NCBI GenBank assembly: GCA_030595255.1
Contig: JAUVDP010000003.1
Span: 1 to 57,980, forward strand
From: Mycoplasmatota bacterium
GTDB lineage: Bacteria; Bacillota_I; Bacilli_A; Izemoplasmatales; Izemoplasmataceae
DNA length: 57,980 nt
Direction of reading: 5' to 3'
Shown: in pieces, positions 1 to 57,980 of the stretch
Position numbering within the stretch: position 1 is the first letter of the stretch
How the letters are laid out: each line of letters opens with the position of its first letter
Translations under genes and position numbers: made by a program
Notes under the pieces: generated by a model
What the model saw: only the letters and a program-made list of their open reading frames with translations
The model's database searches: none
What the model was told of the DNA's origin: nothing

Positions 1-941
1 CTAACGAATCCAACATACATATCATTTTTCTTATCTGAATAGAATGTAGTTTTCATTTCTTTATTTGGAAGTTTAGAACCAAACACATAAACCAAATTAG
101 GTGATTTATGTTCGTATTCTTCAGGCTTAGCTAGTTCAAATAAATTACTTAGTGATATACCGTGATTCATAAAGTCTCTATGGAAATAAACAAAAGCTAA
201 AGATTCTCCTACTTTTGCTGGATAGCAAAAGTAATGAGAGGTATTTATATTTAAATCATTTATTGGATTTTCATATACTTCTTCAAATATACCTGATCTT
301 TTATTTCTTTTAGGATAAATAACAAAAGGAGGAGTTAATACAACTGATTTAATAAACTGAATATTATTTAGTTTATTATAATCCTGTGGTATTTTACTTA
401 ATCCTTCAGATAGTACAATTCCTGCGTTAATTCCCGCAGATAATTGTCTATATACATTATGACTATACCCTAGGATATTTTCTTCTATTGCTCTATATAC
501 TTTAAGTATAAGATTAGAGAAGTTATTATTAGCTTCTACAAAATTAACATTTTGAATACCGTTAGAGTCAGATGATGATTGAATTAATGCATATCTTTCT
601 AAACTTCTCCAGTAATTATAGAATCCTTCAACAAATTCTATTAAATCTTTATCCGATCTTAATAATCTACTTTTTACATTATTAAGATTTATTATCTCTT
701 TAGAATCTAAAACAACTAGTAATTTGAATAATCTTAATAGTGTTGTAGATAAATTGTCTTCATCAATAATTTTATATAATCTATCAATTAAAAGTGCATC
801 CTTTTTTTCAAGGATAGATATGTATTTAGATAATACTTTTTTAAAGCCTTTACTACTAAGTAAGTCTTTTGGAGTATCACAGTATTTTATACTAAAATTC
901 ATTATTACATTACTTCTATTTTGAGAATACTCTTTAATCAT
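1..941 (-). CDS. unknown protein, N-terminal 313 residues (runs off left edge)
   Basis: A reading frame starts at an ATG at 941, with a GAGGTGA ribosome site just upstream, and stays open for 313 codons to base 1, so its C-terminus lies outside the window. I do not recognise the family. There is no signal peptide or membrane segment. The N-terminal half is rich in charged residues and leucine and looks helical, with an aromatic patch FVEGFYNYWRSLERY at residues 103-117. The second half has short hydrophobic beta-like runs such as VVLTPPFVIYP. It is transcribed away from hipBA, and about 390 bp with no intact gene separates them. Codon use matches the rest of the window. It is certainly coding; its function is unknown. 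Confidence 0.75.
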   Translation of the reverse strand, partial: MIKEYSQNRSNVIMNFSIKYCDTPKDLLSSKGFKKVLSKYISILEKKDALLIDRLYKIIDEDNLSTTLLRLFKLLVVLDSKEIINLNNVKSRLLRSDKDLIEFVEGFYNYWRSLERYALIQSSSDSNGIQNVNFVEANNNFSNLILKVYRAIEENILGYSHNVYRQLSAGINAGIVLSEGLSKIPQDYNKLNNIQFIKSVVLTPPFVIYPKRNKRSGIFEEVYENPINDLNINTSHYFCYPAKVGESLAFVYFHRDFMNHGISLSNLFELAKPEEYEHKSPNLVYVFGSKLPNKEMKTTFYSDKKNDMYVGFV

Positions 942-1008
942 TGAAATCACCTCTTTATTTAATGTTATCAATAAAATATATATTTTTAGAATGTTTTCTA
1001 ATGTAAGT

Positions 1009-1254
1009 GTTTTCTATGATGGAATAATCAAGTGAAATGTTGCTTTAGTTCTAACAGGTAGAGCAAATCCATGGTAAAGTTTTAGAAGAACATCAGATTC
1101 TTATGATGTTATAGTAAATTAAGACAACTTAAAATGCAATAATTACATAATACATTTACATTAATATGGAAATATTGACTTTAATATCATATATCAGGCT
1201 GTAACAAAAGATATTTGCGATATACATGATTTATTTGATTCAGTAAATAACTAA
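1009..1254 (+). pseudogene. possible decayed coding sequence
   Basis: The 390-bp gap between the left-edge gene and hipB holds no intact gene. One forward frame reads like protein across 82 codons but is cut by several stops. Readable pieces include NVALVLTGRANPW and, after the last stop, YGNIDFNIIYQAVTKDICD followed by IHDLFDSV. This could be the eroded tail of a gene lost beside the toxin-antitoxin pair, or a chance run in AT-rich DNA. Confidence 0.25.
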
Positions 1255-1266
1255 TACATATAACAA

Positions 1267-1325
1267 AGTCAATAAATGCCAATATATTGGTATTTATTGA
1301 CTTCTACATATAAAAATGCTAAAAT
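1267..1325 (+). promoter_or_regulatory. hipBA promoter with palindromic operator
   Basis: A 36-bp near-perfect palindrome spans 1267-1302 (one mismatched pair, centre AATATATT). Its right end contains the -35 hexamer TTGACT (1297-1302). A 17-bp spacer leads to the -10 hexamer TAAAAT (1320-1325). The predicted transcript start is within one or two bases of the hipB ATG at 1334, and no ribosome site lies between, so hipB may be translated from a leaderless mRNA. HipB-type antitoxins normally repress their own promoter through such palindromes; that role here is inferred. Confidence 0.65.
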
Positions 1326-1333
1326 GTTAGTAT

Positions 1334-1615
1334 ATGAAAAATAAATTTGATATAAGTGATTTTGTACCTGTAGTAACTGAGCAATCAGTGAAAAATGAGA
1401 TAGTTAAAAGATTTAAGAAAAGAAGAAAGGAATACGGAATAACACAAAGAGATCTAAGTAAAAGATCTGGTGTTAGTTATGGCTCTATTAGGAGGTTCGA
1501 GTTGAGTGGTGAGATTTCTTTACATTCTTTATTAAGAATTAGTGCAGTAATAGGTTGTTTAAAAGATTTTAATCAGATATTTAAAAATCTAATTGTAAAG
1601 GATATTAGAAGATGA
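1334..1615 (+). CDS. hipB: HipB-type antitoxin, XRE-family HTH
   Basis: A 93-residue DNA-binding protein. Residues 30-80 form an XRE/Cro helix-turn-helix: ITQRDLSKRSGVSYGSIRRFE is the usual two-helix motif, followed by SLHSLLRISAVIGCL. It should bind and neutralise the kinase encoded by the next gene and repress the operon. The stop codon overlaps the hipA start (ATGA at 1612-1615), so translation is coupled. The palindrome covering the -35 box upstream is the probable operator. The start codon has no ribosome site and sits about 8 bases behind the -10 box, so the mRNA is probably leaderless. Identification rests on the HTH and on the HipA partner. Confidence 0.8.
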   Translation: MKNKFDISDFVPVVTEQSVKNEIVKRFKKRRKEYGITQRDLSKRSGVSYGSIRRFELSGEISLHSLLRISAVIGCLKDFNQIFKNLIVKDIRR

Positions 1616-2706
1616 ATATTATAGTAAATAGACTAGTAGTAAAATATAATGATAAAACTGTAGGCTTTTTAGAAGAGTTAGATAACAAAGACATAGCTTT
1701 TCAGTATTCTGAATATTGGGTAAATAATGGTTTTTCTATTTCTCCTTTATCTTTACCCTTATCAGATAAAGTATATATTTCTAAATCAGAATACTTCCAT
1801 GGCTTATTTGGTGTTTTTAATGATTCATTACCTGATGGATGGGGAGAACTATTAGTTAGAAGAATGCTAACTAATAAAGATGTTAGTTTTAATAAGTTAT
1901 CTTCACTTAGTAGACTTTCTTTAATCAGTAGTAATGGATTAGGTGGATTATCTTATGAACCAACACAAAGTGAAAATTTAATTGATACACAATATGATTT
2001 AGATATACTAGCTAATGATGTGAATAATATTTTTAATGAAAATTATGAGACTAATGACTTTGATATGATTTTTGCTTTAGGTGGAGCAAGTGGTGGAGCT
2101 AGACCAAAAGTACATATTAAAATTAATAATGAAGATTGGATTATAAAATTTCCATCTTCAATAGACCCTATAAATATTGGAGAGTTAGAATATGCAGCAA
2201 ATAAATTAGCAAAAGAATCAAAAATTCATGTTAATGAATTCAAATTATTTCCATCTAAAGAATATTTAGGATATTTTGGAGCGAAAAGGTTTGATAGAAG
2301 TAATAATAAAAGACTTCATGTGATTTCTTTATCTGCTTTACTTGAAACAACACATAGAATTCCTTATATAGATTACAAACATCTGTTTCAAGTAATTCAG
2401 ACAATATGTGTAGATCAAGATGATATGTATGAAGCATATAAAAGAATGTGCTTTAATGTAATATATCAAAATAAAGATGATCATGGTAAAAATTTTGCAT
2501 TTTTATATGATGAAGACCTTAATGGATATAGATTATCTCCATTTTATGACATAACAAAAACAAAACATAAGTTAGAGCATGAAATGACTGTTTTAGGTGA
2601 AGGTAAGCCAACTGAAAAAGACTTGCTTGCTATGGCAAAAGAATTTAATCTTTCAGAGAAAAGGTGTAATACTATTATTAATACAATAAAGAAAGTTGTT
2701 GAATAA
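1612..2706 (+). CDS. hipA: HipA-family serine/threonine kinase toxin
   Basis: A 364-residue HipA-like kinase. The N-terminal HipA_N domain (about 1-100) includes LPDGWGELLVRRML. A glycine-rich loop GGASGGARPK lies near residue 155-165, followed by the ATP-site strand WIIKFPSS. The catalytic segment NKDDHGKNFAFL near residue 285-300 matches the family N-x-D-x-H-x-x-N signature, and LSPFYDIT carries the metal-binding Asp. All kinase residues therefore look intact. It is shorter than E. coli HipA (about 440) but is a single chain, unlike split HipT/HipS systems. Known relatives phosphorylate aminoacyl-tRNA synthetases and cause persistence; the target here is unknown. It is the second gene of the hipBA operon. 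Confidence 0.85.
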   Translation: MNIIVNRLVVKYNDKTVGFLEELDNKDIAFQYSEYWVNNGFSISPLSLPLSDKVYISKSEYFHGLFGVFNDSLPDGWGELLVRRMLTNKDVSFNKLSSLSRLSLISSNGLGGLSYEPTQSENLIDTQYDLDILANDVNNIFNENYETNDFDMIFALGGASGGARPKVHIKINNEDWIIKFPSSIDPINIGELEYAANKLAKESKIHVNEFKLFPSKEYLGYFGAKRFDRSNNKRLHVISLSALLETTHRIPYIDYKHLFQVIQTICVDQDDMYEAYKRMCFNVIYQNKDDHGKNFAFLYDEDLNGYRLSPFYDITKTKHKLEHEMTVLGEGKPTEKDLLAMAKEFNLSEKRCNTIINTIKKVVE

Positions 2707-2718
2707 GAAAAAAACTAA

Positions 2719-2740
2719 GGATTCCAATAATTTGGAATCC
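2719..2740. terminator. hairpin between hipA and integrase remnant
   Basis: A 9-bp perfect stem GGATTCCAA/TTGGAATCC with a TAAT loop. The T-rich tract follows it on the minus strand, so it chiefly terminates the integrase gene. On the plus strand it follows the hipA stop by about 12 bases and may serve both. Confidence 0.6.
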
Positions 2741-2771
2741 TCCTTTACATATATTTGTATAAATTATCAAC

Positions 2772-3629
2772 TTACTTAGTATTATTTTCTACAACTCTTA
2801 AATACTCTTCAATAACCTTTTTCATTGATACCGTAACATAAATCTGTGTTGTAGATATTTTCTTATGACCTAGTAGCTTTTGGAGTATAAACATATTACC
2901 GTTTTTATCATTAAAATTACTCGCAAATGTATGCCTCTATTTATGAGGAGTAATAGATTTCTTTATGTTTCCAAGTCTCATTATTTTTTGACATATTGTC
3001 TGTATTGAATCTAAACGTAATAATTTTCTAGTTTTAAGATTAATAAATATATAATTAGTAATGTTATTTTGCTCAATAAAACTATTTAATGCTTCTTTAG
3101 TTTTATATGTAAAAAGCACGTTTCTATGTTCTTTTGACTTTGTTTTTGTTACATAAATCATCCTTGATGAAAAATCGATGTTATCTATTTGAATACTTAA
3201 TAGTTCACTTATTCTTAATCCAGTATCAAGCAACAACATAAACATAAGCTTATTTCTTTTTGATTCTTCATTTTTAACTGAATCTAAGAAACTATATACT
3301 TGAAGAATTGTTTGATCATCAAGAATTTGAGGAAGCTTTTTTTCTTCTCGTAACTTCTTGAAGGGAATTTCTCTACCAGTTTCTTCTCTTATTACTAACT
3401 TTACATACATTGCATACATGTTTAGAGTTTTATTTGTAATCTTTGGATTTATCTTTTTTCTATATAAAATTAAATCTAATAAGGTATTTTTATCTATCTT
3501 TGAACACTTGTAGGTTCCTATTAACTCGCATGATCTATTTAGGTACCATTTAACTTTTGTATATGTGAAATCTGTATAGATTATCTTACAACTTTTTATA
3601 TATAGCTCACATGCTTCATTAAATTTCAT
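2772..3629 (-). pseudogene. tyrosine recombinase/integrase interrupted by an in-frame stop
   Basis: A phage-integrase family protein of 285 codons if read through. The N-terminal SAM-like core-binding part is at about 1-95. The catalytic domain carries DTGLRISELLS (Arg I), and the end carries RHTFASNF and LGHKKISTTQIYVTV (Arg II, His and the nucleophilic Tyr). An amber codon at 2937-2939 interrupts the box that normally reads HKLRHTF, exactly where Leu is expected (TTG to TAG is one substitution). The frame then stays open to a TAA at 2772. The truncated 230-residue product lacks Arg II, the second His and Tyr, so it cannot recombine DNA. The gene sits next to hipBA, suggesting a decaying mobile island. 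Sequencing error or stop suppression are alternatives. Confidence 0.85.
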
Positions 3630-3777
3630 ATACTATCACTCACAATCTTTATTGTATTCGGTTGTATTCCTATACTTATAGTACTGATACTTAGTGGTAA
3701 TATTGTTTTTAAATATGTCTCTTTCTAAATCACCTATTTAATCGATGTATGTTATAATAGAAAACGAGGTGTTTAAT

Positions 3778-4878
3778 ATGACAAGTGAAAAGAGAATTAA
3801 AATATTACAATACTTAGGTATAATAGCTTTATCATTATTATCATTAAAGTATTTAAATGATTTATTTGGAGATCAATTCAGTTTATTAAAATCTGCTGTT
3901 AATACAATAGTATTTCCATTAGGAGTAGCTTTATTTATTAGTTACTTACTATCTCCTATAGTAGAGTTTATTGATAAGAAATTAAAAGTACCATATAGAT
4001 GGTTATCTATTGGTATAGTATTCTTATTTATAGGACTTGCTTTTGGTTTATTTGTATTTTTAATCGGAGATTTAATATACAGTCAAGCAATTATATTCTT
4101 TAGTGAAGACTGGGGAAAAATAGCTATTTATATAGAAGATTTAATTGAAGATCATGTAGAACTTCAAGCAGTATATGATAATGTTACTGAATATTTAAGT
4201 TTTGATAACTTATCACCTTTCTTCTTTAATGTAGTTGGTATTATTAAAGGTATTACTGGATTACTTGTAAGTATAGTATTAATACCTGTATTCTTATTCT
4301 TTTTACTTCATGATAAAACAAAAATCTTTGAAGGAATTATTTCAGTAATTCCTTCAAAGAATCAATATCATATTAGAGAATTAGGTAAAAGAGCAGATAT
4401 AGTAATTGAAAAATATTTTAATGGTAAATTTATAATGATGTTTTTAATGAGTATAATGTTTACTATAGTATTTTATATGTTAGGATTTGGTATAAGATCA
4501 TTCTTCTTTGGATTCTTCTTAGGATTTTTAGATATAGTACCTTACGTAGGAGGATTTGTGGGAATGTTATTCCCAATACTTTATTCATTTACAGTTAGTG
4601 GAGACCTAATGTTTGAAGAATATACATTTATTGCAATAATAGTCGCTAACTTTATCGGGCAATTCCTACAAGGAAATATCTTACAACCAATAATTATGGG
4701 AAGAGAAGTAAATCTCCACCCATTACTAGTATTATCAAGTTTTATATTTTTTGGAGCTTTACTAGGAATGACAGGAATAATACTTGCTATTCCTATTACA
4801 GGAATCATCAAAACTTCATTTGAATATTTTGGAGAATTAAAAGAGAAAAAAGAACTTAAAGGAATAAAGACAGAATAG
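3778..4878 (+). CDS. AI-2E family transporter (PerM/YdiK type)
   Basis: A 366-residue polytopic membrane protein with about eight hydrophobic segments. It has the layout of the AI-2E exporter superfamily: two early helices, a soluble loop at about 110-150, and a conserved C-terminal block including PYVGGFVGMLFPI, ANFIGQFLQGNILQPIIMG and HPLLVLSSFIFFG. Members export quorum signals or act as Na+/H+ antiporters or osmolyte carriers; the substrate cannot be read from sequence. An upstream in-frame ATG at 3745 is rejected because the TATAAT box (3753-3758) and the CGAGGTG ribosome site both fall after it and point to 3778. Monocistronic. Confidence 0.85.
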   Translation: MTSEKRIKILQYLGIIALSLLSLKYLNDLFGDQFSLLKSAVNTIVFPLGVALFISYLLSPIVEFIDKKLKVPYRWLSIGIVFLFIGLAFGLFVFLIGDLIYSQAIIFFSEDWGKIAIYIEDLIEDHVELQAVYDNVTEYLSFDNLSPFFFNVVGIIKGITGLLVSIVLIPVFLFFLLHDKTKIFEGIISVIPSKNQYHIRELGKRADIVIEKYFNGKFIMMFLMSIMFTIVFYMLGFGIRSFFFGFFLGFLDIVPYVGGFVGMLFPILYSFTVSGDLMFEEYTFIAIIVANFIGQFLQGNILQPIIMGREVNLHPLLVLSSFIFFGALLGMTGIILAIPITGIIKTSFEYFGELKEKKELKGIKTE

Positions 4879-4882
4879 TGAT

Positions 4883-4911
4883 TTGTATTAAAACAAACTA
4901 CTTGTTATAAT
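4883..4911 (+). promoter_or_regulatory. promoter of small ORF
   Basis: TTGTAT (4883-4888), a 17-bp spacer and TATAAT (4906-4911), about 60 bp ahead of the 59-residue ORF at 4971. Confidence 0.55.
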
Positions 4912-4970
4912 GAAATTATAAAATACATGATATGTAAAGAAGATTAAGTTTAGGGTAAAGGGGAAAAAGA

Positions 4971-5150
4971 ATGGAAAGAGCTTCAGAAATTATTAAATAT
5001 GCCGATCTAAAGCAACTAAAGTTTAATTTAGATTATGTAGAATTATTAATGGATGCCATGGGTAAAAGGAATTTAGAAGATCCAGACTTAGAATCCGAAC
5101 ACAAAATACTTACAAAGAGGTATACTGAGCTATTAAACGAAAGAAAGTAG
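4971..5150 (+). CDS. small conserved-looking protein, 59 aa
   Basis: A short gene with its own promoter, a GGGGAAAAAG ribosome site and a terminator that starts at its stop codon. The product is acidic/basic mixed and almost entirely helical by composition, beginning MERASEIIKYADLKQL and ending TKRYTELLNERK. There is no membrane segment, cysteine or recognisable motif. The complete transcription signals make it a real gene despite its size. I do not recognise the family; it resembles the many short helical proteins of Bacillota in general character only. Confidence 0.6.
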   Translation: MERASEIIKYADLKQLKFNLDYVELLMDAMGKRNLEDPDLESEHKILTKRYTELLNERK

Positions 5151-5172
5151 ACAAAGAAATTGTCTACTTTTT
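5147..5172 (+). terminator. Rho-independent terminator
   Basis: An 8-bp stem GTAGACAA/TTGTCTAC with an AGAAA loop, followed by TTTTTC. The stem begins within the stop codon region of the 59-residue ORF. Confidence 0.8.
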
Positions 5173-5254
5173 CTTACGAATCGACCCAACTTAATGTAAA
5201 GTCAATGTAACTTATAATGTTATTTAGAAAAAGAATAATATAGCACAATATAAA

Positions 5255-5283
5255 TTGACTATACCACTTTAAAGTGATATAGT
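5255..5283 (+). promoter_or_regulatory. promoter with palindrome in the spacer
   Basis: TTGACT (5255-5260), a 17-bp spacer and TATAGT (5278-5283). A near-perfect 24-bp palindrome centred on CTTTAAAG fills the spacer and touches both hexamers, a typical repressor-site arrangement. No protein gene follows on this strand; the transcript would be the candidate RNA at 5290. Confidence 0.55.
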
Positions 5284-5289
5284 AATAGT

Positions 5290-5510
5290 ACGAAGGGAAG
5301 ATACAAGTAAATAGTATTTTACAATAATAATGAAAAAGATTTATAGAATTTGATTTATTTAAGGATATAAAGAATTAAATTTATTTAAGGAAGTATAGAA
5401 TTAGATTTATTTAACGAAGTAAAGAATTAGATTTATTAGTTATGAGTATTTATATTCATTGAAGTAATTATTATTGAAAATCCTGAATAAGGACTTCCCT
5501 TCCATTTTTA
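5290..5510 (+). ncRNA. candidate structured small RNA, about 220 nt
   Basis: A promoter ends at 5283, so transcription should begin near 5290. The predicted 5' end (GAAGGGAAG, 5292-5300) is perfectly complementary to CTTCCCTTC at 5494-5502, which is followed by ATTTTTA; a strong terminator follows at 5532. A transcript with its two ends paired over a mostly unpaired AU-rich interior recalls 6S RNA architecture, but I cannot assign the family. The interior holds a 26-bp tandem repeat. No ORF longer than a few codons is present. The call rests on promoter, end pairing and terminator only. Confidence 0.4.
5342..5437 (+). repeat. 26-bp tandem repeat, about 3.7 copies
   Basis: Units start at 5342, 5368, 5394 and 5420 (last unit 18 bp). 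The unit is TATAGAATTAGATTTATTTA followed by AGGAAG, with two to five differences per copy. There are no spacers, so it is not a CRISPR array. It lies inside the candidate small RNA. Confidence 0.8.
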
Positions 5511-5531
5511 TGCATTAATATGCATACAAAG

Positions 5532-5559
5532 AAAGCATCGGATTATTCCGATGCTTTTT
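5532..5559. terminator. bidirectional terminator after mscL
   Basis: A 10-bp stem AAAGCATCGG/CCGATGCTTT. TTTTTC follows on the plus strand and CTTTCTTT on the minus strand. It includes the mscL stop codon and separates mscL from the candidate RNA unit. Confidence 0.8.
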
Positions 5560-5953
5560 CTTTCACTTCATCATCACCATCAATTATGTCATCTACAAAT
5601 TCATCAACTATTTCAACGATATCATCAAATTCTTCTTTAAGTTTATTTATTATTTTAATGATAGCAAATACAACTACCGCAACAATTAAAAAGTCTAAAG
5701 AATTTTGAATGAATCTACCATAGTAAATTGCATTTTCTGCAATTCCTGCTAATTCATCACCTTCAGTGATCACGTATTTGAAATTTTCAAATCCTTTATC
5801 GCCAATTATGATACTTATAAGTGGCATTAAGATATCTTTTACAAAGCTATTAACTATCTTTGTGAAAGCTGTACCTACAACAACAGCGACAGCTAGTTCA
5901 ATTACACTTCCTCTATTAATAAACTTCTTAAATTCTTCTAATAATTTTTTCAT
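5543..5953 (-). CDS. mscL: large-conductance mechanosensitive channel MscL
   Basis: 136 residues, the normal MscL length. The amphipathic N-terminus and first membrane helix read EEFKKFINRGSVIELAVAVV, then VGTAFTKIVNSFVKDILMP, the family signature. A periplasmic-type loop (about 50-85) and a second helix FLIVAVVVFAIIKIINKL follow. The C-terminus is a very acidic amphipathic helix (DDIVEIVDEFVDDIIDGDDE), more acidic than usual. The channel opens under membrane tension to release solutes during hypo-osmotic shock. It is the last gene of the PAP2-rhomboid-mscL minus-strand run, 15 bp behind the rhomboid gene. Start at 5953 has an AAGGAAG ribosome site. Confidence 0.95.
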   Translation of the reverse strand: MKKLLEEFKKFINRGSVIELAVAVVVGTAFTKIVNSFVKDILMPLISIIIGDKGFENFKYVITEGDELAGIAENAIYYGRFIQNSLDFLIVAVVVFAIIKIINKLKEEFDDIVEIVDEFVDDIIDGDDEVKEKASE

Positions 5954-5968
5954 GTTATTCTTCCTTTC

Positions 5969-6658
5969 TTAATAATAATTATCTTCATCAAAATCACTTA
6001 ACATATCTTCATATGTTTTTGGTATATATATTTCTTGAATTACAGGTGTCTTTCTACTAATAAGTAAGAACGAAAGAATAAACCCAGATACCAATCCACC
6101 AACGTGGCCTGGTATACTAATCATTGGTGTACTAAAAGTAAATACCATTTCAATAGCTATTAAAGCATATATACTCTTTCTTTCAGGTTTTTTAATTAAA
6201 TCATGTCTAAATATAGAGATATACAATAAACTTCCTAAGACAGCAAATATTGCCCCACTAGCTCCAACTGTAACGTCGATATGAGCTATTGTTTCACTTG
6301 AACTATAAACTATGAATAAACTAGCTCCAAGTCCTGCGACTATATAAAGTATCGCGAATCTTAATGGTTTAATTAATCTTTCTAAAGTACCACTTAAAAC
6401 AAAGATACCTATAATAGTATTACCTAAGAAATGATCAATACTACCATGTAGAAACATAACGGTAAATAATCTATAATATTCTCCATCTTTTACTAATACT
6501 GGATCTAGGGCACCTAGATCTAGTAAGACATCAATATCAAATCCACCATTTATGTAGGTAACAAAAACCATTATAAATACTGAGAATATTAAGAATGTAG
6601 AAACTGGTGATTTTTTATAGTAGTCTTTGAGACTACCATAAGAACTAAATATTGACAT
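5969..6658 (-). CDS. rhomboid-family intramembrane serine protease
   Basis: 229 residues with about six membrane helices, the minimal rhomboid fold. HFLGN (near residue 77-81) supplies the conserved His/Asn of helix 2. GASGAIFAVLG (near 133) carries the catalytic Ser in GxSG, and GHVGGLVSGF (near 184) carries the catalytic His of helix 6. All active-site residues are present, so it should be an active membrane protease; substrates are unknown. It lies between the PAP2 phosphatase (13 bp upstream) and mscL (15 bp downstream), implying one envelope-related operon. Confidence 0.92.
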   Translation of the reverse strand: MSIFSSYGSLKDYYKKSPVSTFLIFSVFIMVFVTYINGGFDIDVLLDLGALDPVLVKDGEYYRLFTVMFLHGSIDHFLGNTIIGIFVLSGTLERLIKPLRFAILYIVAGLGASLFIVYSSSETIAHIDVTVGASGAIFAVLGSLLYISIFRHDLIKKPERKSIYALIAIEMVFTFSTPMISIPGHVGGLVSGFILSFLLISRKTPVIQEIYIPKTYEDMLSDFDEDNYY

Positions 6659-6670
6659 AATTACAACTCC

Positions 6671-7558
6671 TTAAAAGTTAAACTTTTTAAATGCTTTTGG
6701 ATAAATTCCAATTCCAATAAATGTTAATAGGAAATATCTAATTGATGATAACACATCAAATAGATATGTACCTTCATCTAAGAAAGGACTATATAATAGT
6801 TTAAGACCAATTTGTAAAGAAATCATTACTGTTATTCCTAGGATTAGTCTTATTCCTTTTTTTGATTTTGTTGTATCTAAACTAAAGTTAATATATTTCT
6901 TTTCATACATTACCGCAAATACCATACCTGTAAGTATTCCAAACCCTTTAAATAAATCTTCACTACCAAGTAATAGAGTAATAGGTAAAGAGATAATTAC
7001 AATAATAATATAAACTTTATGTAGTAATTCCTGATTACTATTAATCTTATTAAAATAGTAATAAAAAGTATATCCGAGTAATAGACCAAGGAGAGCTGCG
7101 ACAACAACATCTTCTAAGTAATGAACACCTAAGTATATTCTAGACATCATCATTAATACTACAAGAGATGAGACTACAATATAAACCCATTTCTTTTTAA
7201 GATAAAACGCAGCTGCGTAAAGAAATGTAGAAAAGATTTGAGTATGTCCACTAGGGAATGAATGTCCTGAAGAAGTGGATGGTCTTAAGTTGTTAACTCT
7301 ATCTGGATATTCAGTAAAGGGACGTGGCGCATCAAATATCTCTTTTAAAGTATTATTAGTAACCGCAGTTACTGCGAGAGATATTCCAAGAAATTCTCCG
7401 AATTTCTTATCATAAGTCCAATAAACAAATCCCATTAAAGCTATAAAGATATATTCTTCACCTAAAAATGAGATAGTATTAAAAAAGAAATCTAAAAACC
7501 CATTTTGAAATGATTGAAACCATTCAACAAATTCTATTGTTAGTCCTAAAGTATACAT
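6671..7558 (-). CDS. PAP2-family membrane phosphatase
   Basis: 295 residues, six or more membrane helices. The three phosphatase motifs are present: LKEIFDAPRPF (KxxxxxxRP), GHSFPSGHTQ (PSGH) and SRIYLGVHYLEDVV (SRxxxxxHxxxD), at about residues 72-160. This is the type-2 phosphatidic acid phosphatase fold, acting on phosphatidic acid, phosphatidylglycerophosphate or polyprenyl diphosphates at the outer membrane face. The C-terminal 110 residues add four hydrophobic segments of unknown role. An AGGAGG ribosome site precedes the start. First gene of the operon with the rhomboid protease and mscL. Confidence 0.88.
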   Translation of the reverse strand: MYTLGLTIEFVEWFQSFQNGFLDFFFNTISFLGEEYIFIALMGFVYWTYDKKFGEFLGISLAVTAVTNNTLKEIFDAPRPFTEYPDRVNNLRPSTSSGHSFPSGHTQIFSTFLYAAAFYLKKKWVYIVVSSLVVLMMMSRIYLGVHYLEDVVVAALLGLLLGYTFYYYFNKINSNQELLHKVYIIIVIISLPITLLLGSEDLFKGFGILTGMVFAVMYEKKYINFSLDTTKSKKGIRLILGITVMISLQIGLKLLYSPFLDEGTYLFDVLSSIRYFLLTFIGIGIYPKAFKKFNF

Positions 7559-7719
7559 ATTTATTCCTCCTTAAGCTACCTCTATCTTACAAGTTTTGAT
7601 CATTATAAGCAATAAAATAAATGCAAGGATAGTTTAAGGAAATATAATGTAACGCGCAAATATAAATATATATGTTTGTGAGTTATATTTATTCACTAAA
7701 TTATGTAGAATATAATTTC

Positions 7720-7782
7720 ATTGTAACATAAAAATTAAAATATAACATAATTATTGTTACTATATAATTTTTATGTTACAAT
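7720..7782 (+). promoter_or_regulatory. nested inverted-repeat operator/promoter of AbiE-like pair
   Basis: Two perfect 17-bp arms (7720-7736 and 7766-7782, core TGTAACAT/ATGTTACA) enclose 29 bp that contain a second, shorter inverted pair TAACA/TGTTA. This gives four related half-sites. Candidate promoters lie inside: TATAAT at 7763-7768, or TTGTTA (7754-7759), 17 bp, TACAAT (7777-7782). AbiEi-type antitoxins are known to repress their promoters by binding inverted repeats, so this is probably the autoregulatory site. Confidence 0.65.
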
Positions 7783-7804
7783 CAAATAGTAAGGAGGAAT
7801 ACAT

Positions 7805-8776
7805 ATGAGTAAAAATAAAGTAAAAGAGTACATAAATCAGTATTTTAATATTGAATATTCAGATAAGATAATTGATGATAACAAACTAAGTAACATAATA
7901 AAACTTAGATTTGATTTTGAGACATTTAATATATTAGAAAAAACTTTTATTATGTTATATGATTCAGAAAATACATTTAGTACTACATTTTTAATTTCGG
8001 TCAAAAGAAAATTAGAAAACAATGGGTTTCCAAATGTTATATTTGTGTATGAGTTTTTAAGTACATATCAAAGAAATGCACTTATAAAGAATAATATTTC
8101 TTTTATAGTTCCAAATAGGCATATGTATATAAGAGAACTAGCACTATCATTTAATGAATATTCTAGCAACCCAAATAAAGTTTATGATAAATTAAGTACT
8201 GGAGCTCAATACTTATTATTATCTTTATTAGTAATGAAAGATATTCCTAATACATTAGTAGAAATTGCAATGAAAACTAATATTAGTAGAATGTCTGTGT
8301 CAAGAAGCATTAATGAATTAGTTTATTTTAAGCTTATTATATATGAAAAAGCATTGAACATTAATCCTATTCGATTTAATGGTACAAAAGTTAAAATTTT
8401 TGAATATGCAAAAAAGTATATGAAGAATCCGATTAAAGAAGTTGTTTATTTAAATAAAGGAATACTAAATAATCTTCCTAAAAGTTTTTTAAAATCTGGA
8501 ATCAGTGCTTTAGCTGAATTAAGCAATATTTATAGTGATGAATATGTGTACGCAGTTGAAAGTAAATATTGGACTAATATAATTGATGATTATAGAAAAG
8601 TATATCAAGGTGAAAAAGATGCTGTTAAAGTAGAAGTTTGGAAATCATTAATACCAAAATATAATAATGAAATAAACCCTTTAGCATTATATTTTTCTTT
8701 AGAGGAAGATAATAGTGAGAGAGTAAAGTTTGAACTAAATGATTTAATACTCAAATTTTTGACAAAAGGAGAATAA
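7805..8776 (+). CDS. winged-helix protein, probable AbiEi-like antitoxin/regulator
   Basis: A 323-residue soluble protein. Residues about 135-185 form a winged helix-turn-helix (IAMKTNISRMSVSRSINELV). The N-terminal third contains an alpha/beta segment ending FLSTYQRNALIKNNISFIV, which resembles the restriction-endonuclease-like part of some transcriptional regulators. The gene ends one base before a nucleotidyltransferase gene. That order (HTH gene, then nucleotidyltransferase) matches type IV AbiE toxin-antitoxin systems, in which the first protein represses the operon. An AGGAGG ribosome site and the nested operator precede it. The antitoxin role is inferred from neighbourhood; sequence similarity to classical AbiEi is not obvious by eye. 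Confidence 0.6.
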   Translation: MSKNKVKEYINQYFNIEYSDKIIDDNKLSNIIKLRFDFETFNILEKTFIMLYDSENTFSTTFLISVKRKLENNGFPNVIFVYEFLSTYQRNALIKNNISFIVPNRHMYIRELALSFNEYSSNPNKVYDKLSTGAQYLLLSLLVMKDIPNTLVEIAMKTNISRMSVSRSINELVYFKLIIYEKALNINPIRFNGTKVKIFEYAKKYMKNPIKEVVYLNKGILNNLPKSFLKSGISALAELSNIYSDEYVYAVESKYWTNIIDDYRKVYQGEKDAVKVEVWKSLIPKYNNEINPLALYFSLEEDNSERVKFELNDLILKFLTKGE

Positions 8777-8777
8777 C

Positions 8778-9527
8778 ATGATTAAGGGATTAGAGCTATT
8801 TAGGGATTTTTTTAAAGATTATCAGGAACAATATATTCTTATTGGAGGTAGTGCTACTTACCTAACTTTACAAAATGAAGGAATTGAATTTAGAATTACA
8901 AAAGATTTAGATATAGTAATTGTAATTGAAGCTCTTTCAAAAGATTTTGTATCGAAATTTTGGGAGTTTATCAAAATGGGTAGATATGAGTTTATAAAGC
9001 CAAGTGGAAATGTAAATTTCTATCGGTTTCAAAAACCAGTTGATGATAAATTTCCATATATGATTGAAATTCTTTCAAGAGAGCCTAATATATTAGGTGA
9101 AGCATCAGATGGAAGTATATTTAGGATGACAATCGAAGAAGAAGTTATGAGTTTATCAGCAATTCTTCTTAATTCAATATATTACAATTTTATCCTAGAA
9201 AATACGAGGAATTTTGACGGAATTAATATTGTTAGTGATTTATGTTTGATTGCTTTAAAAGCAAGGGCTTATCTTGATTTAAATAATCGTAAACAAAAGG
9301 GTGAAAAAATTAAATCAAAAGATATAAAAAAACATAAAAATGATATTTTCAGATTGTCACAACTCTTATCAGGGGATTCTAAAATTAGTGCTCCAAAACT
9401 AATTGTTGATGACATTACAATTTTTATTAAGGAAATGAGAGAATCAGAAATATCTTTAAGAGGCTTAAAGATTGCGGGAACAAAGGAGTATTATCTAGAT
9501 CAATTAGAAGTAATCTTTGGATGTTGA
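8778..9527 (+). CDS. nucleotidyltransferase, probable AbiEii-like toxin
   Basis: 249 residues. The N-terminus has the DNA polymerase beta-like nucleotidyltransferase signature: LIGGSATYL at about residue 22-30, then ITKDLDIVI (DxD metal site) at about 40-50. A helical C-terminus follows, with a lysine-rich stretch at 175-200. AbiEii/MenT-type toxins with this fold transfer nucleotides, for example to tRNA ends. Translation is coupled to the upstream HTH gene (TAA, one base, ATG), and one operator serves both. The catalytic residues look intact. A housekeeping nucleotidyltransferase is less likely given the paired regulator. Confidence 0.7.
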   Translation: MIKGLELFRDFFKDYQEQYILIGGSATYLTLQNEGIEFRITKDLDIVIVIEALSKDFVSKFWEFIKMGRYEFIKPSGNVNFYRFQKPVDDKFPYMIEILSREPNILGEASDGSIFRMTIEEEVMSLSAILLNSIYYNFILENTRNFDGINIVSDLCLIALKARAYLDLNNRKQKGEKIKSKDIKKHKNDIFRLSQLLSGDSKISAPKLIVDDITIFIKEMRESEISLRGLKIAGTKEYYLDQLEVIFGC

Positions 9528-9550
9528 TTTAAAAATGCGGTATAGAATGA

Positions 9551-9580
9551 AAAAAAGCAAATATTAATGTTTGCTTTTTT
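9551..9580. terminator. bidirectional terminator
   Basis: An 11-bp stem AAAAAAGCAAA/TTTGCTTTTTT between the convergent nucleotidyltransferase gene and the small minus-strand Cys-rich gene, with T-runs in both directions. Confidence 0.8.
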
Positions 9581-9596
9581 ATTATTGATTATAATT

Positions 9597-9803
9597 CTAT
9601 AATTTAATATGTAGTGGTTCTATTTCACATTCATCTTTTTTTGTTGTGTCTCTTACTGAGCATGAAGGTGCATTACAAGTACCGCACTTGTCAGCTGGTT
9701 CAATACCGTCAGGTACAGGTGTATTCTTATTCATTAAATAAGTTAGGAGATATAATCCTATAATAAATGTTAATAGTCCAGAGATTACTAAGAATCCTTC
9801 CAT
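9597..9803 (-). CDS. small membrane protein with Cys cluster (NqrM-like?)
   Basis: 68 residues. One N-terminal membrane helix (residues 3-23) is followed by a Pro-rich linker and a cysteine cluster CGTCNAPSC, then a further Cys in DECE. The four cysteines could hold a metal or Fe-S cluster on one face of the membrane. The plan (single helix plus Cys cluster, about 70 residues) resembles NqrM, the metal-delivering assembly factor of Na+-NQR, and Cys-rich FeoB-associated peptides, but I cannot prove homology. The window's Rnf complex is an NQR relative, which makes an assembly role worth testing. AAGGAGT ribosome site before the ATG. Confidence 0.65.
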   Translation of the reverse strand: MEGFLVISGLLTFIIGLYLLTYLMNKNTPVPDGIEPADKCGTCNAPSCSVRDTTKKDECEIEPLHIKL

Positions 9804-9963
9804 AATATCAACTCCTTAAATGCATTATATAATGATTTATTAATAAGTAATAGTGATTTACCTATATTTATAATTAGATGATGATTTAAAACATAAAAGG
9901 ATATTATTATTCAAGACCAATTAGTATGTAGATTTCATTAAGTTCATGAAAGAATTCAAATAA

Positions 9964-9989
9964 AAAAAGCTCAGGTTTCTGAGCTTTTT
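9964..9989 (-). terminator. terminator of lipoate-ligase-like gene
   Basis: An 11-bp stem AAAAAGCTCAG/CTGAGCTTTTT directly after the stop codon of the minus-strand gene at 9992, followed by T residues. Confidence 0.8.
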
Positions 9990-9991
9990 GT

Positions 9992-10945
9992 TTAGAATAA
10001 TAGTGTTTCAATTAGTTTATCGGTATCTATTGTTGTACAAAATTGAAGTCTTTCTTTAAGTGATTTTTCATCAAATCTAGAACCTTCTAATCCTTTTACT
10101 AGAGCCATTACATTCTCAAATGAATCTATTGATACTCTATTGATTATTCCTTTTTCAACTATTAAGGTAATCATCATTCTATTATCAAATTCTTTTTTGA
10201 TTATAAATTTAGGTGATTCACCATAGTTCCATTCCCAAGTAGAGTATTTTTCTTTTGCTATTTTTTTAATTTTTGTTTTGTCGATATAATCTAATTTATA
10301 TTGTTTATCTCTTAAGTCTTCACCAATAAGTTTATCTAATAAGTATTTTTTGAATTGTTTAATTGATAGATCTTCTTTTAAATATTCTTTTATATTTGTT
10401 ATACCGTTATGTTTTATTTTAACTATATCATATTCAAACTCACTTTTAGTTGGGATTTCAATTACTTGATCTAGTTTCTCTAAATTAGTATCAAAGAATA
10501 ATACCCCGTGATGAATCATTTTATTTCGATGATAAGTTTGTGTGTTCGCAGAAATTCTTAAACCTTCTAAACAAATATCTCCATCAGTTTCAAGATGACT
10601 AGGAACACCAAGATCATTTAAGATTTTGATGATAGGATCTAAAAAGATATTATATCTATCAAAATTCTCTTTAACGTCTCTCACAATAAAAGAGTAGTTA
10701 ATTGTTCCAAGGTCATGATAGATTGTTTCCCCAAAAGTAAGTCTCCTAAACATAGGAATCTTATTTTTATGAGTATATGGACAATTTACTTCTCTAAAAG
10801 GGTTTTGATCTCTTCCTATAATCACAGAATTTCTATTTTGCCAAATTAAAAGAATATCCTCATTGATATGTAAGTATTTAAAGACATATTCTTCTAACGC
10901 TAAATTATAAAGTGGATCAGTTTCATTATTAATAATTGTAAGCAT
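9992..10945 (-). CDS. lipoate-protein ligase A homologue with altered active site
   Basis: 317 residues with the LplA/BPL fold: N-terminal NLALEEYVF, the strand LLIWQNRNSVIIGRDQNP, then the biotin/lipoate loop and a C-terminal accessory domain (about 230-317). The overall pattern is clearly LplA, which attaches lipoate to E2 and GcvH proteins. Two catalytic elements are changed. The glycine loop, usually RRxSGGGAVYHD, reads RRLTFGETIYHD. The lipoyl-AMP-binding Lys in the usual K-I-S-G-x-A box is Arg (LRISANTQ). Ligase activity is therefore doubtful; a transferase-like or specialised role is possible. Monocistronic, with its own terminator. Confidence 0.8.
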   Translation of the reverse strand: MLTIINNETDPLYNLALEEYVFKYLHINEDILLIWQNRNSVIIGRDQNPFREVNCPYTHKNKIPMFRRLTFGETIYHDLGTINYSFIVRDVKENFDRYNIFLDPIIKILNDLGVPSHLETDGDICLEGLRISANTQTYHRNKMIHHGVLFFDTNLEKLDQVIEIPTKSEFEYDIVKIKHNGITNIKEYLKEDLSIKQFKKYLLDKLIGEDLRDKQYKLDYIDKTKIKKIAKEKYSTWEWNYGESPKFIIKKEFDNRMMITLIVEKGIINRVSIDSFENVMALVKGLEGSRFDEKSLKERLQFCTTIDTDKLIETLLF

Positions 10946-11034
10946 AACGTCACTCCCTCATCTCTTTATTCAATTTTATAATAAATATGTTTAAAAAGCA
11001 AAAAAGAAACGACATTAATTTTAGTTATGTATAT

Positions 11035-11077
11035 TTAGCACTCTTCACTTGACAGTGCTAAAAAAGTAAGATATAAT
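11035..11077 (+). promoter_or_regulatory. CIRCE element overlapping the htpG promoter
   Basis: TTAGCACTC, nine bases, CAGTGCTAA (11035-11061) matches the HrcA operator CIRCE (TTAGCACTC-N9-GAGTGCTAA) with one mismatch. Inside it lies the -35 hexamer TTGACA (11049-11054), then 17 bp and TATAAT (11072-11077), a full-consensus promoter. HrcA bound here would block polymerase, giving heat induction of htpG. Confidence 0.88.
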
Positions 11078-11119
11078 TACATTCGGACATTAAAAATAAA
11101 TATTGATTAGGAGAAGATT

Positions 11120-13012
11120 ATGGCTAAAACAAAACAATTTAAAACAGAATCTAAAAAACTATTAGATTTAATGATTAATTCTATTTATACTCATAAAGAA
11201 ATTTTTTTAAGAGAGCTTATAAGTAATGCGAGTGATGCGATTGATAAAAGACATTACTTAGCGTTAACTAACGCTGACTTAATGGATGATTATCAAATAG
11301 TAATTGATCTTGATGAAGAAGCAAGAACAATTACTATTAGTGATAATGGTGTTGGTTTTACTGAAGATGAACTTATTAATAACTTAGGAGTTATCGCAAG
11401 AAGTGGATCTAAAGAATTTAAAGAAGGACTTGAAAATGATGATTTAGAAATCATTGGACAATTTGGTGTAGGATTCTATAGTGCTTTTATGGTATCTAAA
11501 AAAGTTACTGTGTTAACTAAAAGTGTTAATAGTGATCAAGCATATAAATGGACTAGTCAAGGAACTAGTAGTTATACAATAAGTAACGCGGAAAAAGATG
11601 AACCAGGAACTACTATCATTTTAAATGTTAGAGATAACAATGAAGAGTTAGAAGAAAACTATGATGAATATTTAAGAGAATATTCAATCAAGAACTTAGT
11701 TAAGAAATATAGTGATTATGTAAGATATCCTATTAAGATGGATGTTACTAAAACTGATTATCCTGAAGATGAAAAAGGTAAAGCAATTGAATATAGTGAA
11801 ACAGAAGTATTAAATTCAATGATACCTATATGGAAGAAAAGTAAATCAGATATTAAAGAAGAAGATTTAAATGAATTCTATAAACATCATTTTAATGATT
11901 ATACTGATCCACTTAAAGTAATTCATTCTAAAGTAGAAGGATTAACTACTTATACAAGTTTACTATTTATTCCAAAGAAACCACCAGTAGATTTATATTC
12001 TGAGAAATTTGAAAAAGGACTTCAGTTATATAGTAAAGGTGTCTTCATCATGGATAAAAACAAACAGTTAATACCTGACTATTTCCGTTTTGTTAGAGGA
12101 TTAGTTGATTCAAGTGACTTATCATTAAACATCTCAAGAGAGATGTTACAACATGATCGTCAGTTGAAGAAAATAGCTAGTCATTTAGAAAAGAAAATTA
12201 AAAATGAGCTTGAGAAAATGCAAAAGAATGAAAGAGAACTATATAATGAGTTTTATACTAATTATGGAGTAAACCTTAAATATGGTATTTATGAAGGGTA
12301 CGGAGTTAATAAAGAATTACTCCAAGATTTAATTATGTTTAAAACTTCAAAATCTGATGATTTTGTAACATTAAAAGAATACACAGAAAACGTTAAAGAA
12401 GAACAAAAATATATCTATTATGCATCAGGAAAAAATAAAGACTCAATATTGTCTTTACCTCAAATGGATTTAATTAAAGATAAAGATTATGAAGTATTAT
12501 TATTCACAGATGATATTGATGAGTTTATGGTAAGTATCTTAATGAAATATAATGAACTTGAATTTAAAAATGTAGCTCAAGGAGATTTAGATTTAATTGA
12601 TGAATCTGAAATTGAAAAATTTGATGAACTTGAGAAAGAGAAAAAATCATTATTAGATTTAATAAAAGAATCATTATCTGATAAAGTAACTGATGTTAAA
12701 CTATCTAAAAGATTAAAAGATAGTCCAGTATGTTTAGTTAGTGGAGAAGGTTTATCAATGGAGATGGAAAAAGTTCTTAAGAACATGCCTCAAAATCCAG
12801 ATGTTAAAGCGAGTAAGATACTTGAAATAAATCCTAATCATGATTTATTTAAAACATTAGAAAAAATAAATGAAACTAATCCTGATAAAGTTAAGGAATA
12901 TGCTAAGATATTATATTCACAAGCTTTATTAATTGAAGGATTACCACTTGAAAATCCTGTTGAGTTTTCTAACTTAATGGTTAAGTTAATGGTGGATGCT
13001 AATAAAGAGTAA
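11120..13012 (+). CDS. htpG: HtpG, Hsp90-family chaperone
   Basis: 630 residues, the usual bacterial Hsp90 length. The N-terminal GHKL ATPase domain has ELISNASDAIDK (Asn binding Mg-ATP), SDNGVGFTEDEL and GQFGVGFYSAFMV. The middle domain (about 230-500) contains FVRGLVDSSDLSLNISREML with the conserved catalytic Arg. The C-terminal dimerisation domain follows; no MEEVD tail, as expected in bacteria. It folds or remodels client proteins in the cytoplasm. A CIRCE operator overlaps the promoter, so heat-shock control by HrcA is likely. Many bacteria control htpG by other means, so this arrangement is notable. Monocistronic. Confidence 0.97.
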   Translation: MAKTKQFKTESKKLLDLMINSIYTHKEIFLRELISNASDAIDKRHYLALTNADLMDDYQIVIDLDEEARTITISDNGVGFTEDELINNLGVIARSGSKEFKEGLENDDLEIIGQFGVGFYSAFMVSKKVTVLTKSVNSDQAYKWTSQGTSSYTISNAEKDEPGTTIILNVRDNNEELEENYDEYLREYSIKNLVKKYSDYVRYPIKMDVTKTDYPEDEKGKAIEYSETEVLNSMIPIWKKSKSDIKEEDLNEFYKHHFNDYTDPLKVIHSKVEGLTTYTSLLFIPKKPPVDLYSEKFEKGLQLYSKGVFIMDKNKQLIPDYFRFVRGLVDSSDLSLNISREMLQHDRQLKKIASHLEKKIKNELEKMQKNERELYNEFYTNYGVNLKYGIYEGYGVNKELLQDLIMFKTSKSDDFVTLKEYTENVKEEQKYIYYASGKNKDSILSLPQMDLIKDKDYEVLLFTDDIDEFMVSILMKYNELEFKNVAQGDLDLIDESEIEKFDELEKEKKSLLDLIKESLSDKVTDVKLSKRLKDSPVCLVSGEGLSMEMEKVLKNMPQNPDVKASKILEINPNHDLFKTLEKINETNPDKVKEYAKILYSQALLIEGLPLENPVEFSNLMVKLMVDANKE

Positions 13013-13020
13013 GTAGATAA

Positions 13021-13057
13021 AAACTATAGAAAAGTTAATATTTCTATAGTTTTTTAT
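13021..13057 (+). terminator. htpG terminator
   Basis: A 12-bp stem AAACTATAGAAA/TTTCTATAGTTT followed by TTTTATTT, about 8 bases after the htpG stop. Confidence 0.85.
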
Positions 13058-13109
13058 TTAATAAACTATGATTTTATGCTATAATTCATATGTAGGAGGT
13101 GGAAAAACA

Positions 13110-14183
13110 ATGAAAACACCACATAAATGTAATATTTTACCATTTAGTATTGAATATACAGACAACATAATAAGATTACTATATGAAGCATCTGTTAAGT
13201 ATGGAGAATATAAAGGTAAACTAGACTTATTAGGTATTGATAAACACTATTTCTTAATGTCAATTATTAAAAAAGATAGTTATAAATCTACACAAATAGA
13301 AGGAACAACAATTTCTCAATCAGAATTATTTACTATAGAATATAAAAAAGAAGTAAATGATGATTATAAAGAAATAGTAAACTATATTGATGCTTTAAAA
13401 TATGGAACTAGTAAGGTTAAGAAAGATGGGAAAATTTCTATTGAACTTATAAATAAGATGCACAAGATGTTATTATCAAGTGTAAGAGGGAAAAACAAGA
13501 AACCAGGACAGATTAGACAAATCCAAAACTGGATTGGCTCGAATGGACAAACAATTGAACATGCAAGTTTTATTCCACCAATCCCTGAAGAAGTATTAGA
13601 TCTTATGAGTAATCTTACTGAGTATATGAATACAAGCTATAATGTTCCAGACTTAATAGCTCTTGCAATTGCTCATGCTCAATTTGAAACAATTCATCCA
13701 TACCATGATGGAAATGGAAGACTAGGCAGAGCGTTAATACCTCTACAACTAGCTGTTATTTCAGATGATGAACCAATATTATTTGTTTCTGAAATAATTG
13801 AACAGTATAAACCTTCATATATAAGAGGATTAAATAATACAAGAAAAGGAAACTATAGTAGTTATATTGAATTCTTCTTACAATGTGTAGTAGATCAATG
13901 CTATTCGTATTCTAGAAAAATAGAGAAGATTAATATACTTAAGACAAAAGATATGGAAGTAATATTTTCTATAATAAAAAATGAAAATGCTTTAAAAATA
14001 TATAAACTTTTGTTGGAAAAAGTTGTTATTTCATCAAATCAAGTAGTTGAATACTTAGATGTAACAATTCAAACAGCTAGGGTATATATTAATAACTTAA
14101 TTGATATTGGTATTTTGAAAAAGGTTTCAAATGAACACAGGTACGTATATACAGAACTTTATAATATTTTTATTGGAAGTTGA
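13110..14183 (+). CDS. Fic-domain protein with N-terminal inhibitory motif
   Basis: 357 residues from the ATG at 13110, chosen because a TAGGAGGTGG ribosome site and TATAAT box (13080-13085) lie inside the longer frame that starts at 13068. The Fic motif HPYHDGNGRLGR is intact, so AMP transfer to a target hydroxyl is expected. Upstream, STQIEGTTIS contains the S-x-x-x-E-G inhibitory motif, whose Glu blocks ATP, giving a class II self-inhibited Fic. The C-terminus (about 300-357) is a winged helix (EYLDVTIQTARVYINNLIDI). This Fic/DOC plus wHTH layout is common in bacterial chromosomes; targets are usually unknown. No antitoxin gene is adjacent. Confidence 0.88.
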   Translation: MKTPHKCNILPFSIEYTDNIIRLLYEASVKYGEYKGKLDLLGIDKHYFLMSIIKKDSYKSTQIEGTTISQSELFTIEYKKEVNDDYKEIVNYIDALKYGTSKVKKDGKISIELINKMHKMLLSSVRGKNKKPGQIRQIQNWIGSNGQTIEHASFIPPIPEEVLDLMSNLTEYMNTSYNVPDLIALAIAHAQFETIHPYHDGNGRLGRALIPLQLAVISDDEPILFVSEIIEQYKPSYIRGLNNTRKGNYSSYIEFFLQCVVDQCYSYSRKIEKINILKTKDMEVIFSIIKNENALKIYKLLLEKVVISSNQVVEYLDVTIQTARVYINNLIDIGILKKVSNEHRYVYTELYNIFIGS

Positions 14184-14226
14184 TATATTATAAGATAGTA
14201 TATATAATATAAAACGGGGTGATGTA

Positions 14227-14706
14227 ATGGATATTGTAATAGAATTAATATTAGAAATAATCTTTGCTGCAATTGAATATAAATATGATTCTAAACCTAA
14301 TGGTAGTAAGATGGATATAACAAGTCATAAGAAAAAAAGAATATCAAATATTTATGAACTAAAAAAACAAGAACATAAGTTCTTTTTATTAGTCGCAGTA
14401 TTACTATATATTTATTATGAGGAAGATAATAATTTTAGTATTCAAGAAAAACAAAAAGTAAGGAAGTATATTAGATTATCAAGAGTCATTACTCATAAAA
14501 GAACTAGAAAAGATTTAAAGAGAATGATAAAGTATAAAGTTAATATGGAAAACTTAAAGAATATTATAAGTGATTATAGTCTTACTCAAGAAGAAGTAAA
14601 TGAAACATTTAAATTAATTGAAAAACAAATGTCAAGACGAGATAAAGAGTTAAAATATTATAGTTTACTTAGAAGTATTCAATCTACACTCTTAGGAGAA
14701 TTTTAA
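14227..14706 (+). CDS. uncharacterised protein, 159 aa
   Basis: I do not recognise this protein. It starts with a short hydrophobic stretch (IVIELILEIIFAAIEY), then a basic linker. A helical core (about 50-75) has FFLLVAVLLYIYYEEDN and then SIQEKQKVRKYIRLS, a spacing that recalls all-helical TerB-like domains without the metal residues. The C-terminus is charged and helical. A GGGGTGA ribosome site precedes the ATG. It lies 43 bp after the Fic gene on the same strand and may be co-transcribed with it. A terminator follows at once. Confidence 0.65.
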   Translation: MDIVIELILEIIFAAIEYKYDSKPNGSKMDITSHKKKRISNIYELKKQEHKFFLLVAVLLYIYYEEDNNFSIQEKQKVRKYIRLSRVITHKRTRKDLKRMIKYKVNMENLKNIISDYSLTQEEVNETFKLIEKQMSRRDKELKYYSLLRSIQSTLLGEF

Positions 14707-14729
14707 AAGGAATCCAAATGGATTCCTTT
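14706..14729. terminator. bidirectional terminator
   Basis: A 10-bp perfect stem AAAGGAATCC/GGATTCCTTT with an AAAT loop between the convergent 159-residue gene and the HD-GYP gene. Confidence 0.75.
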
Positions 14730-14736
14730 ATTTGAT

Positions 14737-16758
14737 TTATCTACCCTTATAGAAGGCATCTAGATGTCCTTCACTAATAAACTGAATCATTGCTTTAGTA
14801 GGTATTGGTGAAAACTGAGTACCCATATAAAGTTCTAACTCTTCAATGATTTGTCTACTAGTTTTAACAATAGTATAAGGTCTTTTCTTAGCCATTGTAC
14901 TAACTGCGTCACAAATACTTATAATTTGAGAACCTAAAGGTATTTTATCTCCCTTTAGACCTTCAGGATATCCTGCACCATTCCACCATTCATGGTGGTA
15001 TTTTACAAGAATAGCTATATGCTTTAAATCTTCAGCTTTATTTAAGATTTCATATCCGAAAATTGAATGGTTTTTAACTTCTTCATATTCTTCTAAACTA
15101 AGTTTTGAAGGTTTATTAATTATTGAACTATCAATACCTACTTTACCAATATCATGAACTACTCCTGCCCAGTAAATATCATGTGCTTCTTTTTCATCTA
15201 ATCCACATAGTTTAGCTATTTCATTTGATAGATAAGCAACTTCTTCACTATGTCCACCTGTGTATTGATCAAATAACTCTAGCGTTCTTATTAGACTTAG
15301 TACTATATCATTTTTTAAACTTATATTTTTATAGTTTAAATAGTTAATTGAGAAGAAACTATTCATTAATTTTTGGAATGACTTTAAGTTATCAAATTGA
15401 GCTCTATTAAATCTCTTACCACTTTCTTTTGTGATATCAAAACTAATTCCACCAATTGTATTATCATCAATATATATTCCAAACCTAATTGCTTCACTCA
15501 TTTTAGGATATATTTTTGTGAAATCATCATATTTACTTGTTAAAGTAGCTCTAACTGATTTATCTTCATTAACTATATGCATTGGATTATCTATGTCAAT
15601 TAAATCAATTTTTTCAGATTTAAACTGAAATGACATTAATGTATCAATATCATATCCTACAGCTGCGATAAAGTTAACATATGGATCTTCTTTAATATAA
15701 CAAGAAGCATAATCATAATTATCAAAGATATTACAAGCAATCTTAAATATTCTTCCTAAGTAATCTTCATATATCTTTATATCAGTACCAAGTATATCGT
15801 CAGATAATTTTAATAATGATTCAGTTGAATATACTAAGCTTTGAAGTTTATTAGTAGATTGCTTTAAAGCAGTATTATTATTTTTTAACTCATTAATAAT
15901 CATCATAACAATTGAAGCCGTTAAAGATAAAACCAATAAGTAAATAATTACAGTATGTTGAATTAATGGATAATCAGGATTTTGTGTTAAGTCTATCAAG
16001 AAATATTGATAAATAATTACATATATAACATCAACAATCAATATCATTCTATAAGTGAGGAAGAAAGCAATTACTATATAATATATCATTAATATATATG
16101 AGAAATTAGCAAAGTTAAAGTGATCCAATGTATTACTAAATAATGCACTAGCAACAACAATGAAAGATCCAATTAATATAACACTTAATAAAGTCTGATT
16201 AAATGAAAAATCTATTTTTTCATTATAGTGATAAGAATAAATGATAACTGTTCCAAAAATAATTACTCCAAAAGCATAACCAAACATCCATTTACTAAAT
16301 ATTCTTAAAAGTTCATCATTACCTTCATATATAAATGCCATAAAAGTTAATATACCCGCAGAGATAACACTTAAAATAACAATACTAATTATATAAACAA
16401 AAATAGTTTTAATACTGATAATACCTCTTACTCCAAAGTATTCCATTGTCATTTTAAATATATAAATAAATCCAATAGCTATTAAGGCAAAAACTAACGA
16501 AACAGTAATTGAAGTTAATAATACTTCATCAATAAAAATGATTCTAGAAATTACATTACCAATAAAAATAGAACCAAAGGTATAAGGTAAGATTTTATTA
16601 TTAAATTCATAATAAAATCCAACTGAAAATCCAATAGTTAAGCATAAACAAGAAAATACAAATTCTCCTGTATTAAAAGAATAGTTTATTAATGTAGTTA
16701 GGATCAGTATTGCTCCAATGATAATTCCTCTTTGAATATCTGATATATCTCTCAGCAT
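14737..16758 (-). CDS. membrane HD-GYP protein, probable c-di-GMP phosphodiesterase
   Basis: 673 residues. The first 290 residues hold about eight or more membrane helices, forming an integral sensor. A GAF-like domain follows (about 315-455), then an HD-GYP domain (about 480-660) with GHSEEVAYLS, VVHDIGKVGI (HD) and HHEWWNGAGYPEGL (HHE...GYP), and finally IPLGSQIISICDAV. All metal-binding residues are present, so hydrolysis of c-di-GMP or a related cyclic dinucleotide is expected, tuned by a membrane or cytoplasmic ligand. There is no GGDEF partner in the window. Its GAGGTGA ribosome site precedes the ATG at 16758; it is monocistronic. Confidence 0.88.
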   Translation of the reverse strand: MLRDISDIQRGIIIGAILILTTLINYSFNTGEFVFSCLCLTIGFSVGFYYEFNNKILPYTFGSIFIGNVISRIIFIDEVLLTSITVSLVFALIAIGFIYIFKMTMEYFGVRGIISIKTIFVYIISIVILSVISAGILTFMAFIYEGNDELLRIFSKWMFGYAFGVIIFGTVIIYSYHYNEKIDFSFNQTLLSVILIGSFIVVASALFSNTLDHFNFANFSYILMIYYIVIAFFLTYRMILIVDVIYVIIYQYFLIDLTQNPDYPLIQHTVIIYLLVLSLTASIVMMIINELKNNNTALKQSTNKLQSLVYSTESLLKLSDDILGTDIKIYEDYLGRIFKIACNIFDNYDYASCYIKEDPYVNFIAAVGYDIDTLMSFQFKSEKIDLIDIDNPMHIVNEDKSVRATLTSKYDDFTKIYPKMSEAIRFGIYIDDNTIGGISFDITKESGKRFNRAQFDNLKSFQKLMNSFFSINYLNYKNISLKNDIVLSLIRTLELFDQYTGGHSEEVAYLSNEIAKLCGLDEKEAHDIYWAGVVHDIGKVGIDSSIINKPSKLSLEEYEEVKNHSIFGYEILNKAEDLKHIAILVKYHHEWWNGAGYPEGLKGDKIPLGSQIISICDAVSTMAKKRPYTIVKTSRQIIEELELYMGTQFSPIPTKAMIQFISEGHLDAFYKGR

Positions 16759-16934
16759 TTAAATCACCTCAATTATTTAATTATATCATAAACATTTAAA
16801 AAGACTAAAATATGATGAATATATGTAGGTTGCATAATATAATATGTAGCTTAGTATTATATATTATTAAATATCTTATCTAAAATGACAGGTATGTTAT
16901 AATGGTAATGAATAATAGAACGGAGGTATGGCTA

Positions 16935-17264
16935 ATGACGAAATTAGAAATTCTAGAAAAAATTCATTTCGACAAAGCTCATGTTTCTTTAAATCCCTAT
17001 TTCTTTGGGAATGAATACGAAGAAAAAGGTGTTTTAATTTTACTCAAAATTGAGAAAGGTAGTGATTTAGATTATCTAGACATTGAAAATATTTGTTTCC
17101 AATGTCCGACAATTGAATCACACCCAGATTTAATCTCAATGATTTTATTCTTGTTTGATAGTGATAATAAGATATATGACTATAGTATCGCATCTACAAA
17201 ATTTAAAGTTACTAGAAGTGATATTTTGAAGTATGAAGAATTAATTGGAGAAATTATAGACTAG
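16935..17264 (+). CDS. uncharacterised protein, 109 aa, in ABC operon
   Basis: I do not recognise the family. The start at 16935 is preferred over an upstream in-frame ATG (16902) because GGAGGT (16922-16927) lies between them and TATAAT at 16898-16903 is too close to the earlier ATG. The protein is soluble and acidic, with an alternating beta pattern (GVLILLKIEKGSDLDYLD) and a single CFQC pair at about residue 55. It is the first gene of an operon with two ABC transporter genes (10 bp to the next start), so an accessory or regulatory role is plausible. Confidence 0.65.
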   Translation: MTKLEILEKIHFDKAHVSLNPYFFGNEYEEKGVLILLKIEKGSDLDYLDIENICFQCPTIESHPDLISMILFLFDSDNKIYDYSIASTKFKVTRSDILKYEELIGEIID

Positions 17265-17274
17265 AGGTGGAAGA

Positions 17275-19521
17275 ATGCTTAAATTACAAAATGTTTCAAA
17301 GTATTATACTGGTAATGATGTAGTTGCGCTTGGGTTAAGAAAAGTTAACCTAGAATTTAAATTAGGAGAATTTGTCGCAGTTACTGGTGAATCAGGTAGT
17401 GGGAAAAGCACGTTATTAAATGTAATAAGTGGATTGGATTCTTATGAAGATGGTGAAATGTATGTCAATGGTGAAGAGACATCATATTTTAGTATAGAAG
17501 AATGGGAAGCATTTAGAAGACAATACATTGGATTTGTATTTCAAAGTTATAACATTATAGATTCTTATAGTGTACTTGAAAATGTAATGATTGCTTTAAC
17601 AATTCAAGGTTATGATTCAAATACAAGAAAAGAAAGAGCGTTAAAGCTAATTGATCAAGTAGGTTTATCAACTCATATTCATCATAAAGCATCTAAATTA
17701 TCAGGCGGACAAAAACAACGTTGTGTTATAGCTCGCGCACTCGCAAAAGATTGTCCTATTATAGTTGCGGATGAACCAACAGGGAATTTAGATAGTGAAT
17801 CAGGTAGAAATATTTTATCTTTACTAAAAGAAATATCTAAGAATAAACTAGTTATTGTAGTAACTCATAGTTACGAACAAGTCTCAGAATATGCGACTAG
17901 AAAAATTAGATTATTTGATGGTGAAGTTGTAGAAGATAAAGAAGTTAAGAAATTCACAGAAGCAGAACTTGTTAACCATGTAGAGAGTTATACAATGACT
18001 TGGATTAACTTAATAGGTATCTCTTTAAGAAACTTATTTAGAACTCCAAAAAGAACGATATTTACTTTGGTGGTATCTATCTTCATTGTTGTTATCTTTA
18101 CTTTTAGTTATGGAAGTTATACAAGTGAAACTAGTAATATAAATAATGATTTTTATTTCGGATACTTTAACAATGTATCCGAATCTAGAATAGTAGTAAC
18201 TAAGTTTGGTAACTTAGCTTTTACTCCAGAGGAAGTTTTAGCTATAGAAGATATTGATTTAGTTAGAACTGTAGTACAAGATGATGTAATTATGGATTCT
18301 TTAATTATGATGTACTATGAAGAATATGAATGGATTGGAACTTTTGAAAATTATTTGAATCCAGCAGATATGCTAGATTCAAGTCAGTTAATAGATGGTA
18401 GATTACCAAACAGTGAATTTGAAGTTGTTATTCAAGAAGTTGATGATTATAGTATTGGTGACATTATCCAACTTGGATTTAGTTATCCAAGATGGGGAGA
18501 TGGAGATGATTCCCAAACTATCCCAACTGACGCTATGAACTTTACTATCGTAGGTACTGTTCAACCAAAATCAGCTAATTCTTGGAGAGGATTAATGTAT
18601 TTCCATGATGATTTTATAGATAGTGATATTGTTTATAAAAATGCATACTATGGTGAATATGAATCTAGAATTGAGTTTACTATTAAATATGAAGAAAATA
18701 ATCTAAGTTGGTTAACTTATGATTATATAAAGATAGACGATAGTATACCTGATGGTGAGGTATATATTAATGAAGATTCTTTATATGAATATTTATATGT
18801 TACTTTACCAGGATACGACCCTGAGGTCGATGGAACAGAACTTAGCTTACTTTCAGGAAAAGTATTTAGTTTAGAAGCAAAATCTATCTTTGAGTTAGAT
18901 CAAATAGAAGTTGAAGTTACTGGGTTCTATACACTTGATGAAGAAGAATATGCTAATTTAGCAATGAATAGTAATACATTAGATTTATTAATGCAAGAAG
19001 AAAAGTATCAAATGACAGTACTTGTACTTGATGCATATGATGCTGAAAAAGTTATGAGTGATCTACAAGCTTTAGGATTTAATACAATATATCCTGCAGC
19101 TGTAGGAAATGAGATCACAGCAATTATTGCTATAGCTACTACTATCTATTTAGGATTTATATTAGGATTCTTAATGATAGTTATTTACTTTATTAGTTAT
19201 GTTGTTCTTAAGAATGTACAAAACTCTAAGAAAAAAGATTATTTAATCTTTAGATCTATTGGAGCTAGTAAAAGAGATTTAAATAGAGTTACAATATTAG
19301 AATTATTCATAACAACAATAATGGCATATGCAATTACTATGTCGTTACTATTTGTTAATGAATTTTATGATACATGGATTCCACAATACTTACGCTACTT
19401 TACGGTTGGTAGTTATTTATTCATCTTATTATTATTAAGTGTCCTCTCTTTATTGCTTGGTAATAGATTTAATAAGAAATTATTTAGTGATTCAGTGATT
19501 ACGTCACTGAGACAGGAATAG
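17275..19521 (+). CDS. ABC transporter, fused ATPase and FtsX/MacB-type permease
   Basis: 748 residues. The N-terminal ATPase (1-225) has Walker A GESGSGKST, signature LSGGQKQR, Walker B IIVADEPTGNLD and H-loop VTHS, all intact. One membrane helix follows (about 258-280, FTLVVSIFIVVIFTFSY), then a large acidic extracytoplasmic domain to about 610, and three helices at the C-terminus (about 615-735). This is the type VII (MacB/LolD-FtsX) layout: an ATPase that drives mechanical work outside the membrane rather than classical transport, used for peptide or lipid extrusion and resistance. It probably pairs with the next gene, 8 bp downstream, as a heterodimer. Confidence 0.88.
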   Translation: MLKLQNVSKYYTGNDVVALGLRKVNLEFKLGEFVAVTGESGSGKSTLLNVISGLDSYEDGEMYVNGEETSYFSIEEWEAFRRQYIGFVFQSYNIIDSYSVLENVMIALTIQGYDSNTRKERALKLIDQVGLSTHIHHKASKLSGGQKQRCVIARALAKDCPIIVADEPTGNLDSESGRNILSLLKEISKNKLVIVVTHSYEQVSEYATRKIRLFDGEVVEDKEVKKFTEAELVNHVESYTMTWINLIGISLRNLFRTPKRTIFTLVVSIFIVVIFTFSYGSYTSETSNINNDFYFGYFNNVSESRIVVTKFGNLAFTPEEVLAIEDIDLVRTVVQDDVIMDSLIMMYYEEYEWIGTFENYLNPADMLDSSQLIDGRLPNSEFEVVIQEVDDYSIGDIIQLGFSYPRWGDGDDSQTIPTDAMNFTIVGTVQPKSANSWRGLMYFHDDFIDSDIVYKNAYYGEYESRIEFTIKYEENNLSWLTYDYIKIDDSIPDGEVYINEDSLYEYLYVTLPGYDPEVDGTELSLLSGKVFSLEAKSIFELDQIEVEVTGFYTLDEEEYANLAMNSNTLDLLMQEEKYQMTVLVLDAYDAEKVMSDLQALGFNTIYPAAVGNEITAIIAIATTIYLGFILGFLMIVIYFISYVVLKNVQNSKKKDYLIFRSIGASKRDLNRVTILELFITTIMAYAITMSLLFVNEFYDTWIPQYLRYFTVGSYLFILLLLSVLSLLLGNRFNKKLFSDSVITSLRQE

Positions 19522-19529
19522 GTGATATC

Positions 19530-21953
19530 ATGATAAAACTAAATAATCTAGAGAAATATTATAACCGTAATAAAAGTAATGAAATTCATGTAATAGATAA
19601 TATTAACTTAACTTTACCTGAAAGAGGATTAGTAGTATTACTTGGTCCTTCAGGTAGTGGTAAAACAACATTGTTAAATGTACTAGGTGGATTAGATAAA
19701 GTACATAGTGGAATGATTCAATTTGATAACACACAGATTAATAGATATAAATCAAGAGTGTGGGATGAAATAAGAAATAAACATGTAGGATATATTTTCC
19801 AAAATTATAACTTATTAAATTCAATGACTGTTTATGATAATATTGCGATAACTTTAAATATGGTTGGAGTAGTTGATAAAGATGAAATTGATAAAAGAAT
19901 AGATTATATACTAGAAAATATTGGTATGGCTAATTATCGTAAAAGAAGAGCAAGTCAGCTTTCAGGTGGGCAACAACAAAGAGTTGCGATAGCTCGCGCT
20001 TTAGCTAAAAATCCGAAAGTTATTATTGCGGATGAACCTACTGGGAACTTAGATTCAAAAAATACAATAGATATAATGAATATCATTAAGAATATCTCTA
20101 AAACTAAATTAGTAGTATTAGTAACGCATGAAAGAGAAATCGCAGATTTCTATGCGGATAGAGTAATAACACTTAGTGATGGACAAATAATAAGGGATAT
20201 ACAAAATACTTCAAATGGGGAATTAGATGTTCAACATGATACTGATATATATTTGAAGGATTTAAATAAATTATCTACTTTAGAAGATTTTAATAATAAT
20301 TTAACTGTTTACTCAGATGAAGATGTTGAATCTAAATTTGATGTAAAATTAATAATTAAAAATAAAACTATCTATTTGGATGTTAGTAATGATAATTATA
20401 AGAAAGTACAATTACTTGATAAAGATTCTGAAATAAAAGTATTTAATAGACATTTTGAAAAAGTTAATAAAGCTTCTTTTGTAGATTCTGAATTTAATTT
20501 AGAAGCTATAAGTAGTGAAGACTTAACTGTGTCTAATAAATCAGTAGTCACAGTTAAAGAATCAATTAGTATAGCTTGGAAAAGAGTCACAGGTTTATCT
20601 AGGCTTGGTAAGTTATTCTATTTAGGATTTATAGGTGGAGCGATGTTAGTCGCTATCGCTATTGGATTACTTGCGAATGTTTATTACTTTAATCCTGATT
20701 CTTTCTTAAGTGCATCTGATGATACAGTAATAATTGATTATGAAGAACAAACATATGATGAGTTATTAGCACTTGAAGGTGTTGGTTCTATTGGATATGT
20801 TAGTTTAATTACTGATTCAACCAAGTTTACTTTAGATATGCCAAAGCTTTACCAAGCTTGGCGAACTGAGTCTTCATATTCTGGATACGGTGTTAGAAGC
20901 GAATATGTTAGTTCTGGAGAGATAATCAAAGGAAGAAATGTTGAAGCTTATGATGAGATTGTTTTTGATAAAGTATTAGTTGATAGAATGTTAAAATCTG
21001 GTGACTTTAAAAATATTGGAATAACTACTTATGATGCTTTAATGAATGTTGATATTATCTTAACGTTTAAAAATAATGGAGATACTTATGAATACATTAT
21101 TGACATAGTAGGTATTAGTGATACAGCTAGTCCAGTATTTTACGCAAAAGAAGAAACTATCTTCATGCTTCAAACAGGAATACCTGTTTATGAAGTATTT
21201 GAAGATTTGATTACTTTAAGTGAAGGTACTATGCCTAGTGACGTTAACGAAACATTAACTATTGATGATCCGTTAAACGAGATTCCACTTGCACTTCGTG
21301 GATTTAAAATGTTAACTAAAGACTTTACTGTTTCTGGATTATATACAGCAACAAAAGAAGTTCCAACTGTCTTAGTTCCGTTTGAATTATTAAAAGAATT
21401 TTACTTTAATACTAATTACACTGTTAAAGGGACAGATATTTTCCTTCATTCAACAAATGTAGATAGTACTCTTGTTTACCTTGGTGGAGAAGATATTGCC
21501 GCAGTAAGTTTATTTGATGAAGAGGAAGCTGATTATAAAGTTCAAAGATTATTTGATAGCTTAGGTATAACTATATTTACTTTAGTTACACTTGCTGCGT
21601 CAGCCTTAAGTTTCTACTTCATTATTAGATCTTCATTAATTTCAAGAATTTATGAAGTTAGTGTTTATAGAGCTTTAGGAGTAGCTAAAAAAGATATCTT
21701 AAAAATGTTTATTACTGAGATTATCTTAATAACTACAATTACATCGCTTGTTGGTTATGTCGCAATGACTTACTTATTAATGAGCTTACAAGGTGTTGTT
21801 GAAGACTTTGTAGAAGTATTCCATATCTCGTTCTTAAGTATTACTGGTGGTATATTATTAATCTATGTAATAAATATTATATCTGGATTACTACCTGTTT
21901 CTAACTTGCTTAGAAAAACACCGGCTGAAATATTAAGTAAATACGATTTCTAA
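19530..21953 (+). CDS. ABC transporter, fused ATPase and FtsX/MacB-type permease (second subunit)
   Basis: 807 residues. The ATPase domain (1-225) has GPSGSGKTT, LSGGQQQR, VIIADEPTGNLD and VTHERE. An extra cytoplasmic linker (about 230-345) separates it from the first membrane helix (about 368-388). A large outer domain runs to about 680, and three C-terminal helices include SRIYEVSVYRALGVAKKDI, the FtsX-type coupling segment. Same architecture as the gene before it but only distantly similar outside the ATPase, so the two are probably complementary halves of one mechanotransmission ABC complex. Two tandem terminators follow. Confidence 0.88.
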   Translation: MIKLNNLEKYYNRNKSNEIHVIDNINLTLPERGLVVLLGPSGSGKTTLLNVLGGLDKVHSGMIQFDNTQINRYKSRVWDEIRNKHVGYIFQNYNLLNSMTVYDNIAITLNMVGVVDKDEIDKRIDYILENIGMANYRKRRASQLSGGQQQRVAIARALAKNPKVIIADEPTGNLDSKNTIDIMNIIKNISKTKLVVLVTHEREIADFYADRVITLSDGQIIRDIQNTSNGELDVQHDTDIYLKDLNKLSTLEDFNNNLTVYSDEDVESKFDVKLIIKNKTIYLDVSNDNYKKVQLLDKDSEIKVFNRHFEKVNKASFVDSEFNLEAISSEDLTVSNKSVVTVKESISIAWKRVTGLSRLGKLFYLGFIGGAMLVAIAIGLLANVYYFNPDSFLSASDDTVIIDYEEQTYDELLALEGVGSIGYVSLITDSTKFTLDMPKLYQAWRTESSYSGYGVRSEYVSSGEIIKGRNVEAYDEIVFDKVLVDRMLKSGDFKNIGITTYDALMNVDIILTFKNNGDTYEYIIDIVGISDTASPVFYAKEETIFMLQTGIPVYEVFEDLITLSEGTMPSDVNETLTIDDPLNEIPLALRGFKMLTKDFTVSGLYTATKEVPTVLVPFELLKEFYFNTNYTVKGTDIFLHSTNVDSTLVYLGGEDIAAVSLFDEEEADYKVQRLFDSLGITIFTLVTLAASALSFYFIIRSSLISRIYEVSVYRALGVAKKDILKMFITEIILITTITSLVGYVAMTYLLMSLQGVVEDFVEVFHISFLSITGGILLIYVINIISGLLPVSNLLRKTPAEILSKYDF

Positions 21954-21959
21954 AATATG

Positions 21960-21993
21960 CATCTTCATACTTTCACAGTATGAAGATGTTTTT
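21960..21993 (+). terminator. terminator of ABC operon
   Basis: An 11-bp stem CATCTTCATAC/GTATGAAGATG with a TTTCACA loop, followed by TTTTTGTT. Confidence 0.85.
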
Positions 21994-22043
21994 GTTAAAA
22001 TAATACTGATTATTATGTAAGAAATACATCTAGATAATTAAGT

Positions 22044-22067
22044 AAAGGCGCTCTTAAGCGCCTTTTT
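22044..22067 (+). terminator. second, GC-rich terminator
   Basis: A 9-bp stem AAAGGCGCT/AGCGCCTTT with a CTTA loop and a T-run. It is the most GC-rich hairpin seen in the window, 55 bp behind the first terminator, insulating the ATPase-TOPRIM operon. Confidence 0.8.
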
Positions 22068-22155
22068 GTTTGATAATAACTAAATTATATTGCTAATTGA
22101 AAACAATTATTGAATGTACTATAATTAGAGTATAGAGATGATTGAAGGTGATTAG

Positions 22156-23346
22156 ATGATTGAACATATTTTTATTAAAAATTATAAAGCATTTAATCGA
22201 AATAATATTCCTTTAAATAAAAATACTTTATTTATAGGTACAAATGCATCAGGTAAAACTACAATTCTAGAAGCACTAGACTTGTTCTTTAATGATGTTT
22301 TCCATTATGAGTATGTAAATGATACTGATAAAGATGTAATTATTGAAATTCATTTAAATGATGAAAGATATAGAAAAGTATTTAAAAGTCCTGATTATCA
22401 TTTAAGTTATGAAGATTGTATTGGTGAAATGTTTGAAATTAATCATATTAAGTATTTATATGTTCCTTCAGTAATTTATGCACCTAAATTATTAAATGAT
22501 ATTTTATCTATAAATTTAGCTGCGAAAACATCAAATGTTGAACAAACAAAAATATTTAAAGTATTTGATTATCTTGATGGTAAAGTTGGAAATGATCATT
22601 ACGGACTATTTAAAATAGCAACAAGATATGAAATTTACGTTAATAGTGATATTGATTTATCAAAACAAGAGTTTACTACAATAATATCAAATATTACTTA
22701 TCCTACTTTAATACTCGGAATTGATAGTTTTGAAAATAACTTTAGTTTAGATGGACTTAAAAGAATTACTGAATATACTTATCAAACTATTATCACTTCA
22801 AAAGAAAAAGATGTAGTATCAAGATATGATTATTCAGTTCAAGCGTTATACAAAGATGATATTACTAAAGAAATAGAAACAATAACCAGTGTTTTTAATT
22901 CTAAACATGAAAAGAAATTGTTACTTGTTGAAGGTAAATATGATGTAGCTTGGTTTGAAAAAGCTTTAATTGAGTTAGGAGAATTTAATAACTATAGAGT
23001 AATACCTTGTGGTGGAGTTGGAAATATCCAGTACGTAAAAGAACAATTAGAAAAAGAAGGTTTTGATACAGTAGTTATCACTGATGGTGATACTACTGAA
23101 TATAATCCTCTTAGAAGAGATGTTATAGAGTTATACGCAGATGTGGATTATATTAATAGAAGATTTAATACTAATTTTAATTTAATTCCAACAAGTAAAA
23201 GAACATTCTTTAAAAAGTTTAAAGTAAAAGATGATGTTGTTAAAAAAGTATTAAGTACATGGGCTAAAAAGAATTTAGATGAGAATTCAGATTTCGTTTT
23301 AGAAGTGAAATCAATATTAAACCTAAAGGAGGCTTATCATGAATAA
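22156..23346 (+). CDS. compact OLD-like ATPase with C-terminal TOPRIM domain
   Basis: 396 residues. The N-terminus is an ABC-type ATPase start of the RecF/OLD kind: FIKNYKAF and Walker A GTNASGKTT at about residues 28-36. The later ATPase motifs are weak: LILGIDSFEN at about 185 has the Walker B Asp but no adjacent Glu, and no ABC signature or H-loop His is clear. From about 255, LLLVEGKYDVAWFEKAL and VVITDGDTTEYNP give the TOPRIM Glu and DxD metal site of OLD/DnaG-type nucleases. OLD proteins are ATP-linked nucleases often used in phage defence. This one is shorter than typical OLD (500-600). First gene of an operon with two LURP-one proteins and a methyltransferase. Confidence 0.75.
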   Translation: MIEHIFIKNYKAFNRNNIPLNKNTLFIGTNASGKTTILEALDLFFNDVFHYEYVNDTDKDVIIEIHLNDERYRKVFKSPDYHLSYEDCIGEMFEINHIKYLYVPSVIYAPKLLNDILSINLAAKTSNVEQTKIFKVFDYLDGKVGNDHYGLFKIATRYEIYVNSDIDLSKQEFTTIISNITYPTLILGIDSFENNFSLDGLKRITEYTYQTIITSKEKDVVSRYDYSVQALYKDDITKEIETITSVFNSKHEKKLLLVEGKYDVAWFEKALIELGEFNNYRVIPCGGVGNIQYVKEQLEKEGFDTVVITDGDTTEYNPLRRDVIELYADVDYINRRFNTNFNLIPTSKRTFFKKFKVKDDVVKKVLSTWAKKNLDENSDFVLEVKSILNLKEAYHE

Positions 23347-23365
23347 GATGAGTAGTTGTAGATAA
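23339..23365 (+). CDS. eight-codon leader ORF (MNKMSSCR)
   Basis: An AAAGGAGG site (23325-23332) near the end of the ATPase gene is well placed for the ATG at 23339, not for the ATG of the next gene at 23367, which has no ribosome site of its own. The mini-ORF overlaps the ATPase stop and ends one base before the 23367 start (TAA T ATG), so the following gene is probably translated by reinitiation. Confidence 0.45.
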   Translation: MNKMSSCR

Positions 23366-23366
23366 T

Positions 23367-23861
23367 ATGAAATACTATGCTAAGTGTAATAACGTATTTA
23401 ATACAAGCGACGTCAAAATTTATAATGAAGAAGGCATTCAAAGGTTTAAGGTAAGACATCGAATTTTAAAGACTATTACTGGATTAAAAATTTATGATGC
23501 TGACAATAAATTTTTATTCAATGTAAACTATAACCCTTTAAAATTTAAGAATCATTTTGTTTTAAGAAATAAAGAAAAAGAACCAATTGTTAAAATAAGT
23601 CTTGGATTAAAACAGCTACATAAGATTGAATATAAGAATAAGAAGTATATGTGTAAAGCAAGCTTCTTAAAGATTAATTATCGTCTTTACGATGTGGATA
23701 AAGAAATAGCACAAGTAAAGGTTAAAAAGATAGAAAAACAAAGGCATTATGAAGTCATCTTAAAAGAAAATATAGATGAAATATTTGCACTATGTTTATG
23801 CATAGTTGCACAAACTATGAGAGATAGAGTATGGTTTATTTACGGTATAAAGAAAAATTAG
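23367..23861 (+). CDS. LURP-one-related (Tubby-like) protein, diverged copy
   Basis: 164 residues, the same length as the next gene and starting alike (MKYYAKCN against MKYYVKQK). The pattern of short beta strands with basic turns, then a hydrophobic C-terminal helix (ALCLCIVAQTM), fits the LURP-one-related/YxjI beta-barrel fold wrapped round a central helix. It is very basic and more diverged than its neighbour. The biochemical role of the bacterial family is not established; relatives bind phospholipid headgroups in eukaryotic Tubby proteins. Probably translated by coupling through the eight-codon ORF upstream. Confidence 0.6.
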   Translation: MKYYAKCNNVFNTSDVKIYNEEGIQRFKVRHRILKTITGLKIYDADNKFLFNVNYNPLKFKNHFVLRNKEKEPIVKISLGLKQLHKIEYKNKKYMCKASFLKINYRLYDVDKEIAQVKVKKIEKQRHYEVILKENIDEIFALCLCIVAQTMRDRVWFIYGIKKN

Positions 23862-23870
23862 GAGGGTATT

Positions 23871-24365
23871 ATGAAGTATTACGTAAAACAAAAAGTATTT
23901 TCATTAAAAGATAAGTTTTTTATTAAGGATTATGAACAAAATGATATTTATCAAGTTGAAGGGAAATTCATGTCGATATCTAATAAGATGCAGTTATTAG
24001 ATATGCATGGTGAAGAAGTACTAAATACTAAGAAAAAGTTATTTAAAGTATTCCCTTTATATGAAGTATTTACACCTGGTGGAGATATGATAGCTAGTAT
24101 TCAAAAGAAATTTAGTTTTAAACCTAAATTTGAAGTTGAAATGAAAGGTTTAGAATTAGAAGTAAGAGGATCTTTATTTGCTCATTCATTTGGAATTTAT
24201 AATGAAGAGACTGTTATTGCTTCTATTGAGAAAAAAGTATTTTCTTTTGGAGATTCATACGAAATTGATGTTGAAGATGAAAGTAACCTTGAATTGCTAC
24301 TATTTATAGTAATAATCATTGATCAAGTAATTCATGAATCACAAAAGAAAAGTCACAATTTCTAA
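23871..24365 (+). CDS. LURP-one-related (Tubby-like) protein
   Basis: 164 residues. Typical family features are FFIKDYEQNDIYQVEGKF near the N-terminus, repeated strands such as IASIQKKFSFKPKFEVEM, and a C-terminal buried helix LLLFIVIIIDQVI. It is a tandem paralogue of the preceding gene (9 bp gap, AGGAGGG ribosome site), so the pair may form a heteromer. Its stop overlaps the next ATG (TAATG), coupling it to the methyltransferase. Function unknown. Confidence 0.75.
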   Translation: MKYYVKQKVFSLKDKFFIKDYEQNDIYQVEGKFMSISNKMQLLDMHGEEVLNTKKKLFKVFPLYEVFTPGGDMIASIQKKFSFKPKFEVEMKGLELEVRGSLFAHSFGIYNEETVIASIEKKVFSFGDSYEIDVEDESNLELLLFIVIIIDQVIHESQKKSHNF

Positions 24366-25006
24366 TGTCTAAATGTATAATCTGTAATAGTGAAACTAAC
24401 AGCTTAATAGATTCACAAATTAGAGTTACACATTCACATTGTGATAATTGTGGATTTATTTACAAAGATAAAGAATTTCATTTGAGTCTAGATATAGAAT
24501 ATGAAAACTATAAAATGCATAATAACTCATTTGAAAGTGAAGGTTATGTTCAAATATTTGTTAATCTATTAAATGATTATATAAAACCTTTAAATATAAA
24601 TGGAAAAATACTAGAGTTTGGGAGTGGTCCTGGACCAGTTTTAAAAGAGTTATTACTTAGAGAAGGATTTGATGTATTTGACTTTGATCCTTTCTTTAAT
24701 AAGAGTATGGATTATTTAAAATATAAGTACCAATTAATAACTTCAACAGAAGTTGTTGAACACTTTGTTGAGCCGTTAAAAGAGTTTGAACATCTTTCAG
24801 GTTTATTAGTAAAAGATGGATATCTTTTACTAATGACTAGATTAAGAACAATGGATACTACTGAGTTTCTTAATTGGTGGTATAGACGTGATTTAACACA
24901 TATTTCTTTTTATACTTTAAAAACATTTGAAGAAATTGGTAAGAAGTATGGGTTAAAAATAGTTAAGACAAACAATGTTAATATAATTATCTTTCAAAAA
25001 ATATAA
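24365..25006 (+). CDS. SAM-dependent methyltransferase with N-terminal zinc ribbon
   Basis: 213 residues. Residues 4-30 hold two CxxC pairs (CIIC and CDNC), a small zinc ribbon. The class I methyltransferase fold follows, with motif I ILEFGSGPGPVLKEL at about 81-95, an acidic strand end VFDFDPF and a post-motif segment STEVVEHF. This zinc-ribbon plus Methyltransf fold occurs in enzymes that modify small molecules or sugars; the substrate is unknown. Last gene of the ATPase-TOPRIM/LURP-one operon, ahead of a strong terminator. Confidence 0.8.
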   Translation: MSKCIICNSETNSLIDSQIRVTHSHCDNCGFIYKDKEFHLSLDIEYENYKMHNNSFESEGYVQIFVNLLNDYIKPLNINGKILEFGSGPGPVLKELLLREGFDVFDFDPFFNKSMDYLKYKYQLITSTEVVEHFVEPLKEFEHLSGLLVKDGYLLLMTRLRTMDTTEFLNWWYRRDLTHISFYTLKTFEEIGKKYGLKIVKTNNVNIIIFQKI

Positions 25007-25040
25007 ATATGAGAAATCACAATGATTTCTCATATTTTTT
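25007..25040 (+). terminator. terminator of the TOPRIM operon
   Basis: A 13-bp perfect stem ATATGAGAAATCA/TGATTTCTCATAT with a CAA loop and a T-run, starting at the methyltransferase stop. The T-run is followed by TATAAT (25043-25048) of the next gene. Confidence 0.85.
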
Positions 25041-25064
25041 GTTATAATTAGGTAAGGTGATAAT

Positions 25065-27407
25065 ATGTACAATATTAAGATGACAGCTAGGGATATTGTT
25101 AAGTTTATTCATAGCGGTGGAGATCTTACAAGTGAATACCAGTCTAATAAGAGAGCTTTAGAAGGAACAGAAGCTCATAAGTACCTTCAAGATAAGTATA
25201 AAACGACTGATAAAAAAGAGGTTTCTGTTGAAACTCTTTTTGAATATGAAGATTATTCATTCCATATTACTGGAAGAATGGATGGTTTAATCACTGAAGG
25301 TAATAAATTAATTATTGAAGAAATTAAAAGTACTAAAGTTGATTTATCAAATTTAGAAATAGATTCAAGACCTGAACACTTAATGCAGGCAAAAATGTAT
25401 GCGTATATGTATTTAGTTAATAATGATTTGAAATCAATAAATGTAAGATTAACTTATATTTATGTAGATGATTATAAAACTAAATCATTTAATAAGAGAT
25501 ATAACAAGTCACAATTAACTAAGTTTTTTAAAGATACTATTATTGAATATACTAAGTGGCTAGAGATATATAGGAAACATCAAGATGAGAAGATATTGTC
25601 TATTGAAGGCCTTAACTTCCCGTTTGACGAGTATAGAGAAGGACAATACAAGTTTATGGGAGCGATATATCAAACGCTTATAAACAAAGATATTTTATAC
25701 TCTATAGCTCCAACTGGAATAGGTAAGACAGTAGCTAGTCTATACTCAGCTTTAAAGACAATTAAAAATGAGAAAGAAAAAGTGTTTTATTTAACTGCGA
25801 AAAACGCAGGTAAAAAAATTGTTGTAGATACAGTGAATCTATTAAAAGAAAATGGACTTGTATGTAAAACAACTGTTATTAATTCAAAAGAAGCAATGTG
25901 TTTAATGGATACAGTAGATTGTGATCCAGATATTTGTCCTTATGCTAAAGGATTCTTTGATAGATTACGTCCTGCGATAAATGATATCTTTGTTCATGAT
26001 GATATATATGATATGAAGTTAATAAAAGATTATGGGAAATATCATAATATCTGTCCCCATGAATTTAGTTTATCAATATCAAATTATTCAGATGTTATTA
26101 TCTGTGATTATAACTATGCATTTGATCCAAGAACACATTTAATTAGATATTTTGAAGAAGAATATTATACTCCTAAGCTACTTGTAGATGAGGCACATAA
26201 CTTAGTTGACCGCTCTAGAAATATGTATAGTTCGTCTCTTAGAAAAAAGACTCTGATCAACTTGAAAAAGGCTACTACTAAAATCAAACCAAGTATTCGA
26301 GCTCAGATTACTAAACTTGTTAAATACATCGATGAATTTGTTGATAGTAACGAGATAATAAAATCGGGATTTTATTATCAAGATGATCTTGATTTTGAAC
26401 TTGTTACTTTAGTTGAAAGAGTTGTGAATAAGGTTGATCAAATCTTAACTGAAAATAAGAAGTTTAAGAATAGAAGAATTATATTAGATTGTTACTTTGA
26501 GTTACTTCAATTTGTGAGAATCACTGATTACTATGATAGTGATTATAAGTATGTTGTTGAAGTGAAAGATGATGATATTGTAGTTACTCAGACCTGTCTA
26601 GACGCCTCTAAACATATTTTAGAAGTGATTGAGAGAAGAGTAAGTGGAACGATATTTTTTAGTGCTACGCTATTCCCTGTAGATTACTATGTTAAGTTAA
26701 TAACTACTGGAGTTGGTAAGAGTGTTAAGATACCTTCACCATTTAAGCAATCAAACTTAGGTTTATTTGTTGATGATTCTACAAGTACTAGATATCGAGA
26801 TCGTGATAGAAGTATAATGAACATTATAGATTCTATCTACGCCCTTGCTGAGACTAAGGTAGGAAACTATATAGTATTCTTCCCTTCATATATTTATATG
26901 AATAAAGTATTAGAAGAATTCAATGAAGAAGATTATGATATCTTAATACAAAAGCCAGGTATGTCTTTTGTAAACAGAACAAAAATGTTACATGACTTTA
27001 GTAAAGTAGGGACAAGAAGTAAAGTTGCATTCTTCGTTCTTGGAGGAAGTTTCGCTGAAGGGATTGATTATATAGGTGATATGTTAAGTGGAGTATTAAT
27101 TATTGGAGTGGCAATGCCGCAGTTTAATAAATATAATGAACTTCTTAGAAGCCACTTTGATGAAGAGTTTGGAGAAGGATTTGACTATGCTTATACATAC
27201 CCAGGAATGAATAAAGTTATTCAAGCTGTAGGTAGAGTTATAAGAACAAAAAATGATATTGGAGTAGCAATTCTATTTGATGATAGATATTCTCATATTA
27301 AATATAAATCACTGTTTCCTATAAACTGGAATCACAATAAGAAAATAGGTAAAGGACAGTACTTACAATCATATCTAGAACAGTTTTGGAGAAACAAAAA
27401 GAAGTGA
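25065..27407 (+). CDS. PD-(D/E)XK nuclease fused to XPD/DinG-type Fe-S helicase
   Basis: 780 residues. The N-terminal 165 residues form a Cas4/RecB-like nuclease: GRMDGLI (Asp) and IIEEIKSTK (ExK). From about 190 the superfamily 2 helicase begins: YREGQYKFMGAIYQTL, Walker A APTGIGKT (near 222), then four cysteines near 280-330 (MCLMDTVDCDPDICPYAK, NICPHE) for a [4Fe-4S] cluster, then DEAH in LLVDEAHNLVD. The C-terminal motor ends QAVGRVIRT (motif VI). All catalytic motifs are intact. It should unwind and cut DNA in repair, 5'-3' by analogy with XPD/DinG. Stand-alone gene with its own promoter. Confidence 0.88.
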   Translation: MYNIKMTARDIVKFIHSGGDLTSEYQSNKRALEGTEAHKYLQDKYKTTDKKEVSVETLFEYEDYSFHITGRMDGLITEGNKLIIEEIKSTKVDLSNLEIDSRPEHLMQAKMYAYMYLVNNDLKSINVRLTYIYVDDYKTKSFNKRYNKSQLTKFFKDTIIEYTKWLEIYRKHQDEKILSIEGLNFPFDEYREGQYKFMGAIYQTLINKDILYSIAPTGIGKTVASLYSALKTIKNEKEKVFYLTAKNAGKKIVVDTVNLLKENGLVCKTTVINSKEAMCLMDTVDCDPDICPYAKGFFDRLRPAINDIFVHDDIYDMKLIKDYGKYHNICPHEFSLSISNYSDVIICDYNYAFDPRTHLIRYFEEEYYTPKLLVDEAHNLVDRSRNMYSSSLRKKTLINLKKATTKIKPSIRAQITKLVKYIDEFVDSNEIIKSGFYYQDDLDFELVTLVERVVNKVDQILTENKKFKNRRIILDCYFELLQFVRITDYYDSDYKYVVEVKDDDIVVTQTCLDASKHILEVIERRVSGTIFFSATLFPVDYYVKLITTGVGKSVKIPSPFKQSNLGLFVDDSTSTRYRDRDRSIMNIIDSIYALAETKVGNYIVFFPSYIYMNKVLEEFNEEDYDILIQKPGMSFVNRTKMLHDFSKVGTRSKVAFFVLGGSFAEGIDYIGDMLSGVLIIGVAMPQFNKYNELLRSHFDEEFGEGFDYAYTYPGMNKVIQAVGRVIRTKNDIGVAILFDDRYSHIKYKSLFPINWNHNKKIGKGQYLQSYLEQFWRNKKK

Positions 27408-27517
27408 AATATATTAATTGACCATCATTGCTATTTGTTATAAATATGATATATTTATTGTAATAACTCATATAATAGATAGGGTTATTATGGTAAAATG
27501 AAGTAGAGGTGATTTAA

Positions 27518-27598
27518 TTGGAAGTGATTATTAAAGAAGTAACAACAGATAGTATTATTATTGAAACAATTAAATTACCTATGATTGGTAAAAGGTAA
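27518..27598 (+). CDS. 26-residue TTG-start ORF coupled to radical SAM gene
   Basis: TAGAGGTGA is well spaced before a TTG at 27518. The frame runs 26 codons (MEVIIKEVTTDSIIIETIKL and six more) and ends TAATG, overlapping the ATG of the radical SAM gene, which has no ribosome site of its own. It may be a coupling leader or a genuine small partner peptide. I do not recognise it. Confidence 0.45.
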   Translation: MEVIIKEVTTDSIIIETIKLPMIGKR

Positions 27599-28473
27599 TG
27601 GAATTTATTTATGCAAAAAAACTAGTTCAAACAGTTAAATCAGATTATCCATGGTTTGGAGTAGATTATAATATGAATATATACCGTGGATGTAATCATG
27701 GTTGTATTTATTGTGACTCAAGAAGTTCTTGTTACCAAGTACATGATTTTGATACTGTTAAAGTTAAACAAGACGCTCCTATAAAAGTTGAAAATGAACT
27801 AAAGAGTAAACGTAAGAATGGCGTTATTGGGCTAGGAGCTATGAGTGATCCATATAATTATTATGAAAAAAAATTAAAATATACTAAAGATGTATTAAAA
27901 TCAATTAGTAAAAACCAGTTTGGAGTATTTATTATTACTAAAAGTGATTTAGTAATAAGAGATATAGATATCTTTAAAAGTATATCAAATCATAGTGTAT
28001 GTAATGTAGCGTTAACTATAACTACATATGATGAAGAATTAAAAAAAGAGATTGAGCCTTATTCTCCGAGTTCTAGTGATAGGTTTGATGCTATAAAGGA
28101 ATTAAGTGATAACGGAATATACACAGGAATTTTAATGATGCCTATTTTACCTTTTATCAACGATTCAATTGAAAATATTGAAAATATTGTTAAAAGAGCA
28201 AGTGAAGTTGGAGCTAACTATATATATCCATACTTTGGAGTAACTTTAAGAGATAATCAAAAAGATTATTATTTCATGAATATTAGTCCAAAGTTAGTGA
28301 AAAAGTATAAAACAATATATAAGGATTCTTATATGTGTACATCATTAAATAGTAAAAGTCTTAAAAAGCATTTTGAAATGTTATGTATTAAGTATGGGAT
28401 ATTATATAAGATGGATGATATTATTAATGAATCTAAAACATTTATTAAGAATAATCAAATTTCATTATTTTAG
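27598..28473 (+). CDS. SPL-type radical SAM protein
   Basis: 291 residues. RGCNHGCIYCDSR at about residues 30-42 has the CxxxCxxC cluster motif, so it binds a [4Fe-4S] cluster and S-adenosylmethionine. The following layout (GLGAMSDPYNYYEKK, VFIITKSDLVIRD, GILMMPILPFIND) matches the spore-photoproduct-lyase-like radical SAM family that is widespread outside spore formers. Whether it repairs DNA is unknown; no sporulation gene is present. Translation is coupled to the 26-codon ORF upstream, and the next gene follows 12 bp on. Confidence 0.82.
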   Translation: MEFIYAKKLVQTVKSDYPWFGVDYNMNIYRGCNHGCIYCDSRSSCYQVHDFDTVKVKQDAPIKVENELKSKRKNGVIGLGAMSDPYNYYEKKLKYTKDVLKSISKNQFGVFIITKSDLVIRDIDIFKSISNHSVCNVALTITTYDEELKKEIEPYSPSSSDRFDAIKELSDNGIYTGILMMPILPFINDSIENIENIVKRASEVGANYIYPYFGVTLRDNQKDYYFMNISPKLVKKYKTIYKDSYMCTSLNSKSLKKHFEMLCIKYGILYKMDDIINESKTFIKNNQISLF

Positions 28474-28485
28474 AGGAGGTATCTT

Positions 28486-29403
28486 ATGAAAGTACATGCA
28501 ACAAATGAGAAGCTACAAGCATTTTTAAAAGAGAACCCAATTAATGGAGTAACTATTGTTGATGATCCTTTTAGATGTACTTATTTAATTAGTGGTAGAT
28601 ATAATAAAAAGAATTATAACCAAAACCTAAAAGGGGTTATAATCCCTTATACTGGTCATAATCGTGTTGACATCGATGATCTAATAAGTGATAACTTAAT
28701 GCTTTTTATTACACCTACAAGAAGTAAGTATGTTGCTGAAAAGGCTGTTGCTTTAACGTTTGCTTTACTTGGTAATGTAATTACATATCATGAGTTATTA
28801 AAAGAAGGAAACTGGTCTTCTAGAAATAGTGATTCAAGAATTCCTTGGGTTAGCGTAGAAGGACTTAGTATTGGTTTATTCGGATATGGAAGAATAGGAA
28901 GAAAAATTCACAATATGTTAAAAGGATTTAATTGTGAATTTTATACAATTGAAAGAGAAAAAGAATATCCAAGTGATATTATTTTAGTTAAAAATTTAAC
29001 AAATTTAGTTCAATGTAGCGATATTATAATTATTTCTTCACCATTAAATCAAACAACTGAAAGTTTGTTTGATAAACAATTATTATCAAGAATGAAAAAT
29101 AAGTTTCTTATTAACGTTGGTCGTGGTAAAATAATTGAAGAAGAAAGTTTATATGATGCTTTAAAGAATAACAAATTAAAAGGATACGCTTCTGATGTTT
29201 GGTATAATTATCCTCAAGGAAAAGAAGTAATGCTTCCGTCAACTTATCCAATTCATGAATTTGATAATGTAGTCATGTCTAACCATTCAGGTGGATTTAC
29301 TACAAAGACAAACGAAGAAGTAAATCAGGATATATTAAAAACTTTAAAGAAATTAAAAGAAGAAAATTTTGAAGATAAACTTAACTTAAAGAACTTACAA
29401 TAG
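28486..29403 (+). CDS. D-2-hydroxyacid dehydrogenase family protein
   Basis: 305 residues. The Rossmann motif GLFGYGRIGRKI (near 128) binds NAD(P). NVGRGKIIEEESLYDAL (near 211) carries the catalytic Arg region, and SNHSGGF (near 265) the catalytic His. The N-terminal substrate domain is short and diverged from the usual lactate or phosphoglycerate dehydrogenases, so the hydroxyacid cannot be named. AGGAGG ribosome site; it lies between the radical SAM gene and the cyclophilin lipoprotein in one run (12 and 9 bp gaps). Confidence 0.85.
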   Translation: MKVHATNEKLQAFLKENPINGVTIVDDPFRCTYLISGRYNKKNYNQNLKGVIIPYTGHNRVDIDDLISDNLMLFITPTRSKYVAEKAVALTFALLGNVITYHELLKEGNWSSRNSDSRIPWVSVEGLSIGLFGYGRIGRKIHNMLKGFNCEFYTIEREKEYPSDIILVKNLTNLVQCSDIIIISSPLNQTTESLFDKQLLSRMKNKFLINVGRGKIIEEESLYDALKNNKLKGYASDVWYNYPQGKEVMLPSTYPIHEFDNVVMSNHSGGFTTKTNEEVNQDILKTLKKLKEENFEDKLNLKNLQ

Positions 29404-29412
29404 GAGAGACTT

Positions 29413-30087
29413 ATGAAAAAAATATTACTATTAGTTTTAAGCTTAGCTTTAGTGGTTACACTAGCTGGGTGTAAAGAAGATGATGTACCTGAATTTGAAT
29501 TTGATGTACCAGCTGAATATAATGTAAACCTACAAGAATTAGGATATGCAGAGTATCTTAGTTTCTCTAACCCTACTATTACAATAACTGTAGTAGATAT
29601 GGGAGAGATAGTTATACAGTTATTTCCAAGTGTTGCACCAAACACTGTGAATAGTTTTATTAATTATATTGATCTTGAAACTTATACAAATAATCAATTC
29701 CATAGAGTAGTTAATGGATTTATGATTCAAGGTGGATATGTGGATAATCCAAGTTGTTATATTGAGGGTGAATTAGGAAATAATGACTTTGAAAATGAAC
29801 TTAGTCATACACCTGGAGTATTAAGTATGGCAAGAGTTGGTGGAGATTATGATTCTGCGAATTCACAATTCTTTATCGTTCAACAAACTTCAACATTTTT
29901 AGACTTAGAATATGCTGGATTTGGAGGAGTAGTTAGTGGATTCCATATCATTGATTATATCGCTTCATTAAACAATCCTGAAATAAATGAACTTCCTATT
30001 GTACCTGTCTATATTGAGAGTATTACTATTGATTTAAATGGATATGTAGCAAGTGCACCAATATGTATAGATGAAGAAGCTGAATAA
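29413..30087 (+). CDS. cyclophilin-type peptidyl-prolyl isomerase lipoprotein
   Basis: 224 residues. A lipoprotein signal MKKILLLVLSLALVVTLAGC ends in a lipobox with Cys at 20. The cyclophilin domain (about 55-205) has IVIQLFPSVAPNTVNSF, FHRVVNGFMIQGG (catalytic Arg and the Phe/Met/Gln pocket) and NSQFFIVQ. It should fold secreted or surface proteins on the outer membrane face. Position 3 of the radical SAM-dehydrogenase run; a terminator overlaps its stop codon. Confidence 0.92.
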   Translation: MKKILLLVLSLALVVTLAGCKEDDVPEFEFDVPAEYNVNLQELGYAEYLSFSNPTITITVVDMGEIVIQLFPSVAPNTVNSFINYIDLETYTNNQFHRVVNGFMIQGGYVDNPSCYIEGELGNNDFENELSHTPGVLSMARVGGDYDSANSQFFIVQQTSTFLDLEYAGFGGVVSGFHIIDYIASLNNPEINELPIVPVYIESITIDLNGYVASAPICIDEEAE

Positions 30088-30099
30088 GCTTCTTTTTAT
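30074..30099 (+). terminator. terminator overlapping the cyclophilin stop codon
   Basis: AAGAAGCT/AGCTTCTT with a GAATA loop, followed by TTTATTTT. The left arm is inside the coding sequence. Confidence 0.75.
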
Positions 30100-30146
30100 T
30101 TTGGATGACGAAAGATACATGTTATAATGTCTTTAGGTGATTTAAT

Positions 30147-31235
30147 ATGAAAAAGTATGATGAAAGAGAAACCTTATTTTCAAGAATAAATCTTGAAAAA
30201 GGGACTAAAGAATATAATGAATTCTATAGTAAACATAAAGATTTAAAACATAAAGATGATTCTATAAGAAGAATTTCTTTTCGTCATGTATTAAGAAAGA
30301 GTGAACAGTTTAAGGATCTGTTTTTTCCTTTAACTACTAATAATAAATTATATATAAAGAATTTACATGATATGGTAGTAAACTATGAAGTAAAAGATAA
30401 AGTAGAAATTCCAAAAGAATTTTCAAAAAATATAAAAGAGATTACGAAATATTACGGAGCAACTGACGTTGGAATAGTTAAACTTGATGAACATAGTTAT
30501 TATTCTCATTCAGGTGGACTTAGTGAGAGTTTAGGAATAGACAATTATAATGATTTAATTAAACCTGAATATAAAACAGGGATTATCTTCACAGTTAAGA
30601 TGGATTTAGAGTTTATGAATAGAGCTCCTAACTTTGAAGAATTACTTACTACCGAACAGGCATATTTAAGAGTAGCTGAAGTAAGTGCAAGACTTGCATT
30701 GTATTTAAAATCGATTGGATATGATGCATATGCAAGTAATTCTGAAACTTATTTAGCTCCTTTAGTTCCACTTGCGTTTGACGCAGGTCTAGGTGAAATA
30801 GGAATGAGTAATCATTTAGTGACTTTAGAACATGGTGACAATGTTAGACTAGGTGCTGTGTTTACTAATATGGAATTAGACATTGATAAACCAGTAGATT
30901 TTGGATTACATGATTTTTGTAAGAAGTGCGCTTTGTGTTTAATAAATTGCCCTTCTAATTCTATAACTCATTTACCAAGAATGGTAAATGGAAGACAGTT
31001 TTATAAGTTTGATGAGAACTCATGTTTTGAATTGTGGACTAAAACAGGAACTGATTGTGGAGTGTGTATTCAAAGTTGTCCATTTACGCAAGGACTAGAT
31101 TTAGATAGGGTTGCTGGAAGTAGAGGCAATAATATATTAATAGAAGAATTAGTTCAAGAACATATAAAAAAACATACTAGAAGAAAATATACTAAAAAAG
31201 ATTTAGATATAGTTAAGATAGGTGAAGATGAGTGA
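30147..31235 (+). CDS. Fe-S protein of the QueG/reductive-dehalogenase superfamily
   Basis: 362 residues, no signal peptide, so cytoplasmic. The middle part has AYLRVAEVSARLALYLKSIG, then GLGEIGMSNHLVTLEHG and VRLGAVFTNMELDIDKP, a pattern shared with QueG and the cobalamin domain of reductive dehalogenases. The end has two [4Fe-4S] motifs: CKKCALCLINCPS and CGVCIQSCPF. QueG reduces epoxyqueuosine in tRNA; RdhA relatives cleave carbon-halogen bonds. The dehalogenase-like wording of the linker (ELDIDKPVDFG before the first cluster) makes me favour an RdhA-like orphan over true QueG. No RdhB-type anchor is adjacent. TATAAT at 30123-30128 is its promoter box. Confidence 0.7.
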   Translation: MKKYDERETLFSRINLEKGTKEYNEFYSKHKDLKHKDDSIRRISFRHVLRKSEQFKDLFFPLTTNNKLYIKNLHDMVVNYEVKDKVEIPKEFSKNIKEITKYYGATDVGIVKLDEHSYYSHSGGLSESLGIDNYNDLIKPEYKTGIIFTVKMDLEFMNRAPNFEELLTTEQAYLRVAEVSARLALYLKSIGYDAYASNSETYLAPLVPLAFDAGLGEIGMSNHLVTLEHGDNVRLGAVFTNMELDIDKPVDFGLHDFCKKCALCLINCPSNSITHLPRMVNGRQFYKFDENSCFELWTKTGTDCGVCIQSCPFTQGLDLDRVAGSRGNNILIEELVQEHIKKHTRRKYTKKDLDIVKIGEDE

Positions 31236-31465
31236 GAGTTGAAATAGATATACATGGACTTACTGAACAAATGGCTATTAAAACGCTTGAAAAATTCATC
31301 GTTTCTTGTGATAATTCTATTTCTGAAATTGTAGTAATACATGGATACCATGGAGGGAATGCTTTAAAAGATATGGTAAGAAATCCAAACAAGTTAAGAA
31401 GTAAAAAGATAAGAAAAAGAAAGTTATCATTAAATCAAGGAGAAACTATTTTACAATTATATTAG
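31232..31465 (+). CDS. small Smr-domain protein, 77 aa
   Basis: Starts with GTG at 31232, overlapping the previous stop (GTGA), and shows the Smr core: DIHGLTEQMAIKTLEKFI (the LDLHG-like motif) and IVVIHGYHGGNALKDMV (the G-K/N turn). Smr domains bind or nick branched DNA or act as RNases in ribosome rescue. Here the domain stands alone without MutS2 and is near minimal length, with a basic stretch (RSKKIRKRKL) suited to nucleic acid. Coupled to the Fe-S protein gene. Confidence 0.78.
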   Translation: MRVEIDIHGLTEQMAIKTLEKFIVSCDNSISEIVVIHGYHGGNALKDMVRNPNKLRSKKIRKRKLSLNQGETILQLY

Positions 31466-31475
31466 GAGTGGTTAT

Positions 31476-31838
31476 ATGAAAAAACAAAACCCAATATATT
31501 TATTCACTACATTGATGTCTTTAGGAGTTGCTGGTTTTTTACTATTTATATTAGTATCAGCATTTGGTATTCCAATATATATATTAGCTATCATATTTTT
31601 TGGAGTACTACTAGGGTTTGTTCTGTTTATATCTAATAGACTTACCAATAATTCTATTGAACATAGATTTGAAAGATTAAAAGAGTGTGAAGTTTGTAAG
31701 ACGTTTATTCCTAAAGATTCACAGTTTTGTCCAAGTTGTGGAGTAGATTTTTCGGATACTCCTGTATGTGAGTACTGTGGACATGAAAATAAAGTAGACG
31801 CTACAGTTTGTGAAAACTGTAACGGTCTAATTAAGTAG
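31476..31838 (+). CDS. membrane protein with two zinc ribbons
   Basis: 120 residues. Two membrane helices (about 8-30 and 34-55) are followed by a cytoplasmic tail with two zinc ribbons: CEVCKTFIP...CPSC and CEYCGHENK...CENC, each with two CxxC pairs. Such tails mediate protein or nucleic-acid contacts; nothing more specific can be said. It precedes a related gene by 6 bp, and both belong to the run ending in the MFS carrier. AGGAGTG ribosome site. Confidence 0.72.
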   Translation: MKKQNPIYLFTTLMSLGVAGFLLFILVSAFGIPIYILAIIFFGVLLGFVLFISNRLTNNSIEHRFERLKECEVCKTFIPKDSQFCPSCGVDFSDTPVCEYCGHENKVDATVCENCNGLIK

Positions 31839-31844
31839 GCTGTT

Positions 31845-32180
31845 ATGAAAAATTATACAATGATGATGATCACCTCAATAGCTGGGTCATTACTAGGATT
31901 AATCTTACTTATTGCATCGTATTTTTTAGGATCAATGTTTTTATTCTTTATGGGAATATTGTTTGTAATTTTAGGAGTACTATCATTAATATTAGTTAAT
32001 TCTTTAAAAATCTTTATGATGGATAAAGAATTAAACATAGAAGCATTAAAAAAAGCAGGACTAACAATTATTAAATGTAGTAATTGTTTAAAGGACAATG
32101 TACTTGAAGATCAGTACTGTGTTCATTGCGGAGAAAGATTAGGTAATGAAAATGAAATACAAGAAGAATATAAAACTTGA
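31845..32180 (+). CDS. membrane protein with one zinc ribbon
   Basis: 111 residues. Two membrane helices (about 5-27 and 31-55), then a linker and a zinc ribbon CSNCLKDNV...CVHCGERLG. Same plan as the gene before it, so a shortened paralogue. It has no clear ribosome site, and the 6-bp gap suggests coupling. Its 3' end overlaps the MFS gene by 35 bp in another frame. Confidence 0.68.
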   Translation: MKNYTMMMITSIAGSLLGLILLIASYFLGSMFLFFMGILFVILGVLSLILVNSLKIFMMDKELNIEALKKAGLTIIKCSNCLKDNVLEDQYCVHCGERLGNENEIQEEYKT

Positions 32181-33336
32181 TTATTTACATACCTTTGTAA
32201 GAAATATAAATTTCACTCAAGGATTTTGGTTGTTATTTTTAATTCAAGTTAAGCATTTTAGTTTAATAGAAGTCGGGTTACTGGAAACAGTATTCCATAT
32301 GACAAGTTTATCAATGGAAGTACCTACAGGTGTAATTGCAGATGTTTTTGGTCGTAAAGTCAGTAGATTACTTGGTATTTTCTCATATTTTATCTATATA
32401 GTAATTATGTTAGTATCACCAAATTTCTATATAATACTAATTGGATTTATTTTCTGTGGGTTATCTTATACATTTGAATCAGGAAGTGGAGAAGCACTTG
32501 TATATGATTCACTTAAATTAGACGGAGAAGAAAATAGATTTATGTCAGTTAATGGTAATAAGGAAGTTATCTTTCAAATCGCCAGTTTTATTAGTTTAGT
32601 ACTAGCTGGATTCATCATTTCAATTAACTATGATTTAGCATGGTATATTACCGGTGGAATGTACTTATTAGCTATGACAACTATTATATTAATGAGAGAA
32701 ACTCCACTTTTAGAAAAACTGAAGAAATCATCAATTAAACAGTTATTATATAATCAATATATTATGACTACTAAAACAGTATTTAATAATAAAAGGTTAT
32801 TATATTTAATTATTATTGGAGCGATGGTTGCTGCTCCAATAACATCACTATTTTTATATCTTCCTGATCACCTAACTACATTAGGTTATGAGAAGTGGGA
32901 GATCGGAATATTTTTAGGTCTTCATGCATTATTTAGTGGTCTTGGTGGATATTATGCTCATCGACTTGAAAAGAAATATAAGGAAAAGAAAATACTATAC
33001 TTTATACCACTATTTGTAACAGTTAGTTTTTGGCTAATGCTAGTTGATAGTATAATAATAGTTCCATTCATTTTATTAGGATTCTTTGATAGTGTATTTT
33101 ATGTTGTACTTGGAGATTATATCAATAGAATTATTCCTTCAGAAATTAGAGCTTCAGCGCTTAGTTTCGGTGGATTGATGTTTAGTTTAGTAATGATTGT
33201 AATATTCCCTATTATTGGACTTATAGGAGATTTGTATTCACTGTGGACTGGATTCTTTATATTAGCAGTGATAATATCATTATTCTATTTATTCTTGTTA
33301 AAAGTACTAAAGGGAAACCATTTAAATCAAATATAA
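32146..33336 (+). CDS. MFS transporter
   Basis: 396 residues with about 12 membrane helices. The loop between helices 2 and 3 reads EVPTGVIADVFGRK, the major-facilitator motif A (G-x-x-x-D-x-x-G-R-K). The central cytoplasmic loop is short and basic. This subgroup (GVIADxxGRK with FESGSGEALVYDS) is common among Bacillota multidrug-type carriers of unknown substrate. An ATG at 32152 is an equally possible start. Last gene of the QueG-like/Smr/zinc-ribbon run. Confidence 0.85.
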   Translation: MKMKYKKNIKLDYLHTFVRNINFTQGFWLLFLIQVKHFSLIEVGLLETVFHMTSLSMEVPTGVIADVFGRKVSRLLGIFSYFIYIVIMLVSPNFYIILIGFIFCGLSYTFESGSGEALVYDSLKLDGEENRFMSVNGNKEVIFQIASFISLVLAGFIISINYDLAWYITGGMYLLAMTTIILMRETPLLEKLKKSSIKQLLYNQYIMTTKTVFNNKRLLYLIIIGAMVAAPITSLFLYLPDHLTTLGYEKWEIGIFLGLHALFSGLGGYYAHRLEKKYKEKKILYFIPLFVTVSFWLMLVDSIIIVPFILLGFFDSVFYVVLGDYINRIIPSEIRASALSFGGLMFSLVMIVIFPIIGLIGDLYSLWTGFFILAVIISLFYLFLLKVLKGNHLNQI

Positions 33337-33362
33337 AAGACGTTAACTATAACGTCTTTTTT
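33335..33362 (+). terminator. terminator after MFS gene
   Basis: AAAAGACGTTA/TAACGTCTTTT with an ACTA loop, followed by T residues. Confidence 0.85.
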
Positions 33363-33383
33363 AAAGGAAAAAAAGGGTGGAAA

Positions 33384-33444
33384 TGAAAACGCTTTATGAT
33401 ATACTATTCATAGATAAAAATTAGTTTGATTAGCAACTAATTTT
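33384..33444 (+). promoter_or_regulatory. nfnAB upstream region: cre-like box and inverted repeat
   Basis: TGAAAACGCTTTAT (33384-33397) matches the CcpA site consensus (TGNAANCGNNNNCA) at all but the last two defined bases. TATACT (33400-33405) lies just after. AAAATTAGT/ACTAATTTT (33417-33425, 33436-33444) is a perfect 9-bp inverted repeat with a 10-base loop and no T-run, so an operator or leader hairpin rather than a terminator. The regulator is unknown. Confidence 0.35.
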
Positions 33445-33482
33445 AATAGTATTAATAAATATAAAGAAAGACAGGTGTTATT

Positions 33483-34298
33483 ATGTACGAAATCGTTGCT
33501 AAGGAAATACTTAACAAAGATGTAGATTTAATGGTGATTAACGCACCACTTGTTGCTAGGAATGCAAAACCTGGTCATTTTATAATATTAAGAGTTGATG
33601 AAGAGGGTGAAAGAATACCACTTACGATTACTGAAATCAATGGTGATCTTGTTTCAATCATTTATCAAAAACTTGGATACACAACTAGATTACTTGGAAC
33701 ATATAATGTAGGAGACTCTTTAAGTGATTTTGTTGGTCCTTTAGGCAAAGCTGCACATATAAGAGATGTTGAGAATGTACTTGGTATTGCTGGTGGAGTT
33801 GGAGCTGCACCGTTATTACCTCAATTAAAAGAATATGCAAGAAGAGGAGTTAAAGTAACTTTAGTTATTGGTGCTAGATCAAAATATCATCTAATATTAT
33901 TAGATAAATATAAAGAATTTTGTGACGAAATCCTTATTGCAACTGATGATGGTTCGTTAGGAACTAAAGGATTTGTTACTGATGTTTTAACTGAGTTATA
34001 TAAAACTAGAACATTTGACCATACAATTGCAATTGGACCACTTATCATGATGAAGTTCGTTGTAATCTTAAACAAAAAACATGGTCTTAAAACTGATGTA
34101 TCTTTAAACCCAGTTATGATTGATGGAACTGGGATGTGTGGAAACTGTAGAGTATCTATAGGAGATAAAACATTCTTTGCTTGTGTCGATGGACCAGATT
34201 TCCCAGGTGAAGAAGTTAACTTTGATGAATTACTTGCTCGTCAAAATTATTATCATGATGAAGAGCATATATGTAACTTAAGGTTGGTGAAAAAATGA
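33483..34298 (+). CDS. nfnA: NfnA, FAD/NAD-binding subunit of bifurcating transhydrogenase
   Basis: 271 residues of the dihydroorotate-dehydrogenase electron-transfer-subunit family: an FAD barrel (1-95, GHFIILRV), an NAD(H) Rossmann part (IAGGVGAAPLLPQL) and a C-terminal [2Fe-2S] site in DGTGMCGNCRVS and FFACVDGP. Together with NfnB it couples oxidation of reduced ferredoxin and NADH to reduction of two NADP+. Stop and next start overlap (ATGA at 34295), giving coupled 1:1 synthesis. Paired with NfnB, the identification is firm. It links the hydrogenase/Rnf ferredoxin pool of this window to NADPH. Confidence 0.9.
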   Translation: MYEIVAKEILNKDVDLMVINAPLVARNAKPGHFIILRVDEEGERIPLTITEINGDLVSIIYQKLGYTTRLLGTYNVGDSLSDFVGPLGKAAHIRDVENVLGIAGGVGAAPLLPQLKEYARRGVKVTLVIGARSKYHLILLDKYKEFCDEILIATDDGSLGTKGFVTDVLTELYKTRTFDHTIAIGPLIMMKFVVILNKKHGLKTDVSLNPVMIDGTGMCGNCRVSIGDKTFFACVDGPDFPGEEVNFDELLARQNYYHDEEHICNLRLVKK

Positions 34299-35665
34299 AA
34301 CTAGAAAAAATACATATGAGAGTGCAAGACGAAAAAGAGAGAAGTTGTAATTTTGAAGAGGTTGCACTTGGATATACATTAGAAGAAGCAAAATTAGAAG
34401 CATCACGTTGTTTAGATTGTAAAAACCCTAGATGTGTAGCTGCATGTCCTGTGCAGGTTAATATACCGGCGTTTATTAAACATTTATTAGCTGATGATAT
34501 TAACTCTGCGTACTATCAAATATATGATGATAATATTCTTCCATCAATTTGTGGTAGAGTATGCCCTCAAGAAAAACAATGTGAAGGAGCATGTATTGTT
34601 GGTATTAAAGGTGAGCCAGTAATGATTGGTGCACTTGAAAGATATTTAGGAGATTATGCTCTTAAAAACGATATAGTAATGGAACAACATATAGTTGAAA
34701 ACGGAATAAAAGTAGCAATTGTTGGTAGTGGACCAGCAGGTCTAGCATGTGCTGCAGGTGTCAGAAAGATGGGTTATGATGTTGATATTTTTGAGGCTCT
34801 TCATGAATATGGTGGAGTATTAAAATACGGAATTCCAGATTTCAGATTACCAAAAGATATAGTTGAAACTGAAATTAATAGATTAAGAGATATAGGAGTT
34901 AGGTTCCATAAAAATGTAATTATAGGTAAATCGATTACGATTGACCAATTAAGAGATGATGGATACGAAGCAATATTTATTGGTAGTGGAGCAGGGCTTC
35001 CTAGTGCCTTAAGAGTTGCTGGTGAAAACTTTAGTGGAGTATATTACGCTAATGAATTCTTAACTAGAGTTAACTTAATGAAATCTCATCACTTCCCACA
35101 ATCTGCTACTCCAGTAAAAGTTGGTGATAATGTAGCTGTAGTTGGTGGAGGGAATGTTGCAATGGATGCAGCAAGAACTGCTAAAAGACTTGGAGCTAAA
35201 AATGTATTTATCTTATATAGAAGAGATAAAACAAGTTTACCTGCAAGACTTGATGAAGTATATCATGCTGAAGAAGAAGGTATCGACTTTAGATTACTTA
35301 GAAATCCTGTAGAATTTATAGGAGAAAATTATATATTAAAACAAGTTAGATGTGAGGTTATGGAATTAGGAGAACCTGACGCTTCAGGTAGAAGAAGACC
35401 TATGCCTACTAATACTTTTGAAACATTTGATCTTGATTCATGTATTATTTCAATCGGACAATCTCCAAATCCATTATTAAAAGATACTACTGAAGGTCTA
35501 GAAGTTAATAAATGGGGCGGAATTATCGTTAACGACCATCAAACATCTATTCCTGGAGTATTTGCTGGTGGAGACGTTGTAAGTGGAGCAGCAACTGTTA
35601 TACTGGCAATGGGAGCAGGTAAGGATGCATCGGTAGAAATAGATAAGTATATTAAAAGTAAATAA
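34295..35665 (+). CDS. nfnB: NfnB, GltD-like subunit of bifurcating transhydrogenase
   Basis: 456 residues. The N-terminal Fe-S domain has CLDCKNPRCVAACPV and CGRVCPQEKQCEGACIVG for two [4Fe-4S] clusters. The first dinucleotide fold VAIVGSGPAGLACAAGV binds the bifurcating FAD, and the second VAVVGGGNVAMDAARTA binds NADPH. The end GVFAGGDVVSGAATVILAMG completes the FAD site. Length and motif order match NfnB/glutamate synthase small subunit; the overlapping NfnA gene rules out GltD. Terminator directly after. Confidence 0.92.
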   Translation: MKLEKIHMRVQDEKERSCNFEEVALGYTLEEAKLEASRCLDCKNPRCVAACPVQVNIPAFIKHLLADDINSAYYQIYDDNILPSICGRVCPQEKQCEGACIVGIKGEPVMIGALERYLGDYALKNDIVMEQHIVENGIKVAIVGSGPAGLACAAGVRKMGYDVDIFEALHEYGGVLKYGIPDFRLPKDIVETEINRLRDIGVRFHKNVIIGKSITIDQLRDDGYEAIFIGSGAGLPSALRVAGENFSGVYYANEFLTRVNLMKSHHFPQSATPVKVGDNVAVVGGGNVAMDAARTAKRLGAKNVFILYRRDKTSLPARLDEVYHAEEEGIDFRLLRNPVEFIGENYILKQVRCEVMELGEPDASGRRRPMPTNTFETFDLDSCIISIGQSPNPLLKDTTEGLEVNKWGGIIVNDHQTSIPGVFAGGDVVSGAATVILAMGAGKDASVEIDKYIKSK

Positions 35666-35671
35666 CACTAA

Positions 35672-35703
35672 AAATGGAAACATTTTCGAATGTTTCTATT
35701 TTA
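35672..35703 (+). terminator. nfnAB terminator
   Basis: A 13-bp stem (AAATGGAAACATT with one G-T pair) closed by a TTCG tetraloop and followed by T residues; the next promoter's TTGACA begins at 35704. Confidence 0.85.
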
Positions 35704-35758
35704 TTGACATTTATTAAAAAACGATGTATTATGTCTTTAGAATACTTTGACTATCAAA
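35704..35758 (+). promoter_or_regulatory. promoter and FabT-type operator of degV-marR unit
   Basis: TTGACA (35704-35709), a 17-bp spacer and TATTAT (35727-35732). Just after the expected start point lies the palindrome TTTGACTATCAAA (35746-35758), which matches the known FabT box (core TTTGA-N3-TCAAA). The second gene of the unit encodes a FabT-like MarR protein, so this is probably autoregulation responding to acylated carrier protein. Confidence 0.65.
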
Positions 35759-35778
35759 ATAAATTTTAGGAGGACATT

Positions 35779-36633
35779 ATGCAAAAAATTGGAATAGTGG
35801 TTTGTGGTAACTCAGGGATCGATTATATCGATCATGAATACGATATACCTGTTATAAGATCAATATTATTAATGAGAGGTGAAGAGTACACAGACTTTAT
35901 AGATATTAGTGCTGAAGATTTTTATAAAAGTCTAAATGAAGATGATAAGTTAATTGCATCTACATCTCAAGCTTCTACAGGAAAAATGTTAGAAATCTAT
36001 GAAGCAGCAAAAGCTAAAGGATATGAACAATTATTAGTTATATCTATTTCACAAAAATTAAGTGGTACTTTTGAAAATGCAACTTTAGCAGCAAATATGA
36101 TGGGAGAATATAAAGTTACAGTATTTAATTCATTAACTTTATCTTACCCGCAAGCTAAAATGGCTTTAGACGCAGCTAAAATGGCAAAAGAAGATAAAAG
36201 CTTAGAAGAGATTTTAGAACATATGGAGTATATTAGAGATAACCATACAATATGGTTTGCTGTAGATACTTTAAAATACTTAGTAGCTAACGGTAGATTA
36301 AGTGGAGCTTCAGGATTTGTTGGAAGTTTATTAAAACTTAAACCTTTACTTCAAGTTTCAAAAGAAGGAACAATTGACTCAGTTGAAAAAATAAGAACTA
36401 CTTACAAAGCAGCTAACAAAGTTGTTGAAAACTTCTTAGAAGCTACAGAAGGTAAAGATGTTGAACCATTTATTATTCATTCACATGCTCCAGAAAGAGT
36501 AGCACGTGTACGTAAAATGGTTATGGATGTTAGACCTGATATTAAAGAAATAAAAGATTATCCATTAACACCTGTAGTTGGGGCACATGCTGGTCCTAAC
36601 ATTGTGGCAATGGGATATATAATTAATAAATAA
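35779..36633 (+). CDS. DegV-family fatty-acid-binding protein (FakB-like)
   Basis: 284 residues, full DegV length. Typical stretches are STSQASTGKMLEIYEAA, ISISQKLSGTFENA (the Ser/Thr loop binding the acyl carboxylate) and KYLVANGRLSGASGF. FakB proteins hold a fatty acid while FakA phosphorylates it for phospholipid synthesis; FakA is not in the window. The FabT-type operator upstream and the FabT-like gene downstream support a fatty-acid uptake role over other DegV roles. AGGAGG ribosome site; the regulator starts 19 bp after it. Confidence 0.88.
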   Translation: MQKIGIVVCGNSGIDYIDHEYDIPVIRSILLMRGEEYTDFIDISAEDFYKSLNEDDKLIASTSQASTGKMLEIYEAAKAKGYEQLLVISISQKLSGTFENATLAANMMGEYKVTVFNSLTLSYPQAKMALDAAKMAKEDKSLEEILEHMEYIRDNHTIWFAVDTLKYLVANGRLSGASGFVGSLLKLKPLLQVSKEGTIDSVEKIRTTYKAANKVVENFLEATEGKDVEPFIIHSHAPERVARVRKMVMDVRPDIKEIKDYPLTPVVGAHAGPNIVAMGYIINK

Positions 36634-36652
36634 AAAAAGTTAGGGGAAAAAT

Positions 36653-37090
36653 ATGAGCACAGCTAAAAAAGTTATTAATGAATTATTAGTAGAAGTGTTT
36701 AACCATATTTTAAGTATTGAGGGAAGTAAACTTAAAGAGCGTGGAGTTAAAATTTCTATGAATGAAATGCACGTATTAGAAGCAATCCAAAAGACTAATG
36801 ATCCAGCAATGTCAAACATTGCTAGAAGACTAAGAGTTACTGTGGGGACGTTAACTACTTCAGTTAATAGATTAGTTGAAAAAGGATATGCAACTAGAAA
36901 ACGTGAAGAAGAAGATAAAAGAAAAGTTATGATATCTTTAACTAATAAAGCAAGAGAAGCATTAAAGATTCATGAAGAATTCCATGAAGAAATGCTAGAT
37001 GCTTTATTTGAAGATATGAATCTCGCAGAAGATGAAGTATTACTTCAATCTTTAGAAAATTTAAGTGAATATTTCAAAAATAAGTATTAG
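36653..37090 (+). CDS. fabT: MarR-family regulator, FabT-like
   Basis: 145 residues. The winged helix lies at about 40-105: ISMNEMHVLEAI, MSNIARRLRVTVGTLTTSVNRLVEKGY (recognition helix) and the wing KREEEDKRKVMISLT. The wording TVGTLTTSVNRLVEKGY is very close to FabT of Gram-positive cocci, which represses fatty-acid synthesis genes when bound to acyl-ACP. FabT genes elsewhere sit beside fatty acid synthesis; here it sits behind a FakB-like gene with a FabT-type box upstream, pointing to control of exogenous fatty-acid use. Confidence 0.75.
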   Translation: MSTAKKVINELLVEVFNHILSIEGSKLKERGVKISMNEMHVLEAIQKTNDPAMSNIARRLRVTVGTLTTSVNRLVEKGYATRKREEEDKRKVMISLTNKAREALKIHEEFHEEMLDALFEDMNLAEDEVLLQSLENLSEYFKNKY

Positions 37091-37109
37091 TTTCAAATAA
37101 TTAAATACC

Positions 37110-37161
37110 TTTACTTTAAACCTATTATTTGTTAAAATTATAACGATAAACAGGTTTAAAG
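37110..37161 (+). promoter_or_regulatory. padR promoter with flanking inverted repeat
   Basis: TTTACT (37110-37115), a 17-bp spacer and TAAAAT (37133-37138). A perfect 10-bp inverted repeat CTTTAAACCT (37114-37123) and AGGTTTAAAG (37152-37161) brackets the core promoter: the left arm touches the -35 box and the right arm leads into the GGAGG ribosome site. A self-binding site for the PadR protein encoded next is likely. Confidence 0.5.
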
Positions 37162-37175
37162 GAGGTGTTTTTTTT

Positions 37176-37505
37176 ATGATTAGTTCAGATATAATTAGAG
37201 GTCACTTAGAGAGTGTAATACTCAAACTTATAATTGAAGAAGATAGATATGGATATGAGATATCAAATTGTATTACTGAAAGAACTGATAAACTATTTAA
37301 TATTAAAGAAGCAACTCTATATTCAATAGTTAGTAGATTAGAAAAGAAAGAATTGATTGAATCTTATATAGGTAAAAAAACTCATGGGGGAAAAAGACGA
37401 TACTACAAAGTAACTGCGTTAGGGAAGGCATACTATAAAGAAAAACTCAAAGAGTGGAAAGAACTTAAAAGTGTCTTAAATATCCTATTGGAGGAAAAAG
37501 TATGA
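37176..37505 (+). CDS. PadR-family transcriptional regulator
   Basis: 109 residues. The PadR winged helix is clear: GHLESVILKLIIEEDRYGYEI, then KEATLYSIVSRLEKKELIESY and the wing HGGKRRYYKVTALGKAYY. A short C-terminal dimerisation helix completes the family pattern (subfamily 2 length). Its stop overlaps the next ATG by 4 bp, so it is coupled to the membrane HAAS-type protein, a very common PadR partner. An inverted repeat around the promoter suggests self-repression. Confidence 0.9.
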   Translation: MISSDIIRGHLESVILKLIIEEDRYGYEISNCITERTDKLFNIKEATLYSIVSRLEKKELIESYIGKKTHGGKRRYYKVTALGKAYYKEKLKEWKELKSVLNILLEEKV

Positions 37506-37939
37506 AACAGATAAATAATTTTGTTAAAAATACATTTAAAGATGTTGATAAAGATAAAAGAAATGAAATAATTCAATCAGTTACTATATCTTTAATAGAA
37601 AAAGTAGAAGACTTAATTGAAACAGGACTATCAGAACAAGAAGCTATCGATAAAGCTGTAGTTGAATTTGGTACAGTTGAAGATTTCTTTGATGATAGTA
37701 TTAAAAAACAGAAAAAGGCAAAAAGACAAAAGACAATAAGACATTATGGAAATGATTTATTATTTAGTGGTATAGGAAGTGCAATAGTTATTGGATTACT
37801 AGCTTTTATAAATTTCTATTATGATTCTAGTAATTTATGGTTTGTAGTACCTTCAATTGTAATATTATTCTGGCCACTAGCAATTTTATATAATTTATTA
37901 AATAAAAGAGCTAATAAAAAGGAGAAAAAGGATGAGTAA
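37502..37939 (+). CDS. HAAS/permease-prefix domain membrane protein
   Basis: 145 residues. The N-terminal helical part (about 1-75) resembles the HAAS/DUF1700 or permease-prefix domain: EIIQSVTISLIEKVEDLIETG and EQEAIDKAVVEFGTVEDFF. Two membrane helices follow (about 88-105 and 112-130), then a lysine-rich tail. Such proteins act with PadR regulators in envelope-stress or antibiotic response pairs; the precise role is unknown. It overlaps padR by 4 bp and the DegV gene by 8 bp. Confidence 0.75.
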   Translation: MKQINNFVKNTFKDVDKDKRNEIIQSVTISLIEKVEDLIETGLSEQEAIDKAVVEFGTVEDFFDDSIKKQKKAKRQKTIRHYGNDLLFSGIGSAIVIGLLAFINFYYDSSNLWFVVPSIVILFWPLAILYNLLNKRANKKEKKDE

Positions 37940-38795
37940 AATCGCTGTAATAGCAACAAGCACAGGGTGTTTAGATTATGTAGATAATAAGTATGATAAT
38001 TTAAGAATACTAAGAATGAAAATCATTATGAATGATGAAACATTTAATGATTTTGTAGAATTAACTGCTAGTGATTTCTACAAAAGGTTAGAAGAAGATA
38101 CCTCATTAGTTCCTTCATCTTCAATGCCTTCAATCGGTGAGTTATTTGAATTGCTTGAAGATCTTGAAAAAAAAGGATATAAAGAAGTAATAATTACTAC
38201 TATATCTTCAGAATTAAGTGGAACATATAATGTTTGTTTAATGGCTAAAAATCAATATGAAGGTAAACTTAAAATACATGTTGTTGATTCGCGTAACGCA
38301 GCCATTACTGAAGGATTCTTATCTTTAGAAGCACTAAGATTAATTGAAAAGAAAACACCTACCTTAGAGATAGTTGAATACTTAGAAAAACTTAGAATTA
38401 ATAGAAAACAATATTTTATGGTTGATAACTTAAGATTATTCGTAGCTAATGGTAGACTTAGTGGAGCAAGTGGATTTATTGGAAGTATGTTTAAAATAAA
38501 ACCAATACTAGAAGTAAATGAAGCAGGTAAAATAGTTTCTTTAGAAAAAATAAGAACACAAAAGAAATCATTAGCTAAAATGGCTGATATTATCTTAAGT
38601 GATTTAGAAAAAGTAGAAGATTTTATAATGACATATATTTCAAGTGATAATTTAGATGGGCTAAGATATATGAAATCAAGAATTGAAGAAGTATATCCTA
38701 ATCACAAATTTATAGAAGCACCAATTACTCCCGTAATAGGATGTCATACTGGTGTAGGTACAGTAGGAGTAGCGTTTTTTAACTTAAGTAAATAA
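37932..38795 (+). CDS. second DegV-family fatty-acid-binding protein
   Basis: 287 residues, clearly paralogous to the DegV protein 2 kb upstream. Shared blocks are SSSMPSIGELFELLEDLEKKG, TTISSELSGTYNVC, FVANGRLSGASGFIGSMFK and the closing TPVIGCHTGVGTVGVAF. Multiple FakB paralogues in one genome usually differ in the acyl chain they accept, so this one may bind a different fatty acid. It is not preceded by a FabT-type box but belongs to the padR unit. Terminator at its stop. Confidence 0.88.
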   Translation: MSKIAVIATSTGCLDYVDNKYDNLRILRMKIIMNDETFNDFVELTASDFYKRLEEDTSLVPSSSMPSIGELFELLEDLEKKGYKEVIITTISSELSGTYNVCLMAKNQYEGKLKIHVVDSRNAAITEGFLSLEALRLIEKKTPTLEIVEYLEKLRINRKQYFMVDNLRLFVANGRLSGASGFIGSMFKIKPILEVNEAGKIVSLEKIRTQKKSLAKMADIILSDLEKVEDFIMTYISSDNLDGLRYMKSRIEEVYPNHKFIEAPITPVIGCHTGVGTVGVAFFNLSK

Positions 38796-38820
38796 AGTAA
38801 GACAATTTGTCTTACTTTTT
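38794..38820 (+). terminator. terminator after second degV
   Basis: AAAGTAAGACA/TGTCTTACTTT with an ATT loop and a T-run, starting at the stop codon. Confidence 0.85.
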
Positions 38821-38886
38821 CATTTGCTTATAAATTTTAAAAGTGTTAGAATTACTAAGACAAAATCAAATTAAATAGGTGATCAT

Positions 38887-39405
38887 ATGAAGACACAAAA
38901 AATAGTTACTTTAAGTATCTTTTTATCAATAAGTATTGTACTTAGTATAGTAGAATCTTTCTTGCCAGTAATCCCTATAGTAGGAGCTAAACTAGGGTTA
39001 GCTAATATTATGACTTTAGTAATATTATCACTATATGGAGAACGAGATGCATTTACAATTGTATTGCTTAGAGTTTTACTTGTAGGTATGTTAAGAGGTT
39101 CAATTGGAAATCCTGGTTTCTTCCTAAGTTTAGGAGGAGGATTATCTGCTTATTTAATGATGGTAATATTTATGAGATTTAAAGTATTTAGTATAATAAG
39201 TGTAAGTGTTATGGGATCTTTAGGACATAGTTTAGGACAAATAATTATCGCAATAATAATTCTATCTACTAAAGAACTAATATATTACTTCCCATACCTA
39301 TTCTTAATCGCAATCCCCACTGGATTCTTTACAGGAACAGTTGCTAAAAAGTTTATTGAAATTACAAAAACTTCAATTCAAATAGAAAAGGTGAAATTCA
39401 AATAG
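38887..39405 (+). CDS. Gx transporter family / heptaprenyl-diphosphate-synthase component I-like membrane protein
   Basis: 172 residues, five or six membrane helices. The conserved start LSIVESFLPVIPIVGAKLGLANI, then GMLRGSIGNPGFFLSLGGG and GHSLGQIIIA, is the Hpre_diP_synt_I signature. The name is historical; the fold is that of ECF-type S components. In Bacillota these genes cluster with NusG-domain-II proteins, ApbE and FMN-binding proteins of flavin-based extracellular electron transfer, and here ApbE lies only 250 bp away on the opposite strand. The cargo may be a flavin or quinone precursor (inference). Confidence 0.82.
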   Translation: MKTQKIVTLSIFLSISIVLSIVESFLPVIPIVGAKLGLANIMTLVILSLYGERDAFTIVLLRVLLVGMLRGSIGNPGFFLSLGGGLSAYLMMVIFMRFKVFSIISVSVMGSLGHSLGQIIIAIIILSTKELIYYFPYLFLIAIPTGFFTGTVAKKFIEITKTSIQIEKVKFK

Positions 39406-39419
39406 AATTTCACCTTTTT
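39386..39419 (+). terminator. terminator spanning a stop codon
   Basis: A 14-bp perfect stem AAAAGGTGAAATTC/GAATTTCACCTTTT. The stop codon of the Gx gene sits at the loop/right-arm junction and T residues follow. Confidence 0.85.
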
Positions 39420-39455
39420 AATTATAAAATAGTTTAGTTTAGAACTATATTTTAT

Positions 39456-39530
39456 CTATTGAAAATATAATAAGACAATTTTATTCTTTTCTTCTATTGA
39501 ATATTTCTTATGCTTTATTGTCTTTCTCAT
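39456..39530 (-). pseudogene. 24-codon remnant resembling an IS3-type transposase start
   Basis: AAAGGA plus ATG at 39530, then 24 codons ending YSIEEKNKIVLLYFQ and a stop. The wording YS-EEKNKIVLLY is that of the first helix of IS3-family OrfA helix-turn-helix proteins. The rest of the element is absent, so this is either a deletion remnant or a tiny independent ORF. It fills part of the 250-bp gap between the Gx and apbE genes. Confidence 0.35.
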
Positions 39531-39567
39531 GTTATCATTCCTTTCTTTCATTCTAAGTATATCAAAA

Positions 39568-39597
39568 AGTCATACTAGATTCTCATCTAATATGACT
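39568..39597 (-). terminator. apbE terminator
   Basis: A 13-bp stem AGTCATATTAGAT/ATCTAGTATGACT (one wobble pair) with a GAGA loop and TTTTT on the minus strand, about 60 bases past the apbE stop. Confidence 0.75.
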
Positions 39598-39656
39598 CTT
39601 TTCTTTTTTGTGTCCTTTTTAAGGTTATACTTTCTAAACGACTTCTTTTTTGTATG

Positions 39657-40760
39657 TTATTCATATATTTGATTTAAATATTCAGATTCAAAGTTAGCAC
39701 TAAAATATATTGTTCCATCAAGTCCGTACCAAATAGCTTCAAGTCCATCAATACTATCTACAAATTCAATTCCTTCAGTTACCGTCATTATGAAGATAGC
39801 TGTTGAATATAAATCAGCGAGTGCAGGATCAGTAAATACAATACTTACAGAACGACTATTTCTTTCAGGAAATAGTGTTTCACCACTAATAATATGATGA
39901 TATATAACTCCATCAACTTCGAAATATTGTTGGTAATCACCACTTGTTACTAATTGTTCTCCGTCCCCTAGGTAAACAGTTGCGTAGTAAGGTAACTGTT
40001 TTGTAGGGTCAGTAACTGCGATATTAAAATCACCACTTTCTCTTGTAGGATGTGTTCCTCCTAAAGAGATATTTGATTCTCCGTTATTTAGTAAATATCC
40101 ATTTAATTCTAAACTATCTAGATACTCAATAATTACTCTTGAAATATAACCTTTACTTACTCCACCTAAATCAATACTCATAAACTCACTCATAGTTATT
40201 GTTAGATTTTCTCTATTCATTATAATGTCATCAGGATTAGTATATACATCTTCTGCCTCTAATTCAGCTAAAGTTGGTAATGCACAATTGTCTAATTCAT
40301 TACAATCTTCTCGGTAGTTATGCCAAACTTTAATAACTGGTCCAAGTGCAATATTAAATAAATCATCTACATCATCTTGATGATCTAGTGAAAACTCGAT
40401 TAAATCAAATAATTCTTCACTAATAACATGAATATCTGTAGGGTTATCATTTATTGTCTTAACGTTTGTTACTCCGTCATACAAATAATATTTATCACTT
40501 ATATTATTATAAAAAGAAATAATTCTTTCTACTTCATCATAAACATCAACATTATTAATTGTTGTATCTTCAGGAAGATATAACTTTAAAGTTACTACAG
40601 TATGAAGATAACTAGTCCAAACTGTATAACATTCTAAAGTAGTAGTTCCCTCAACGAGTGAACATTCTTCATTTATTATAGGTGGTTCTTCTGTTTCATC
40701 GCAAGCAACTAAGCTAAAGCTGATAAGTAGTAATAGTATTAAAAGTATTAATTTCTTCAT
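39657..40760 (-). CDS. apbE: ApbE, FAD:protein FMN transferase lipoprotein
   Basis: 367 residues from the ATG at 40760. A longer in-frame start (40949) is rejected because a GAGAGGA ribosome site and a lipoprotein signal MKKLILLILLLLISFSLVAC begin here. The ApbE fold shows SIDLGGVSKGYISRVIIEYL, the FAD loop LLNNGESNISLGG (GES where GGD/GGN is usual), VTSGDYQQYF, HHIISGETLFP and the metal-binding region ALADLYSTAIFIM. It transfers FMN from FAD to Thr/Ser of extracytoplasmic proteins such as RnfD, RnfG and FMN_bind lipoproteins, several of which are encoded within 16 kb. Confidence 0.92.
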   Translation of the reverse strand: MKKLILLILLLLISFSLVACDETEEPPIINEECSLVEGTTTLECYTVWTSYLHTVVTLKLYLPEDTTINNVDVYDEVERIISFYNNISDKYYLYDGVTNVKTINDNPTDIHVISEELFDLIEFSLDHQDDVDDLFNIALGPVIKVWHNYREDCNELDNCALPTLAELEAEDVYTNPDDIIMNRENLTITMSEFMSIDLGGVSKGYISRVIIEYLDSLELNGYLLNNGESNISLGGTHPTRESGDFNIAVTDPTKQLPYYATVYLGDGEQLVTSGDYQQYFEVDGVIYHHIISGETLFPERNSRSVSIVFTDPALADLYSTAIFIMTVTEGIEFVDSIDGLEAIWYGLDGTIYFSANFESEYLNQIYE

Positions 40761-40882
40761 ATTATCAGTCCTCTCAAAAAATATTATAGCAAATATTATT
40801 TTATTAGTAAAACAAAAGAGTAAAAAAAGAATGAAAAATACTAGCTTTCTTATACTACTACTACTTTTAAAGAAATAAAAAA

Positions 40883-40905
40883 AGCTAAGAGATTTTCTCT
40901 TAACT
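40883..40905 (-). terminator. second terminator behind higBA
   Basis: AGTTAAGAGA/TCTCTTAGCT (one wobble pair) with an AAA loop, followed by TTTTTTTATTT on the minus strand. Confidence 0.75.
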
Positions 40906-40919
40906 TCAGTATACGAAAA

Positions 40920-40938
40920 AGAAGCCTCAAAGGCTTCT
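40920..40938 (-). terminator. higBA terminator
   Basis: AGAAGCC/GGCTTCT with a TTTGA loop, followed by TTTTTC on the minus strand, 12 bases after the higA stop. Confidence 0.8.
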
Positions 40939-40949
40939 CTGTTGAGCAA

Positions 40950-41234
40950 CTATAAATTTGTCAGTTTAAAACTTACTTTTTTCCCTAAACCTTCTGCAAT
41001 TCTGAAAATCATTTTTATTGAAGGTGAGTGTTTTCCACTCTCAAATCTAGAAATATTAGATTTTGATATACCAGTTCTCAAAGCCAATTCTTGTTGTGAT
41101 ACATTATTTTTAATTCTGAATCTAATTAATTCTCTTATTATTTCATATTGTGGTTCTAATTCATTATAAGCTTTTGCAAATTCAGGATTTTTCATTGCTT
41201 TATTTTTATATTCTGCAAAACTACTATTTCTCAT
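40950..41234 (-). CDS. higA: HigA-type antitoxin, XRE-family HTH
   Basis: 94 residues from the ATG at 41234, chosen because AAGAGG lies just upstream and overlaps the toxin end by 11 bp. The C-terminal half is an XRE helix-turn-helix: VSQQELALRTGISKSNISRFESG then SIKMIFRIAEGLGKKV. The N-terminal half (FAEYKNKAMKNPEFAKAYNEL) is the toxin-binding segment seen in HigA/YlxM-like antitoxins. It should neutralise the RelE-fold RNase encoded upstream and repress the operon at the 24-bp palindrome. Toxin-first order is typical of higBA. Confidence 0.85.
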   Translation of the reverse strand: MRNSSFAEYKNKAMKNPEFAKAYNELEPQYEIIRELIRFRIKNNVSQQELALRTGISKSNISRFESGKHSPSIKMIFRIAEGLGKKVSFKLTNL

Positions 41235-41589
41235 CTTTATACCTCTTTTCATATTCTTTTTTATATTTGAATGCTAAATTTATATATGTTTTTGGGGTTT
41301 CTTCTGTTTTCTTAACAAACCCATTTAGCAATATTATTTTCCGCCCTTTAATATAGAAGAAAAAAACTCTTGCTATATTTGTAGATTGCTTAACCCTAAG
41401 TTCAAACATACTACCTCTGTTGTCCTTTATTGGCTTAGAATGTGGTTCTCTTAATAGGTTTCCAAACTCTTCTAATAACCCAATTTCTTTAAGTATCTTT
41501 GCTTTTAATTTTACATCATTAATTGAATCTAAAAACTCTTCTACAGGGATTTCTCCTTTATTATTATTAAAAAATTCTATCTCCCACAT
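41224..41589 (-). CDS. higB: HigB/RelE-family mRNA interferase toxin (phage-derived Gp49-like)
   Basis: 121 residues from the ATG at 41589 with AAGGGGAG upstream; an earlier in-frame TTG (41631) lies within the promoter and is rejected. The fold markers are WEIEFFNNNKGEIPVEEFLDS, LREPHSKPIKDNRGSMFELRV and ARVFFFYIKGRKIILLNGFVKKTEETP, the phage Gp49/HigB pattern of RelE-like RNases. The C-terminal KKT-x-ETP segment is strongly conserved in the family. It cleaves ribosome-bound mRNA when free of HigA. First gene of higBA. Confidence 0.88.
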   Translation of the reverse strand: MWEIEFFNNNKGEIPVEEFLDSINDVKLKAKILKEIGLLEEFGNLLREPHSKPIKDNRGSMFELRVKQSTNIARVFFFYIKGRKIILLNGFVKKTEETPKTYINLAFKYKKEYEKRYKDEK

Positions 41590-41601
41590 ATAACTCCCCT
41601 T

Positions 41602-41631
41602 AAGGTTATCAAATTTGATAACCTTTGTCAA
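41602..41631 (-). promoter_or_regulatory. higBA promoter/operator palindrome
   Basis: A 24-bp perfect palindrome at 41602-41625 (half AAGGTTATCAAA) lies immediately downstream of TTGACA (41626-41631, minus strand). With a 17-bp spacer the -10 would be TAACCT at 41603-41608, so the palindrome would fill the promoter core and HigA binding would exclude polymerase. Confidence 0.65.
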
Positions 41632-41752
41632 TTGTCTTTTGATATGTATACATTAATTATATTCACTTAAATATTATAATACTCCTAATCTTCTAAATAT
41701 ACTTCATCATAATGACAAAAACTAGTAAGTGGTTCTTGTTAATATCTAAAAA

Positions 41753-41779
41753 AAAAGACTGAAAATTTTTCAGTCTTTT
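41753..41779 (-). terminator. terminator of FMN-binding-like lipoprotein gene
   Basis: A 13-bp stem AAAAGACTGAAAA/TTTTCAGTCTTTT followed by TTTTT on the minus strand; it overlaps the stop codon at 41778. Confidence 0.85.
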
Positions 41780-42407
41780 AATTATAGTTTTCTTCGTGAT
41801 ATGTAAGTAAAGTTTTTACAATTCTAATAATGTTATTAGTAGAAACACTACTAGAAGCATAGTCATCAATCATATCTTGTTCATCAATATTTGTAGTATT
41901 TTGAATACCGTGATAATCATCATTTGTAAACACACTAATTCCTTCAAAGTCAGTAAGTGTTTTACCTACTATCCAAGGGAAGAAGTCTGTTTCAAAATCA
42001 TCTAAAGTTTTGTTGTTTGTAGGAATTGGATCACTGTCTCCCCACATACCTCCTCTGTAATGCCCTTCAGGGTCTAACTCGAAAGATAAATAACTAATAT
42101 CGTTTGTATATTTGTTAATTTCAACATAAGCAACTTGCCAATAGTTTACGTTAGCATCACGACAAGTACAAGACAAGTATGATATTTGATACTTCACATA
42201 ATTTGTAGTTTCAAATTCAAATAAGAGATAAGCATCCTTTTCAGATTCAGCTCCATGTCCATCAACATGTAAAAATTTAATAATGCTGTCTGATGTAACT
42301 CCACCTGATTCACCTGTAACACATTCAGGTCCTACACATACATCATCACAAGCAGATAATGTAAATACAATTATTAATACTGAAAAAACTAGTAATATTC
42401 TTTTCAT
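41778..42407 (-). CDS. lipoprotein with FMN-binding-like C-terminus
   Basis: 209 residues. Signal and lipobox: MKRILLVFSVLIIVFTLSAC, Cys 20. The mature part has a C-rich start (DDVCVGPEC), a mid-region with a CTC pair, then GMWGDSDPIP and FPWIVGKTLTDFEGISVF. The end DDYASSSVSTNNIIRIVKTLL aligns with the FMN_bind ending D-x-(I/V)-(S/A)-G-A-T-x-S/T, whose Thr/Ser is flavinylated by ApbE; here the box is S-S-S-V-S-T. I infer a surface flavoprotein but cannot exclude a non-flavin relative. It lies two transcription units from apbE on the same strand. Confidence 0.6.
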   Translation of the reverse strand: MKRILLVFSVLIIVFTLSACDDVCVGPECVTGESGGVTSDSIIKFLHVDGHGAESEKDAYLLFEFETTNYVKYQISYLSCTCRDANVNYWQVAYVEINKYTNDISYLSFELDPEGHYRGGMWGDSDPIPTNNKTLDDFETDFFPWIVGKTLTDFEGISVFTNDDYHGIQNTTNIDEQDMIDDYASSSVSTNNIIRIVKTLLTYHEENYN

Positions 42408-42495
42408 AGTATCCTCCTTAAGAAATCAATATTCCTCTTTTAGTATAAAAGACTTTTTATTTTAAAGCAATACAAAAATTAAAAATAATGAACGG

Positions 42496-43317
42496 TTATT
42501 TTACGGGTACAAAATCTTCAATAAGTTTTAATATATTATCAATTACAGTAGAATCCAATTGAGATATACTACTGTAGCCACTATCATCTAAATTAGAGAG
42601 AGAATTATGTAATTCAGTAAATGTAACTAGGTCGTATACGATATAATTTTCTAAAATGGTCAATTCAGTATTAACAGATATTAAATTAATCATATAACTA
42701 CTTCTAATAGAAGAATTATCATCATTAATTATATCAAATCTTATCTCAGATATCTTCCTACTCATGTCTAATTCACCATAAAATATATATGTTAATTCAG
42801 TGTTTTCATCGTAATAAGAGTTATAAAAAGTATCTCCAAAATAATAAGATCCATCACCTAAAACTTTATATTCACCATCATATTCGAAGAATCCGCCAAG
42901 AACAAATACGTTATCATATTCTAAATAAGTGAGTACATCTTTGATATATCCGCTTCGAATACATCCGTCAGCATATAAGAAAATAGTCTTGTCTTTATCG
43001 AATAATCTAAGGATTTCTTGTTCATTAATTATTTGGTCTGGAGTAAATATATATGTATCATTTCTATTGAATGCACGGTAATCTAAATAGTCAAAAAAGG
43101 GAATAACTTCAAATGAGTAAATAAACCCACTTAAAAATCTAGATTCAAAATTTCTTAAATCTATATATTGAACATCATCACGAAACATGTAATCATCTAG
43201 ATTTTCCATAGTAATTAAATCATCACTTTTTATCTCGATAATCTCTTCGTTATTTTGTACACAACCGAACATAAAAATAGTTTGTATAAGAACTATTTTA
43301 AGCAATAATTTTCTCAT
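42496..43317 (-). CDS. degenerate rhodanese-like lipoprotein
   Basis: 273 residues, a paralogue of the rhodanese/FMN-binding lipoprotein at 55350. The lipobox is MFGC (Cys 19). Shared blocks are YIDLRNFESRFLSGFI and VIPFFDYLDY. The active-site loop reads YADGCIRSGYIK where the paralogue has MCGSGTRAQYV: the catalytic Cys position is Ala, and a Cys sits three residues later. The C-terminal half keeps the domain length but lacks a good flavinylation box (GYSSIS). It is probably not a working sulfurtransferase; a binding or decoy role is possible. It points away from the hydrogenase operon. Confidence 0.72.
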   Translation of the reverse strand: MRKLLLKIVLIQTIFMFGCVQNNEEIIEIKSDDLITMENLDDYMFRDDVQYIDLRNFESRFLSGFIYSFEVIPFFDYLDYRAFNRNDTYIFTPDQIINEQEILRLFDKDKTIFLYADGCIRSGYIKDVLTYLEYDNVFVLGGFFEYDGEYKVLGDGSYYFGDTFYNSYYDENTELTYIFYGELDMSRKISEIRFDIINDDNSSIRSSYMINLISVNTELTILENYIVYDLVTFTELHNSLSNLDDSGYSSISQLDSTVIDNILKLIEDFVPVK

Positions 43318-43414
43318 ATAAATCCCTCCTTTTAGCCATTTTCATTATATCATGTATACTCTCTTTATTATATATATATTTATTATTTATATTTATGAAA
43401 TAAATGTATAATTT

Positions 43415-43446
43415 TTGTTTATTTTTTAAACTGTTTTTGTTATAAT
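43415..43446 (+). promoter_or_regulatory. promoter region of hydrogenase-Rnf operon
   Basis: TATAAT at 43441-43446 lies 35 bp before GAGGTG and the first ATG. Upstream, TTGTTTA-N5-TAAACTG (43415-43433) is an imperfect inverted repeat somewhat like Rex (NADH-sensing) operators; no good -35 is seen (TTTATT at 17 bp). The Rex suggestion is weak. Confidence 0.35.
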
Positions 43447-43487
43447 AATGTCGGTAAGTTTTTTAAATACGAAATGAGGTGAACAGA

Positions 43488-43841
43488 ATGACAACAGAGT
43501 CTTTAAACGTTAATAAGTTATTCGAAAAATGGATTTTAGATGCAGATACTAAAATGGATGAAATAGATCTAGTTTTAAAGATTAAAGAGTATTTAGTATC
43601 TCAACACCCAGAGATATGTGGTAAATGTACACCATGTAGAGATGGGGTTGTCAGAATGGAGACATTACTTGATATGTATGTTGATGGTACAGCAACTCTT
43701 AAAACACTTAAAGAGTTGGAATCTCTTGTTTATAATTTAAGAGCTAGTAGATGTAGTGTTGGTTTAGATATTGGAAAGAACATAGAGGTTGTACTTGAAA
43801 ACAATTATCACGTACTATATAAACCTGTTAAGAAGTATTAA
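43488..43841 (+). CDS. stand-alone NuoF-type [4Fe-4S] domain protein
   Basis: 117 residues from the ATG at 43488 (GAGGTG upstream). It consists only of the C-terminal Fe-S domain of NuoF/HydB: HPEICGKCTPCRDGVVRMETLL then LRASRCSVGLDIGKNI, with the C-x2-C-x2-C...C ligands of cluster N3. The FMN/NADH-binding Rossmann and SLBB parts of NuoF are absent. It lies 11 bp ahead of hydA, so it probably serves as an electron-transfer subunit of the hydrogenase without an NADH site. I know no standard name for such a stub. Confidence 0.82.
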   Translation: MTTESLNVNKLFEKWILDADTKMDEIDLVLKIKEYLVSQHPEICGKCTPCRDGVVRMETLLDMYVDGTATLKTLKELESLVYNLRASRCSVGLDIGKNIEVVLENNYHVLYKPVKKY

Positions 43842-43852
43842 GGAGGAAGAAC

Positions 43853-45622
43853 ATGGCAACTATCACAATTAATGATATACCTGTAAAGGTAAAGAATGGC
43901 ATAACTATCCTTAAGGCTTGTGAAAGCATTGGAGTTAAGATTCCTACATTATGTTTTATAGAGGAAATTAATGAAATAGGCTTTTGTAGAATTTGTGTGG
44001 TCGAAGTTGAAGGTGAACAAGATTTAGTTTCATCTTGTAACACAGAAATTACTAACGGGATGGTAGTAAAGACAGATTCAAAACTAGTATTAGACAGTCG
44101 TGCTAATACTTTAAAATTGCTTGCAAGTAAACATAAATTCAACTGTTGGACATGTCCAAAAGATGGAGAGTGTGAGTTCTACGATTTACTTAAAACTTAC
44201 GATGTAGTGTTCGATCAATTTGGTCCTGGAATTGGAAGAGGTACTGAGGTTATTCCTGGGTCTGGAATTTCAATGGATCAATCAAAATGTATTTTATGTA
44301 AAAGATGTGTCGCAGTTTGTAAAGAAGTTGTAACTGCTAAAGTTTTAAAATTCAGAGATGATGATGGTATGAATCCTTTTGTTTCACCAACTGTCGGATT
44401 AGCATTTGATGAAACTGGATGTCTCTTTTGTGGTGAATGCGTAAAAGTTTGTCCTACTGGAACTCTTCATGAAACTGATCATGCTAGAAAAGTAGAAGCA
44501 ATGCTTAGAGATCCAAGCAAATTTGTTATTATTCAAGCAGCTCCTTCTATAAGAGCATCTATTGGTGAAGAATTCGGATATGTAGTTGGTACACCAGTTA
44601 AAGAAATTGAAGGTAAAATGTATAAAGCATTTAAGTTACTTGGCTTTGATAATATTACTGATGTAAACTGGGCCGCAGACTTAACTGTTATGGAAGAAGG
44701 AACTGAACTTATTGATAGACTACAAAATGGTGGTAAACTTCCAATGTTTACATCATGTTGTCCTTCATGGGTTAGATATACTGAATTATATAAACCTGAG
44801 TATATCGAAAACCTATCTTCAGCTAAATCTCCACATATGATGCAAGGATCGTTAATAAAACATTATTACGCTCCTAAATATTTAAAGAAAGATCCTAGAG
44901 AAGTATTTGTTGTTTCAGTAATGCCTTGTACTTCTAAGAAATATGAAATAGAACGCCCTGAAATGGAAAGTGATGGAGTACGTGACGTTGATGCTGTTCT
45001 TACAGTAAGAGAACTTGCTAAAATGATTAAGCGTAAAGGAATCGACTTTAGACACTTAGAAGATTATGTTCCAGTTAGCCCATTAGCTAAGTTTACTGGC
45101 GCAGGAACAATCTTTGGAGCAAGTGGTGGAGTTATGGAAGCATCACTCCGAACTGTTTCAGAAATACTTACAAAAGAACCTTTAGAACCAATTGATTATA
45201 AATTTATTATGGGTTCTACCCTTGAATATTCAAAAGGTGTAATTAAAGAAGCCACAGTTACTATCGCAGGTAACAAATTAAATATCGCAGTAGTAAACGG
45301 TGGAGTTGCTTTAAAAGAAATGTATAGAAGAATTGACGAAGGTAAAAAACAATATCATTTCATAGAATTCATGGCTTGTTCAGGAGGATGTGTAAATGGT
45401 GGAGGAATGCCTATCGTTTATGATTTACCTGCACATGAAGTAATTGTAAAAAGATCTGATGCGTTATATACACAAGATCAACAAGATTTACCACTTAGAA
45501 AATCTCATGAGAATGAAACAGTACTAAAAGCTTACGAAGAGTTTTTAGATAAACCTGGTAGTGAAGTATCACATAAACATTGTCATACTACATATTCTCA
45601 AAAAGAATATAGAAACGAATAG
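43853..45622 (+). CDS. hydA: [FeFe] hydrogenase, catalytic subunit
   Basis: 589 residues. In order: a [2Fe-2S] ferredoxin domain (CFIEEINEIGFCRIC...SSC), the His-Cys cluster NCWTCPKDGEC, and two [4Fe-4S] motifs (CILCKRCVAVCKE, CLFCGECVKVCPT). The H-cluster motifs follow: TSCCPSW (300-306, second Cys is the proton relay), MPCTSKKYE (357-365) and MACSGGCVNGGG (507-518), then the C-terminal small-subunit helix. All H-cluster Cys are intact, so it should evolve or oxidise H2. This is the M3-type group A layout found in bifurcating HydABC, but only a NuoF stub precedes it and rnfC follows 10 bp on. Maturases HydEFG are not in the window. Confidence 0.96.
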   Translation: MATITINDIPVKVKNGITILKACESIGVKIPTLCFIEEINEIGFCRICVVEVEGEQDLVSSCNTEITNGMVVKTDSKLVLDSRANTLKLLASKHKFNCWTCPKDGECEFYDLLKTYDVVFDQFGPGIGRGTEVIPGSGISMDQSKCILCKRCVAVCKEVVTAKVLKFRDDDGMNPFVSPTVGLAFDETGCLFCGECVKVCPTGTLHETDHARKVEAMLRDPSKFVIIQAAPSIRASIGEEFGYVVGTPVKEIEGKMYKAFKLLGFDNITDVNWAADLTVMEEGTELIDRLQNGGKLPMFTSCCPSWVRYTELYKPEYIENLSSAKSPHMMQGSLIKHYYAPKYLKKDPREVFVVSVMPCTSKKYEIERPEMESDGVRDVDAVLTVRELAKMIKRKGIDFRHLEDYVPVSPLAKFTGAGTIFGASGGVMEASLRTVSEILTKEPLEPIDYKFIMGSTLEYSKGVIKEATVTIAGNKLNIAVVNGGVALKEMYRRIDEGKKQYHFIEFMACSGGCVNGGGMPIVYDLPAHEVIVKRSDALYTQDQQDLPLRKSHENETVLKAYEEFLDKPGSEVSHKHCHTTYSQKEYRNE

Positions 45623-45632
45623 AGGTGATTAC

Positions 45633-46892
45633 ATGATAACTGAATACAGAAAATACATAGATCCAAGTAAAGTCTATATTCCATTAACTGATTTAGACCA
45701 TAAAATGGCTAATGTTAAAGTTGAAATTGGAGATAGAGTGCTTATTGGAGATATGGTCGCAGAAAAATTTAAAGGCAAAATAAAATCACCAGTACTTTCA
45801 ACTGTGAGTGGGAAAGTATTAGAGTTTAAAGATATGATAGATAGATACGGTAAAATAGTAGATCATATCGTAATTGAAAATGATAGATTATATGAAAAGA
45901 AACAATTTAAAACGTATGAACCAGTTCATACTAAAGAAATTAAAAAAGATACCATTAGTATTGGTATAGCACCCGCAGAAGTTAGAAATGTAATAAATGA
46001 ACTTGGATTAAGAAATGTTTCAGTAGATGGAATGTATACTGAATTAGCATTTGATTCAAGTATTAAATATGTTGTAGTTAACGCAATATTTATTAATGAA
46101 CCATTTATATCAACTGATTATGAGTTCTTAAAAGAACATAGTAATGAGATTGCTGATGGAGTTGACTTAATAAGTAGAGCTGGTAATTCAGAAAAAACTA
46201 TAATCTTAGTAGATAAATTTATGCCAGAAGATGCATTAGAAGAATTAGGAAAAGCAATAGTTGAAAGAGATATTGAAGTAATAACTATTGATTCTAAAAA
46301 AGTTGATGCAAGAGATTATAAAGTAATTAAAAAATTAGTTAAAGAACAATTAAGTATTAACTTATTAGACAACGGTGTTGTTTATACAACTGTTAGTGCT
46401 GCTAAAATGGTTCATGACGCAGTTAGATTAGGAATACCTGCAGTTACTAGGAAAATAGCAATAACTGGTGACGCACTAAAAATTAATGCTGTTTATGAAG
46501 TTAGAATTGGTACTAGATTTATTGATTTAGTTGAAGACCTAGGTGGATATAATGAAATCAAAAATATGAACCTACATATCGGATCATTCTTAACAGGTAT
46601 TCAACTTGATAATGATGACTTCGCTATAACTCAATCAGTTGATTCAATTAATGTAGCGGAATATAGAGGCGTTGATGAAGATGTATGTATTAAATGTGGA
46701 GACTGTAATGATATATGTCCCGCAGGAATACTACCTCAAAATATTATGGATGCTGAACTTAGAAATGTAAATTATAGAATAGTTGATCTATTTACTCATG
46801 AATGTGTTGAATGTGGACTTTGTACTTATGTATGTCCTTCTAAAATAAATGTACTTGAATGGGTACGACGTGCTAAACGTCGTGTCGGATAG
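45633..46892 (+). CDS. rnfC: RnfC, atypical: glycine-rich NADH/FMN loop missing
   Basis: 419 residues from the ATG at 45633 (AGAGGTGA; an upstream in-frame start inside hydA is rejected). The N-terminal barrel-sandwich domain has VKVEIGDRVLIGDMVA and SPVLSTVSGKVLEF. The middle should contain GxGGAxFPT, the NADH/FMN loop of RnfC/NuoF, but reads ELGLRNVSVDGMYTEL; the usual N-x-x-E-C-E-P box reads NAIFINEP. SLBB-like and Fe-S parts are normal: CIKCGDCNDICPAG and CVECGLCTYVCPS hold two [4Fe-4S] clusters. It is a membrane-associated subunit, second functional block of the hydrogenase operon. The loss suggests electrons enter from a partner other than NADH. Confidence 0.88.
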   Translation: MITEYRKYIDPSKVYIPLTDLDHKMANVKVEIGDRVLIGDMVAEKFKGKIKSPVLSTVSGKVLEFKDMIDRYGKIVDHIVIENDRLYEKKQFKTYEPVHTKEIKKDTISIGIAPAEVRNVINELGLRNVSVDGMYTELAFDSSIKYVVVNAIFINEPFISTDYEFLKEHSNEIADGVDLISRAGNSEKTIILVDKFMPEDALEELGKAIVERDIEVITIDSKKVDARDYKVIKKLVKEQLSINLLDNGVVYTTVSAAKMVHDAVRLGIPAVTRKIAITGDALKINAVYEVRIGTRFIDLVEDLGGYNEIKNMNLHIGSFLTGIQLDNDDFAITQSVDSINVAEYRGVDEDVCIKCGDCNDICPAGILPQNIMDAELRNVNYRIVDLFTHECVECGLCTYVCPSKINVLEWVRRAKRRVG

Positions 46893-46901
46893 GGGGCCAT
46901 C

Positions 46902-47993
46902 ATGAACTTTATAACTAAAAAAGCACCTATCGTAAATAATAGCCAACGTACATTTAAAAGATCAATCACATTACATTTCGCATTAATAGTAGTATCAATA
47001 GGTTCGATAGTTCTTAAAGCAATATCAGATGTTAATGATCCGATAGACTTAGCATTTAAAGCATTTTTAATGTTAGTTACTGGAGCATTAGTATCTGTGA
47101 TTATTGAAGTATTTTATGCAATATCAGATAAATCAACAAATAAGTTTGAATCATATAAAAGATTTGTAGATCCTATTAATACTGGATTAATAATCGCATT
47201 ATTACTCCCAGCTATTACACCGCTTTATGTTTTAATACTAGCTGTGTTTGTTGGAGTATATGCTGGTAAAATAGTCTTTGGTGGATATGGGTACTATATC
47301 TTTAACCCTGCACTAGTTGGTGTCTTATTTGCTCAAATATCATTTGAGACACAACTTGCAGTATCAGGTACACCACTTCAATTACTTAAAGATGCAATTG
47401 AAGGACAATCTTATACATTTGATTTAACTAATTTACTTATAGGTAATTATGATTCAATTGCTATTGGTAGTACTAGTGTAATACTACTAGGAATTGTATT
47501 CATATATTTATTAGTAACTAAAGTTATTGATTTTAGAATCTCAGGAACATTCTTAATTACAATTCTTCTATTAACTTTAGGAATTGGATTTGTAAATTAT
47601 TATGTTTCAGGAGATCTATCAGGAATTCATAACTATATGATAGTAAACATGGTTACAGGACTTACAATGTTTGGAGCAGTATTCTTAATAAGTGAACCTG
47701 TATCTAGTCCTACATCAAGAGAAACTAAAATTATATACGCAGTTGTTATAGCTGTCTTAATGATGTTAGTAAGAGTTCTTGGTAAACAAGTTGAAGGATT
47801 AGTATTTGCTATATTATTTGGTAATATGATTACACCATTTATTAATAGAACTGTTAGAAGAAGTGATAGAAAAGCACTTATTAAAACATTAATCTATTCA
47901 TTTGTGTTTATCGTATTTAGTGCGATATCACTTGGATTCATCCTTCAAGGTAGAGTTATTGATGTATTTGCCTCAGTAGGAGGTGTGTTCTAA
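46902..47993 (+). CDS. rnfD: RnfD, flavinylated membrane subunit
   Basis: 363 residues, about nine or ten membrane helices, the NqrB/RnfD family. YYIFNPALVGVLFAQISF is the conserved central helix. VSGTPLQLLKDA at about residue 158 matches the flavinylation box (T in SGTPL), where ApbE attaches FMN on the outer side. FISEPVSSPTSRETKI near 265 is also conserved. It conducts electrons and ions through the membrane with RnfG. Overlaps the rnfG start by one base. Confidence 0.93.
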   Translation: MNFITKKAPIVNNSQRTFKRSITLHFALIVVSIGSIVLKAISDVNDPIDLAFKAFLMLVTGALVSVIIEVFYAISDKSTNKFESYKRFVDPINTGLIIALLLPAITPLYVLILAVFVGVYAGKIVFGGYGYYIFNPALVGVLFAQISFETQLAVSGTPLQLLKDAIEGQSYTFDLTNLLIGNYDSIAIGSTSVILLGIVFIYLLVTKVIDFRISGTFLITILLLTLGIGFVNYYVSGDLSGIHNYMIVNMVTGLTMFGAVFLISEPVSSPTSRETKIIYAVVIAVLMMLVRVLGKQVEGLVFAILFGNMITPFINRTVRRSDRKALIKTLIYSFVFIVFSAISLGFILQGRVIDVFASVGGVF

Positions 47994-49474
47994 TGAAACA
48001 TATTAAAATTATATTTACATTAACACTTGTAGTTTTAACAGCAAGTGTAATGGTATTCTTTGTAGAAGCATTAACTACACCTATTATTGATGAATACAAT
48101 ATAGAGCAAGCTAATGCAGCTAAATTTGAAGTTTTACCAGGTTTAGTAGCTAATGATTTAAAAGATTTAAATCCAACACTCTCTGATTTTAGTAATACAT
48201 CTATTGAAGAGTTATTAATAATTGATGGTAAAGGGTATATTTATACCGCAGAGTTTTCTGGATATCAATCAAAAATTAGATATATAATTGGGATCGATTT
48301 AAATGGAACTTTAACTGGATTTAAAGTTTTAGTTCAAGGTGAAACTCCGGGTTATGGAGATACTATTAGTGATGAAGAATATCGTCTTCAATTTGAAGGG
48401 CTATCTACAACTGACGCTTTAAATGGAGATATTGATGATGTTGCTGGATTATCTGGTGCACCTATTACAATGGGAGCATTTAGAGATTCTTTAAAAGCGG
48501 TTATGGAATTCCATCAGTCTAATTATGAAGGTGTTGTAATTGAATCACCTGAAGAAAAATTAGAAAGATGGAGAGATGAAATCACTGTGGTTGACGCAAT
48601 ATTTACTGATGTATCAGCTGATTATACAATGGATGATACAGTTATAAAAATGGAAATAGCAAATGACGGAACAGATGATGTCGCAGTAGTTTATACAGTT
48701 CAATTTAGTGGATTTGTTACTACTGGATATGTTGAATATTTGATTTCGTTTGACTTAGATACAAATGATATTATTGGACTTAGAGTTACACATAATGATG
48801 AGTCTTCTGGTATTGGAACAATCTTATCAGATATTACATTTACTCCTCAGTTTGATGATATGTTACAAGCTGATGCATTAAGTGGAGATATCGATGAAGT
48901 TGCTGGTGGATCTGCACCTATTACATATAGTGCATTTATAGCTTCTCTTGAAGAAGTAATATTATTCCATCAAGCTATTTATCAAGTAGCAGCAAGAGCT
49001 GATAATATTGAAGTAGTAAACGCAGACTTATTACTCGCATTCCCTACTGGTATAACTTTTACAAGTGTATATACAGATTACGCATATAATGAATTTATTG
49101 GAAATATTTATGAAGTATATGACGGAAGTAGTGTATTACTTGGATATGTATATTATGTACAGTTAGAAGGTAGAGATGATGATATTAATTTCGTACTTGG
49201 AATTGATGTTGATGGTAATACTGAATTAATAGAAATCTTATTCGCAGCTGAAACATGGAATGAAGCTGAAACACATGGAACATATGATGGAAATAGTGGA
49301 GAATTCCCTGATACAGTATGGATTGATAATTTTGAAGGTGTATCAATACTTGATTTAATATTAGATCCTGTGGATGATATTGCTGGAGTTTCTACTACTA
49401 CAGGTAGTATGTTAGAAGCAATAGAAGAAGTATTACAGTATCATTTATTTGAATTAGTAGGAGGTGCAAACTAA
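47993..49474 (+). CDS. rnfG: RnfG with three tandem FMN-binding repeats
   Basis: 493 residues, more than twice the usual RnfG length (about 180-220). One N-terminal membrane helix is followed by three FMN_bind repeats on the outer side. Their flavinylation-type boxes are VAGLSGAPITMGAF (about 150-163), VAGGSAPITYSAF (about 303-315) and IAGVSTTTGSML (about 463-474). Each follows a D-(D/E)-(V/I)-A-G start and precedes a helix ending (F/Y)H. The canonical box is SGAT-x-T/S; the first repeat keeps SGA-x-x-T best. Up to three covalent FMN could form a flavin wire. Spacing to rnfD and rnfE is one base of overlap each. Confidence 0.9.
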   Translation: MKHIKIIFTLTLVVLTASVMVFFVEALTTPIIDEYNIEQANAAKFEVLPGLVANDLKDLNPTLSDFSNTSIEELLIIDGKGYIYTAEFSGYQSKIRYIIGIDLNGTLTGFKVLVQGETPGYGDTISDEEYRLQFEGLSTTDALNGDIDDVAGLSGAPITMGAFRDSLKAVMEFHQSNYEGVVIESPEEKLERWRDEITVVDAIFTDVSADYTMDDTVIKMEIANDGTDDVAVVYTVQFSGFVTTGYVEYLISFDLDTNDIIGLRVTHNDESSGIGTILSDITFTPQFDDMLQADALSGDIDEVAGGSAPITYSAFIASLEEVILFHQAIYQVAARADNIEVVNADLLLAFPTGITFTSVYTDYAYNEFIGNIYEVYDGSSVLLGYVYYVQLEGRDDDINFVLGIDVDGNTELIEILFAAETWNEAETHGTYDGNSGEFPDTVWIDNFEGVSILDLILDPVDDIAGVSTTTGSMLEAIEEVLQYHLFELVGGAN

Positions 49475-50112
49475 TGCCTAGACGTGAAAAATCAGTCGGA
49501 GAAATCTTCTCTAATGGATTATTTAAACAAAATCCAGTATTCGTACAGTTCTTAGGTATGTGTCCTACACTCGCAGTTACAGGTAGCGTTGAAAACGCAC
49601 TTGGAATGGGAGCTGGGGTTACGTTTGTATTAGTACTATCAAATGTAGCAATTTCTTTAGTAAGAAAATATACACCTAGAGAAGTTAGAATACCAATCTT
49701 TATCGTAATAATAGCTTCACTAGTTACAGTATTAGAAATGATTATGAGAGCATTTGTACCTGATCTTGCAGCATCACTTGGAACATTCCTTAGTTTAATA
49801 GTTGTTAACTGTTTAATCTTAGGTAGAGCAGAAGCGTTTGCTTCTAAGAATGGTCCAATTAAAAGTGCATTTGATGGATTTGGAATGGCAATTGGATTTA
49901 CCGGTGGTATATTATTAATTGCATTATTCAGAGAAGTACTAGGTGCTGGAACATTGACAATATGGGGAGATTTACAATTTCAACTTATCCCTGAAATTTA
50001 TCAAATAGATATTTTAGTTAAATCAGCTGGAGCATTTTTAGTGTTTGGGATATTAGTATCTCAAATAAATAAATATAGAATGAATAAAGCTGATAGAAAC
50101 GAGGTGGTATAG
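49474..50112 (+). CDS. rnfE: RnfE membrane subunit
   Basis: 212 residues, six membrane helices of the RnfA/RnfE/NqrD/NqrE family. NPVFVQFLGMCPTLAVTGSVENALGM carries the conserved Cys of helix 1, and SLIVVNCLILGRAEAFASK the Cys of helix 4; with RnfA these ligate the intramembrane [2Fe-2S] cluster between the subunits. Start overlaps the rnfG stop; rnfA begins one base after its stop. Confidence 0.95.
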   Translation: MPRREKSVGEIFSNGLFKQNPVFVQFLGMCPTLAVTGSVENALGMGAGVTFVLVLSNVAISLVRKYTPREVRIPIFIVIIASLVTVLEMIMRAFVPDLAASLGTFLSLIVVNCLILGRAEAFASKNGPIKSAFDGFGMAIGFTGGILLIALFREVLGAGTLTIWGDLQFQLIPEIYQIDILVKSAGAFLVFGILVSQINKYRMNKADRNEVV

Positions 50113-50113
50113 T

Positions 50114-50713
50114 ATGGAATATATCGCTATAGCATTTGGAGCTATCTTCGTTAATAATGTTATCTTACAACAGTTTTATGGATTATGTCCTTTCCTTGGT
50201 GTTTCTACTAAGAAAAGTAGTGCCTTATCAATGGGAATGGCAGTTACATTCGTTATTACATTATCAACTATAATTGCATTTGCAATATATTATTATGTAC
50301 TTGTACCTTACGATATTGCATATTTATCAACAATTGTATTTATCTTAGTAATTGCTTCATTTGTACAATTAGTTGAAATGTTTATTAAAAAGTTTAGTGC
50401 TACACTATATAGTGCTCTTGGTGTTTATTTACCACTTATCACTACAAACTGTGCAGTACTAGGTGTCGCAATTGATATCACAGTAAATGGTGGAAAAATC
50501 TTTGATGGTAATACTGAACCTTCGATAATGATGGTTACAATATACGCTTTAGGTATTTCACTAGGTTATAGCTTAGTTATCTTCTTATTCTCAGCTATCC
50601 GTGAAGAAATGGATGCATATCCTATTAAACGTAACTGGCAAGGAATTCCTATTGCTTTAATTACTGCGTTTATTATGGCTATGATATTTATTGGATTCGG
50701 AGGTATCGTCTAA
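50114..50713 (+). CDS. rnfA: RnfA membrane subunit
   Basis: 199 residues, six membrane helices, inverted topology relative to RnfE. NNVILQQFYGLCPFLGVST and YLPLITTNCAVLGVAI hold the two cluster Cys that complete the intramembrane [2Fe-2S] site with RnfE. Length and pattern are fully normal. The stop codon overlaps the rnfB ATG by one base. Confidence 0.96.
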   Translation: MEYIAIAFGAIFVNNVILQQFYGLCPFLGVSTKKSSALSMGMAVTFVITLSTIIAFAIYYYVLVPYDIAYLSTIVFILVIASFVQLVEMFIKKFSATLYSALGVYLPLITTNCAVLGVAIDITVNGGKIFDGNTEPSIMMVTIYALGISLGYSLVIFLFSAIREEMDAYPIKRNWQGIPIALITAFIMAMIFIGFGGIV

Positions 50714-51027
50714 TGGAAGGTATCGTTGTTGTTATAATACTTGCTTTAGTAGTCTCAGTATTACTTGCGGCGTTATTATCATTTGCTTCTGTCGCATTAT
50801 ATGTTGATGAGGATCCTAGACTACAAGATATTGTTGATTTACTTCCTAATCAAAACTGCGGACTTTGTGGTAACCCTGGTTGTAAAGCAATGGCTCAGGC
50901 TATCTTAGATGAGGATGCTAAATTATCGCAATGTAAACCAGGTGACTTAGAGATGAGAGAACTTATTAAAGAGTACTTGGAAGAAAGTCCTGATGAATCA
51001 GGAGAGTTTGTAAAAGTTAAAATGTAA
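50713..51027 (+). CDS. rnfB: RnfB, minimal form without ferredoxin domains
   Basis: 104 residues against about 180-330 in other bacteria. An N-terminal membrane helix (about 4-28) is followed by the RnfB Fe-S motif: LLPNQNCGLCGNPGCKAMA and a final Cys in LSQCKPGD, one [4Fe-4S] cluster. The gene then stops; the ferredoxin-type domains with two or more [4Fe-4S] clusters that accept electrons from ferredoxin are missing and are not found downstream. The stop is followed by the operon terminator, so this is not a frameshift. The entry point for electrons must lie elsewhere, perhaps RnfC or the hydrogenase. Confidence 0.9.
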   Translation: MEGIVVVIILALVVSVLLAALLSFASVALYVDEDPRLQDIVDLLPNQNCGLCGNPGCKAMAQAILDEDAKLSQCKPGDLEMRELIKEYLEESPDESGEFVKVKM

Positions 51028-51034
51028 TTAAACT

Positions 51035-51063
51035 AAAAGGCCAATTAAATTGGCCTTTTTTTT
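51035..51063 (+). terminator. terminator of the hydrogenase-Rnf operon
   Basis: A strong stem AAAAGGCCAA/TTGGCCTTTT followed by eight T residues, eight bases after rnfB. Confidence 0.9.
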
Positions 51064-51164
51064 GTAACTTAATTACTAATTTATGTAAGATATTTTTTGT
51101 TTAATATATGATTTATTAATATGTTATAATAAGGTTAGATTTTAAAAATGTGGGGGATAAAACT

Positions 51165-52094
51165 ATGAAGAAAATTGAATCTATTTTTAAATATGTTTTA
51201 CTATTTATAATAGCTATATCTGTTTCTTCTTTTTCAATACAAGAAGTTAGTGCTGATATGGGACCAAAGCCATTACTTAATTTATATGTAAAAGGATTAG
51301 ATGTTGATTACTATTATTTAGACTTATTAATTGATAGAAGTAATGATACAGCATACATAACATATCATTTAGGTATTTCTAATTATCTAACTGATGAACA
51401 ATTATTAGAAGTAGAAGCATTATTCAATTATCAAGATCCTGATGATTATTATTTAGGTTTACTTGAAGGAACAAGGACTCCAATGTGGGGAAGTGTAATT
51501 GGAGAATTACAGGTTGATGGGTCTTATTTTCACCGATTTAGTTATGTAGGTGTACCTGAAGATTTTAAGATTATTATTTTAACTAGTGATGGGGATATCT
51601 TAGTTTCAGAATTAATTCATAGAGATTTATTTCAGTCTCAAATGGTTTACGACTTAAGTGATTTCTCAGTATTAGAACAAGAAATAGAAAGAGTTTCTAA
51701 TGAATATTTTGATTATTCTTTAGTGTCTGTCACTGTAGTAGAAGAAATACCATTTAGAGATACATTATCATGTTTCTTCTTGAGAATGATTATTACAGTT
51801 ATTGCGGAACTTGGTATTGCGTATTTCTTATTTAAATTTAAAGCAAAGAAATCTTTAATTATTATCGTGATTATAAATATTATTACTCAGTTATTCCTTA
51901 ATTCAATTATGTTTTCTCATTGGAATGAATTGGAAGTATTCTTATTGTTTATAATACTTGAAATGTTTGTTTTCTTAATCGAGTATATTAGTTACTATTT
52001 ATTGTTTGATGAAGGATCAAAGATATCTATCTTAAAATATGTTATAGTAGCTAACTTAGTTACATTGAGTTTAGGATTGATAGTTGTTATATAG
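51165..52094 (+). CDS. secreted/membrane protein with four C-terminal helices
   Basis: 309 residues from the ATG at 51165 (GTGGGGGAT upstream). A signal-type helix ends ...SFSIQEVSADMGPKP; a start like ADMGPKP after the cleavage site recurs in a conserved Bacillota family of unknown function. An outer domain (about 35-205) with many Tyr/Asp residues follows. Four membrane helices form the last 100 residues (AELGIAYFLFKF, IIIVIINIITQLF and others). TATAAT lies at 51125-51130. Monocistronic; no functional clue beyond its place after the Rnf operon. Confidence 0.75.
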   Translation: MKKIESIFKYVLLFIIAISVSSFSIQEVSADMGPKPLLNLYVKGLDVDYYYLDLLIDRSNDTAYITYHLGISNYLTDEQLLEVEALFNYQDPDDYYLGLLEGTRTPMWGSVIGELQVDGSYFHRFSYVGVPEDFKIIILTSDGDILVSELIHRDLFQSQMVYDLSDFSVLEQEIERVSNEYFDYSLVSVTVVEEIPFRDTLSCFFLRMIITVIAELGIAYFLFKFKAKKSLIIIVIINIITQLFLNSIMFSHWNELEVFLLFIILEMFVFLIEYISYYLLFDEGSKISILKYVIVANLVTLSLGLIVVI

Positions 52095-52155
52095 ATATAA
52101 AAAAAGGAATAAAAATTAGACTGAACACTATTTAGTTGACACTTAATAAAAAAGG

Positions 52156-52196
52156 AAATACCTTGTACTATATTAATAGTATAGAGGTATTTTTTA
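52156..52196 (+). terminator. long hairpin terminator
   Basis: Outer stem AAATACCT/AGGTATTT and inner stem TACTAT/ATAGTA with an ATTA loop, followed by TTTTATTTA. Confidence 0.7.
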
Positions 52197-52312
52197 TTTA
52201 AAAATCTATTTTTGGTTGTTATAATTAATTAAAGAAACATAGAATTAATTATGATATAATATAAGTAGTGGATATATAAATAATTACTAATTATAAACTG
52301 GAGGAAGAAATT

Positions 52313-55294
52313 ATGACTTATTTAAAAGTAGTATTTTCATTTTTATTAATTTTATTCTTAGTATCATGCGTTGAAGAAGAAATACCAATAGAAATAGAAT
52401 ACTCTTTACATAGTAACAGTTTAGTACTGGAAGTGAATAGTGATATTACTAATAATGGATTTGATGATATTTATGTTACTACAAGTACTGATGAAACAAT
52501 ATTATGTACTATTGATGATAGTTCTGTATTATATGATACTCTTGGTGATTATAGTGCAACATGCACATATGAGAGTAATACTGGCACAGATTCAAAAACA
52601 TTCACAGTTGAAATAGTGGATACTACATCACCAGTTATAACAAGTAGTGTAATTGAGATTGTTAGTACTGTGATACCTTCAATTAGTGATCTAAATGAAG
52701 TAGTTACTATCACAGATAATTATGATAGTGAACTTACTTTTACGGTTGATTCAAGCCTGGTAGATATAACAATTCCAGGTAGTTATACACTTACACTCTT
52801 TACTGAAGATAGTTCAGGAAATGTAGGAGAAAAAGATATTACACTTACAATATATAATTTAGATATACCAACTTATACATTATCAATTGAATCTATTACT
52901 GAGACTTCAATTGTAATAAGTTATGATGTAACTGATAATGTTGAGATAAATGATACAACGTTTATTAAAATGGAAATGAAATTATATAATGATGATGTTT
53001 TAGTTGAAACAAAAGAATCAACTGATTTAGATGATTATATTCAATTTATAGATGTATATAGTGATCATGAATATGAAGTAGAAGTTATAATTCATTATGA
53101 TTTAAATAAAGGTGATGGTGAAGAAGTAGTGAGTACTACTCAAGTAGTTCATACATTATCTTATGATTTACCAACTTTGACAATTGGAGTTACCTATACA
53201 ACAGGTAATAGTTTAACAATGTATTATACTTATACAGATCCTGATTTAGTAATTGAAGATATGATACTTAATTTATATGATGAAAGTGATATTCTTTATA
53301 CATCTGTTTTATTTGATAATACAAGTAATAATGTAGTTATTGAATCTTTAGATTATGATAGTGAATTTAGAGTAGAAGTTATAGTAGAATATGATTTACT
53401 TGACTCAAATGGAACTACTAATCTTAATGTTCCAGGAAACACTGTGAACACTGTAGTTCTTTCTATTAATGATATTATAGTTCCTACCAATATTATTAAT
53501 GAGGTACAAGATTATACATTCGAATTAGATTTAGGATATCCGTTAGGATACACAATTGAAAATGTATATATAGATGATGTTCTTGTAGGATACACATATG
53601 AAAATAATAAACATTTAGTAACAATTCCAAGTAGTTCAATATTAGAAGGAGAAGCTACTTATGAAATAACTAAGATTGTAGTTAATAATGGTAGTGTTGC
53701 AGTTGATGTAATTCCTGAAGATAATAATGAATTAATAGTTACACTTCAAATACCTATTTCAATTTCAGAAATAATTATTAACAATGGTCGTAGCTATCTT
53801 TCTCCATTAAGTAGTTATCAAATAAAGTTATCTTTAGAAAATTATTCAACTTATGATATTCAAGCTGTAACTGTCAATGGAATAGAAGTAACAAGTGAAG
53901 ATTTTTATATTAGTGATGATGTACTTATAATAAGTGAACAAGCTATTAATACTTACGGAGGATTTAGATTATCAATTGATAATCTAACATATTTAAATGG
54001 AAGTGAATTAATTACTTTAGATATAGATTATATTGATTATTTATATGCAGGAAATATATATGATATTAACTATATAAATAATAGAGCTGACTTCTTATCA
54101 ATGGGACCAAGTGGGATATATATTCTTCAAAGTGATATTGATTTAACTGATATTTATTATTTACAGTATTTAAGTGATTTTAAGGGTTGTTTAGATGGGA
54201 ATGGATATTCAATTACAGGAATGAATTTAACTGTAGACTCTCCTGATAATATATATTTAGGATTGTTTAGTACATTGTGGTCAGGTAGTTTAATTAAAAA
54301 CTTAACATTATCTAATATGAATATTACTAGTACAACCGCTAATACAAGTTCTAGTCCTTTACATGTAGGAATACTCGCAGGTTATTCATTTGGTGATGTA
54401 TATAATGTGACAATAGAATCTAGTTCAATAACAATTAATGATTTAAGTGTAAGAGATATTAAAGTAGGAGGTATCTTTGGTGTCTCAAATAATGGTATGT
54501 TTGAATTGATTGATGTAGATTTATTAACTAATATTCAATCAATTTATAAAGTATATGCTGGTGGTATTTTAGGATATTCTAACAACGCAAGTATTATAAG
54601 GAGTTATACAAAAGGAGACATAATTGTTGGAACATCTTCGGATGCATTCTTAGGAGGAATTAGTGGATATGTTTCAGGTTCAGATACGATATATAATGAA
54701 GTTGCAAGCATATTAGATATTGAAGTTATTGCTGATACGACAACTAAAGCTTATATAGGAGGAATCAATGGTATACAAGCAGCTGGATCAACATCAAATA
54801 TGTATTATATTGGTACACTTAAAATAGTAGGCACACTAAGTGAATTATATATTGGAGGAATTAATGGGTGGACAATGTCTTCAGTTTTAGAAAATGGATA
54901 TGTTGTTGCTACGTTTGATTTAGGATTAAACCCTTCATTAGTGTATGCCGGAAATATTACAAGTAGATTAGAATCTAGCTCATTAAGTAATACAGTTACA
55001 GAAAGTATATATTTAGGAACACTTAATGATAATAGTAATTCTATAATTATTTCAGATATTGGATATATAAGTACACTAAGTACTACTTCAAATATTCATC
55101 TATATGAATTAGATATTACTCAAGTAGTAGGTAGTGACTATACATTAGTTGAAAACATTAGTGTAGAAGTTGATATAAATACATTTGATAAATTTACATT
55201 TTATGAAGATACTTTATTATTTGACAATGTCATATGGGATTTAGAATATACTGAATCATCAACTATATTAAAGTTGTTAAATGTTAATGATTAA
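52313..55294 (+). CDS. large surface lipoprotein with Ig-like and GLUG-repeat regions
   Basis: 993 residues. Lipoprotein signal LILFLVSC (Cys about 19). Residues 30-180 form two Ig-like bacterial domains (DTTSPVITSSVIEIV, VDITIPGSYTLTLFTEDSSG). Fibronectin-like segments run to about 550. From about 590 a beta-helical region with GLUG-type repeats appears: VGILAGYSFGDVYNVTI, VGGIFGVSNNGM, AGGILGYSNNASII, LGGISGYVSGSDTI, IGGINGIQAAGST and IGGINGWTMSS. Such proteins are adhesins or polysaccharide-binding surface proteins. It is strongly acidic, Thr/Ser/Asp-rich and has no catalytic motif. GGAGGAAG ribosome site. Confidence 0.85.
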   Translation: MTYLKVVFSFLLILFLVSCVEEEIPIEIEYSLHSNSLVLEVNSDITNNGFDDIYVTTSTDETILCTIDDSSVLYDTLGDYSATCTYESNTGTDSKTFTVEIVDTTSPVITSSVIEIVSTVIPSISDLNEVVTITDNYDSELTFTVDSSLVDITIPGSYTLTLFTEDSSGNVGEKDITLTIYNLDIPTYTLSIESITETSIVISYDVTDNVEINDTTFIKMEMKLYNDDVLVETKESTDLDDYIQFIDVYSDHEYEVEVIIHYDLNKGDGEEVVSTTQVVHTLSYDLPTLTIGVTYTTGNSLTMYYTYTDPDLVIEDMILNLYDESDILYTSVLFDNTSNNVVIESLDYDSEFRVEVIVEYDLLDSNGTTNLNVPGNTVNTVVLSINDIIVPTNIINEVQDYTFELDLGYPLGYTIENVYIDDVLVGYTYENNKHLVTIPSSSILEGEATYEITKIVVNNGSVAVDVIPEDNNELIVTLQIPISISEIIINNGRSYLSPLSSYQIKLSLENYSTYDIQAVTVNGIEVTSEDFYISDDVLIISEQAINTYGGFRLSIDNLTYLNGSELITLDIDYIDYLYAGNIYDINYINNRADFLSMGPSGIYILQSDIDLTDIYYLQYLSDFKGCLDGNGYSITGMNLTVDSPDNIYLGLFSTLWSGSLIKNLTLSNMNITSTTANTSSSPLHVGILAGYSFGDVYNVTIESSSITINDLSVRDIKVGGIFGVSNNGMFELIDVDLLTNIQSIYKVYAGGILGYSNNASIIRSYTKGDIIVGTSSDAFLGGISGYVSGSDTIYNEVASILDIEVIADTTTKAYIGGINGIQAAGSTSNMYYIGTLKIVGTLSELYIGGINGWTMSSVLENGYVVATFDLGLNPSLVYAGNITSRLESSSLSNTVTESIYLGTLNDNSNSIIISDIGYISTLSTTSNIHLYELDITQVVGSDYTLVENISVEVDINTFDKFTFYEDTLLFDNVIWDLEYTESSTILKLLNVND

Positions 55295-55308
55295 TAAAAT
55301 TGCATAAA

Positions 55309-55336
55309 AAAAGGAAGTTCAATTGAACTTCCTTTT
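55309..55336. terminator. bidirectional terminator
   Basis: A 14-bp perfect palindrome (half AAAAGGAAGTTCAA) between the convergent surface lipoprotein and rhodanese genes, with A/T runs on both sides. Confidence 0.75.
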
Positions 55337-55349
55337 ATGTTAGTAATTA

Positions 55350-56189
55350 TTAATCAGCTAGTCCGATTGCTTCTAGCCATGCAACTTTGAAACCATTAAC
55401 AGTAATTGTAACACCAGCTAAATCATCAACATCATCAAATTTATCATCAACGATAGTCCATGCAGTGTCCCAACCTTGGTTAGCAACGATAGCAGCAGCT
55501 AATTCATCAGCTTCTTCAGCCCATGTAAATCCACTAGTTAATACATATGCGTCACCAACAGCTTGTTTAGTTGAAGTCTCATATACTGCATCAAATACTA
55601 CAGATTGAATTCCACCAGCATCATTAATTATAACAGTTACCATGTAATCAGTAGCTTCATCATATCCAAAGTATGAACCTGGAGTGTAATCTCCTTTAGC
55701 GTCCATATTGATGTAGAATGATTCTCCACCAAGGACAACAGCTTCTCCGTCAGCTTCTAAGTATGCTGCGTATCCACCAATGTTAATTACATTTTCATAT
55801 CCTAATGATAATAATGCATCCATAACATATTGAGCTCTAGTTCCAGATCCACACATTAATAAAATAGTTTTGTCTTCGTTGAACATTTCTCTCATACTTC
55901 CAACAGCACCTATTTCACCAGTGTCGAAAACCCAACCACCGTTTGCATCACTTAAGATACCTTGATATTTTAGATAGTCAAAGTAAGGAATTGCTTCAAA
56001 TCCTTCAATATATCCAGCTTTCATTCTTTCATCAAAGTTTCTTAAATCGATGTATTGAACGTCACTTCTTCCTAAAAATCCGTCTAATTCTGCCATAGTC
56101 ATTGTTTCTGGTAAATCTTCTTCACCGTTACAGGCAGTTAACGTAAATGATAAAGTTAATACAGCTAGTAAAACTAATAATTTTTTCAT
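55350..56189 (-). CDS. rhodanese/FMN-binding fusion lipoprotein
   Basis: 279 residues. Lipobox LTAC (Cys 20). The rhodanese domain (about 30-150) has YIDLRNFDERMKAGYIEG and the active loop LLMCGSGTRAQYVMDAL with the catalytic Cys and Arg. The FMN_bind-like domain (about 160-279) contains TKQAVGDAYVLT, a Trp-rich ANQGWDTAW and the box DDLAGVTITVNGFK, where the Thr of VTIT matches the ApbE-flavinylated position. A surface sulfurtransferase with a covalent flavin would link sulfur or persulfide chemistry to the extracytoplasmic electron chain. Codon use is richer in G and C than its neighbours, suggesting high expression. A consensus promoter lies at 56228-56256. Confidence 0.82.
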   Translation of the reverse strand: MKKLLVLLAVLTLSFTLTACNGEEDLPETMTMAELDGFLGRSDVQYIDLRNFDERMKAGYIEGFEAIPYFDYLKYQGILSDANGGWVFDTGEIGAVGSMREMFNEDKTILLMCGSGTRAQYVMDALLSLGYENVINIGGYAAYLEADGEAVVLGGESFYINMDAKGDYTPGSYFGYDEATDYMVTVIINDAGGIQSVVFDAVYETSTKQAVGDAYVLTSGFTWAEEADELAAAIVANQGWDTAWTIVDDKFDDVDDLAGVTITVNGFKVAWLEAIGLAD

Positions 56190-56227
56190 CTTTCTTCCTC
56201 CTAATTTTCTTTTTTATCTACTGACTA

Positions 56228-56256
56228 ATTATAAAACTTAAATATATAAATGTCAA
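56228..56256 (-). promoter_or_regulatory. consensus promoter of rhodanese/FMN lipoprotein gene
   Basis: On the minus strand, TTGACA (56251-56256), exactly 17 bp, TATAAT (56228-56233): a full sigma-A consensus. With AGGAGGAAG before the ATG this predicts strong expression. Confidence 0.85.
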
Positions 56257-56456
56257 CCTTTATAATAAAAGAAAATCCCTTTACTGTGCTATTAAAGTCG
56301 GTTCGTATACTAACAATAGTTATAAAAACATAGTTCGCTCATAAACTAGTTATCGCTTTATTTATAATTTAAGAATTATTGTGCCTTACCTAAGGTATGC
56401 GCGGACAGACATATGTTTTAAATAGCTATTATCTTTTCTAAAGCATTGTTTTTATG
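56257..56456. other. intergenic region without recognisable gene
   Basis: The divergent gap between the rhodanese/FMN gene and the NusG-II gene. No ORF, long repeat or terminator is seen. CCTTACCTAAGGTATGCGCG near 56383-56402 is a short GC-richer patch with a small palindrome (CCTTA-CC-TAAGG); TATAAT at about 56457 serves the next gene. Confidence 0.4.
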
Positions 56457-56491
56457 GTATAATTTATTCATAAAATAAAACAGGTGATTAT

Positions 56492-56923
56492 ATGAGAAAA
56501 ACAGACGTAATATTGATGATTAGCATAGTAATTATCTCTTTAATAGGGTATGGAGTTTTAAGATTATTTTTAGTTCAGTCAACTACTAAAGATGGAAAAG
56601 CGATTGTCTATTATCATGATAATCCTATTTTAGAAATATATTTAGAAGATGGTTCTTATGAAATAATAGATGAAGATAACGTCATTTCTATCAATGAAGC
56701 AGAATATTTATACACAGTTTCTGGAAGTGATGGGAATGTAGTAGTAATAGAATATAATGATTACCGGGTTAGAGTAATTGATGAAGTATCTCCTCAACAT
56801 ATTTGTCAGATTCAAAGTTGGAGTTCTTCACCACTTAAACCTATAACCTGTTTACCAAATAATTTAGTTATAATAATTGAAGACGATTTAGGTAACGATG
56901 AACCTGATGATATTTCTAGTTAA
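56492..56923 (+). CDS. NusG-domain-II membrane protein (flavin electron-transfer associated)
   Basis: 143 residues. One N-terminal membrane helix (about 6-28) is followed by an outer beta domain. AIVYYHDNPILEIYLEDG and the closing VSPQHICQIQSWSS then ITCLPNNLVIIIED are the signature of stand-alone NusG-domain-II proteins, with their two conserved Cys (HIC and TCLPN). These occur in Bacillota clusters with Gx-family, ApbE, FMN-binding and Rnf genes, so a role in extracytoplasmic flavin or quinone redox chemistry is inferred. The Cys pair may form a disulfide. Followed 12 bp later by a small membrane gene. Confidence 0.8.
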   Translation: MRKTDVILMISIVIISLIGYGVLRLFLVQSTTKDGKAIVYYHDNPILEIYLEDGSYEIIDEDNVISINEAEYLYTVSGSDGNVVVIEYNDYRVRVIDEVSPQHICQIQSWSSSPLKPITCLPNNLVIIIEDDLGNDEPDDISS

Positions 56924-56935
56924 GGAGAGATATAA

Positions 56936-57157
56936 ATGGATGCTAGTTTATTAAATATAATAGAGTTCTTTTTATTCTTTGTAGTTTTTGGATTTGTGTT
57001 TCAAGCATTTAATGCTTTTGACTTATCTAAATTCTTTAGAAAAGGACATGTTTGGCAAATACAATTAATATATATATTCTCAACAATCATCTTTACTTAT
57101 TTAATTGTGAAGGCATTTATGAATTTAATTTATTTATCAACTGAGATATTTTCATAA
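56936..57157 (+). CDS. small two-helix membrane protein, 73 aa
   Basis: I do not recognise it. Two hydrophobic helices (about 7-25 and 42-62) are joined by a basic loop (DLSKFFRKGHVW). AGGAGAG ribosome site, 12 bp behind the NusG-II gene and ahead of a terminator, so both are likely one transcript and perhaps one complex. Confidence 0.65.
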   Translation: MDASLLNIIEFFLFFVVFGFVFQAFNAFDLSKFFRKGHVWQIQLIYIFSTIIFTYLIVKAFMNLIYLSTEIFS

Positions 57158-57167
57158 AAATAGAGAA

Positions 57168-57207
57168 AAAAAGCAACTAAACCATTATGAGGGTTCAGTT
57201 GCTTTTT
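57168..57207. terminator. bidirectional terminator
   Basis: A 16-bp stem AAAAAGCAACTAAACC with one wobble pair, between convergent genes; it reaches the stop codon of the minus-strand gene at 57206. Confidence 0.75.
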
Positions 57208-57709
57208 ATTTATGTAGTGTGTAATTAGTAACAAGTAATTCATTTAAGGTATTATAGATATCCTTTATATCTTTATCAAAGACGTTATACAATCTAGGTG
57301 CGAATATAAATTCAGTAGTTTTCATATTGATTTTTACCTTCTCTTGGGTAAAGCCTTCAAATCCAATATTGTCAATATCTTCTAATTTAATTTCCTTAAC
57401 TTTATTTGTTAATGTATTTGGTATAAATAATATACCATCTTTTAATATTAAGTATCTATCTCTATTTTTTACTTTGTAATCAGAATAAGCAAAAAATATT
57501 AAGAAGCTTATCATTAAAACAATAACTGCAATATGAAAATAAAACATTCCTAAATAATCATCCGCTACATCAGGATGATCTAATAGGTACTTATTGTATA
57601 GCTGATATGAATTTGTCATTCTTATAAAACTATAGAAAATCCATAATGATGAAAAACCATATCTATATCCTGAACTTTCTAGTTTTATTAATTTTGTATT
57701 TATCTCCAT
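57206..57709 (-). CDS. membrane protein with C-terminal PH-like domain
   Basis: 167 residues. Two hydrophobic segments (about 18-35 and 52-74) are followed by a cytoplasmic region with the strand pattern RYLILKDGILFIPN, KVKEIKLEDIDNIGFEG and KVKINMKTTEFIFAPR, typical of the bacterial PH-like/YdbT-type domain that follows a membrane hairpin. The family has no agreed function. It ends at the shared terminator; no operon partner is visible. Confidence 0.65.
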   Translation of the reverse strand: MEINTKLIKLESSGYRYGFSSLWIFYSFIRMTNSYQLYNKYLLDHPDVADDYLGMFYFHIAVIVLMISFLIFFAYSDYKVKNRDRYLILKDGILFIPNTLTNKVKEIKLEDIDNIGFEGFTQEKVKINMKTTEFIFAPRLYNVFDKDIKDIYNTLNELLVTNYTLHK

Positions 57710-57763
57710 GAAATCATCTCCAACTCATTTATTTTACCACAAAAAGAATTATGAGCATCTTTT

Positions 57764-57980
57764 TTATTTATATATATCATAAGTTTTAATTATTGAGAAT
57801 GAAGCACCACCCTTAGTGTATTCAGTAATTGAATTCTTCAAAGTAGATAAAGATGAACTAGATACAGTGACTTCATAATTTACAAAGTTATCATATGTTG
57901 TATTGATAAGTATGTAATTATCTCTTATATATTTTTCAACATGACCTATTTGATCAAATGATATTTTAATAAATAGATCT
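57764..57980 (-). CDS. YigZ/IMPACT-family protein, C-terminal 72 residues (runs off right edge)
   Basis: The frame enters from the right edge and stops with TAA at 57764-57766. ISFDQIGHVEKYIRDN, then YDNFVNYEVTVSSSSL and ITEYTKGGASFSI, match the C-terminal DUF1949 ferredoxin-like domain of YigZ proteins (usual Y-G-x-V...V-x-V-x-V...T-x-G). The N-terminal IMPACT domain is outside the window. The cellular role of YigZ is not settled; ribosome- or RNA-linked functions are suggested for the family. Confidence 0.72.
   Translation of the reverse strand, partial: DLFIKISFDQIGHVEKYIRDNYILINTTYDNFVNYEVTVSSSSLSTLKNSITEYTKGGASFSIIKTYDIYK

Follow-up and report, generated by a model that had tools for sequence, protein, structure and literature searches.

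The window, a stretch of 57,980 nucleotides from a Mycoplasmatota bacterium, carries an operon that we lean towards reading as a specialised Rnf paralogue, 'Hyd-Rnf', fitted with an arm of hydrogenase HydA and a NuoF-type stub and passing electrons to outer flavins. Sequence comparison gives good support to an exchange of arms, in which the NADH end of RnfC appears to have been replaced by the Fe–S arm of HydA and stub; the direction of the electrons and their coupling to ions are what we infer. In the window species, Hyd-Rnf is probably linked to H2, probably delivering cytoplasmic electrons to extracytoplasmic flavins.

Gene order and spread of the module

The operon (43479–51027) encodes, in order, the stub, HydA, RnfC, RnfD, RnfG, RnfE, RnfA and RnfB, and family profiles identify a complete rnfCDGEAB set with the Rnf–Nqr membrane core. 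Its genes are tightly packed, neighbours lying −1 to 11 bases apart, as a reading of the sequence alone had described. Three genes on the opposite strand lie upstream.

39657–40949, minus strand: ApbE-type FAD:protein FMN transferase (PF02424, 163.9 bits), divergently transcribed
41778–42407, minus strand: small co-inherited lipoprotein, bearing a conserved SCTCR motif and assigned to no Pfam family
42496–43317, minus strand: rhodanese-like lipoprotein whose ADGCIRSG motif holds a putative catalytic Cys (PF00581 match of 19.1 bits, under the cut-off)
43479–43841, plus strand: NuoF N3-domain stub (PF10589, 48.3 bits), with an alternative ATG start at 43488
43853–45622, plus strand: [FeFe]-hydrogenase HydA, group A, with a NuoG-like N terminus (PF02906, 296 bits; NF040763, 703 bits, cut-off 765)
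45633–46892, plus strand: RnfC without the FMN/NADH site, two [4Fe-4S] clusters kept (TIGR01945, 199 bits, cut-off 246; alignment, tree and fold)
46902–47993, plus strand: RnfD, flavinylation motif lost (motif comparison)
47993–49474, plus strand: RnfG, FMN-binding repeat present three times (DDVAGLS, DEVAGGS and DDIAGVS)
49474–50112, plus strand: RnfE, [2Fe-2S] Cys pair intact
50114–50713, plus strand: RnfA, [2Fe-2S] Cys pair intact
50713–51027, plus strand: short RnfB, a transmembrane helix and one [4Fe-4S] domain, the class-wide form

This hydrogenase–Rnf module is carried by at least 21 genomes from two families, and the gene set stands in the same order at every locus whose contig is long enough; the synteny is invariant over 21 loci, with RnfC identity falling to about 32–38%. 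The recurrence of the gene set exceeds chance. The hosts are little-known, wall-less bacteria of marine sediments.

Module genomes usually also hold a canonical rnf cluster elsewhere, with an intact RnfC. The window genome has a second complete rnf cluster on contig C73, which rules out the window cluster as the sole Rnf of the genome, and full-length NuoF-type proteins on C39 (in a HydB–HydA pair) and on C9; the window copy is therefore a specialised paralogue. The sequence-only reading had counted on the absence of both, and its proposal of a different role for the window cluster is uncontradicted by their presence. A third RnfC match, on C34, was set aside as PduS-like, lying by inspection in an apparent microcompartment gene set.

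The cytoplasmic end: RnfC, stub and HydA

Module RnfC lacks all five motifs of the FMN/NADH site (GxGGxGFPT, ECEPY, YPQGxE, GELP and GGPMMG) and keeps both CxxCxxCxxxCP [4Fe-4S] motifs, the Fe–S domain being its most conserved part. In the alignment, the glycine-rich loop of the window protein reads xVxVDGL--YT, as opposed to GLGGSGFPT in the other RnfC of the same genome. The loop is found in none of the 20 full module sequences and in 54 of 54 canonical ones, including three with close variants (GLGGSGFS, GLGGSDYP) that were missed by the regular expression and inspected. The 20 module sequences form a single clade against the 54 canonical ones (SH-aLRT 100). A fold search with the window RnfC matches Rnf RnfC first (E = 6e-28) and then NqrA; the model is of moderate confidence (pLDDT 74), and its C-terminal ferredoxin domain (below 50) is too weak for docking. 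The missing loop and the removal of NADH docking, both claimed earlier, are borne out.

The stub consists of one [4Fe-4S] domain, with four cysteines (C47, C50, C53 and C92) that are invariant in an alignment of 15 orthologues; a profile search matches PF10589 only, with no FMN or NADH domain, and the best PDB match is HydB of Thermotoga maritima HydABC. No solo stub was found outside the module: apart from the module genomes, G091 (itself a module genome) and a split HydB in G107, the matches to the stub model are full-length NuoF or HydB proteins.

The window HydA, which matches CpI and Acetobacterium woodii HydA in the PDB, has the L1–L3 motifs, the Fe–S domains and all 11 key residues of the H-cluster. 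Across all loci, the N-terminal electron-transfer ligands of HydA are invariant and the H-domains diverge. Only 8 of 22 HydA proteins, the window's among them, have an H-cluster site that is complete or nearly so; 12 have lost residues of it, and a further 2 carry Ser in place of Cys299. Intact sites, loss of the proton-transfer Cys, loss of [2Fe]-site residues and loss of cubane ligands all occur within the family; on a tree of weak resolution, the fewest changes that account for the repeated loss number five. The operon of G091, whose HydA has lost H-cluster residues, also holds NuoE–NuoF and a second HydA-like protein beside the stub, HydA and RnfC. These losses, in which the arm is kept, weaken the earlier proposal that the core function is H2 turnover.

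Since RnfC has lost its NADH end and has the stub and HydA as constant neighbours, an electron route through HydA, stub and RnfC, as first suggested from the sequence, is the best reading. HydA and the stub could instead be a separate soluble enzyme that is merely co-transcribed, with RnfC decayed and electrons passing only at RnfG and RnfB. HydA relatives such as CpI do function as monomers, but the stub would be useless without a NuoF-like partner, of which the operon has none, RnfC is best conserved in its Fe–S domain, and the order stub–HydA–RnfC is unbroken in both families, loci with a dead H-cluster included; we hold this alternative to be improbable.

The membrane subunits and the outer flavin end

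In the window RnfD, the flavinylation motif DxxAGAT is deleted to -TPL, and the Asp of the conserved DPxTSP is replaced by Glu. RnfG carries three to five flavin repeats in the module (three in the window) as opposed to one in canonical copies; its flavinylation is predicted from motifs, which in the window differ from the usual [ST]GAT. All cluster ligands of RnfA, RnfE and RnfB are conserved in the module.

Upstream, an ApbE orthologue occupies the same place in those related loci whose contigs extend there. Of the 18 module genomes of the family, 17 encode a full-length orthologue of the rhodanese-like lipoprotein, the contig of the 18th ending there, and both lipoproteins track the presence of the module; in module-free genomes the pair can adjoin single FMN_bind lipoproteins. 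Judging from sequence, ApbE and the two lipoproteins are co-inherited with the module. The sequence-only reading overlooked these conserved genes and the lost RnfD motif. Its observations are otherwise confirmed, including the tripled RnfG and an RnfB without ferredoxin domains (104 residues), and its interpretation is partly supported: the enlargement of the outer flavin end holds, but its claim of ferredoxin docking lost with the short RnfB is unsupported because the canonical paralogue (101 residues) and most Rnf of the class (89–126 residues) share the short form, and RnfB truncation is ruled out as part of the rebuild.

The main rival reading, unlikely though far from negligible, is an analogue of Ech: a ferredoxin:H+ oxidoreductase that evolves H2 and exports Na+ or H+, with electrons running from ferredoxin through RnfB, RnfA/E, RnfG, RnfD, RnfC and the stub to HydA and the extra RnfG domains forming a side branch. 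With a potential near −414 mV that rises when H2 pressure is low, the H2 couple can take the acceptor role that NAD+ has in Rnf. The cluster ligands of RnfA, RnfE and RnfB, all conserved, would still allow a full loop from ferredoxin to RnfC, whose own ligands are intact, and the window HydA has complete H-cluster residues. Against this stand the H-cluster losses at 12 of the 22 loci and the two Ser replacements of Cys299, a position at which any residue except Cys or Asp severely impairs CaHydA (PMC3485046). The covalent-FMN motif of RnfD is lost as well, and the multi-flavin RnfG and the co-inherited lipoproteins would be left without explanation.

Electrons might also flow inward, from an outside reductant or an ion gradient through RnfG, RnfD and RnfC to HydA, yielding H2 or reduced ferredoxin. 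Rnf is reversible (PMC9588780), and no sequence feature fixes the direction; however, loss of the RnfD-type flavinylation motif is shared with NQR/RNF-like complexes proposed to work outward (PMC10979944), and no outside donor enzyme is encoded nearby, which makes inward flow very improbable.

Proposed electron route and likeness to known systems

In the favoured reading of Hyd-Rnf as an outward system, the stub would dock on the NuoF-like face of RnfC, as synteny and the precedent of HydABC and complex I suggest. Given such docking, electrons would pass from the HydA clusters through the N3 cluster of the stub and the RnfC [4Fe-4S] pair to the RnfD riboflavin, and onward through the RnfG flavins to the extracytoplasmic lipoproteins. 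In the window species, with its intact H-cluster residues, HydA would take electrons from H2 or from ferredoxin; where the H-cluster is dead, ferredoxin would be the donor, and in G091 it is probably NADH, entering by way of NuoEF. The branch of RnfB and RnfA/E, its ligands kept, may also feed RnfG or supply ion coupling.

We give an even chance to a broader history, in which HydA was recruited as an Rnf arm in place of the NADH site, the H2 site was lost repeatedly while the wiring stayed fixed, an NADH module (NuoEF) was regained in one lineage, and electrons run outward. All stages, from an intact H-cluster to NuoEF within the operon, exist side by side, so the change from hydrogenase to respiratory arm is testable in living relatives. 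Rnf is defined by its ferredoxin:NAD+ chemistry, and a conserved paralogue with a hydrogenase-derived Fe–S arm in place of the NADH site indicates that its core can be re-plumbed on the cytoplasmic side, much like complex I; the module offers a candidate route for electron export driven by H2 or ferredoxin in wall-less sediment bacteria, and a HydA annotation in its hosts need not imply H2 metabolism.

Searches of the literature other than the Izimaplasma genome paper (Skennerton et al. 2016) gave no published description of a hydrogenase-linked Rnf. With the Rnf complexes of Clostridium tetanomorphum (7zc6), A. woodii (9eri) and Azotobacter vinelandii (8ahx), the module shares the six subunits, their order and fold, the RnfA/E [2Fe-2S] cluster, the RnfC [4Fe-4S] pair and the RnfB FeS domain; it differs in lacking the RnfC FMN/NADH site and the RnfD flavinylation motif and in adding a multi-domain RnfG, HydA and the stub. 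NqrA of Na+-NQR, a relative of RnfC, is likewise without FMN (PMC9588780) but lacks the [4Fe-4S] pair that module RnfC keeps. Multi-flavinylated RnfG systems and NQR/RNF-like outward systems (PMC8238504, PMC10979944) share with the module ApbE and a multi-FMN RnfG, predicted here, and an NqrB/RnfD-like subunit that is likewise without a flavinylation site. Unlike these, the module keeps all six Rnf subunits and has HydA and the stub as donor arm in place of an NqrF-type NAD domain; the two-subunit layout with an NqrB/RnfD–NqrF-type NAD domain fusion is absent from the window operon.

The bifurcating hydrogenase HydABC (7p5h, 7q4v, 8a6t) has the same group A HydA with a NuoG-like N terminus, and the module stub corresponds to the N3 domain of its HydB; by gene list and family profiles, HydC and a HydB with an FMN/NADH domain are absent from the window operon, where RnfC takes the place of HydB. 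Ech, Mbh and complex I likewise join a membrane ion pump to a hydrogenase, and in the complex I line, too, the H2 site was lost and the Fe–S wiring kept. As opposed to their [NiFe] enzyme and antiporter-like subunits, neither of which a profile search found among the operon families, the module has an [FeFe] enzyme and an Rnf core; if the broader history is true, the origin of complex I from a membrane-bound hydrogenase would have an independent counterpart here that is still in progress, in a complex that sends electrons to the cell exterior.

Operon, relatives and paralogues

The module comprises eight genes, stub-hydA-rnfCDGEAB (window 43479–51027), with intergenic gaps of −1 to 11 bases. 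Gene calls and family matches agree on this tight operon: the stub contains PF10589 alone, HydA matches PF02906 (296 bits), RnfC matches PF13375 and PF01512, the latter from profile position 21, RnfD, RnfE and RnfA have family matches, RnfG is an FMN_bind protein and RnfB has an FeS domain only. Searches by RnfC and by the stub show that the module recurs in two families, its order (stub-HydA-RnfC-RnfD-RnfG-RnfE-RnfA-RnfB) constant as far as each contig extends. Within the order, 18 of 90 genomes, from six genera and counting one fragment at a contig edge, encode an RnfC orthologue, with 51–100% identity against about 30% for canonical RnfC, a clean separation. The window RnfC is 96% identical to one in an assembly titled Candidatus Izimaplasma HR2. 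A scan of 84,980 species gave 14 loci, all in Izimaplasma/Tenericutes-type records, including a divergent locus (L089, 38%) with the same stub-HydA-RnfC-RnfD. Class-wide search added G103, with the whole operon, and G113, both from a second family (f5), and G091 came to light with the stub model; by RnfC, 392 genomes sampled across the phylum yielded no further members. RnfC trees place 20 loop-less sequences on one side of a branch and 54 canonical ones opposite (SH-aLRT 100). Module genomes usually also carry a canonical rnf cluster, which has no HydA next to it. Sequence establishes the gene set, the motif losses and gains, and the co-inheritance.

The source genome, a 1.60-Mb draft (completeness 89.7%), encodes several relatives. 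Contig C73 holds a further complete rnfCDGEAB, in which RnfC has the GLGGSGFPT loop, RnfG (186 aa) has a single domain and RnfB is 101 aa long; C39 holds a second HydA next to a 602-aa NuoF/HydB-type protein, and C9 another NuoF-type protein. The sequence-only reading had counted a second complete rnf cluster and full-length NuoF-type partners elsewhere against itself. Both exist, which makes the window copy a paralogue but does not decide its role. The same reading's inclusion of the short RnfB in the rebuild falls, since the canonical C73 RnfB is equally short, as are those of class-wide Rnf clusters (L101–L120; 89–126 aa), where the additional ferredoxin domains known from clostridial RnfB are missing. 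The RnfC relative on C34 is PduS-like and lies amid shell-protein-like repeats and a DERA-type aldolase (L005 8184–13501), a set that by inspection looks like a bacterial microcompartment. In genus g17 (L068, L070), an extra Rnf/Nqr-like gene set adjoins the canonical cluster upstream of rnfC, with 52% (RnfA) and 34–36% (RnfB) identity to the window proteins.

RnfC and the stub–HydA arm

The Gly-rich loop reported missing from RnfC is indeed absent, and alignment with canonical RnfC extends the loss: the module clade has lost GLGGSGFPT, ECEPY, YPQGxE, GELP and GGPMMG, which mark the NuoF-like FMN/NADH region, and retains both CxxCxxCxxxCP motifs in every sequence. The fold model matches Rnf RnfC best and flavin-free NqrA next, its ferredoxin domain being of low confidence. 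In Rnf structures, FMN sits between the NuoF-like and ferredoxin domains of RnfC, and electrons pass from RnfD riboflavin through two RnfC clusters and FMN to NAD+ (PMC9588780). Loss of the last step alone would leave an Fe-S protein that ends at a cluster.

Of NuoF/HydB, the stub retains the N3-cluster domain alone, its four cysteines all invariant. In complex I and HydABC, N3 passes electrons to the [2Fe-2S] cluster of NuoG/HydA, and module HydA has the NuoG-like N-terminus of such acceptors. As family matches and fold comparison also give RnfC the NuoF fold, the simplest arrangement would be an RnfC-stub-HydA assembly in which RnfC takes the place of the HydB flavin domain, the stub acts as adaptor and HydA is outermost.

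Decay of the H-cluster

Ligands of the four N-terminal HydA clusters are intact in 22 of 22 loci, whereas all key H-cluster residues persist in six (the window, L036, L039, L040, L041 and L050). Two f5 proteins carry TSCSP, a variant known elsewhere (PMC3787301), and are otherwise intact; in L037 and L038 the sole change is Cys299Ser, a position at which residues other than Cys or Asp severely impair CaHydA (PMC3485046). The remaining 12 have lost more, including cubane ligands in L049, L091 and G091. In proteins without an intact site, the H-domain diverges faster than the Fe-S domain (identity ratio 0.46–0.84, against 0.80–0.99 for intact pairs). The minimum on a weakly supported Fe-S-domain tree is five state changes. 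With Fe-S ligands fixed and H-cluster residues lost, the arm has outlasted what was probably its H2 catalysis in these loci. Most such genomes have other well-scoring hydrogenases; G091 and G058 have only low-scoring or partial ones.

In G091 (f5), RnfD-G-E-A-B-NuoE-NuoF-HydA′-stub-HydA-RnfC run in one direction (L129:449–10259), followed by a ferric-reductase-like protein, CydA and CydB (cytochrome bd genes). HydA′ lacks H-cluster ligands, HydA is degenerate, RnfC is loop-less, RnfD retains MGAT and DPVTSP, and RnfG is single. The H2 end looks naturally replaced by an NADH module, suggestive support, from one genome and short of proof, for HydA-stub as the electron port of RnfC.

The outer end and known Rnf complexes

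Canonical RnfD carries the flavinylation motif DxxAGAT[AP]L or close variants; a deletion leaves -TPL in its place in the window's family, and YP[IL] in three members of f5. The NqrB/RnfD-type site is also reported to be lost in NQR/RNF-like complexes for which an outward direction has been proposed (PMC10979944). The tripling of RnfG holds: in the window model a TM helix is accompanied by three repeats, each a beta-sheet plus a helix, and module loci have 3–5 repeats, each with a terminal DxxxGx[ST], where the canonical RnfG of these genomes has one. RnfG proteins with several flavins are known from earlier work (PMC8238504). In G288 (L106), the RnfG of a canonical cluster reaches 1434 aa, which suggests that its chain of flavin domains is very long.

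Genes for ApbE and two lipoproteins, one of them rhodanese-like, lie upstream at the loci whose contigs extend there; the rhodanese is full-length in 17 of the family's 18 module genomes and truncated by a contig end in the other. In several module-free genomes, related rhodanese and lipoprotein genes adjoin thioredoxin-like proteins and an FMN_bind lipoprotein of one domain, so that the recurring partner of these lipoproteins is an extracytoplasmic flavin domain. At module-free L095, L096, L097, L098 and L100, rhodanese and SCTCR lipoproteins accompany a small FMN_bind lipoprotein, thioredoxin-like proteins or both, perhaps another extracytoplasmic redox system. Downstream of the window operon lies a second rhodanese-like lipoprotein (55578–56180, minus strand), 36% identical to the upstream one, with similar genes downstream in several related loci.

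We infer the physical docking, electron order, outward direction and donor identity of the module. Because RnfA, RnfE and RnfB retain all ligands, a second electron entry from ferredoxin, or a full ferredoxin–H2 loop, is possible.

Two Rnf complexes and hydrogenases have been noted in Izimaplasma without being connected to each other (PMC6256511), and our literature search, whose coverage excluded the 2016 Izimaplasma genome paper, found no description of an Rnf with this arm. By core and fold the module belongs to the Rnf superfamily, but it lacks two features that define classical Rnf; Hyd-Rnf is best called a new variant of Rnf.
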